DNA of 39,828 bases from Rhodothermales bacterium (lineage in GTDB: Bacteria > Bacteroidota > Rhodothermia > Rhodothermales > UBA10348): contig JAURNP010000082.1 in assembly GCA_030830105.1 (NCBI GenBank), positions 1 through 39,828 on the forward strand, given 5' to 3'. Position 1 is the stretch's first letter; each line of letters begins with the position of its first letter. This document shows, in pieces, positions 1 to 39,828 of this stretch. The position numbers were made by a program, and so were the translations under genes. The notes beneath the pieces are model-generated. The model did not search any database, was not told the origin of the DNA, and was given only the letters and a program-made list of their open reading frames with translations.

Positions 1-105
1 GAAAGTGGGTGAGTCACCATCCGGTAGTATTGAAGGCCGAATGCTTCCGGTTCTTGTTCTTGACCTTTCTCATCCTTTAGTCCTTCCGATATCCTGAAGT
101 ACTCA

Positions 106-630
106 TTGCTTGATCAGAGGCTGCGTGCTGCGGTAGCCCAGATGTTCAAGGAGACGTTTACGGCTTTGGAAAGTGCGGAAGAAGGAGCACTGATCGCAAG
201 ACTCACGCTGGAGCTGGCAGGGCTCTCAGAGGGTCCCGATGTATTCGGGTATGTTGCTTTGGACCATGATCGGATTGCAGGAGCCATTTTCATGAGTCGC
301 TTGCGTACAGGCGATGAAGATGATCTTTTTTTGCTCTCGCCGTTAGGGGTTCATCCGGACTATCAACGCCAAGGAGTCGGTAGAGCGCTCATTTCGGCGG
401 GTTTTGACAGTCTCCGTCAAATGGATATCGCTGTGTGTGTGAGCTACGGCGATCCTGACTATAACCCTGCTAGTGGTTTTGACTCCGTGAGTGAGGATGT
501 CATCCCTACACCACACGCCCTCTCCATGCCATTCGGTTGGATCGTAGCCTCCATGGATGGGAAAGAGGTACGACCCGTTTCGAGCCCCACCCGATGCGTT
601 GCTACGTTTGATGACCCTTCTCTGTGGTAG
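106..630 (+). CDS. GNAT-family N-acetyltransferase (TTG start predicted)
   Basis: GNAT core motif LLSPLGVHPDYQRQGVGRALISAGF (V-x-P-x-x-Q-x-x-G-x-G) and a downstream GF(D) element typical of YhbS-like acetyltransferases. Confidence 0.85.
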   Translation: MLDQRLRAAVAQMFKETFTALESAEEGALIARLTLELAGLSEGPDVFGYVALDHDRIAGAIFMSRLRTGDEDDLFLLSPLGVHPDYQRQGVGRALISAGFDSLRQMDIAVCVSYGDPDYNPASGFDSVSEDVIPTPHALSMPFGWIVASMDGKEVRPVSSPTRCVATFDDPSLW

Positions 631-688
631 GGCGGTCGGTCCGGGATCGCATACGTTCGGTCCCGTAACGCACACTGTCGATCAACTC

Positions 689-2158
689 TCAGGCGCCGTT
701 TATTGCGGGGTACAAGGACCTGAATCGATCGTAAGCCTGGCCGTACTGCAAGGTCCGATGTGCATCGGGGAGAATGGGGGAGCCTGTGCGGACAGTCTGG
801 CCGACGGCTTCGGTGACACTGCCCCAGACTCCCGCTCCAACTCCCGCCAAGATGGCAGCGCCGAAGGCAGCTCCTTCTGTGGTTTGGACCGGCTCAAGAG
901 GCGTACCAAGGATATCCGCCAGCATCTGACTCCAAATGGGGCTTTTCAGCGCGCCTCCGCTTGCTCTCATTGATTGCGGAGCACTTACACCGCATTCCAT
1001 GAGCAATCGCTGATTATCCAACAGGCCGAACCCTACTCCTTCGAGCACAGAGCGGGTCACGTGGCCGCGACCATGGGCGAGTGTCAGGCCGACGAATGCG
1101 CCGCGGGCATGCGGATTGGCATGCGGAGTCCGCTCTCCACTCAGATACGGCAGGAACGTCAATTCCTCGCAGCCAATGGGGACGGAGGCTGCTTCGGCTA
1201 CGAGGTGATCGAACGAGACATTTCCGGCAAACGTGTCGCGATACCATTGCAATGAACCTGCAGCCGAAAGCATGACGCCCATCACATGCCATAAACCCGG
1301 AACGGCATGCGGGAAGGCATGCATGTTGCCCCTCGGATCCGTCACTGGCTGTGTGCATGGTGCGAATACGACGCCGGACGTTCCGATAGTCAGGGCGTGC
1401 ACGGAAGGAGAAACGGCGCCGACCCCAACTGCCTGAGCAGCCTGATCGCCTCCACCGGCAACAACAGGCGTGCCAGACGCCAAGCCCGTCTCTTGGGTAG
1501 CCTCTGTGTGGATGATCCCGGTAGTTTCGGTTCCTTCATGAGTGGGAGGAAGCCAGGCGGATGGGATTTCCAGGAGCTCGAGTAAATCATTACTCCAGGT
1601 TCGGGAAGCCAGATTGAGTAGTAGTGTGCCGCCGGCACCGGCACGATCCGTCCCAAACACTCCGGTCAGTCGATAGCGGATGTAATCCTTCGCAGGCAGC
1701 ACCTGGGCAACGCGTTCGAAGTTCTGGGGCTCGTTGTTTCGCACCCACAGCAGCTTTGGGGCGGTAAATCCGGGAAAAGCATCGTTTCCGCTGATTCTGA
1801 CGAGTTCGGCAAGTCCAATACGTTCTCTGATGTATTCGCACTCAGCACTCGAGCGCTGGTCATTCCATAGAATTGCCGGGCGTATCACGCTGCCCTCGGC
1901 ATCCAGCAAGACCAGTCCGTGCATTTGCCCAGTCAGTCCGATTGAACGGATTTCCGAAGCGTCGATTTGTGCCTCTGACAGCACCGCTTGAATGGCCTTG
2001 CACGTTGCTGACCACCAGTCCTCCGGATCTTGTTCGCTCCAAAGAGGTCGCGGAGTGGAAAGCTCATGGGAGGAACTTGCTACCGCTTTAACTTCACCGT
2101 CGGGACCCAGAAGCAATGCTTTGCTGGCCGTAGTCGAGACGTCTATTCCAAGGATCAT
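689..2158 (-). CDS. xylB: Xylulokinase (FGGY carbohydrate kinase)
   Basis: N-terminal ILGIDVSTTASKALLL, GLTGQMHGLVLLD, AILWNDQRS and C-terminal ASGGALKSPIWSQMLADILG motifs; about 489 aa. Confidence 0.93.
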   Translation of the reverse strand: MILGIDVSTTASKALLLGPDGEVKAVASSSHELSTPRPLWSEQDPEDWWSATCKAIQAVLSEAQIDASEIRSIGLTGQMHGLVLLDAEGSVIRPAILWNDQRSSAECEYIRERIGLAELVRISGNDAFPGFTAPKLLWVRNNEPQNFERVAQVLPAKDYIRYRLTGVFGTDRAGAGGTLLLNLASRTWSNDLLELLEIPSAWLPPTHEGTETTGIIHTEATQETGLASGTPVVAGGGDQAAQAVGVGAVSPSVHALTIGTSGVVFAPCTQPVTDPRGNMHAFPHAVPGLWHVMGVMLSAAGSLQWYRDTFAGNVSFDHLVAEAASVPIGCEELTFLPYLSGERTPHANPHARGAFVGLTLAHGRGHVTRSVLEGVGFGLLDNQRLLMECGVSAPQSMRASGGALKSPIWSQMLADILGTPLEPVQTTEGAAFGAAILAGVGAGVWGSVTEAVGQTVRTGSPILPDAHRTLQYGQAYDRFRSLYPAINGA

Positions 2159-2206
2159 GAAGCGAGTTGGTGTCTTTCGATGATGAAGCGGAGGGCGGCG
2201 GCGAGG

Positions 2207-3316
2207 TCATGGGTTACCAACTATTCGTCGGATCCAGCCCCAGGTTCCGACAAGGCAGGCACCGAAAATGAGTCCCTCCATACCAGCCAGTGCAGCTTCA
2301 GCCCATTGACCGTCGTCTAGTTGCCCGAACATTAGGACCAGCGCACCCATCTCCAACCGGGAGTCGCTGAATGAATCAGCCAGCGATCGCAAGCTCCCTC
2401 CCATCAAGTGCCCACCAGCGAGAGAAATGAAAACGCCCGTTAAGCCTGACATGATACCGGCCCCCAACGAGCCAGCCATTCGAACGCTTGTACGAGGACC
2501 TTGCAGAAGGCGTTCTCCCAACAACATGCCGCCGGCGATGGCTGCTCCAAGGGCAGCTCCTTCCATGCCACCGGTCATGTCTTCAGGAGCGTGTCCAAAC
2601 AAAAGATTGAACGCGTCCAGTCCAAGCATCTTGGCAGAGGCTCCAAAAAACATGCTGCTCAAGACGCATCCCATCACCAACCAGAGCGCTCGTGATTGTC
2701 CCGAACGCTGAGAAATCATCCACCCAGCTGTAAAACCAGCTCCCATTCCTGCCCCACCAGCCGTACCAACTAGGACATTCAACGCGATGAGCACCAGCAG
2801 GGTTGAAAGTGTGCCGATGCCGGCCCCTGGGGAAGACAATCCGAATCCGTAGAGTAACCCACCCATCAAACCAGCGAGTGCACCACCTGCGCTCCAGGCA
2901 CCCCACCAGGCGAGCAACGTGCCGATACGAGATCTGATACCGCTATCGAGTTTCGGAAAGTCTTCCGTGGGCGAGTTGGCGATTGCTATATCAGCATTCC
3001 GGGTTACGCTTGCTATGAATCGATATCCGTGACGAGGTACGGTCTGAATGAAGCGCGGATTTCCGGCGTCATCATCAAGCAGGTGACGAAGCTCCTTGAT
3101 GCACTGGGACAATGCATTGTCGCTTACTACGACGTCCTGCCAGACGATGTCGAAAAAGTGATCTTTTTCAACCAGCTGAGGACTGCGATCAACCAGCAAT
3201 GTGAGCGCGTCCAGATAGCGGGCGCTCACGTCAACTCGCTCGGTGCCCTTCCAAAGCTGTCGATCTACGGTATCGAGCGTGAAAGAGCCGAATTGGTAGC
3301 GATCAGAGGAAGTCAC
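2207..3316 (-). CDS. ToxR/CadC-like transcriptional regulator: N-terminal OmpR/PhoB-type winged helix fused to a Gly-rich polytopic membrane domain
   Basis: FGSFTLDTVDRQLWKG...LSQCIKELRHLLDDDAGNPRFIQTVPRHGYRFIA is a Trans_reg_C domain; the rest is several hydrophobic Gly/Ala-rich helices. Confidence 0.85.
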   Translation of the reverse strand: MTSSDRYQFGSFTLDTVDRQLWKGTERVDVSARYLDALTLLVDRSPQLVEKDHFFDIVWQDVVVSDNALSQCIKELRHLLDDDAGNPRFIQTVPRHGYRFIASVTRNADIAIANSPTEDFPKLDSGIRSRIGTLLAWWGAWSAGGALAGLMGGLLYGFGLSSPGAGIGTLSTLLVLIALNVLVGTAGGAGMGAGFTAGWMISQRSGQSRALWLVMGCVLSSMFFGASAKMLGLDAFNLLFGHAPEDMTGGMEGAALGAAIAGGMLLGERLLQGPRTSVRMAGSLGAGIMSGLTGVFISLAGGHLMGGSLRSLADSFSDSRLEMGALVLMFGQLDDGQWAEAALAGMEGLIFGACLVGTWGWIRRIVGNP

Positions 3317-3481
3317 GGGCTTTTTTCCTAGTTGCTCATGAAAAGATCAGACAATGCTCAAGGCGCTCATGAGCGGGATCGTAACATTTAGGTCGAGACC
3401 TCGGGTCGCTACGGTGAGCCAGTCCAGCCGGAACCGTTGCGATCGTCGACAACATACGATTTGATAAGACAACGAGACGCC

Positions 3482-3955
3482 ATGCCGCTTTTTCTGGAAT
3501 TCGCCCTGCTCGGACTATTCATGTTCGGGCTGTACGCATCGTTCGGATTCCTAGTCAAACGCGCAGCCGGGAATCCTTCCTATAAATTAGGTTTAGCTCT
3601 TGCTTTGGTCGCAGCGTTCATGCTGTTCTGGGTAAACGGAGCAGTTGGCGTTATCGGCTCTGAAAATAATGATGCCAACATGTCCTACTTCGTTCTCGTG
3701 CTAATGGTCTTTCTTGGTTCGATCGCGTCACGCTTCCGCGCCGGTGGACTGCGAATTGTCATGGCAGTAGCCGCCATCGCCATGGTGATAATTGCAACGG
3801 CTGCTCTCGGATTTTCGATGGGTGTGAACGGGCCGATATGGCCGTGGGATGTAGTCTGGATCACAGTGTTCTTTTTTGCACTCTGGTCGCTTTCAGCCTG
3901 GTTTTTCCATCAGGTCACCTTAGAAACCGAAGGTCAAACCAGTTCCGATCCATAA
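3482..3955 (+). CDS. Hypothetical multi-pass membrane protein
   Basis: ORF with several hydrophobic segments; internal ATG at 3482 (MPLFLEFALLGLFMFG) is a more plausible start than 3437. Confidence 0.7.
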   Translation: MPLFLEFALLGLFMFGLYASFGFLVKRAAGNPSYKLGLALALVAAFMLFWVNGAVGVIGSENNDANMSYFVLVLMVFLGSIASRFRAGGLRIVMAVAAIAMVIIATAALGFSMGVNGPIWPWDVVWITVFFFALWSLSAWFFHQVTLETEGQTSSDP

Positions 3956-3972
3956 ATTAGCGGAGGTACGAC

Positions 3973-4155
3973 ATGAGCAAGACTGAATTCGGATGGAAAA
4001 AGGGGGGCGCATATGCGTTGATGGTCCTGGGAATGCTGCTGATGCTGTACATGATCATCTACGAGGATGAACCTGGCGGTATTCCACTGATCATGATTCT
4101 ACTGGGTAGTGCTTACCTGATCTTGCGCAGATTTCAGCATGACGAAGCAAACTGA
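3973..4155 (+). CDS. Small two-helix membrane protein
   Basis: 60-aa ORF with two hydrophobic helices; GGAGGT about 7 nt upstream of the ATG; 17 bp after the preceding CDS. Confidence 0.65.
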   Translation: MSKTEFGWKKGGAYALMVLGMLLMLYMIIYEDEPGGIPLIMILLGSAYLILRRFQHDEAN

Positions 4156-4307
4156 AATTTGATGGTCGAACTGGTATCCTGGATTGACTTCAAGAGGGGA
4201 CATTCAATGCGTGAATCTTCCGCAATAATCAGGCGCTTTGTTTGACGGAAGAAGACCAGGTGTCGATCATGCTCATCTGAATATGAATTCCTTCAAAATC
4301 GATCTGA

Positions 4308-6512
<2,205 letters not shown>

Positions 6513-6549
6513 GTCCTTTCCGCGTCATCAGCTTGAGATCCTGGAGACG

Positions 6550-6576
6550 TGGCGGTTGTACGATGGGCAACCGCCA
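6550..6576 (+). terminator. Hairpin downstream of katG (candidate terminator)
   Basis: TGGCGGTTG / CAACCGCCA perfect 9-bp stem, 9-nt loop, followed by TGTTGTTTG; no long U tract. Confidence 0.5.
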
Positions 6577-6607
6577 TGTTGTTTGCTCCTGACCTTCCAA
6601 TAGGTAA

Positions 6608-7150
6608 ATGCACAACTTGGATTCTGAACCTGACATGATCGCCACCTTCCGCAGCGAGTTTGCACGCTGCAACACCTATCTCAACGGCGTTCTAGATCAG
6701 ATCGACGATGACACCCTGAATCGGTTGCCGGTGGAAGGGGGGAATTCCATTGCCATGCTCGTGCGGCATCTATATGGGAATATCCGGTCGCGATTCACCG
6801 ATTTTCTGGACAGCGATGGCGAAAAGTCGTGGCGTGAACGGGAAAATGAGTTCGCTCGTGTAGCCATCGATGAACCGGAAGCTCGGCGTCTGTGGGCCGA
6901 AGCATGGGACCTGCTGGATGAAACGCTTGCTAGCCTCAAGCATGAGGATCTGGATCGCGAAGTAGTCATTCGCGGACAGGTTCTTACGGTACGCGCGGCA
7001 CTTCTTCGCAGTCTCGCGCATATCAGCTACCACGTTGGGCAGATGGTTGTAATGGCGCGCGCGGGAGTGGCCGATTCTTGGTCGTTCATGAGTATCCCTC
7101 TAGGGGGTACGGCCGCCTACAATCAGAACCCAACCAAAGAGCGGGGATGA
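6608..7150 (+). CDS. DinB-like / DUF1572 family protein
   Basis: LVRHLYGNIRSRFTDFLDSDGEKSWRERENEF...LLRSLAHISYHVGQMVVMAR. Confidence 0.8.
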   Translation: MHNLDSEPDMIATFRSEFARCNTYLNGVLDQIDDDTLNRLPVEGGNSIAMLVRHLYGNIRSRFTDFLDSDGEKSWRERENEFARVAIDEPEARRLWAEAWDLLDETLASLKHEDLDREVVIRGQVLTVRAALLRSLAHISYHVGQMVVMARAGVADSWSFMSIPLGGTAAYNQNPTKERG

Positions 7151-7190
7151 TCCCGTCTCCTCAATAGCCCACTCACGTAATCATTCTAGC

Positions 7191-9737
7191 ATGCCCTCCA
7201 TTTCAGAAGCTTTCCGGCAATATGTGCATGAACCGTTTCTGATGTTCAGTACGTTGTTGCTGAATCTTCCTTTCGAGGGTATCCAGAATACGGGCGAACG
7301 CTTGCCACTGCTATTGCATGCCTGCGAAGATGGTCTTGAGCGGGGAGACGAGCCGTCCGCGATCATGAATCGTTTCTTTCGTGAGACGCTTCAATTGGAG
7401 GACGAATCGCAGCAGATCGATTTCATGTTCAAGGTCGTTCAGTACGTTGAGCGCCAGGTCGTTCTGTTTGACAGTGTTGAAGAGGCTGCAGCCGAGAAGA
7501 TCGGGAGCCGTGATGGCAGCCAGCTCCTGCGCCTGATCCGGAATGACGAGACGGGAGCATATGGTGAGGCGCTCCGGCAATTTCGGGGCCGCATCGTTTT
7601 TACTGCCCATCCGACTCAATTCTACCCGCCGCAGGTGCTGGGCATCATCAACCGCTTGCGTCGGTTCATTGAGCGAGGAGATCGTCGTCGGATGACGGCC
7701 ACTCTGCAGCAGCTGGGTATGACCTCGCTCTTGTCCTCGCGCAAGCCCACACCGCTGGATGAAGCTCATAACATCATCCACTTGATGCGCGAGCACCACT
7801 ACGATGCGGCAGCGCGACTGTATGGCGAGATCAAGGCAGCGACGGGCGATGCGTCATTTGACAATGATCGACTGATCGAACTCGGGTTCTGGCCTGGTGG
7901 AGACCGAGATGGTAACCCCTTTGTGACGGCTGAGATTACGCGTAAAGTTGCAGAGGAGCTGCGCTTGGCCATCATCAAGTGCTATAACCGGGACGTAAAG
8001 CGGCTGGAGGCGAAATTGACCTTCAAGGGCGTACTCGATCGCGTGTCTGCATTGCGTGCAACGATTTATGCTGCGCTTTTCGACTCAGAAGCGCGAATCG
8101 ATCCAATGGATTTGCTGGATCGTCTTCATCACATTCGGGATTACGTCTGCGAGCATTACGAAGGACTCTATGTCGATGAGATTGATCTGTTCATGGACAA
8201 GGTGCGCCTGTTTGGGGCCCATTTTGCATCCATGGATATTCGTCAACACCATCGAATCCACAAGGAGGCCGTTACGGCCGTTCTGAAGGCCAATGGGTTG
8301 ATTTCCAAACGTCTCGACGAGTTGACAGACTCGAATCTGCAACGCATTCTTCTGGAAGAGTCACTCTCGTTAGATACGTTGGATCTGGACTCGCTGGATC
8401 CGGTAGTGGCAGATACGTTCACGACGCTAAGCCTCATCCCTCAGATCCAGGACCGCAATGGTGAACGAGGATGCAATCGGTACATCATCTCGAATGCAGA
8501 TGATGCGTGGTCCATACTGTTTGTATTCGGGTTGGCACGATGGTGTCAGGGGAGTGACGAACCGGCGCTGGATATCATCCCGCTGTTTGAAACCGTGAAG
8601 GGGATGGACGCTGCAGCCGACGTCATGCGTTCCCTTTTTGCGCAACCGGTTTACCGGGCCCAAGTCAGCCGCCGATCCGGACGACAGACCATCATGTTGG
8701 GCTTCTCCGACGGGACGAAAGATGGTGGTTACCTCAAAGCGAATTGGGCGATCCACCAGACGAAAGAGGCGCTTACAGCGGTATGTCGCGAGGCCGACGT
8801 CGAGGTCGTCTTTTTTGACGGACGTGGTGGACCGCCAGCGCGTGGGGGAGGATCAACCAATCGATTCTATGCTTCACAAGGGCCGGCCATTGCGCGGCAT
8901 GCATTGGAACTGACCATTCAGGGGCAGGTGATCACCAGCATGTATGGTACGCCCCACCTGTTTTCCAGGAATCTCGAAGAACTGATCCAGGCTGGAATTG
9001 GCGGGGGAGCGCCGGGCACAATCTCACCAGAAATGTCGGAAGTGGATATTCCTGGGCCAGATCGGCAGTTGTTGGAAGAATTGGCTGACGAAGCCTACAA
9101 GGCATATGAGGCGTTGAAGGAGCATCCCCAATTTGTGCCGTACCTGGAGTGTATGAGCACGCTCCGATTCTATTCCAAGGTCAACATCGGTAGCCGACCG
9201 GTGTCTAGAGGCTCATCTGAAAAGCTCGTTTTTGAAGACCTGCGTGCTATTCCCTTCGTTGGATCGTGGAGTCAGCTCAAACAGAATGTGCCCGGTTATT
9301 TCGGACTTGGCACCGCCCTTGGCCAGCTTGAACAAGCAGGAAGACTCGATGAGGCGGCCCGGCTCTTCCGCGACGTGCCTTTTTTCAAGACGCTGGTTCT
9401 GAACAGCATGATGTCGCTCTCGAAATGCAATTTCCAGCTTACCGCCTATATGGAGGAGGACCCGGAATTCGGGTCAATCTGGCGAGAAATCCGAGATGAG
9501 TACCGACGTACAATTTCCGTGCTTCTCGAAATTTCAGGCTACGATGTACTCATGGAGGAAGAAGAGAAATCGCGCCAATCGGTTTCCATCCGTGAGCGGA
9601 TCGTGCTCCCCTTGCTGGTTATTCAGCAGTACGCCCTGCGGCGGCTCAGTACGAATCCTTCGAACAAGGAGATCTTGGAGAAATTGGTCATCCGTACGCT
9701 GTACGGAAATATTAATGCCAGCCGTAATGCGGTTTGA
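7191..9737 (+). CDS. ppc: Phosphoenolpyruvate carboxylase
   Basis: FTAHPTQ, GFWPGGDRDGNPFVT, IMLGFSDGTKDGGYLKANW, FFDGRGGPPARGGG; 848 aa. Confidence 0.93.
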   Translation: MPSISEAFRQYVHEPFLMFSTLLLNLPFEGIQNTGERLPLLLHACEDGLERGDEPSAIMNRFFRETLQLEDESQQIDFMFKVVQYVERQVVLFDSVEEAAAEKIGSRDGSQLLRLIRNDETGAYGEALRQFRGRIVFTAHPTQFYPPQVLGIINRLRRFIERGDRRRMTATLQQLGMTSLLSSRKPTPLDEAHNIIHLMREHHYDAAARLYGEIKAATGDASFDNDRLIELGFWPGGDRDGNPFVTAEITRKVAEELRLAIIKCYNRDVKRLEAKLTFKGVLDRVSALRATIYAALFDSEARIDPMDLLDRLHHIRDYVCEHYEGLYVDEIDLFMDKVRLFGAHFASMDIRQHHRIHKEAVTAVLKANGLISKRLDELTDSNLQRILLEESLSLDTLDLDSLDPVVADTFTTLSLIPQIQDRNGERGCNRYIISNADDAWSILFVFGLARWCQGSDEPALDIIPLFETVKGMDAAADVMRSLFAQPVYRAQVSRRSGRQTIMLGFSDGTKDGGYLKANWAIHQTKEALTAVCREADVEVVFFDGRGGPPARGGGSTNRFYASQGPAIARHALELTIQGQVITSMYGTPHLFSRNLEELIQAGIGGGAPGTISPEMSEVDIPGPDRQLLEELADEAYKAYEALKEHPQFVPYLECMSTLRFYSKVNIGSRPVSRGSSEKLVFEDLRAIPFVGSWSQLKQNVPGYFGLGTALGQLEQAGRLDEAARLFRDVPFFKTLVLNSMMSLSKCNFQLTAYMEEDPEFGSIWREIRDEYRRTISVLLEISGYDVLMEEEEKSRQSVSIRERIVLPLLVIQQYALRRLSTNPSNKEILEKLVIRTLYGNINASRNAV

Positions 9738-9884
9738 CCTATCGATGAGGCGTCCGGCAATGACGCTAATGCTCCTAGTTGCAAGAAGGCGTCCTCAAGG
9801 CGTGGTACGCCTCGTGACTCGATCGACGTGTCGCTGGCATTCCACCATTCACTTGTAACCCTGTTTTTAACCCATCCCCTCGCC

Positions 9885-10315
9885 ATGAAAGCAGTTTAAA
9901 AACACCTGGATCTTGGACTTCTCATTGCCCGCATCGGAATGGGAGTAGGCTTCATCTATTACCATGGCTGGGACAAACTGATGGGAGGCGTCGAACGTTG
10001 GGAAGGACTCGGAGGGGCGATAGCCCGCTTCGGTCTCGATTTCTGGCTAACATTTTGGGGGTTTATGGCTTTGTTCGCAGAGTCGATCGGAGCCCTCTTC
10101 ATTCTGTTCGGCATCTTGTTCATGCCGATGTAGATCCTGATTGCCATCACCATGTTCGTTGCCTGGACGGGTCACATCATCTCCGGAAATGGAAACCCTG
10201 GTCACTTGTTCAAGAACATGTTGGTCATGTTAGCTTTTGCTTTGACCGGACCGGACCGGGTAAATTCAGCGTCGATGCATGGCTGGCAGCCAGAAAATCG
10301 GACAGCGGTTCCTGA
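9885..10315 (+). pseudogene. DoxX-family membrane protein, degraded (two in-frame stops and one frameshift)
   Basis: Conceptual MKAV*KHLDLGLLIARIGMGVGFIYYHGWDKLMGG...ILFMPM*ILIAITMFVAWTGHIISGN...LALTGP[fs]GKFSVDAWLAARKSDSGS; TAA 9897, TAG 10131, duplicated GGACC at 10248-10257. Confidence 0.82.
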
Positions 10316-10342
10316 CCGAGTAGTCTCAGAATCGGCGAGTTT

Positions 10343-12145
10343 TCAATTTGCGGCGCTCGATGCAGCGCGGTAGGCCTCGAGCGTGCCACGCGCTGCGGCG
10401 GTATCACCTCGGGAGTACTCTAGCCTGGCCCGATTGTACAGCATGATGGCAGACTGAGCGTCTATTCTTTCAGCTTGCTTCAACGCAACTTCGGCGGCTT
10501 CCAATTGGGATTGACGCAGCTGTATGGCTGCGAGAGCATTCCAAAAGTATAGGCGATCCGAGCGGGAAGCGCCTTGAAGGGCCAGCTTTTCAACCAGTGC
10601 GTCGAGGGTGGAGCTCGCCAGGAATCGACCGATGACCTCTTCCATGAGCGCAGCATTGAATGGCTGCCAGTAAAAGAGGGAATGGTAATATCGAAGCGCC
10701 TCGGCCGAGTCACCTTGCGCCAGGTGAAGTTGGGCCCCTTCGAGCAACGCATTCTGCGTGGCAAGAGGGGAGACCATGATGGCTACCGCCAACGAGTCCC
10801 CAATACGTCCTGAATCCTGTCGCTCCCGGAGTTTTGCTGCATAAGTTGAGGTGGAGGATTCAGAGTCGGCATCCAGATTGAAGGGATAGTCGGCCAAGAG
10901 GCGGTCAATTAGAATACCAGACTCGGCTGCTGACAGTTCATCCAGAATCGGCGTTTTCCAATCTATTCCGAGATTGCCAGCATCCAGCGTCTTGGCTTCC
11001 AGCATGGGAGCGGCCCTGACCGAAAAGGCATCCGCCATCAACTCGTACCCTTCGTGCGTAGGGTGCAGGTGATCGGTAAAAAGGTCATATCCCGGGATGC
11101 CCGACGGCGAGGCACGGTTGAAAGCGACTTCCAGGTCCTCCACTTCAACTCCAGGGCGTTCTGCCCACGAACGGATGATGTCGTTCAGCTCACCTGAGGC
11201 CCTGAATCGAATCTGATCCAAGTCCCTTGCTGTTTCGAATAAATCTCTCGCGTTCAGCGTGTCGCCCTCGGCAAAGGCAACTTCCGCAGCACTGAAAGCT
11301 GCGAGGGCATCAGCTGTTTGCGAGAGCGGTTGTTGTCCGGAGAGGTTTCCAACTAGGGTGCCTGCCAGTACGGGAATGTGGGCCGATTCAAAGTGATCCA
11401 GTACGCGATTCATGTTACTCGTGAACTGACGTATTCCCGCTCGATAGATCTCGCCGTCAAGTTCGATTCCGGCGTTCTGAACGACGCGCGCCATTAAAGT
11501 TCGGTCATTGGAACCCGGTTCAAGCCCGTAGTCGGGGGGGCCTAAAAAGAGGTACTCAAGGGCAAGAACGAGGGCTGAGCGCTTCAGTGCGAGGATCGTT
11601 CTTCCGAACCACGGGGATTTCGGCATCCAGTCAGCCGAAGTACCCACTCCATAGGCTCCGTAGAATTCATTGTGGCCTGCATAGATCACGACCAAATCGG
11701 GCTCCATGCGAATTACGTGGCGGGTAAGATCAAGCAGTGTATAGCTGTTTACGGCTGTCATTCCCAGATTGATGACCTCGACCGGGTAACCCGCAAATCG
11801 GTCCATCAGTCTGCGCTCCAGTCCGGCAGGGAATCCGTGGTACCACTGAAACGGAAAACCAGCGGTCGAAGAGCCACCCAGAACCACGACGCGGACCCCA
11901 TTTTCAGGCTTTTCTTCGCGGAATGGCGTGAATCCCACATTTGGCAGGAAGCCGCGGAAATAGCGGCTTGGATACTCCGGATTGAATCCAGTCCATCCCG
12001 ACTCGTTTTCGACAGCCTTGAATGCATGCCGGCGGTCGTCTGCAAACCCGGCCACCCGAAGGCCGACTTCCAGAAACAGAAGGAGAGCGATTGGGATGAA
12101 TACCAGCGCCGCGGTGAATATTCGTTCCCTGGACGAATCAGCCAT
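10343..12145 (-). CDS. SGNH/GDSL-type hydrolase with N-terminal membrane anchor and C-terminal TPR-like repeats
   Basis: VVVLGGSSTAGFPF (GxSS), VVIYAGHNEFYGAYG (GHNE), DHLHPTHEGYELMADA (DxxHPTxxG), Ala-rich helical C-terminus. Confidence 0.85.
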   Translation of the reverse strand: MADSSRERIFTAALVFIPIALLLFLEVGLRVAGFADDRRHAFKAVENESGWTGFNPEYPSRYFRGFLPNVGFTPFREEKPENGVRVVVLGGSSTAGFPFQWYHGFPAGLERRLMDRFAGYPVEVINLGMTAVNSYTLLDLTRHVIRMEPDLVVIYAGHNEFYGAYGVGTSADWMPKSPWFGRTILALKRSALVLALEYLFLGPPDYGLEPGSNDRTLMARVVQNAGIELDGEIYRAGIRQFTSNMNRVLDHFESAHIPVLAGTLVGNLSGQQPLSQTADALAAFSAAEVAFAEGDTLNARDLFETARDLDQIRFRASGELNDIIRSWAERPGVEVEDLEVAFNRASPSGIPGYDLFTDHLHPTHEGYELMADAFSVRAAPMLEAKTLDAGNLGIDWKTPILDELSAAESGILIDRLLADYPFNLDADSESSTSTYAAKLRERQDSGRIGDSLAVAIMVSPLATQNALLEGAQLHLAQGDSAEALRYYHSLFYWQPFNAALMEEVIGRFLASSTLDALVEKLALQGASRSDRLYFWNALAAIQLRQSQLEAAEVALKQAERIDAQSAIMLYNRARLEYSRGDTAAARGTLEAYRAASSAAN

Positions 12146-12178
12146 GCTTGCGTACGAAAAATGGAAGATGTATCATCA

Positions 12179-12192
12179 TGAAAAGGTTTTCA
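12179..12192. promoter_or_regulatory. Candidate LacI-family operator in the SGNH/LacI divergent intergenic region
   Basis: TGAAAA-GG-TTTTCA inverted repeat; its reverse complement is identical to the site at 15359-15372. Confidence 0.75.
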
Positions 12193-12242
12193 GAAGATGC
12201 AGCTGCATCGTATGAAGCACCGGAATTCACGGTTGGAAAGGT

Positions 12243-13241
12243 ATGGGAGCTACCATCAGAGACGTCGCAGAGCGAGCAAAGGTATCGATTTCAACGGTAT
12301 CGCGCGTCCTCAATGACACATGCAACGTAAAAGCAGATAAGCGGGATCGAGTTCTCGATGCTGCAGCAGCGCTGGGGTACACGCCTAATCCCGCTGCACA
12401 GAGTTTGCATTCTCGTAAGACCGGGGCCATTGGGATCCTGCTCCCGTACGTGTCCGGCGAGTTCTACGCTGAGCTGTTGAACGGAATTGACAGTGCTGCA
12501 CAGGAAGGGGGACGCTTGTTACTGATATCCACCTCCCATAACTCTGAAGAAGAGTTGGAGGCGGCTATGAAAGGCATGTACCGCCGGGTCGATGGTATGC
12601 TCGTTATGGCTCCTGTTACCACGTCGGAGGCCGTCCTGAGAAGAGCTCCCAGAGACCTTCCTGTAGTGTTCTTGAATACCCGATCAGAAGGGGGCGGTAT
12701 TCCGCTGTTGACGTTTGACAACTACGGTGGCATGCGGGCCATGACGGAGCACCTGATCCAGCGCGGTCACAAGGATATCGGCTTCATTACCGGACCAGCG
12801 GATGCCTTCGATGCCCAGGAACGATTTCGCGGTTACCGTGAAGCCCTTCACGCGTCGGGAATACCTCTTCGAGAAGATCTGATTGCGAATGGCGAATACA
12901 CCCAGCGGGCGGGACATGACGCAGCACGTTATCTGATCGGACTTGCACAGCGCCCCTCGGCGATTATGACCTCGAATGATGACGCAGCCATCGGCGCTCT
13001 GAGTGCCATCCGGGAAGCAGAACTCAGCGTACCTGGTGAGATAGCACTGACGGGCTTTGATGACATACCGAGTGCCATGTTTACCGTGCCACCTTTGTCA
13101 ACCGTACACGTACCGGCACGTGAATTAGGCCGACGGTCGGTGGAGATCTTGGAGATGGCTATCGACAATGGAATCGATGTGGCCTTGGAAGAGACAGGCG
13201 ATTTCTTACCAGTGGAGCTTCGCTTGCGCGCATCAAGCTGA
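12243..13241 (+). CDS. LacI/GalR-family transcriptional regulator
   Basis: HTH ATIRDVAERAKVSISTVSRVLNDTCNVKADKRDRVLDAAAALGYTPNPAAQSLHSRKT plus periplasmic-binding-like domain; 332 aa. Confidence 0.95.
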   Translation: MGATIRDVAERAKVSISTVSRVLNDTCNVKADKRDRVLDAAAALGYTPNPAAQSLHSRKTGAIGILLPYVSGEFYAELLNGIDSAAQEGGRLLLISTSHNSEEELEAAMKGMYRRVDGMLVMAPVTTSEAVLRRAPRDLPVVFLNTRSEGGGIPLLTFDNYGGMRAMTEHLIQRGHKDIGFITGPADAFDAQERFRGYREALHASGIPLREDLIANGEYTQRAGHDAARYLIGLAQRPSAIMTSNDDAAIGALSAIREAELSVPGEIALTGFDDIPSAMFTVPPLSTVHVPARELGRRSVEILEMAIDNGIDVALEETGDFLPVELRLRASS

Positions 13242-13345
13242 ACGACGATTCAACTGAGGCCATACGTCAAAAGCGGTCATTGAACGGTAGTGTAGGGCGA
13301 AAACGATGGACCTCACCTCAAAACAGCTGATAATCCTTGACACGA

Positions 13346-13368
13346 TGAGGACATGGCCTCATTTTTTC
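13346..13368 (+). terminator. Short intrinsic terminator after the lacI-type gene
   Basis: ATGAGG...CCTCAT 6-bp stem followed by TTTTTT. Confidence 0.45.
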
Positions 13369-13433
13369 GGCCCGCCTAAAATCAGATCACGTTCCGACTC
13401 CTTTTTGAGAAATCTAGAAAGTACCCCTATGCG

Positions 13434-15290
13434 ATGCTCAGCATGAATAAATCTTTGGGGCTGATGTGGGCCGGTCTCTTTGTGTTGGCTTCCTCAGGCA
13501 CCGCGATGTCCCAAGATTGGCGTTTGGTTTGGAGCGACGAATTCGACAGCGGCGTACAACCAGACCAGACCCGCTGGTCCTATGACGTCGGTGGGGGAGG
13601 GTGGGGCAATCAGGAATTTCAATACTACACGGATTCCCGTCCTCAGAACAGTCGTGTTCAGGATGGCTTATTGATTATCGAGGCCATCAAGGAGGACTTT
13701 TTTGGTTCTACCTACACCTCAGCCCGTCTCAGAACCAAGGGTCAAGGCGATTGGCTATATGGACGTGTTGAAGTGAGAGCAAAACTCCCTGCCGGACTGG
13801 GGACATGGCCTGCCATTTGGATGCTCGCTTCGGAAAGCCATTACGGAGACGGAGGTTGGCCAGACAACGGCGAGATCGACATCATGGAAGGAGTAGGCCA
13901 TGAACCAGACCGTACACACTCAGCCATACACGTCCAGGCTCTCAATCATCAGCTGAATAACAATCCCGGAGCTACATTCATGAAGGAAGACTCGCGAACA
14001 GGGTTCGCCGTCTACGCCATGGACTGGACGCCGAGAACCATCACGACGTACGTCGATGGTGAGGTTAACCTGATTTATGAGCGCGGCAATAGCGATTGGC
14101 AGCGGTGGCCGTTTGATCGCCCTTTCCACTTGATCCTGAACCTTGCAGTAGGTGGATCCTGGGGCGGTATTCAGGGGGTTGACCCGAATGACTTCCCCAC
14201 CCGATTCGAGATTGACTACGTTCGCGTGTTCGAGGATGCAGCCGGGCCTCCAGAGGTTTCTGTATCATCGATTGGCGGACTGACCCAGGTTGATCCGGGT
14301 GAATCCTTGTCGCTTTCTGCGGCGGCAACCGATGCAGCCTCCACAATTGAAGAGCTGGCTCTGTACCAACGAGACGGATTACTCGCTTTTGTGCAAGAGG
14401 GACAGGTTTCTGTCGAACTGGAGAATCTCGCTCCTGGTTGCTATCAAATAAGAGCCGATGCGGTGGATTCGGATGGATGGGAAGCCGGATCGGACACGCT
14501 CAATGTCCAGGTTGGCACCGAGTGCGTGCAAGCCCCGTATCTCATGGTGGCCCCTCTGGTGCCAGGACGCGTTGAGGCTGAGTACTTCGATATTGGCGGG
14601 GCAGGAGAGGCATACCTTGATCTCTCCTCCCAGAACACGGGAGGCGCATTGCGAGCAGATGAAGGAGTGGACATTGGCAGCTCACAGGATATTGGCGGTG
14701 GCTATCAGATTGAAAACGTCACATTGCGCGAGTGGACCGAATACACGGTCAATGTCACGCAATCAGGTTTTTACCGCATGTCGGCGAGACTGGCTGCGAC
14801 GAAGGATGGTTCACTGACCATTTCGGTTGACGACGTTGAGCACGCTGATCCGCTAACGTACAGCTCGACCAACTCGACGTCATTCCACCGGAACGCAGTG
14901 CTGGACGGCCTCTGGCTTGACGAGGGGATTCGCACCGTCAGGGTCGAATACAACGCCATTGGAGCCTACGTGAACCGCTTCGAATTCCGGCTTTTGAGCG
15001 CAACAGGCCTGGAAACGCTACCGGAGTCTTCCGAAATGGAGATCGATGTCTTTCCGAATCCCTTTCAGGACCGTCTCGAATTGATCATCAAGGGAAAGGC
15101 GCCGGGGCCGAGTGTTATCTCCATGTATGATGTCACCGGTCGTCGCGTTTTTCATACATCTCTCACGGGTCATAAATCGACCACAAACCACGTACAGTTA
15201 AACCCTACAGAACGCATGAGTCCTGGTTTGTATCTCGTTGTAATCCAATCGGATACAGACACTTACACAACGACCGTAATCCGGCGCTGA
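13434..15290 (+). CDS. Secreted GH16 beta-glucanase (laminarinase-like) with carbohydrate-binding-module-like region and T9SS C-terminal sorting domain
   Basis: WRLVWSDEFDSG, catalytic GEIDIMEGVG, FHLILNLAVGGSWGG; CBM6-like region GRVEAEYFD...; C-terminal VFPNPFQDRLEL...MYDVTGRRVF...GLYLVVIQSD. Signal peptide present; alternative ATG at 13443. Confidence 0.92.
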   Translation: MLSMNKSLGLMWAGLFVLASSGTAMSQDWRLVWSDEFDSGVQPDQTRWSYDVGGGGWGNQEFQYYTDSRPQNSRVQDGLLIIEAIKEDFFGSTYTSARLRTKGQGDWLYGRVEVRAKLPAGLGTWPAIWMLASESHYGDGGWPDNGEIDIMEGVGHEPDRTHSAIHVQALNHQLNNNPGATFMKEDSRTGFAVYAMDWTPRTITTYVDGEVNLIYERGNSDWQRWPFDRPFHLILNLAVGGSWGGIQGVDPNDFPTRFEIDYVRVFEDAAGPPEVSVSSIGGLTQVDPGESLSLSAAATDAASTIEELALYQRDGLLAFVQEGQVSVELENLAPGCYQIRADAVDSDGWEAGSDTLNVQVGTECVQAPYLMVAPLVPGRVEAEYFDIGGAGEAYLDLSSQNTGGALRADEGVDIGSSQDIGGGYQIENVTLREWTEYTVNVTQSGFYRMSARLAATKDGSLTISVDDVEHADPLTYSSTNSTSFHRNAVLDGLWLDEGIRTVRVEYNAIGAYVNRFEFRLLSATGLETLPESSEMEIDVFPNPFQDRLELIIKGKAPGPSVISMYDVTGRRVFHTSLTGHKSTTNHVQLNPTERMSPGLYLVVIQSDTDTYTTTVIRR

Positions 15291-15358
15291 TTGGAAGCGC
15301 TTCGCCTTCGGGAGGTGCACTCACGCACCAAATGTTACGGTCATTATGAAAACGGATC

Positions 15359-15372
15359 TGAAAACCTTTTCA
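15359..15372. promoter_or_regulatory. Candidate LacI-family operator (site 1 of pair)
   Basis: TGAAAA-CC-TTTTCA inverted repeat, about 110 bp upstream of CDS 15475. Confidence 0.75.
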
Positions 15373-15401
15373 TTTCTGAGCAGCTCTTTATACCTTCAGG
15401 A

Positions 15402-15415
15402 TGAAAAGCTTTTCA
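15402..15415. promoter_or_regulatory. Candidate LacI-family operator (site 2 of pair)
   Basis: TGAAAAGCTTTTCA perfect 14-bp palindrome; centre 43 bp from site 1. Confidence 0.78.
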
Positions 15416-15474
15416 GGGGGAGCAGAAGGCACCTCCTTCCGTCCCTCTAAAAAAAACCAACCTCAAACAACACC

Positions 15475-17709
15475 ATGAACACGAGTGCTACGACACGCTT
15501 CGGCTTCATGTCCGTCCTGATGCTGCTGGCTGCCTCCTTTATTGTGGCCCCCACGCATGCTCAGAGCGGCTTGACAGAGCTGGGCGACGACTTCATTTTC
15601 TTCTTCGATGGTCCGAACGTGCTTATTCCAGAGGCAACGGCTCCGATCGTCAACGATCCGCTCGACCCGACGTCCGGAAACCGTGTACACAAGTACGATT
15701 ACGGTAACTGGTCAGAGAACGGGTATCGTTTCTCCCGTGCGGAAGGACTCGACATGACCCAGAACGTGGGTGCGAGCGGGGGCGAAGGAGACACCCTCTA
15801 TCTCAAACTCCTCGTTGATCCAGCGAACGCCGGGCAGCCCGGCGTTTTCCTGACTATGTTCGACAAGACGGATGACAATCCGAGTAGCGACGGTTCGGCC
15901 GACTTAATGTCGCGTCTCCACTGGCCAATTCCAGAGGAATTGCGCAACGGACAGTGGCACGATTTGGCCATTCCGCTCCCACCAACAACGACGGCGGGTC
16001 TTGCCGCTGCCAAAGAGGGCAACGATATTAATGGTAACCCACTGGCCACGCCGCTGGATGCCAACGCTGCGTTGTGGACTTACGGAGGCGCCTGGTCTGT
16101 CGGTGGTTTTGGTCTTTGGGGCCCTGGAGAATGTAATAATGCCGCTTGTTTCGCCGAATTCGAATGGGATGCTGTTTACAGCCTCACCGTGTTCTTCGAT
16201 AACAACACCGGCGGCGGTCCTGTCTACCTGGACGATGTTTACATCGGTGGTCCTGGTACGGACGTCTCTGCAGCAACGTCGGCACCTGACGCCATGGACG
16301 CAGTCACCGTCGCTGCGGACGGAAGCGCGAACAAAGTCTCTTGGACGCACAACGAATCATTTGGTGGTTACAACGTTTACGCGTCAGAAGACCCCATCAC
16401 CTCGGCGTCTATTCTGGACGGCGGCGCAAGTCTCCTGGGGTCGGTTGCTTTCAATGCAACGGATTTCTCGCTGACGCACGAGCTGGAAATGCCTTTTTCC
16501 ACGCTCGCTGGTGAGCCGCTCTATTACGCTGTGACCTCGAAGAGCTTTTTCGGCGTCGAGAATTCAGATATCTCAGCTTCTTCCGGAAATGTTGCGAACA
16601 CGGATCTTCCGATTGCACCGTTCATCTCCATCCTGACAGATGACGAAGCCAATACCATCTTTAATAACGTCGCAGGTGGTGTTTTGAGCGATGCCGGATT
16701 CCCGGATACGCCTGCCTTCATGATTGATCCAAGCCACTGGCGAGATGGTGACTCCCCGGCTCCGACGGGTGATGGCGCTGCCGCCGACATCTCCGCCATG
16801 GCCAAGGTGGCCATTGATGAGTTTGGCTTCATGTACGTCTATGGGGAAGTAAATGACGATATCGCTGGTTTCCCTGGCGCTAACGCCGATGGCGGTGGCA
16901 CATGGAATTTCGACTCGTTCGAAATCTTCCTGGGCAATTACGATGTCCGTGATGTTGGCGGTAGCCTTCTCTCCGGATCACCGCATGGCCAGTATGGTCG
17001 TGGCGCTGAGGCAGATTTCCAGCTGCGCATGGCAGCGGAAGCTGACGAGGCTGGTAACGTTTCCGGCATCGGCATCTGGGCACATGCTGATCCGGCCGGC
17101 GCAACGGGTTCGACTGCTGTTGGTCCTGTTCAGGGTGCCGGTGGTGTCGCTGAAGCAACGGCAACGGGATACCGTTTCCTCGTGGCCATTCCGCTGGAGT
17201 CGGTTTACGATCCAAGTGCTGATCAGCCACTGGCTCTTCCTGCCTCGAATGAGTTGAAAGTCATTCCATTCAACCTTGCCCTTAATGACAAGGACGCAGG
17301 TGGTGGACGCGAAGCTCAGGTCAACTGGTCGCTGAACGCCTCCGCGGGCGCGTGGAACAATCCGTCCAAGTGGCAGCCTACGGCTATCGTTGGTCGTTCA
17401 CTCTTGACCGATACGGAAGATGTCGAAACGGCTCTACCGATCGAATTCGCGCTTGAGCAGAACTACCCGAACCCGTTCAACCCGAGCACGAACATTGAAT
17501 TCTCCATTCCGAACGCAACGCCTGTTCGCCTGGAAGTATTCAACGTTCTCGGTCAGCGTGTCGCCACGCTGGTCAATGGTCAGACGATGACTGCTGGCAC
17601 GCACTCGGTAGCATTTGATGCTTCCGCTATGACGTCCGGTATGTACATCTACCGTCTGCAGGCAGGAGCCAGCTTCTCCCAGACGCGGACAATGATGCTA
17701 CTCAAGTAG
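15475..17709 (+). CDS. Secreted glycan-binding-like protein: Fn3-like and CBM9-like regions with T9SS type A C-terminal domain
   Basis: Signal peptide ...APTHAQ; KVAIDEFGFMYVYGEVNDD...NFDSFEIFLGNYD resembles CBM9-type domains; C-terminus LEQNYPNPFNPSTNIEFSIP...LEVFNVLGQRVATLV...GMYIYRLQAG. Confidence 0.82.
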   Translation: MNTSATTRFGFMSVLMLLAASFIVAPTHAQSGLTELGDDFIFFFDGPNVLIPEATAPIVNDPLDPTSGNRVHKYDYGNWSENGYRFSRAEGLDMTQNVGASGGEGDTLYLKLLVDPANAGQPGVFLTMFDKTDDNPSSDGSADLMSRLHWPIPEELRNGQWHDLAIPLPPTTTAGLAAAKEGNDINGNPLATPLDANAALWTYGGAWSVGGFGLWGPGECNNAACFAEFEWDAVYSLTVFFDNNTGGGPVYLDDVYIGGPGTDVSAATSAPDAMDAVTVAADGSANKVSWTHNESFGGYNVYASEDPITSASILDGGASLLGSVAFNATDFSLTHELEMPFSTLAGEPLYYAVTSKSFFGVENSDISASSGNVANTDLPIAPFISILTDDEANTIFNNVAGGVLSDAGFPDTPAFMIDPSHWRDGDSPAPTGDGAAADISAMAKVAIDEFGFMYVYGEVNDDIAGFPGANADGGGTWNFDSFEIFLGNYDVRDVGGSLLSGSPHGQYGRGAEADFQLRMAAEADEAGNVSGIGIWAHADPAGATGSTAVGPVQGAGGVAEATATGYRFLVAIPLESVYDPSADQPLALPASNELKVIPFNLALNDKDAGGGREAQVNWSLNASAGAWNNPSKWQPTAIVGRSLLTDTEDVETALPIEFALEQNYPNPFNPSTNIEFSIPNATPVRLEVFNVLGQRVATLVNGQTMTAGTHSVAFDASAMTSGMYIYRLQAGASFSQTRTMMLLK

Positions 17710-17733
17710 TACTGTCCTAGTATATCGTCGATG

Positions 17734-17768
17734 AAAGTGGGGCCTGCCTACCGGGCAGGCCCCACTTT
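17734..17768. terminator. Strong hairpin between the CBM9-like gene and the TonB receptor gene (terminator/attenuator candidate)
   Basis: AAAGTGGGGCCTGCC / GGCAGGCCCCACTTT perfect 15-bp stem with 5-nt loop. Confidence 0.75.
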
Positions 17769-17805
17769 CTTTGGCGCTTCTTTCCAACTGGAATCCCTGG
17801 ATCCC

Positions 17806-20562
17806 ATGGTTTCAAAGTCAGCCTTTTTCAGTGCCTTGCTGGTGTTATGGCTAGGCACTGGTGTCACCTCTATGGCCAGCCCCCTCGATGAAGAGGCGGC
17901 CATTTATGGTAAAATATCGGGCCGTGTCGTGGATGCGGCTACTGGAGATCCTTTGCCGGGCGTGAACGTCGTGATCGATGGCACCACCCAAGGAACGGCT
18001 ACAGATCTGGACGGGGAGTACGTGATTATTCGTATACGGCCGGGCAGATATGCCCTCAGAGCCCAATTCATCGGATTCCAGACTCAGGTGATTGAAAATG
18101 TCGAGGTCATTATCGACCAGACTACACGGGTTGATTTCCGTCTCGGCGAAGAGATTCTGGAAGGAGAGGAGATCGTGGTGACCGCAGAACGCCCTATCGT
18201 CCAGGTTGACCGCACTACGACGACGGCCGTTGTTGGAGAAGAACAGCTGGAAGCGCTACCAGTGCTTGGAATTAATGATGCTATCAACCTGCAGGCCGGG
18301 GTTGTGGATGGACGATTCCGCGGTGGGCGCTCAGGAGAGGTTGCGTACTTGATCAATGGTATCCCGATCAATAACGCCTTCAATAATCAAGCCTCCTTCG
18401 AGATTGAGCAAAACATGGTCTCGAACCTCCAAGTGATCAGTGGGGTGTTCAACTCGGAATACGGACAGGCTCAGTCTGGTGTTGTGAACATCGTAACCAA
18501 AGACATTCCCGATTCATGGTCTGGAAACGTTTTGGCGTATGCCGGAACCATGGTTTCCGACCGCGAACTAGAGTTCATGAATCGGACCGTGGGTCCTGGT
18601 AACAATCTTTTGGCCTCAGATTTTGGGTCAGAGACGTACACGTACAATGAATTAGCTCCCATCCGGAATTTGACCGATGTCCAATTTTCTTTCGGTGGTC
18701 CTCTATTGAATGAGAAGCTGGGCTTGCAGGTGACTACACGGTGGCTGGATGACAACGGCAATCAGTTTGGCCGACGTCTTTTTTCGCCGGCCGACTCATC
18801 GGTAGGATTGAATACCGGTCGCGACCCTTCGGAGTGGAATATTGAATCCAACGGAGACGGCGACTTCGTCTCGATGGGGACCAACCAGCGTCTTTCCATC
18901 AACACGGGACTCACGGCGCGCCTCTCTGGCAACACACGCTTTGAGTACAATCTGTTCTGGCAGGACGGGAAGACGACGCCTTACAGTCACGATGCCAAGT
19001 ACGTCCCTGATGGCCTCAACGGAGGCTATTATGGTAGCCAGACGCATATTGCTGCGTTGCGCTACACGGTGGGCACCAAGTCATTCGGTCAGCTCTCCTA
19101 CAGCCTTCTGCGTGACAAATGGGACTACTATCTGTTTGAAGATCCCACAGACCCGCGATATCAGTGGCCACAGAAACGAAACTTGGATGGCCAGAATGCC
19201 TTCGATGTGGGAGGCAACGATTTGTTCAGTGATGATCAGCTGACTGTCACCCACACCATCCTGACGGACTTCACCAGTCAGGTCAACAAACGCCACCTCG
19301 TCAAAGGGGGGCTGATGAGCCGTCTTCACCGCCTGAAGAACCGCTCCTTCGGTATTGAGCGTTCTGCTCGAACAGGGAATCTGCCAGCGGTGTCGCCTGA
19401 CCGATTCGCTGATAACGAGTTGGATGTGAAGCCAACCGAATTCGCAGCATACATCCAGGACAAGATGGAATTCACGGGTCTGATCGTGAACGCGGGTCTG
19501 CGCTTTGATTATTTCAATTCCAACTTCGACATTCCGGTCGAGTGGCGACAGGCACAGGATGCCAGGATTTTTGATCCAGCTTCTCAGGATTCCATTTCCA
19601 ACCGAGTAAAGGCGGATCCGGATATGCAGATCAGCCCGCGTATCGGGATCGCCTTCCCGATTTCCTCCACAGGCGTAATGCGCTTTTCGGCCGGGCTCTT
19701 TTTCCAAATCCCAGCTCTCGCGCTTCTCTATACGAACCCGGAATATGAGGTCAACCCACAGTCCAGCAGCGTCCAGTTTGGAAACCCTGCATTGGAGCCC
19801 GAGCGCACCCTGGCGTTCGAAGTGGGACTGCAGCAGGGGCTGACGGATAACATCGGTCTGGAATTGACCATCTTCTCCAAGGATGTTCGCAACCTGACGG
19901 GTCAAGAGATTGATCGTACCCCGACAGGGGATCAGGTCGTGCAGTGGATCAACCGTGATTTCGGTACGATTCGGGGCTTCACCTTCTCGATGTTCGACCG
20001 CCCGGGCGGTAAAGTATCCTGGACATTTGATTACACATTACAGTTCGCTGAGGGTACCTCTTCGGACCCGGGTGAAGCATTCGGCCGCGCCCAGTCAGGC
20101 CTTGAGCCTATTCTTTCGTTGGTTCGTCTGAATTGGGACCGTCGCCATGTCTTCAATAGTACCGTTACCATTAAGCCTATTGAAGGGCTTTCGGTGACCA
20201 TGGTAAACCGCCTGCGTTCAGGCGAACCGTACACCACGGTTCGTGGTTTTGTACGGTCTACGCGACCAAACAATGCCGACCGCCCCGTGCAGTTCTGGAC
20301 GGATCTTCGGGCCTATTACGCGCCACCGTTCATCGAGCAGGATGTGCAGCTGTTCCTTCAGGTGCAGAACCTGTGGGATCGTGCCAACCAGTATGCGGTT
20401 TGGGCGACGACGGGAAGCTGGGATGAGTCGTTGGAACTTGAACAGTTCCGCGCGACCGGTGCCGCTGTAGGTGGTCTCAATACGTTGGATGAGTATTACG
20501 CTCGTCCGGACTGGGTATCCGGTCCTCGTCAAGTCAGTCTTGGACTCCAATATTCATTCTGA
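17806..20562 (+). CDS. TonB-dependent outer-membrane receptor with N-terminal carboxypeptidase-regulatory-like domain
   Basis: GKISGRVVDAATGDPLPGVNVVIDGTTQGTATDLDGEYVI, plug VVTAERPIVQVDRTTTT...YLINGIPINNAF...GEYGQAQSGVVNIVTKD-like, C-terminal ...QVSLGLQYSF; start moved past the hairpin to ATG 17806. Confidence 0.93.
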   Translation: MVSKSAFFSALLVLWLGTGVTSMASPLDEEAAIYGKISGRVVDAATGDPLPGVNVVIDGTTQGTATDLDGEYVIIRIRPGRYALRAQFIGFQTQVIENVEVIIDQTTRVDFRLGEEILEGEEIVVTAERPIVQVDRTTTTAVVGEEQLEALPVLGINDAINLQAGVVDGRFRGGRSGEVAYLINGIPINNAFNNQASFEIEQNMVSNLQVISGVFNSEYGQAQSGVVNIVTKDIPDSWSGNVLAYAGTMVSDRELEFMNRTVGPGNNLLASDFGSETYTYNELAPIRNLTDVQFSFGGPLLNEKLGLQVTTRWLDDNGNQFGRRLFSPADSSVGLNTGRDPSEWNIESNGDGDFVSMGTNQRLSINTGLTARLSGNTRFEYNLFWQDGKTTPYSHDAKYVPDGLNGGYYGSQTHIAALRYTVGTKSFGQLSYSLLRDKWDYYLFEDPTDPRYQWPQKRNLDGQNAFDVGGNDLFSDDQLTVTHTILTDFTSQVNKRHLVKGGLMSRLHRLKNRSFGIERSARTGNLPAVSPDRFADNELDVKPTEFAAYIQDKMEFTGLIVNAGLRFDYFNSNFDIPVEWRQAQDARIFDPASQDSISNRVKADPDMQISPRIGIAFPISSTGVMRFSAGLFFQIPALALLYTNPEYEVNPQSSSVQFGNPALEPERTLAFEVGLQQGLTDNIGLELTIFSKDVRNLTGQEIDRTPTGDQVVQWINRDFGTIRGFTFSMFDRPGGKVSWTFDYTLQFAEGTSSDPGEAFGRAQSGLEPILSLVRLNWDRRHVFNSTVTIKPIEGLSVTMVNRLRSGEPYTTVRGFVRSTRPNNADRPVQFWTDLRAYYAPPFIEQDVQLFLQVQNLWDRANQYAVWATTGSWDESLELEQFRATGAAVGGLNTLDEYYARPDWVSGPRQVSLGLQYSF

Positions 20563-20564
20563 GC

Positions 20565-23500
20565 ATGTCAAACTTCATGAAACGTACGTTGCGCACTATG
20601 ACGGGTAACAGCCGTCCTATCGCTCTATCCACGTTCCTGGTGGCATTGCTGGTACTGGCAATGGCTACCCCGGCTGTACAGGCTCAGACTCGGATTCCGA
20701 GTGACTACAGGGGAAGCGAGGATATGATTGCTCGCGGAATTCTGGATGGAAATCTGATTGAAACCAACTTCCGCAATCACGGTGAGCTGGCCCGCTGGAA
20801 TGACCTTCCATGGGGCGTCTGGCCTCGAGGCGTTGGCGGTCGTCATATTGACGGTGTAGGTATCATGGCGGCAGGCCGCGTTCGCGCCGAGCGGGAGAAG
20901 TGGCCTTTCTACAACGGAGCGGCCGATACGCTGGTAAACCCGGTCATCTTGACCTACCGCGAGGCCGGTAAGCGGCTTGGTCCTGGAGGCGAGTTGTGGG
21001 GATGGTTGCCGCTGGACGGCTTCCATAATACGCGCCGGATCAACGCCCTGGGACTTCTAGAGCCTGTCCCAGCGCTTTCTGATGATCCGAGCTCATGGCC
21101 GGCATTTTGGCCGGACCGCCTCGACAACCCGGATGATCCGGGTTGGGGTGGAAATTGGAACGGCTTTTTCGGCCGCGGTGTCTTCAATGCTGACCTGGAA
21201 AGCTTCTACGTCATGGACGACTACTCCGACAGGGAGTACCACGTGTCCAGGGTGACAGGGCAGCCGAACTCGCAGTACGGAGTTTTCTACCCCTCGCCGT
21301 CCGATTCCACGATCGGAGGTATGGGCCTTCAAACGCAGGTGCGCATTTTTCAGTGGGCCAACATCCTTGCCGAGGATGTGATGTTTATTCTGTACCGTAT
21401 TTCTAACACTTCCGAAACAGACTACCGCTACAACCTAGAGGGTTCGGAAGGCATGTTTTTCACCCAGATCATGGACTATGGTTTGGGGAATGAGGAAGGA
21501 GACGAAAACGCAGCCTTCAACGCCCGTGAAGACGTGACCTTCGGATGGGATCAGGACGGAATCGGTCAGCGTCAGGATGGAACGCTCTACGATCTAGGAT
21601 ATACCGGATTCGCCTTCCTGGAAAGTCCGACACGTGCCGAAGATGGCCTGGACAACGATGAGGACGGAATCATTGACGAGCAGCGTTTTGGTGGTCCTGG
21701 TCAATTGATTGAAGGGCAAGATGCCATTCGACTCTACGTGTCCAATAACTATGACTTGATCAACTTTGAACTGGCCAACGGTCCAGTCGAAGAGACGCGT
21801 GCTTTCAAAGCCGGTCGGTGGTGGACCGGTGATGAAAACCTCGATTGGCTCGGATTTGACGATGTCAATGGCAACGGAGTAATGGATTCCGGTGAATCGG
21901 CGAACAACGATGTCGGTCTGGATGGGAAAGGTCCTTTCGACCTTGAATATCCCGGACCTGACGAAGGGGAAGCCAATGGCCGCCCGGACGCCGGTGAACC
22001 GAACTTCGATGAGCTTGATGTTGCCGAGTCTGACATGATCGGTCTCACCGGATTCGATCTTTCGTCCCGTCCCTTCTACGAGAATGGCGACAACCTGAGA
22101 GACGACACCTGGATGTTTGATCGCATCCTGAATTTCGCTCAGTTCCCGCTCGGAACGCCCTCGGATGCTTTTGAAGCGGATATTGAGCCGTTCCTTCTGT
22201 TCGTATCGGGTCCGGTAAACCTCTTCCGCGAAAAGGTGGACTTCTTCTCTACCGCATGGGTGTTCGGGGAAGACGAGCAGGACTTCTTCAAGAACCGTCG
22301 GACGGTACAGAGCATCTACGATGCTGACTACAACTTTGCGCAGGCTCCATTCCTTCCAACCCTGACGGCGATTCCGGGTGACGGTCGCGTTGTCCTGACC
22401 TGGGATACCACGTCGGTAGCTAGTTTCGACCGCTTCAGCCAGGAGTTCGATTTCGAGGGATACCGTCTGTACAAGGGTACCAACCCGCTTCTGACGGATG
22501 CGCGTACCATTACCAACGTGGATGGCACGCCGACCTTCATGGAGCCAGTCGGGCAGTGGGACCTCGTGAATGATATTTCCGGACCTGTTACAGTCCTCGA
22601 AAATGAAGCGGTGTATGATCTGGGGGACAACTCGGGTCTTTCCTTCTTCTATGTTGACGAGGATGTCAGCAACGGGATGACCTACTACTACGCGCTGGTT
22701 GCATACGATAGGGGTATTCGGGAGAACGGCGAGACTATCATTGATCCACAGGAGAACATCTTCAATATCTCTGTGGACCTTGCCGGGAATGTTCTGGGTG
22801 TCTCCCAGAACGCCGCGATCGTCATCCCGCGGAGCAAGCCAGCCGGATTTGTTGACGGTAATGTCAATGAGGACCTCTCGTCCGTCACTGATGGTGTGGG
22901 TGCGGGCAGTATGAACGTTCGCATTATCAGCGGAGCGGAAATCAGGTCTGACAATCCATATCGCGTTGTTTTCCGAAGCGAGGAAGACGACAACCCGAAT
23001 GCGGATATTCAGGTGACTACGTCGTTCGACATTGTCGACATGGCGACCAGTGAGGTCAGGGTGCGAAACAATGCTCTGGTCGACGAACCTCCCATGGTAG
23101 ACGGCTTTATCGTCGAGGTCGATAACTACGAAGTGGCCTCTGGAGCCATCGAGTTTGATGAGAACCAGACGGGGTGGGTTGGCAGCGCCGGAACAGCATC
23201 CGAGCTGGTAGACATCGACCCATCCGGGCTAGACGGGGTCTCGACCAACTGGAAAGCGTATGTACGAGCAGATTCGACTACCCTGCACATTCCGACTACG
23301 TTCGACTATGAGGTGCACTGGGTGAATCCGGCTGATTCAACCTATCGGTTACCACGGTTCGGTATCGGCTTCCTGACGGGCTCTGTGCCCATTTTTGTCA
23401 AGAACACGACGACCAATCAGGTTGTGGATTTATTGATCCAGGACCAGAACAATAACCGCGAATTCGACGAAGAGGATGATGTGATTGCGGTGGATCGTGA

Positions 23501-23993
23501 CGGCTTCCAGCGCAAGTTCCGGTTCCGCATATCCTTCTCGATCCCAGAGGGTGCAACGTCATCGGCACCGGACGCGGGCACGGTCTTCCGTATCACGCCT
23601 AAAAAAGAATTCCATACGGGCGACTACTTTCAGTTCACGTTGCGCGAGCCGTACGTGGACGCTCAGCTGGCGGAACAGGAGCTTGATCACATTGGCGTTG
23701 TGCCCAACCCATACGTTGGTGGCTCGGGCTTCGAACAGCGAAGCCAGATCTCCGGCCGCGGTGAACGCCGTTTGCAGTTCATCAATCTTCCGCAGGAGGC
23801 AACGATTACCATCTTCAACCTGCGTGGCGAGCTGGTTGACGAAATCGAGCACTTTTCAACCTCGGACAATGGTTCGGTCTTCTGGGATCTTCAGACCCGC
23901 GGTGGCCAGGACATTGCTTATGGAGTGTACATCTATCACGTGGAGGCTCCCGGTATCGGTGAGCACGTCGGCAAGTTTGCCGTCGTCAAATAG
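20565..23993 (+). CDS. Large secreted protein (1142 aa) with Fn3-like region, Asp-rich Ca-binding-like motifs and T9SS-like C-terminus
   Basis: Signal peptide ATPAVQAQT; DGLDNDEDGIIDEQ, DDVNGNGVMDSGE, DQNNNREFDEED; PTLTAIPGDGRVVLTWD...FEGYRLYKGTN; C-terminal VVPNPYVGG...ITIFNLRGELVDEI...GVYIYHVEAP. Confidence 0.8.
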   Translation: MSNFMKRTLRTMTGNSRPIALSTFLVALLVLAMATPAVQAQTRIPSDYRGSEDMIARGILDGNLIETNFRNHGELARWNDLPWGVWPRGVGGRHIDGVGIMAAGRVRAEREKWPFYNGAADTLVNPVILTYREAGKRLGPGGELWGWLPLDGFHNTRRINALGLLEPVPALSDDPSSWPAFWPDRLDNPDDPGWGGNWNGFFGRGVFNADLESFYVMDDYSDREYHVSRVTGQPNSQYGVFYPSPSDSTIGGMGLQTQVRIFQWANILAEDVMFILYRISNTSETDYRYNLEGSEGMFFTQIMDYGLGNEEGDENAAFNAREDVTFGWDQDGIGQRQDGTLYDLGYTGFAFLESPTRAEDGLDNDEDGIIDEQRFGGPGQLIEGQDAIRLYVSNNYDLINFELANGPVEETRAFKAGRWWTGDENLDWLGFDDVNGNGVMDSGESANNDVGLDGKGPFDLEYPGPDEGEANGRPDAGEPNFDELDVAESDMIGLTGFDLSSRPFYENGDNLRDDTWMFDRILNFAQFPLGTPSDAFEADIEPFLLFVSGPVNLFREKVDFFSTAWVFGEDEQDFFKNRRTVQSIYDADYNFAQAPFLPTLTAIPGDGRVVLTWDTTSVASFDRFSQEFDFEGYRLYKGTNPLLTDARTITNVDGTPTFMEPVGQWDLVNDISGPVTVLENEAVYDLGDNSGLSFFYVDEDVSNGMTYYYALVAYDRGIRENGETIIDPQENIFNISVDLAGNVLGVSQNAAIVIPRSKPAGFVDGNVNEDLSSVTDGVGAGSMNVRIISGAEIRSDNPYRVVFRSEEDDNPNADIQVTTSFDIVDMATSEVRVRNNALVDEPPMVDGFIVEVDNYEVASGAIEFDENQTGWVGSAGTASELVDIDPSGLDGVSTNWKAYVRADSTTLHIPTTFDYEVHWVNPADSTYRLPRFGIGFLTGSVPIFVKNTTTNQVVDLLIQDQNNNREFDEEDDVIAVDRDGFQRKFRFRISFSIPEGATSSAPDAGTVFRITPKKEFHTGDYFQFTLREPYVDAQLAEQELDHIGVVPNPYVGGSGFEQRSQISGRGERRLQFINLPQEATITIFNLRGELVDEIEHFSTSDNGSVFWDLQTRGGQDIAYGVYIYHVEAPGIGEHVGKFAVVK

Positions 23994-24004
23994 GGAGGCT
24001 GATC

Positions 24005-25054
24005 ATGCGACGTATAATCTCTTTCCTGACACTTTTTGCGCTGGCAGTGACCGTTCAGGCACAGGATGCGCAGTCTGATGATCAGAGTCGTGTCGGTACG
24101 ACGGCAGCAACCTTCCTGACGCTGGGTGCTGGTGCGCCTGGCGCCTCGCTGGGGCACGCCTACACCGCTACTGCAACAGGTGCTGATGCACTCTTCTGGA
24201 ATCCAGGTGGAGCAGCCATTGCCCACCGTTCGGGACAGAGGGGCGGTTTGATGTTCTCGAACAACGAATGGATTGCCGGCATCACATACAACACGGCTGG
24301 TCTCACGTTACCTGCCGGTGGTTCTGGCGTGGTTGGTTTGAGCATCGCTTCCGTGGATTACGGTTCCATGAAAGTGCGTACGATTGCCCGGCCGGAAGGC
24401 ACGGGGGAGACGTTCAGTGCCTCGGACTTGAGTGTAGGCCTGACCTATGCGATGCCTCTGACGCCGGATTTCTACTTCGGAGGTACCTCGAAACTGGTAC
24501 GCCAGTCCATTCGTGACATGCGAGCGCGCACCATGGCCATCGACGTGGGCTTCGTTCTCCTGACGGACTATTTCAACGGTCTGAAGGTTGCGGCATCCAT
24601 CATGAATTTCGGTGGTAAGATGACCATGCGTGGCATCAACTCCGAAATCCAGGTTGATTTGGATTCTCAGCACGAAGGCTCCTCCGAGAGTATTCCAGCG
24701 CGAATCAAAATGGATGCTTGGGACCTTCCCATGTCATTCAAGTTTGGTATCTCGCTTCCTGTCATCAAGACGGGTGCAACCGAACTGGTTGTGCTGGCCG
24801 ATGCCAACCAGACGAACGACAATAACCTGAATGCAGATCTTGGGGCACAGTTCTCGTACATGACGCGTATGCTGAGCTTCAACGCTCGCGCAGGGTATAA
24901 GGACGCTTTCATCGACAATGTGGACTCCCACATTGCTTACGGTGCCGGTCTTGACCTGCAGCTCTCAGGTGTCCGTTTCGGATTCGATTACGCTTATGTT
25001 CCGTTTGATCTCCTTGATCGTTCCCAGACGATTGACTTCCGCATCTTCTTCTGA
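24005..25054 (+). CDS. PorV/PorQ-family (UPF0164-like) outer-membrane protein
   Basis: Signal peptide; TAATFLTLGAGAPGASLGHAYTATATGADALFWNPGGAA; terminal FGFDYAYVPFDLLDRSQTIDFRIFF. Confidence 0.85.
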   Translation: MRRIISFLTLFALAVTVQAQDAQSDDQSRVGTTAATFLTLGAGAPGASLGHAYTATATGADALFWNPGGAAIAHRSGQRGGLMFSNNEWIAGITYNTAGLTLPAGGSGVVGLSIASVDYGSMKVRTIARPEGTGETFSASDLSVGLTYAMPLTPDFYFGGTSKLVRQSIRDMRARTMAIDVGFVLLTDYFNGLKVAASIMNFGGKMTMRGINSEIQVDLDSQHEGSSESIPARIKMDAWDLPMSFKFGISLPVIKTGATELVVLADANQTNDNNLNADLGAQFSYMTRMLSFNARAGYKDAFIDNVDSHIAYGAGLDLQLSGVRFGFDYAYVPFDLLDRSQTIDFRIFF

Positions 25055-25055
25055 T

Positions 25056-26723
25056 GTGACGAAGGGATACCCGCAAAAGCAACCTCTCAGACAACGCCCG
25101 GCACTCTTTGGGTGTCTGGCGTTGCTGTTCCTGTTCGTTGCAGGCTGTGGTGCTGACTCCGGCCCCGGTCCCGATCGGGACCCGCGGACGCTTGCTACGG
25201 TCGATGGGTTCGATGTGTCTGTGTCATGGTTCGAGCAGACCTATATCGACTTCCTCGTTCGCTCGGGCTCGAACGACTCAGAAGTCGCTCGTACCGCTCA
25301 CCTTGAGCAGTTGATTGACGCCCTGCTGCTATCGCGCCATTATTCGACCCTGGACCGAGACACGACCCAGGCATTCCGAGAAGAAGTCCGTCGCATTGAA
25401 GCAGAGGAGTTGGGTTCTCGGTTCTTCGAGACGGCCTTTCTGGATACCATGACAGCCCCAACAGACGTTCAGCTTCGACAGGCCTATATCCGAGATCAAT
25501 CGAGGCGTGTTGTAAGGCATCTGTATTTCACGTCAAGCCAGCAGGTTGAGGAGTCGTACGCGCGCCTTCAAAGTGGCGTACCTTTCCTGGAAGAAGCCCA
25601 GTACGTATACGAGCTCTCAGAGTCAGATTCTATGGCGGGATTCCTGGGACCTATCGGCTTCTATTCGGTGGATGATGCCTTCGCCGAGGCCGCATTTTCC
25701 CTGGAGCCTGGTGCATTCTCGGAGCCGGTACGCTCGCGATACGGCTACCATATCATATTGCTTGAGAACATCATCCAGGAGCCGTTGCTCACGGAATCAG
25801 CCTATCTGACACGCCGCTCTGGGCTGTCCAGTCAGTATCGTCAGCGTCGTCGCCGTCTTGAAGGAGGCGTGTTTGTTCGCACCTTCATGAATCAGCTCAA
25901 CGTAGAGGTCAATACACCTGCTATTGAGGCGCTCGACGAATTGATCACATCTATGGACCCGACACTCTATGAGGCAGCCGGTCAGATCGACATTCAAATG
26001 GATACAGGTTGGAAGCAGGATATCGAACCTTCAACGCCGCTTCTGACGTTTGACTGGGATGGAGAGCGGGAAGCATTTACGGCTGGTGATTATGCATTCT
26101 GGTTCGATGCCCTTCCACAGCGGGAGGCCCGCGAGAGAACGGCTGCATCGGTGGGTCGCGCTCTTCGCAATGAGGCGCTCGCTCGGGCTGGAGAAGAGGA
26201 AAAGCTTCGTGACGGTGAGTGGGAGACCGAGGTGGATCGCCGGGTTCGATTGGAGAGGGCTCGATTGATGCGGGAGGATTTACGCATGGAAGACGTCGAA
26301 ATCAATACGTCGTTGGTTCGGCAGGCCTTCGATCGCCTGGGCTGGGCGAATCGCCGTATGGCCATCTTGTCATTTGATGCCATCACAGCGGTTTCCTCCG
26401 ATGCTGTCCAGCGTGCAGCCGCTTTGACCGAGGAGTGGCCTGTCCAGATTCGCGAAGCGACGTTGGAATCTATACCTGAATGGTCGCCCTACGTTGCCAG
26501 CGTGCCTGTCGACTCAGTTGTGTTTGTGGGACGGCGAAATGACTGGGCGGCTATCCGAGTACTGGATCGCCAACGAATCCAACCAAACTGGGTGCGGGAC
26601 CAAGAGGAGATTGTCCGGCGACTGCGCCCATTTGTGGCAGAATACGAGCTGGTGAAGCAGCTGCGAGAAAGAGCCCGAATTGAGATTGACCGCGACTTGA
26701 TGCGCGATATTGCTACGTTCTAG
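25056..26723 (+). CDS. PpiC-type peptidyl-prolyl isomerase lipoprotein (SurA/PrsA-like)
   Basis: Lipobox-like LFLFVAGCGAD; parvulin region RRVVRHLYFTSSQQVEESYARLQSGVPFLEEA...GFLGPIGFYSVDDAFAEAAFSLEPGAFSEPVRSRYGYHIILLE; GTG start at 25056, 1 bp after the preceding stop. Confidence 0.82.
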   Translation: MTKGYPQKQPLRQRPALFGCLALLFLFVAGCGADSGPGPDRDPRTLATVDGFDVSVSWFEQTYIDFLVRSGSNDSEVARTAHLEQLIDALLLSRHYSTLDRDTTQAFREEVRRIEAEELGSRFFETAFLDTMTAPTDVQLRQAYIRDQSRRVVRHLYFTSSQQVEESYARLQSGVPFLEEAQYVYELSESDSMAGFLGPIGFYSVDDAFAEAAFSLEPGAFSEPVRSRYGYHIILLENIIQEPLLTESAYLTRRSGLSSQYRQRRRRLEGGVFVRTFMNQLNVEVNTPAIEALDELITSMDPTLYEAAGQIDIQMDTGWKQDIEPSTPLLTFDWDGEREAFTAGDYAFWFDALPQREARERTAASVGRALRNEALARAGEEEKLRDGEWETEVDRRVRLERARLMREDLRMEDVEINTSLVRQAFDRLGWANRRMAILSFDAITAVSSDAVQRAAALTEEWPVQIREATLESIPEWSPYVASVPVDSVVFVGRRNDWAAIRVLDRQRIQPNWVRDQEEIVRRLRPFVAEYELVKQLRERARIEIDRDLMRDIATF

Positions 26724-26801
26724 GGCGATTTGTAACCAGGAGCCCCTTTTCTTGACAGAGCTATTTATCGATGTGGCCCTCCCGGGCGGTGAAATGCCCC
26801 G

Positions 26802-27128
26802 TCATCTGAGTAAAGGGAATCCCTTCACGGAAGTTGTAAATGGATTGATAGATTCGGATGCCAAATAAACCAGTTTGAAGACGATGAAGACGTAGACCAG
26901 CTTGCCGACAACAGTGGATGCCAGCGTCCCATTCAGAATGGGCTTACGAGGATTGGCCAGGTCGCCAGAAAGGCCCACGCCTACAGTCATGCCGGTGAAC
27001 GCAAGGAAGTCAATGGCAAAAACCAAGAAGAAGAAGAGATCAGCGTCAGCCAGACCGCTCGAGAGGCTCACCTCAGCCGGATCGAATCCTTCCACCGGGA
27101 CTCCGAGGAAAAAAATTATCAGGGACAA
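26802..27128 (-). CDS. Hypothetical small membrane protein (start uncertain; possibly 5'-frameshifted)
   Basis: Hydrophobic coherent translation LIIFFLGVPVEGFDPAEVSLSSG...FFFLVFAIDFLAFTGMTVGVGLSG; no ATG in frame at the N-terminus. Confidence 0.5.
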   Translation of the reverse strand: MSLIIFFLGVPVEGFDPAEVSLSSGLADADLFFFLVFAIDFLAFTGMTVGVGLSGDLANPRKPILNGTLASTVVGKLVYVFIVFKLVYLASESINPFTTSVKGFPLLR

Positions 27129-27212
27129 GGTCAGCGTTGCCGCGACGGTATAAAGTGTTTTGACTCCCAGCGCTGCGCTCGGTTACGGTTTTCATCCTAC
27201 TGGTGTAAATGC

Positions 27213-27246
27213 AAAAAAGGAGACCGGCTGATGCCGATCTCCTTTT
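27213..27246 (-). terminator. Intrinsic terminator of tRNA-Asn
   Basis: Minus strand AAAAGGAGATCGGC ATCA GCCGGTCTCCTTTTTT: 14-bp stem with one mismatch, then a U run. Confidence 0.85.
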
Positions 27247-27247
27247 C

Positions 27248-27322
27248 TGGCTCCCCGGGTAGGATTCGAACCTACGACCCTGCGGTTAACAGCCGCATGC
27301 TCTACCGCTGAGCTACCGAGGA
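27248..27322 (-). tRNA. tRNA-Asn (GTT), 3' CCA encoded
   Basis: Minus strand TCCTCGGTAGCTCAGCGGTAGAGCATGCGGCTGTTAACCGCAGGGTCGTAGGTTCGAATCCTACCCGGGGAGCCA; anticodon loop CTGTTAA. Confidence 0.96.
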
Positions 27323-27773
27323 GTGTGCTTCAAAGCGGAAGCGGCGGCAAAGATAGGACGCTGATTCGCCGAGGACAAGCCTCTTTGCGACCTTTTCAAT
27401 TTCTGCGGCAGAATTCCGTAAAAGGGTACAACTCGCAGCCCCCTGAAAAGACGCGAATGTAATACAATCCACTGTCAAAATGAGAGCGTCGGACTGGGTT
27501 AAGATCATCTGGGTTTAGCACGGCTGATACTCACTACCTGCCACTATTTTCGATGACCATCAACCTGATGATTTGCGACGCCGAGGTCCCTCGGCGTCAT
27601 CGCTTCACGTTTCCCTTCGGATTCGAGTGTGGTAACGAAGCTTGATTTCGCTGGCCTGGTCCCGAGGCTAGGCATCGGCCTAGTGGTATTCAGCGGGGGA
27701 CGATGATGATCTCGCTCGCTTACGAGTTTTCGCCTCCGATCTGGGCTCGTTTCTTTTCTCAAATGTCGAGTGC

Positions 27774-28001
27774 GTGAACTGCGAGGAAAACGAACGCGCA
27801 GAATGGTTCTTTTTCCAATATGAGCTCGAGACGCCTGATGCATTACTGCTTCGCGGGATCAATGACACACATTACAGCGAAGCGCTTTCCCTGATGACGC
27901 GCCCGCGCGATGTACGACGATGCGTCCAGGAGCACATGCTGTACTCGGAGTTCTTCTCGGCAGAGATTCTTCGGTTTACCCGATATGTGGACGAAGAGTA
28001 A
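27774..28001 (+). CDS. Hypothetical protein, possibly the 3' part of a frameshifted gene
   Basis: Protein-like translation VNCEENERAEWFFFQYELETPDALLLRGINDTHYSEALSLMTRPRDVRRCVQEHMLYSEFFSAEILRFTRYVDEE; open upstream to 27684. Confidence 0.4.
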   Translation: MNCEENERAEWFFFQYELETPDALLLRGINDTHYSEALSLMTRPRDVRRCVQEHMLYSEFFSAEILRFTRYVDEE

Positions 28002-28148
28002 TCAGTTGGATATATCAAGGGGGAGCAAGTATCCAGCATATCTTGTCTCAACCCCTCAGTTACTCTGATGGCAACCAATACTAAGACGAAAGAGCATCGT
28101 TCAACGGAAGATCAACTCAAGCTTCGGTAGGACCTGTTCGGCAGTGAT

Positions 28149-28177
28149 CTGGGCGGCGGATATATTCCGCCGCCCAG
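28149..28177 (-). terminator. GC-rich hairpin downstream of the DUF5916 gene
   Basis: CTGGGCGGCGGA TATAT TCCGCCGCCCAG perfect 12-bp stem; no clear U tract. Confidence 0.55.
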
Positions 28178-28184
28178 TAGCCGT

Positions 28185-30401
28185 TTAAAAGAGGAATAGA
28201 TAGGTCAGTTTTGCAACGCCCACCGTGCTGTTCATGAGATAGTCAGCGCGGGGATCAAAGAGGACTTCGTTGTCGCCCGTTGCATGCCAGGATGTATTCA
28301 GGACGAGGAACAGGTCCGATCCGGGTGTGTGAATCCAGTTGATACGGATGTTTGCATTTACATCGCGCGAGAAGTTGTCGTACTGGATAAGCGCCTTGGC
28401 AAACAGCTTTCGGCTTACGCTGGCCAGGATATCCACGGACGCCGTAGTGGCGCTGAATTCTCCATTGGCGATGGGCAGATCCACGTCACTCTTCCTCAAA
28501 CTGGCTCCAAGGGTGAGGTGCTTTGACTGACGCCATCCCGCGTTCAAGCCCCAGTCGAAGCGATTCCCACCATAGAATCCACCCGTTTCGAAATTGGCGC
28601 CACCTGAAATGTTCTTACCCGGATCCGTGTTGACTCTGGCTCCAATTCGGGTGAATGTATAGTCATCGACGGCAATCTCTGCGTCTGGACGAATGAAAAA
28701 GGAACTTTCGAGCCGGTCAAACTGATGCGACCCCGAAACCCGCAATGACATGCGGGCCTGAGACGTGAAGCCAATGGAGGGGTCGATTTCCCAGGACTGC
28801 AGTTCGCCATCTTGTCCGTTGGTATGAATACCCATGACGTGGGTCGTCATCTGACGGAACGGGCCACTGTCGAAGTAAGGGGAGTAGGTGGTCGTAGCAA
28901 TGGTCTGACGCATGTCGCGTCGCCGTACGAATCCTAGTGCCGGCCGGTAGTTTTCTCCAACACTGGTGTAAGAGAAAGAGGCGCCATAGATGTCATTCCG
29001 CAGACTGACCGATGCACTTCCAGCCCAGTCCTCGTTGTTCGGATCGGCGTCAGAGACATCGGTGAACCAGATATCGGCGTTGGAGGCCGAGCCAAAGCGC
29101 TGCTGCACATCAAATCCAACGGCGCGGTTCCACTCATCTCCACGCTCATAGCTGGTTACGATGACGCCCGCCGAGCCACGACGTCCAAAGTTGGTTTGCA
29201 CACGGGCCACGGCATTATTTGCTGAGCGTTTGCCGCCGATGCGTCCAAGCTTTTTGCCGATGGATCCTTCATCGGGGCCAGTTTCAATTCCAATCAATCC
29301 TACGTTCAGCCGGCCGACCTGCCCGGTCAGACGACCACCAGCCAAGATCGACTCGGTAAGGCCGATGCGTCGGGAAAAGAAGGTCTGGGTTCGGCGCGAA
29401 TCGCCATGCTCGAAGATGCCCGAACGCTCTAGGAAAAACTCCCTTTTCTCAGGAAAGAAGGGTGAAAAGCGGGTCAGGTTCACCTGTGCGTTGTCTGCTT
29501 CGACCTGTGCAAAGTCCGTGTTGACAGTAAAGTCCAGGGTCAGGTTGGACGTGATGCCGTATTTGATATCGAAACCGGCATCGAAACTGCTATCCTCGAC
29601 CTTGTTATCCACAGACAGGTCAGGACGAACGGTCTGTGCACCTGTGATGACGTATGGCTTGAATTCTATGTTATTGCCACGGCGGATATTCTTGATGCCC
29701 GTGAGGCGTCCGTAGCGGGAAACGGTTTTCATGTCGTCAGAGTACCCACTGCCGTAGGAAAGGGGAATGAGCGGCCAGTTCTGGATCTCGTTCTTGCGGT
29801 TGACGGTGCGGCGCATGAACAGGCCGAAGGTCAATTCCTCTCCCTCTGGGAAGCGGAGCTGACGAAAGGGAATGCGTACCTCCATCGTCCATCCTTCATC
29901 TGTAATCTGCGTCTCGCTGGCGAAGACGGCATCCCAAGAGTAGGAGTCAATGGTCATGTGCTCGTCAGCAATGAGAGCATCGTCTTGCGTTCCCAAGGCA
30001 TTCATTTCAAACAGGAAGGCGTTGCGACCATCGAGGAACGTATCGATGCCGATGTAGGCATGATCATCGCGGTCGTTGCGCCCCCCACGCTCCATGTTCT
30101 TTGCACGAATAAGGTGCGGCTCCTTGTCCGTAAAATTGAATGCGAAATACAGGTTATCACGGTCGTAGGCCACCTTGGCCCAGCTGTACTCGGTAGGTTC
30201 TGCCCCTTCGTTTGGCCAGCGCTGGACAAAATCATCCATGGAGGAGATCTCGTCCCAAATGGTATCGTCGAGCCTACCATCTACGCGAGGCGCTGCTTCG
30301 ATAAACACGGCTTCGAATGACGGAGGCTCAGGATTTTGGGATTGAGCAGATGCGACGCTTACCACGCAGGCAAGCAGTGCGAACGTTAGGAGACGGATCA
30401 T
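28185..30401 (-). CDS. DUF5916-type protein with N-terminal CBM9-like domain and C-terminal outer-membrane beta-barrel-like region
   Basis: PRVDGRLDDTIWDEISSMDDFVQRWPNEGAEPTEYSWAKVAYDRDNLYFAFNFTD; FFPEKREFFLERSGIFEHGDSRRTQTFFSRRIGL; signal peptide ACVVSVASAQ. Confidence 0.88.
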   Translation of the reverse strand: MIRLLTFALLACVVSVASAQSQNPEPPSFEAVFIEAAPRVDGRLDDTIWDEISSMDDFVQRWPNEGAEPTEYSWAKVAYDRDNLYFAFNFTDKEPHLIRAKNMERGGRNDRDDHAYIGIDTFLDGRNAFLFEMNALGTQDDALIADEHMTIDSYSWDAVFASETQITDEGWTMEVRIPFRQLRFPEGEELTFGLFMRRTVNRKNEIQNWPLIPLSYGSGYSDDMKTVSRYGRLTGIKNIRRGNNIEFKPYVITGAQTVRPDLSVDNKVEDSSFDAGFDIKYGITSNLTLDFTVNTDFAQVEADNAQVNLTRFSPFFPEKREFFLERSGIFEHGDSRRTQTFFSRRIGLTESILAGGRLTGQVGRLNVGLIGIETGPDEGSIGKKLGRIGGKRSANNAVARVQTNFGRRGSAGVIVTSYERGDEWNRAVGFDVQQRFGSASNADIWFTDVSDADPNNEDWAGSASVSLRNDIYGASFSYTSVGENYRPALGFVRRRDMRQTIATTTYSPYFDSGPFRQMTTHVMGIHTNGQDGELQSWEIDPSIGFTSQARMSLRVSGSHQFDRLESSFFIRPDAEIAVDDYTFTRIGARVNTDPGKNISGGANFETGGFYGGNRFDWGLNAGWRQSKHLTLGASLRKSDVDLPIANGEFSATTASVDILASVSRKLFAKALIQYDNFSRDVNANIRINWIHTPGSDLFLVLNTSWHATGDNEVLFDPRADYLMNSTVGVAKLTYLFLF

Positions 30402-30623
30402 GGGAAAGGAAGTGAGTTGAACGGATGCAGACCAGACGCAAGCGGCCTACTCCGGATTCCCGAAGAGCGCTCGTTTGAGACTGTGTGACTATCAGACGAT
30501 TGCCGTCTACTGGATGCGAAGTGAAGGGGTTGCGAAAAGGAGTCTTTGGGTTGACCTACGTCGGGTTTCTGCCGTACCATTGCGCTCCGGTTCGCCCTTC
30601 ACAGGGAAAGCGGAATATACTGC

Positions 30624-30707
30624 GCCCAGGTGGCGGAATTGGTAGACGCGCTAGCTTCAGGAGCTAGTGTCAGCAATGGCGTGGAGGTTCGAGTCCTCTC
30701 CTGGGCA
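30624..30707 (+). tRNA. tRNA-Leu (CAG), CCA not encoded
   Basis: GCCCAGGTGGCGGAATTGGTAGACGCGCTAGCTTCAGGAGCTAGTG...GGAGGTTCGAGTCCTCTCCTGGGCA; anticodon loop TTCAGGA, long variable arm. Confidence 0.96.
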
Positions 30708-30714
30708 CCTTGAG

Positions 30715-30748
30715 AAGCCGACTCTCCGGAAGGAGGGTCGGCTTTTTT
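30715..30748 (+). terminator. Intrinsic terminator of tRNA-Leu
   Basis: AAGCCGACTCTCC GGAA GGAGGGTCGGCTTTTTT, 13-bp stem with one G-U, U run. Confidence 0.88.
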
Positions 30749-30792
30749 GCGTAGCGGGCGGCCTCGACCGGGTCTGTCCGAAGGGAGGACGA

Positions 30793-31941
30793 CTAGCTCG
30801 TAGGTCGTTCGTAACCGGTCAGCTCCACGTAACCCACACCCGTGATCGGCTCGCCGTTGCTAGAACCCTCGACGTCAATCGCGCCCTCGAAGTAGCGCAC
30901 CGACACATTCAACTCCTGATTCGGCATGACGAGTGTCACGCGCATCGTGAGATCTTCCCCGGGCAATGTGAGCGTCCAACCCGAGGGATACACGGCGCCA
31001 CTCAGAGGGCTTTCCCACTGGCCTTCAACGCGCAAATCCATCTCATCTCGGGTGATGTGTCGGTAGGAGCCGTCGGCGTTGACTAGCGTTCCCCCAGTGA
31101 ACGGACTCTGCGATCCATCCTCACGGCGCAGCTGATAGAACATGATTTCGCGACCGTCGTCGAGCTGCAAGGCAAACCAGTCCCAACCAACCTCGTCATC
31201 TCCAAGCGCCGACGTACTCCACTCGTGATCTTTCCAGCTCGTTCCTTCCACGTCATACTGGCCGTAAGGAATGGTCACGGTGCCGCTCGTACGAATGCGC
31301 GTGAAGGAGAAGTAATAGCTGGCGTTTCCGTTTCCTTCTCCTTTTGGATCCCATCCCCGCTCGCCCTGGAGCACCATGGGCTTGACGGCATCCAGGGTCA
31401 GATCAATCGCAATCTCTTCCTCTGCGACCTGCAACCGAAGAGGAAACAGGGAGGAGGGATCAGTAGCCGTGGATTCCATGGTCCAATCTTCCAGCCAGAC
31501 CTTGAAGGGCGGGCTTTCAGCGCCTGCGAGGCCTGCTGCACCGCGGCTGAACCGTTCGAATGCGTGAAACGTGCCGGTCTCCGGATCAGCCAGGGAGAAA
31601 TGACCCATGTACAGCTGATTGGTTGACCAGTCTGAGGGTGAGGCCAGGGAATCTGGAGGGCGCAAGGCAGAACGAAAGAGAGTAAACTCGTATCCGAATC
31701 GCCGATCGTCTTCGGAGCGCAGATTGCCAGTGAAGTACCACCATTCCGTCTTGAAGTCTGTATGCGCCCCGAAATCGGAAGGAAAGTCAAAGTCTTTAGG
31801 ACCTACAGCACGAGCATACCCAAGGGTGTCTCCACCCATGGCTTCGGCCAGGTTCAAGGCGTCCTCCATTTCCAAGGCGTCGGGCGGCTGGGTGCAGCCG
31901 ACAGCCAACAGAAGCAGCACCAGGGGAATCAGTCGGATCAT
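30793..31941 (-). CDS. AttH/carotenoid 1,2-hydratase-like lipoprotein
   Basis: Lipobox LLLLAVGCTQ; FGAHTDFKTEWWYFTGNLRSEDDRRFGYEFTLFRSAL...SYYFSFTRIRTSGTV...WKDHEWSTSALGDDEVGWDWFALQLDDGREIMFYQLR; ATGA overlap with upstream permease. Confidence 0.88.
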   Translation of the reverse strand: MIRLIPLVLLLLAVGCTQPPDALEMEDALNLAEAMGGDTLGYARAVGPKDFDFPSDFGAHTDFKTEWWYFTGNLRSEDDRRFGYEFTLFRSALRPPDSLASPSDWSTNQLYMGHFSLADPETGTFHAFERFSRGAAGLAGAESPPFKVWLEDWTMESTATDPSSLFPLRLQVAEEEIAIDLTLDAVKPMVLQGERGWDPKGEGNGNASYYFSFTRIRTSGTVTIPYGQYDVEGTSWKDHEWSTSALGDDEVGWDWFALQLDDGREIMFYQLRREDGSQSPFTGGTLVNADGSYRHITRDEMDLRVEGQWESPLSGAVYPSGWTLTLPGEDLTMRVTLVMPNQELNVSVRYFEGAIDVEGSSNGEPITGVGYVELTGYERPTS

Positions 31942-34514
31942 TCGAAGCGAAGCGCCTCCGTCGCGTTCATGCGGGACATGGAGCGTCCCGGGAACCAGCC
32001 AGCCAGCAATGCGGCGATGACCGCGAGAAGTACCGCTTGACCGAGCACCATCAAATCGATCTCGAATTGCAGGGTCCATCCGAAAGAGCGTTGATTGATC
32101 ACGAATATCAGGAGCCAAGCCAGGAGAAGGCCGAGCGGGACCGACAATAGCCCCGAGAGGAGTCCCATGAGACCCGTCTGCGTGGTGACCATACGGTGTA
32201 CCTGGGAGGGCGTCATGCCGTTGGCACGCAAGACTGAAATCTCTCTCGCGCGCTCCAGCTGCAAGGCCATGAGCGCCGTCAGCACGCCGATGAAGGCAAC
32301 CAGGATGGTGAGTAAACGCAGTACGGCCGTCACGGTGAATGTCTGGTCGAATACATCCAGCGATGCCTGTCTCAGAGACCGATTGGACCTGATCAGTAAT
32401 CCCTGGTCGTTGGCAGTGACCGACGTCAAGTTATCGATGAGATCATCCACGTCTACTCCATCGGCCGCATAGACTGCCAGGCCAGAAACCTGTCGGTCAT
32501 CAAAGTGGAATTCATATCTGGATCGCGCCATCTGGACTACGCCCAGATCGGATGCATAGTCGTAGTAGATGGCCCCGACTTCGAAGGGACGAGGTCCGTC
32601 TGATGTTGCAATTTCCAGAAAATCACCGACCTGTGTCCCAAATCGGAATGCATAGGGCTCCGACACCATGACCACGTCTCGTGCGGTCATGGCCTCGCGG
32701 TGATCGAAATCTGGCAGTTCTTTGTAGCGTCCCGGCTCAAGGTCGCTGTCACGTGGCTCAGTAACGATCAAATCCGACATCCGCCCGTCGATGAGTACAT
32801 GCGCAGTTCGCACCGAGTAGGTTTCGGAGACACCCTCCATCGACCGGATGCGCTCTTCGACGGCCGTATCGATGGTTGCATCATTGCGACGGAAAACCAT
32901 GCCCGGCGGGGAGATGTAAACATCGGCTTCCAGGGAGTAGCGCAGCCATGTATCTACCGTGGTGCGGAACGAATCTACCATGATGCCAACACCCGACGTT
33001 GCGGCTACAGCTACCGTCAACGCAGCGATGGCAACCGCGGACCGACTGAGGGAATGGTGGATCCCCGAAGCGGCCATGCGCCCCACAACGCCGAAGAGTC
33101 GGCCCATCAGCGGCCTCACGGCGCGACTTCCGCTGTCGACCAAAAAAGGAACCCACAATGAGGTAGCCAGGATGACGAAGAGGATACCGACATAACTGAA
33201 TGCGATGCTTTCTCCAGAAGTTCGGAGCACCAGAGCGCCAAGAATGCCCAAAATGAGCCCGCTTCCGGCTAACAGCCCCCGTCGTGCTTCTAGGCGTGAT
33301 TCATCCTCAGAACGGCGTAAGGCTGTGGATGGCATGGTACGCGTGGCTTCGCGCGCCGGAGCAAATGCAGCCAGCACAGTTGTACCCAGTCCGACCAATA
33401 CGCCCTTGGCAAGACCCAAAGGGGTAATGTTCAGGTCCTGAATGCGCACGGTGAAATAGAGATCATTGATGGACCGTGTCACCAGATCGATAAGCACACT
33501 CCCCAGGGCAACGCCAGCCACCATGCCAATGGCTGATCCGATCAAGCCTACGACCGCCGCTTCCCCCAGAATGAGTCCGAATATTTCGCTTGAAGTGACC
33601 CCGATCCCGCGTAGTCGACCAATCAAACCGCGGCGCTGCACGACCGAAAAGGTCATGGTGTTATAGATGAGAAACATCCCCACCACCATGGCAAGCAGAC
33701 TCATAGCCGTCAGGTTGAGCGAAAAGGCCTGCGTCATCTGGTCCAGTGTGCTCGAACGGGCCGAAGCCGCCTCGATGCGTGCTCCGGGCGGCAATACGTC
33801 CTCGAGTACGGCAATCTTATCACCCTGCTCCTCTTTACTCAGTATCAGATCTATTCGGCTGAGCTTGCCCGGCGATTCCAGTAATGCTTGCGCCGTGGCA
33901 ATATCGACCACAATCAGATTTTCCAGAGAGGCTTCTGAGAATCCTGGATCGGGGTCGATGATATCCAATATTCTGATCGATGAGGACTTTCCTTCGCGAA
34001 ACGTGGTGAGGTCGTCTCCTGATTGAATACCCAGTCCCTGAGCGGTACTCCGTGAAATGAGCCCTGTCCTCTGTGGTCCAAGAAAGGCTCCGAGATCCAG
34101 CTCTCCTTCAGGACCACCGGTGTACGAGCGGAAAGGCTCTTCAGCCAATGGATCGATGCCCAGAACCTGCAGGACAGGACCGGAGGCTGAGCCTGCGCGG
34201 ATATGGCCTTCCAGGACGGGGGCAGCATTGCGCAAGCCCGAGTCTGCCCGCAGATTTCGATAGGTGTCATCAGCCAGCAGCCCGCTTCCCGGTACGATAG
34301 CGTGAGTGGCTCGTCCAGCAACCGTCTCTGTTGAGAGTCTGAAAGCGGTTCGGGCGCTGGAATTCGCCAGGTCGATACCTACGACCACTGCGACACCGAG
34401 CGCAACGCCCAGAATGGAAAGGGCCATCAGCCAGGGGTGTCGAGCCAAGTAGCGGCGACTGTTGCGACGAAGTAGTCTGCCCGGCCAGCGGGGTGATTGT
34501 ATCGATTCGCCCAT
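31938..34514 (-). CDS. ABC transporter permease (FtsX/MacB type, 2 FtsX domains)
   Basis: MALSILGVALGVAVVVGIDLANSS; LTILVAFIGVLTALMALQLERAREISVLRANGMTPSQV; 858-aa polytopic protein. Confidence 0.9.
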   Translation of the reverse strand: MGESIQSPRWPGRLLRRNSRRYLARHPWLMALSILGVALGVAVVVGIDLANSSARTAFRLSTETVAGRATHAIVPGSGLLADDTYRNLRADSGLRNAAPVLEGHIRAGSASGPVLQVLGIDPLAEEPFRSYTGGPEGELDLGAFLGPQRTGLISRSTAQGLGIQSGDDLTTFREGKSSSIRILDIIDPDPGFSEASLENLIVVDIATAQALLESPGKLSRIDLILSKEEQGDKIAVLEDVLPPGARIEAASARSSTLDQMTQAFSLNLTAMSLLAMVVGMFLIYNTMTFSVVQRRGLIGRLRGIGVTSSEIFGLILGEAAVVGLIGSAIGMVAGVALGSVLIDLVTRSINDLYFTVRIQDLNITPLGLAKGVLVGLGTTVLAAFAPAREATRTMPSTALRRSEDESRLEARRGLLAGSGLILGILGALVLRTSGESIAFSYVGILFVILATSLWVPFLVDSGSRAVRPLMGRLFGVVGRMAASGIHHSLSRSAVAIAALTVAVAATSGVGIMVDSFRTTVDTWLRYSLEADVYISPPGMVFRRNDATIDTAVEERIRSMEGVSETYSVRTAHVLIDGRMSDLIVTEPRDSDLEPGRYKELPDFDHREAMTARDVVMVSEPYAFRFGTQVGDFLEIATSDGPRPFEVGAIYYDYASDLGVVQMARSRYEFHFDDRQVSGLAVYAADGVDVDDLIDNLTSVTANDQGLLIRSNRSLRQASLDVFDQTFTVTAVLRLLTILVAFIGVLTALMALQLERAREISVLRANGMTPSQVHRMVTTQTGLMGLLSGLLSVPLGLLLAWLLIFVINQRSFGWTLQFEIDLMVLGQAVLLAVIAALLAGWFPGRSMSRMNATEALRFE

Positions 34515-34515
34515 G

Positions 34516-35268
34516 TCAGACTCCGGGGGACGCGTTATCCGCCGCTTCCACATCTTGCTGGGCTGCCTCTTTCTGGGCTGCCTCGTGCTGGGCCGCCGGA
34601 GTGACGTCCTTCAACTTTCCGCCCTGAAGCTCCAGCACGCGATCTGCCAGCCGGATGATATCGCGGTCATGCGTGGCTACGAGCATCGTGCGTCGCTCGT
34701 CGTGGACCAGGCGCTGCAGGATGTCCATTACGGTATCAGCCGTGCGGAAATCCAGGTTTCCGGTAGGCTCGTCTGCCAGAATCAAGGATGGCTTGTGGGC
34801 CAGCGCTCGCGCAATAGCTACCCGCTGCTGTTCACCTCCTGAAAGACGATCGGGAAAACTGTCCCCCCGATCTCCCAGGTTCACTTCCCGCAATACGTCC
34901 AGGGCCAGCTGTCGCTGCTCTTGGTTGGCGGTACCCGTGAGCTCAAGGGGAAGGAGGATATTCTCCTCGACGGTCAGCGTCGGGATGAGGTTGAAAGACT
35001 GGAAAATGATGCCGAGATGCTTACGACGGAACAGGGTGCGTGCCGTATCAGACATATTGGTCAGATCCTGCCCCTCGAATTCAATGGATCCAGTCGTTGG
35101 TACATCCATTCCGCTGATCATGTTGAGCAGCGTACTCTTGCCCGAACCGCTTCGGCCCAGCAAAACAATCAGCTCGCCACGATTGATGATAAAGGAAACG
35201 TCCGAGAGGACATCCCTTTGCGAACTCCCTTCGGAATAGCTCTTACGCAGATTGGAGACGTGCAACAT
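34516..35268 (-). CDS. ABC transporter ATP-binding protein (LolD/MacB type)
   Basis: Walker [10 protein letters not shown], signature [15 protein letters not shown], Walker [14 protein letters not shown]-loop VATHD; ATG at 35268 ([11 protein letters not shown]). Confidence 0.95.
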
Positions 35269-35464
35269 GGCGGAACAGCGCTGAATAGATGGCAGCTGGC
35301 GACGGGCGGCACTTCCATCCGTTGCGGAAGTTAGGTTGGATGGCAAAGGGTCCCGTTACCCATGTCGTGTTGTATCTCCATGAAATCCATCCCTGGGTTT
35401 TCCGCAAACGAGGCTCGCGACTCGTAAAATGCGGGCAGTAGAAATGGGCACAGACGATAGAATT

Positions 35465-37264
35465 ATGGCACATCTTTCAGCATCCACGCCTTCGAATAAC
35501 CGTCTTCTCGAGATCGGATGGGAAGTTTGTAATCAGCTGGGCGGTATTTACACAGTGTTGCGTTCTAAGGCACCGGAAATGGTGGGTGAATGGGCGGATC
35601 GCTACGCTCTTCTCGGTCCCTATAACGCTTCCCAAGCGGCCATTGAATTTGAAGAGGAGCGACTGGGCGACGAGCTGGACCTGGCCGCAGATATCCTTCG
35701 GGGGAGTGGTGTGGATGTGTATGTGGGTCGCTGGCAGGTGAGCGGAAGGCCACGTGCGGTGCTCATCGACCTGGCGGGTCTGAAGGAGCCGGTGTCCCAG
35801 CAGAATGAGCGTATCCTGGAAACCCTTGACATCGAAATGCCGGCGGATGACGAGCTGGTTCTCGATGTCGTCGCATTTTCCATTGGGGCTGAGCAGTTCG
35901 TGCACGCCTTCGAAAAGGTCCTTGACGGCACCGTCCTATCTCACTATCACGAGTGGATGGCTGCGGTGTCTCTGAGCCTCATGAAGGCGGATGGATGGAC
36001 AGGAAGGGCCGTATTCACGACGCATGCCACGTTGATTGGTCGCTACATGGCCATGAATGAGGAGAATTTCTACAGCCGTTTGGCAGAGTTCGATGCAGAC
36101 ACTGAAGCCGAGAAATATGGCATTCTGGCCCAGCACTTACTGGAGAAGGCTGCCGCCGGAGCCTGCGACATTTTCACGACCGTTTCCGGAATTACAGGGA
36201 AAGAGTGCCTTCACCTGCTGGGCCGGGCTCCGGATGAGTACGTACCGAATGGCTTGAACGTCAAGCGCTACATGGCGCTCCACGAGCTGCATCAGCTGCA
36301 CGCGGAGTATCGGACGCGGTTGCATGATTTCACCATGGGCTATTTTTTCCCGTCCTACTCCTTCGACCTGGAACAGACGCTCTACTTCTTCACCTCGGGT
36401 CGTTTCGAGTACGCCAATAAAGGGATGGATCTGACGCTGGAGGCGCTCTCTGCCCTCAATAAGCGTCTGGTCGAAACAGATTCGCGCAAGACGGTCATTT
36501 TCCTCCTTATCACGAAGGCGCCTGTTCGCAACATGGCCGTCCACAGCCTGGAATATGCCACCATGTTCCGCGAATTCAAGGTGATAGCCAGGGAAGTGAC
36601 CGAAGAGATCCGAAAGAACCTGATCCGGAAGTTGGCCGCAGGAGGGGAGCTGGATCTGAACGAAATGGTGCCCGATTATTGGAAGCTGCGTATTCGCCGT
36701 GCACAGTATGCCTGGAATCGAGACTGGTTACCGCCCATCGTGACACACGACTTGATGGACGATGGAGGAGATCCAGTGCTGAAAAAGCTCCGAGACCTGG
36801 AGATGTTCAACAACGCTCACGACAAGGTCAAGATTGTCTATCACCCTGACTTTGTCCGCTCCACAAATCCGCTTTTCAATATGGACTACGAGGAGCTGAT
36901 TCGCGGATGCCACTTGGGCGTTTTTCCGAGTGCCTATGAACCCTGGGGCTACACGCCGCTGGAAACGCTAGCCATGGGTATTCCCGCCATCAGTTCGGAT
37001 CTGGCAGGATTCGGGGCTTATGCGGCTGAATACCGTCGTTTGCACCAGCGAGCCGGTCTATATGTGGTCAATCGCAACGGACGATCGAATGAGGAAGCTG
37101 TCTCTCAGTTGAGCGACATGATGTTCCAGTTCTGTCAGCAGGAGCGTCGTCAGCGTATCGCCCAGCGAAACAGAGCGGAGAATTTCGCCCAGCACTTCGA
37201 CTGGAGCCAACTCATACATCACTACCGCGAAGCGCATGCGATGGCGCTGAAACTCGAGGACTAG
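35465..37264 (+). CDS. GT3-family (eukaryotic-type) glycogen synthase
   Basis: LLEIGWEVCNQLGGIYTVLRSKAPEMV, TTHATLIGRYMAM, TTVSGITGKECLHLLGRAPDEYVPNGLNVKRY, FPSAYEPWGYTPLETLAMGIPAISSDLAGFG. Confidence 0.92.
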   Translation: MAHLSASTPSNNRLLEIGWEVCNQLGGIYTVLRSKAPEMVGEWADRYALLGPYNASQAAIEFEEERLGDELDLAADILRGSGVDVYVGRWQVSGRPRAVLIDLAGLKEPVSQQNERILETLDIEMPADDELVLDVVAFSIGAEQFVHAFEKVLDGTVLSHYHEWMAAVSLSLMKADGWTGRAVFTTHATLIGRYMAMNEENFYSRLAEFDADTEAEKYGILAQHLLEKAAAGACDIFTTVSGITGKECLHLLGRAPDEYVPNGLNVKRYMALHELHQLHAEYRTRLHDFTMGYFFPSYSFDLEQTLYFFTSGRFEYANKGMDLTLEALSALNKRLVETDSRKTVIFLLITKAPVRNMAVHSLEYATMFREFKVIAREVTEEIRKNLIRKLAAGGELDLNEMVPDYWKLRIRRAQYAWNRDWLPPIVTHDLMDDGGDPVLKKLRDLEMFNNAHDKVKIVYHPDFVRSTNPLFNMDYEELIRGCHLGVFPSAYEPWGYTPLETLAMGIPAISSDLAGFGAYAAEYRRLHQRAGLYVVNRNGRSNEEAVSQLSDMMFQFCQQERRQRIAQRNRAENFAQHFDWSQLIHHYREAHAMALKLED

Positions 37265-37270
37265 AGCCGG

Positions 37271-38662
37271 TCAGTTCCGGACGAAACCGTCGACCACAGT
37301 TTGATCGTAGCGTTCGAGAGTTCGTGCTTGCCAGCCATCGTTGATAAGCCAGATGGGCTCGGGGTGCGTCGATTCCCAAGCCTCCAAAGACTTGCGAAGG
37401 GGCGTCACCCGTTCCGGATGGACGGCTGAGAGATCATTGGATTCGGAAATGTCCTCGGCCAGATTGAAGAGCCAGTGCTCCTCGTTGGGGGTTCGGACCA
37501 ATTTCCAGTCTCCCGCGCGCACCGCCGCTCCCCATTGCATCTTCCAGAACAGCGTATCGTGAGGAGCTGACGTATCCACGCCCGTCATGAGCGGCAATAG
37601 ATCGGTGCCGTCCAGGGCAGTCGAAGGAGGTACGGGAATCCCAGCGGCAGAAAGGAAGGTGGGAAGAACGTCGAGGGTGATAACCGGATCATCCAGCACC
37701 TGATCGGCGGCAATGTGACCGGGCCAGGACATGACAAAAGGCACGCGGTTGCCACCTTCCAGCGCTGTGCCCTTGGCTCCCCTCAGAGGCGCATTCAGCG
37801 AGCCATTAAAGGGCATGGCGCCTCCGTTATCGTTCGCAAAGAATACCAGGGTATTGTTTCGCAGTCCACCTTCTACCAAAGCGGCAATGATACGCTGAAC
37901 GTTCTGGTCCAGATTGGTCATCATTGCAGCGTAGCGTGCCCGCACATCAGATTCAAAACGTGCTTGCTCTTCTTTCAGCAACTCCTCGGGAGCATGCATA
38001 GGCGTATGGGGCGTCGTGAACGAGACGAAAAGAAAAAATGGATCATCAGTGTGACGCTCAATGAAGTCGATGGCCTGCGAGCCAAATTCGTCCGTCAGGT
38101 AGTCCAGCGAGTCGGGATGAACGAGTGTCGTTCCTTGTTCGATAGTCCGATTCTGTCCTGTGAAGTACGGCCCGCTGCCTTTGCGCATCCCGAAAAACTC
38201 GTCAAACCCCCGCTCTGTTGGGTGAAAGTGATCTTCCAGCCCTAGGTGCCATTTTCCGACAAGCCCGGTAGCATATCCAGCATCGGAGAGCCAATCGGCA
38301 ATCGTCCGTTCAGAAAGAGGAAGACCACGTAGTGAATCGGGCACCATCGGATCTGGCCTGCCCGGCAGGTTGAGCTCATGTCCAAATCGTTGCTGATAAC
38401 GCCCGGTCAACATTCCGGCCCTCGAGGGGGAGCAAACCGAAGCGGTTACGTACCCATTGGTAAATCGTGCACCCGAAGCGGCCAGGCGATCCAGGTTGGG
38501 GGTTCGGATGAGCTCACTTCCGTGGAATCCGAAGTCGGCGTATCCAGCATCATCGGAGAAGAGGATGATGAGATTTGGGGGTGCAGCCGGTGCTGTACAA
38601 CCCGGGACCCAGACAAGAAGCAACGGTAAAAATGCGAGCCAGAAACGGGTCGATCGGAACAT
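37271..38662 (-). CDS. Sulfatase (arylsulfatase-type), predicted lipoprotein
   Basis: NLIILFSDDAGYADFG, CSPSRAGMLTGRY (Cys-type sulfatase signature), GLVGKWHLG; lipobox-like LLVWVPGCTAP; ATG at 38662. Confidence 0.93.
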   Translation of the reverse strand: MFRSTRFWLAFLPLLLVWVPGCTAPAAPPNLIILFSDDAGYADFGFHGSELIRTPNLDRLAASGARFTNGYVTASVCSPSRAGMLTGRYQQRFGHELNLPGRPDPMVPDSLRGLPLSERTIADWLSDAGYATGLVGKWHLGLEDHFHPTERGFDEFFGMRKGSGPYFTGQNRTIEQGTTLVHPDSLDYLTDEFGSQAIDFIERHTDDPFFLFVSFTTPHTPMHAPEELLKEEQARFESDVRARYAAMMTNLDQNVQRIIAALVEGGLRNNTLVFFANDNGGAMPFNGSLNAPLRGAKGTALEGGNRVPFVMSWPGHIAADQVLDDPVITLDVLPTFLSAAGIPVPPSTALDGTDLLPLMTGVDTSAPHDTLFWKMQWGAAVRAGDWKLVRTPNEEHWLFNLAEDISESNDLSAVHPERVTPLRKSLEAWESTHPEPIWLINDGWQARTLERYDQTVVDGFVRN

Positions 38663-38759
38663 GACAGAGCGGGAGGGTTCGATTCTATAATCACCTTCCT
38701 GTGCCTGGGAGTCAACCACTAGTTGATCCCTTTGCGGCTGGGATCTTTTGAGAGTCAAT

Positions 38760-38801
38760 CATACCAAGCCACTCATACCAAACCACTCATACCAAACCAC
38801 T
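38760..38801. repeat. Three tandem 14-bp repeats immediately before the HmuY-like CDS
   Basis: CATACCAAGCCACT-CATACCAAACCACT-CATACCAAACCACT-CAT. Confidence 0.95.
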
Positions 38802-38805
38802 CATC

Positions 38806-39330
38806 ATGAGACACCTTCTTCTCTCAGTTGCGGTCAGCGCTCTGCTCATGTTGCCAGCCGTCTCGGTCCAGGCCCAGGAAATCCAGTTTGCACAGCACGT
38901 TGACGTATCCAGTGATGGATGGGTCTATTACAACCTGGCTGAAAACCGGTTGGCTTCTGAGCAGGAAGCTTCGTTTGGTGCGTGGGACGTAGCCTTCCAG
39001 GGCACAACTGTGAAATTCAACGGACCATCGCAGTTACTTGACTCTCCTCTGGACAGGGTGGAAACCGCCCCTGAAGATGGGTATGCAGAGGATGAGGATG
39101 GAACGTCCCAGCTTCCCAGCGATGCAGAGTCCCGTTGGTTCCACTACGATTTTACCAGTCATGTCATCACAGCCCTTCCGTCCCGAACGGCTGTATTCCA
39201 GACGCGCAATGGAAACTGGGGTAAGCTGAACATTACGGACTACTACAAGGTTGTCTTCGGAGAGGACCCTGTACCGCGTATGTTGTCGTTCCGTTGGGTA
39301 TTCGCTGAGGCGGAGAGCACCCAGTTCTGA
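38806..39330 (+). CDS. HmuY-like secreted protein (heme-binding family candidate)
   Basis: Signal peptide VSVQAQ; GWVYYNLAENRL...FGAWDVAFQGTTVKFNG...TAVFQTRNGNWGKLNITDYYK pattern of the HmuY family. Confidence 0.7.
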   Translation: MRHLLLSVAVSALLMLPAVSVQAQEIQFAQHVDVSSDGWVYYNLAENRLASEQEASFGAWDVAFQGTTVKFNGPSQLLDSPLDRVETAPEDGYAEDEDGTSQLPSDAESRWFHYDFTSHVITALPSRTAVFQTRNGNWGKLNITDYYKVVFGEDPVPRMLSFRWVFAEAESTQF

Positions 39331-39454
39331 ATGGATTCCTTCGTGCCGCCGAAAATGTTTGTGTAAGGACCGTCAGGACTTAAAATGGCGCAGCTTCGAA
39401 GCTTGCCATGATGAAAGGCGCCGGGCAGATACGACTTGAATGCTGATCAGGGCA

Positions 39455-39514
39455 GCTAGGATTGATTAGGCATCGCCCTTTATCGCTAGGATTGATTAGG
39501 CATCGCCGTGCATC
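39455..39514. repeat. 30-bp direct tandem repeat, two copies
   Basis: GCTAGGATTGATTAGGCATCGCC(CTTTATC) then GCTAGGATTGATTAGGCATCGCC(GTGCATC). Confidence 0.93.
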
Positions 39515-39630
39515 GCTCCCGCATTGCCGTTTATGGCCCCTACATCCCCTAGGAGGGGAGGATTCTAGTCCTGGGATGCATGGAATTCCTGCCTTGCGAT
39601 TTGCGTTAGAGCCGGGATGTCTCCGTTATT

Positions 39631-39664
39631 TCAAGTAGATGGATACCGTTGCAGATCTACTTGA
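39631..39664. promoter_or_regulatory. Perfect 10-bp inverted repeat upstream of the AlkD-like gene
   Basis: TCAAGTAGAT N14 ATCTACTTGA, 15 bp before ATG 39680. Confidence 0.5.
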
Positions 39665-39679
39665 CAACCGGATGATGCC

Positions 39680-39828
39680 ATGACCAAAATCGAAGTGCTG
39701 TCCTATCTAGAGGAAAACCAGGATGCACGCGGCATCGCCCATTGGGAATCACATGCCGGCAAAGCGGGCGGCTTGAGGACCTATGGGGTTGGGCTGACAA
39801 GGCTGCGAAAATTTGCCAAAGGCCTATC
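39680..39828 (+). CDS. DNA alkylation repair (AlkD-like) protein, truncated by the window end
   Basis: MTKIEVLSYLEENQDARGIAHWESHAGKAGGLRTYGVGLTRLRKFAKGL... matches the AlkD-family N-terminal pattern (G-V-x-x-x-x-L-R-x-x-A-K). Confidence 0.65.
   Translation, partial: MTKIEVLSYLEENQDARGIAHWESHAGKAGGLRTYGVGLTRLRKFAKGL

Follow-up and report, generated by a model that had tools for sequence, protein, structure and literature searches.

Rare palindromes at lacI and glucan-uptake promoters as predicted operators of a LacI-family repressor in a Rhodothermales bacterium

The window analysed here, a 39,828-nucleotide stretch of contig JAURNP010000082.1 from a Rhodothermales bacterium (assembly GCA_030830105.1), carries a gene for a LacI-type protein and three short palindromes in its intergenic regions. 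The question raised by this arrangement is whether the palindromes are operators of the adjacent protein and, if so, which genes they would control and how.

Operator sequences and genomic rarity

The three 14-bp palindromes were recovered with the coordinates and letters given in the original prediction: operator 1, TGAAAAGGTTTTCA, at 12179..12192; operator 2, TGAAAACCTTTTCA, at 15359..15372; and operator 3, TGAAAAGCTTTTCA, at 15402..15415, none of them assigned to a strand. All three fit CTGAAAASSTTTTCAT in a single orientation, and the 17-bp identity TCTGAAAACCTTTTCAT claimed between operator 2 and the reverse complement of operator 1 is correct. The gene context is likewise as described. 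Operator 1 lies between lacI (12243..13241, plus strand) and a divergent GDSL/SGNH hydrolase gene (10343..12145, minus strand; PF13472), an adjacency found family-wide, and is placed 34-47 bp ahead of the SGNH start codon. Downstream of lacI is a GH16 glucanase gene (13434..15290, plus strand; PF00722), whose product has a type IX secretion tail (PF18962). Operators 2 and 3 fall inside a 184-bp gap 5′ of a gene for a CBM9-domain protein (15475..17709, plus strand; PF06452), also with a type IX secretion tail (PF18962), which is the first gene of the predicted regulated operon and is followed by a TonB-dependent outer-membrane receptor gene (17731..20562, plus strand; PF07715, PF13715). No SusC/SusD pair was found at the locus: the receptor scored 75 bits where the SusC/RagA model requires 368, and a Pfam scan of 20 window proteins gave no SusD-family match.

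The genes 3′ of the receptor (20565-26723) encode a 1142-aa protein that resembles PorZ weakly and at its C-terminus alone, a PorV/PorQ-family protein (NF033709) and a peptidyl-prolyl isomerase of the PPIC type. They make up a set related to the outer membrane and type IX secretion that is carried along with the glucan operon, and counterparts of the first three occur in that order in relatives. As listed, the PorV-family and isomerase reading frames overlap by 137 bp (24918-25054), and the isomerase therefore probably begins downstream of its first ATG.

We scanned the full assembly, which comprises 2.52 Mb in 221 contigs at about 91% completeness, for exact copies of TGAAAASSTTTTCA with an SS centre. 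Four were found, namely the three window sites and one at C24:5373, against about 0.037 expected genome-wide under a first-order Markov model with the dinucleotide composition of the window. The pattern read backwards, used as a control, had no match in the genome, and none of 100 shuffles of the window reached the observed number of motif matches. The motif is thus not abundant in unrelated promoters, and the core claim of LacI operators stands after the genome-wide scan. Allowing two mismatches gave 70 sites, compared with 30 for the reversed control, which is too noisy for adding targets. A TA-centred copy was noted at C211:3550. Terminator scans returned no terminator-like sites.

Co-inheritance of motif and regulator

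Across related genomes, identity to the lacI product leaves a gap between orthologues (at least 43%) and paralogues (at most 37%). Of 31 orthologues, 20 had an exact motif within 350 bp upstream of the gene, while none of 22 paralogues did (Fisher p = 4e-7, a value that overstates independence because the species are related); with one mismatch allowed, the counts were 23/31 and 2/22. The genome under study itself has two lacI paralogues (34-37% identity), both lacking the motif upstream. Among the eight orthologues without an upstream lacI site at up to one mismatch, four (L081-L084) instead have an exact site just downstream of lacI, ahead of the next operon. Counting exact sites with any centre, family genomes with a lacI orthologue carry 1-7 (mean 4.4) and those without it 0-3 (mean 0.5). 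The sole genome with three sites in which no lacI was found is 87% complete and in 340 contigs, and its sites precede GPH/GH149 and CBM9 genes. The named records with a lacI orthologue are uncultured metagenome assemblies, one labelled as a Rhodothermales bacterium and others as Bacteroidota or Bacteroidetes.

The comparison of orthologous lacI promoters, which had been proposed as a check, thus found the exact motif near orthologues and not near paralogues. Comparative evidence strongly supports the palindromes as predicted LacI operators, the predicted autoregulation of lacI and the predicted control of the TonB operon by LacI.

Promoter architecture at lacI and the symporter operon

A scan for the sigma-70 consensus found nothing, the lacI -35 included, and phylogenetic footprinting served instead. 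When 12 lacI/SGNH divergent regions were aligned, the only conserved islands were CTTGC, TA...T and the operator arms, with the conserved hexamers 17 bp apart and the operator 1-2 bp further on. These islands point to a lacI -35 element at 12148..12153 (TTGCGT, plus strand; CTTGC invariant in relatives) and a -10 element at 12171..12176 (TATCAT, plus strand; 17 bp after the -35), and their positions would place the start of transcription at about 12183, inside operator 1. The arms of operator 1 are invariant in all 12 regions, and throughout the aligned lacI, CBM9 and GPH promoters operator arms stay invariant where the flanks diverge. Five GPH/GH149 promoters have the same order of elements as lacI. 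A putative core of -35, 17 bp and -10 stands directly before the operator in 13/13 lacI and 5/5 symporter promoters, so that the operator would cover the predicted start.

The layout was summarised as a regular expression (TTG, a 16-18 bp spacer, TAnnnT, then the operator). Of 44 target promoters, 23 matched it on their gene side and 21 did not; no promoter matched on its opposite side, and the rate at random positions was 0.27%. The expression was composed after the lacI alignment had been seen, and the other promoter groups are therefore the cleaner test: it matched 5/5 GPH and 4/6 single-site CBM9 promoters, and few among the remaining target types.

Paired operators at the CBM9/TonB operon

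Between the paired operators, TA..TT forms the only invariant columns in 11 species, and in the window it corresponds to a putative -10 element, TACCTT, at 15391..15396 (plus strand). Read in this way, the downstream operator lies over the predicted start of the operon, and TTTTCA of the upstream operator (15367-15372) occupies the -35 position with an 18-bp spacer and 4/6 letters of TTGACA. Related single-site operons (L101, L119 and L124) have an ordinary TTGAC-type -35 in place of TTTTCA. These observations suggest that the operator pair brackets the CBM9/TonB core promoter.

The original prediction had instead inferred cooperative repression, noting a spacing of about four helical turns; in such a model, two dimers would bind cooperatively to the same operators on one helix face. 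The 43 bp between the two sites do correspond to about four turns, and intersite distances in the LacI family peak at 13, 22 and 32 bp, of which 22 and 32 are helix-step multiples (PMC4052901). However, the spacing in relatives is 41, 43, 44, 46, 48, 58 or 60 bp with no common helical phase, and several related operons have a single site. Four-turn cooperativity is therefore not supported, and we regard cooperative pairing as unlikely. A core promoter between the sites accounts for the variable distance, and 43 bp is thus most simply the size of that core promoter.

With the pair placed around the core promoter, we tentatively consider it possible, on the doubtful side of even, that the half-site TTTTCA took over the -35 role in some genomes, in a system that combines strict operator arms with a degenerate, preferentially asymmetric GG/CC centre. 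If true, a -35 element and a repressor site would be made of identical letters.

The LacI-family regulator

The 332-aa lacI product has the architecture of its family, an N-terminal LacI helix-turn-helix (PF00356, residues 4-49) and a periplasmic-binding-protein-like core (PF13377/PF00532), with all matches above cut-offs. A PDB search placed CcpA closest, followed by RbsR and PurR; against the NCBIfam ccpA equivalog model the protein scored 191.6 bits (cut-off 442.35), outside CcpA membership. It stops close to where the RbsR (331 aa) and CcpA (330 aa) models finish, which suggests that a C-terminal tetramerisation tail is absent. With a protein that apparently does not extend past its core domain, tetramer-mediated DNA looping would be unlikely.

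The relation to CcpA allows a reading in which the protein is an activator or a CcpA-like global catabolite regulator, not a pathway-specific repressor: CcpA is the closest solved relative and a CcpA cre consensus has the same arms as the sites found here. We judge this quite improbable, given that the genome has just four exact sites, that beta-glucan genes account for all or nearly all of them, and that the operators lie over the start or over -10/-35, where polymerase would be blocked rather than recruited.

Target genes and the beta-1,3-glucan pathway

The regulon had been described as local. This part of the claim did not hold, since the fourth exact site, C24:5373, lies outside the window on another contig, and relatives have further target operons. 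It stands upstream of an operon whose first gene encodes a GPH-type sugar:cation symporter (PF13347) and whose second encodes a 1160-aa protein scoring 1510 bits against the NCBIfam NF058639 equivalog model for GH149 1,3-beta-D-glucan phosphorylase (cut-off 1150). At an initial look this second gene seemed GH94-like; NCBIfam gives GH149. The gene divergent from this operon encodes a thioredoxin-fold protein in relatives and here runs off contig C24.

In relatives, the motif precedes CBM9/TonB-receptor and GPH/GH149 operons, GH3 and GH5 genes, and MFS and SSF transporters, which is a coherent beta-glucan set; a few copies fall within large ORFs (L103, L128) and are not plausible targets. GH149, noted here at L006:306-5332, was found in 27 of 60 relatives searched. 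Several family genomes have a lacI orthologue without GH149, and in some of these a site lies before a GH3 gene instead. A CA-centred copy at C12:3387 (L007:3387-3400), before a GHL10 gene, was initially dismissed as a chance occurrence. In the nearest relative, however, a GG-centred copy stands in the corresponding position ahead of the GHL10 gene, with flanks that have diverged to about 75% likeness, and the GHL10 site is a possible further target. Taken together, the secreted GH16, the CBM9 protein, the TonB receptor, the inner-membrane symporter and the phosphorylase of the predicted regulon seem to form a pathway for beta-1,3-glucan of the laminarin type.

Discussion

The three palindromes are very probably docking sites of the adjacent LacI-type repressor. 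The rival that they arose by chance, form terminator stems or are bound by some unrelated protein has the shortness and A/T-richness of the motif and its occasional occurrence inside large ORFs of relatives in its favour and is nevertheless very improbable, in view of the excess over expectation, the terminator scans, and the way in which the motif keeps its position and, across the order, is inherited together with a single group of LacI orthologues.

Rarity, conservation, co-inheritance, promoter geometry and pathway coherence were observed here; binding, repression and the nature of the inducer are predictions. We hold it highly likely that the palindromes are operators of the adjacent LacI protein, which would repress at core promoters and whose targets would serve beta-1,3-glucan use. 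A LacI dimer would read TGAAAASSTTTTCA, with a centre that is mostly GG/CC and sometimes CG or GC, and would repress by covering core promoters, with RNA polymerase blocked. At lacI, the operator at about -4 to +10 would cause autorepression and would probably affect the divergent SGNH gene too. At the CBM9/TonB operon, the upstream operator at the -35 position and the downstream operator over the start would enclose the core promoter, and at the distant locus an operator that abuts the -10 would act on the GPH symporter/GH149 phosphorylase operon. The inducer that releases the repressor would most likely be a short beta-1,3-glucan oligosaccharide or glucose.

Such a regulon would join genes that lie apart in the genomes of uncultured bacteria and serve the uptake and phosphorolysis of beta-1,3-glucan. 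The motif is sharp, with four copies per genome, which makes further target genes findable in fragmented genomes. The case also provides an example of LacI-family operators whose centre is not fixed as CG, and its promoter layout is directly testable.

Comparison with known systems

A literature search for the exact operator strings returned nothing beyond a cre consensus of CcpA and one paper on a human gene, which is unrelated. A cre consensus of S. thermophilus CcpA, derived from RegPrecise, is ATGAAAACGTTTTCAA (PMC6090898); it shares its arms with the operators described here, and CcpA is also the closest solved protein to the regulator. Unlike the CcpA/cre system, ours has few sites, pathway-specific targets and a Gram-negative host, and its regulator scores well below the ccpA cut-off.

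The system resembles LacI-family sugar regulons (PMC4052901) in several ways: an even-length palindrome, conserved before orthologous targets and located 30-140 bp ahead of the start codon, autoregulation (found for 72% of the regulators studied; predicted here), a local sugar pathway and sometimes more than one site per operon. The pair distance differs, lying off the 13, 22 and 32 bp peaks, and so does the centre. Among 102 distinct site contexts (from the retrieved loci, and not all confirmed as targets), we counted 69 with GG/CC, 24 with CG, 4 with GC and 5 with other centres. A CG centre is usual, not obligatory, in LacI-family regulons: it was reported for 1173 of 1303 regulators, with a different centre in 49 and a degenerate one in 29 (Ravcheev et al. 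2014, PMC4052901). This orthologue group does not have CG as its typical centre, and its mostly GG/CC centre puts it in the family minority, which is a variant detail and not a new kind.

Clusters around GH149 have also been described: those of type II combine it with GH16, a TonB receptor and a transporter of the MFS_2 family (pfam13347), and those of type I have a LacI or AraC regulator (PMC5827456). Unlike those clusters, the GH149/transporter operon is here on another contig, tied to the TonB operon by the operator alone. The system described here is genuine and conserved, and it belongs to a well-known kind, the LacI-family sugar regulons.
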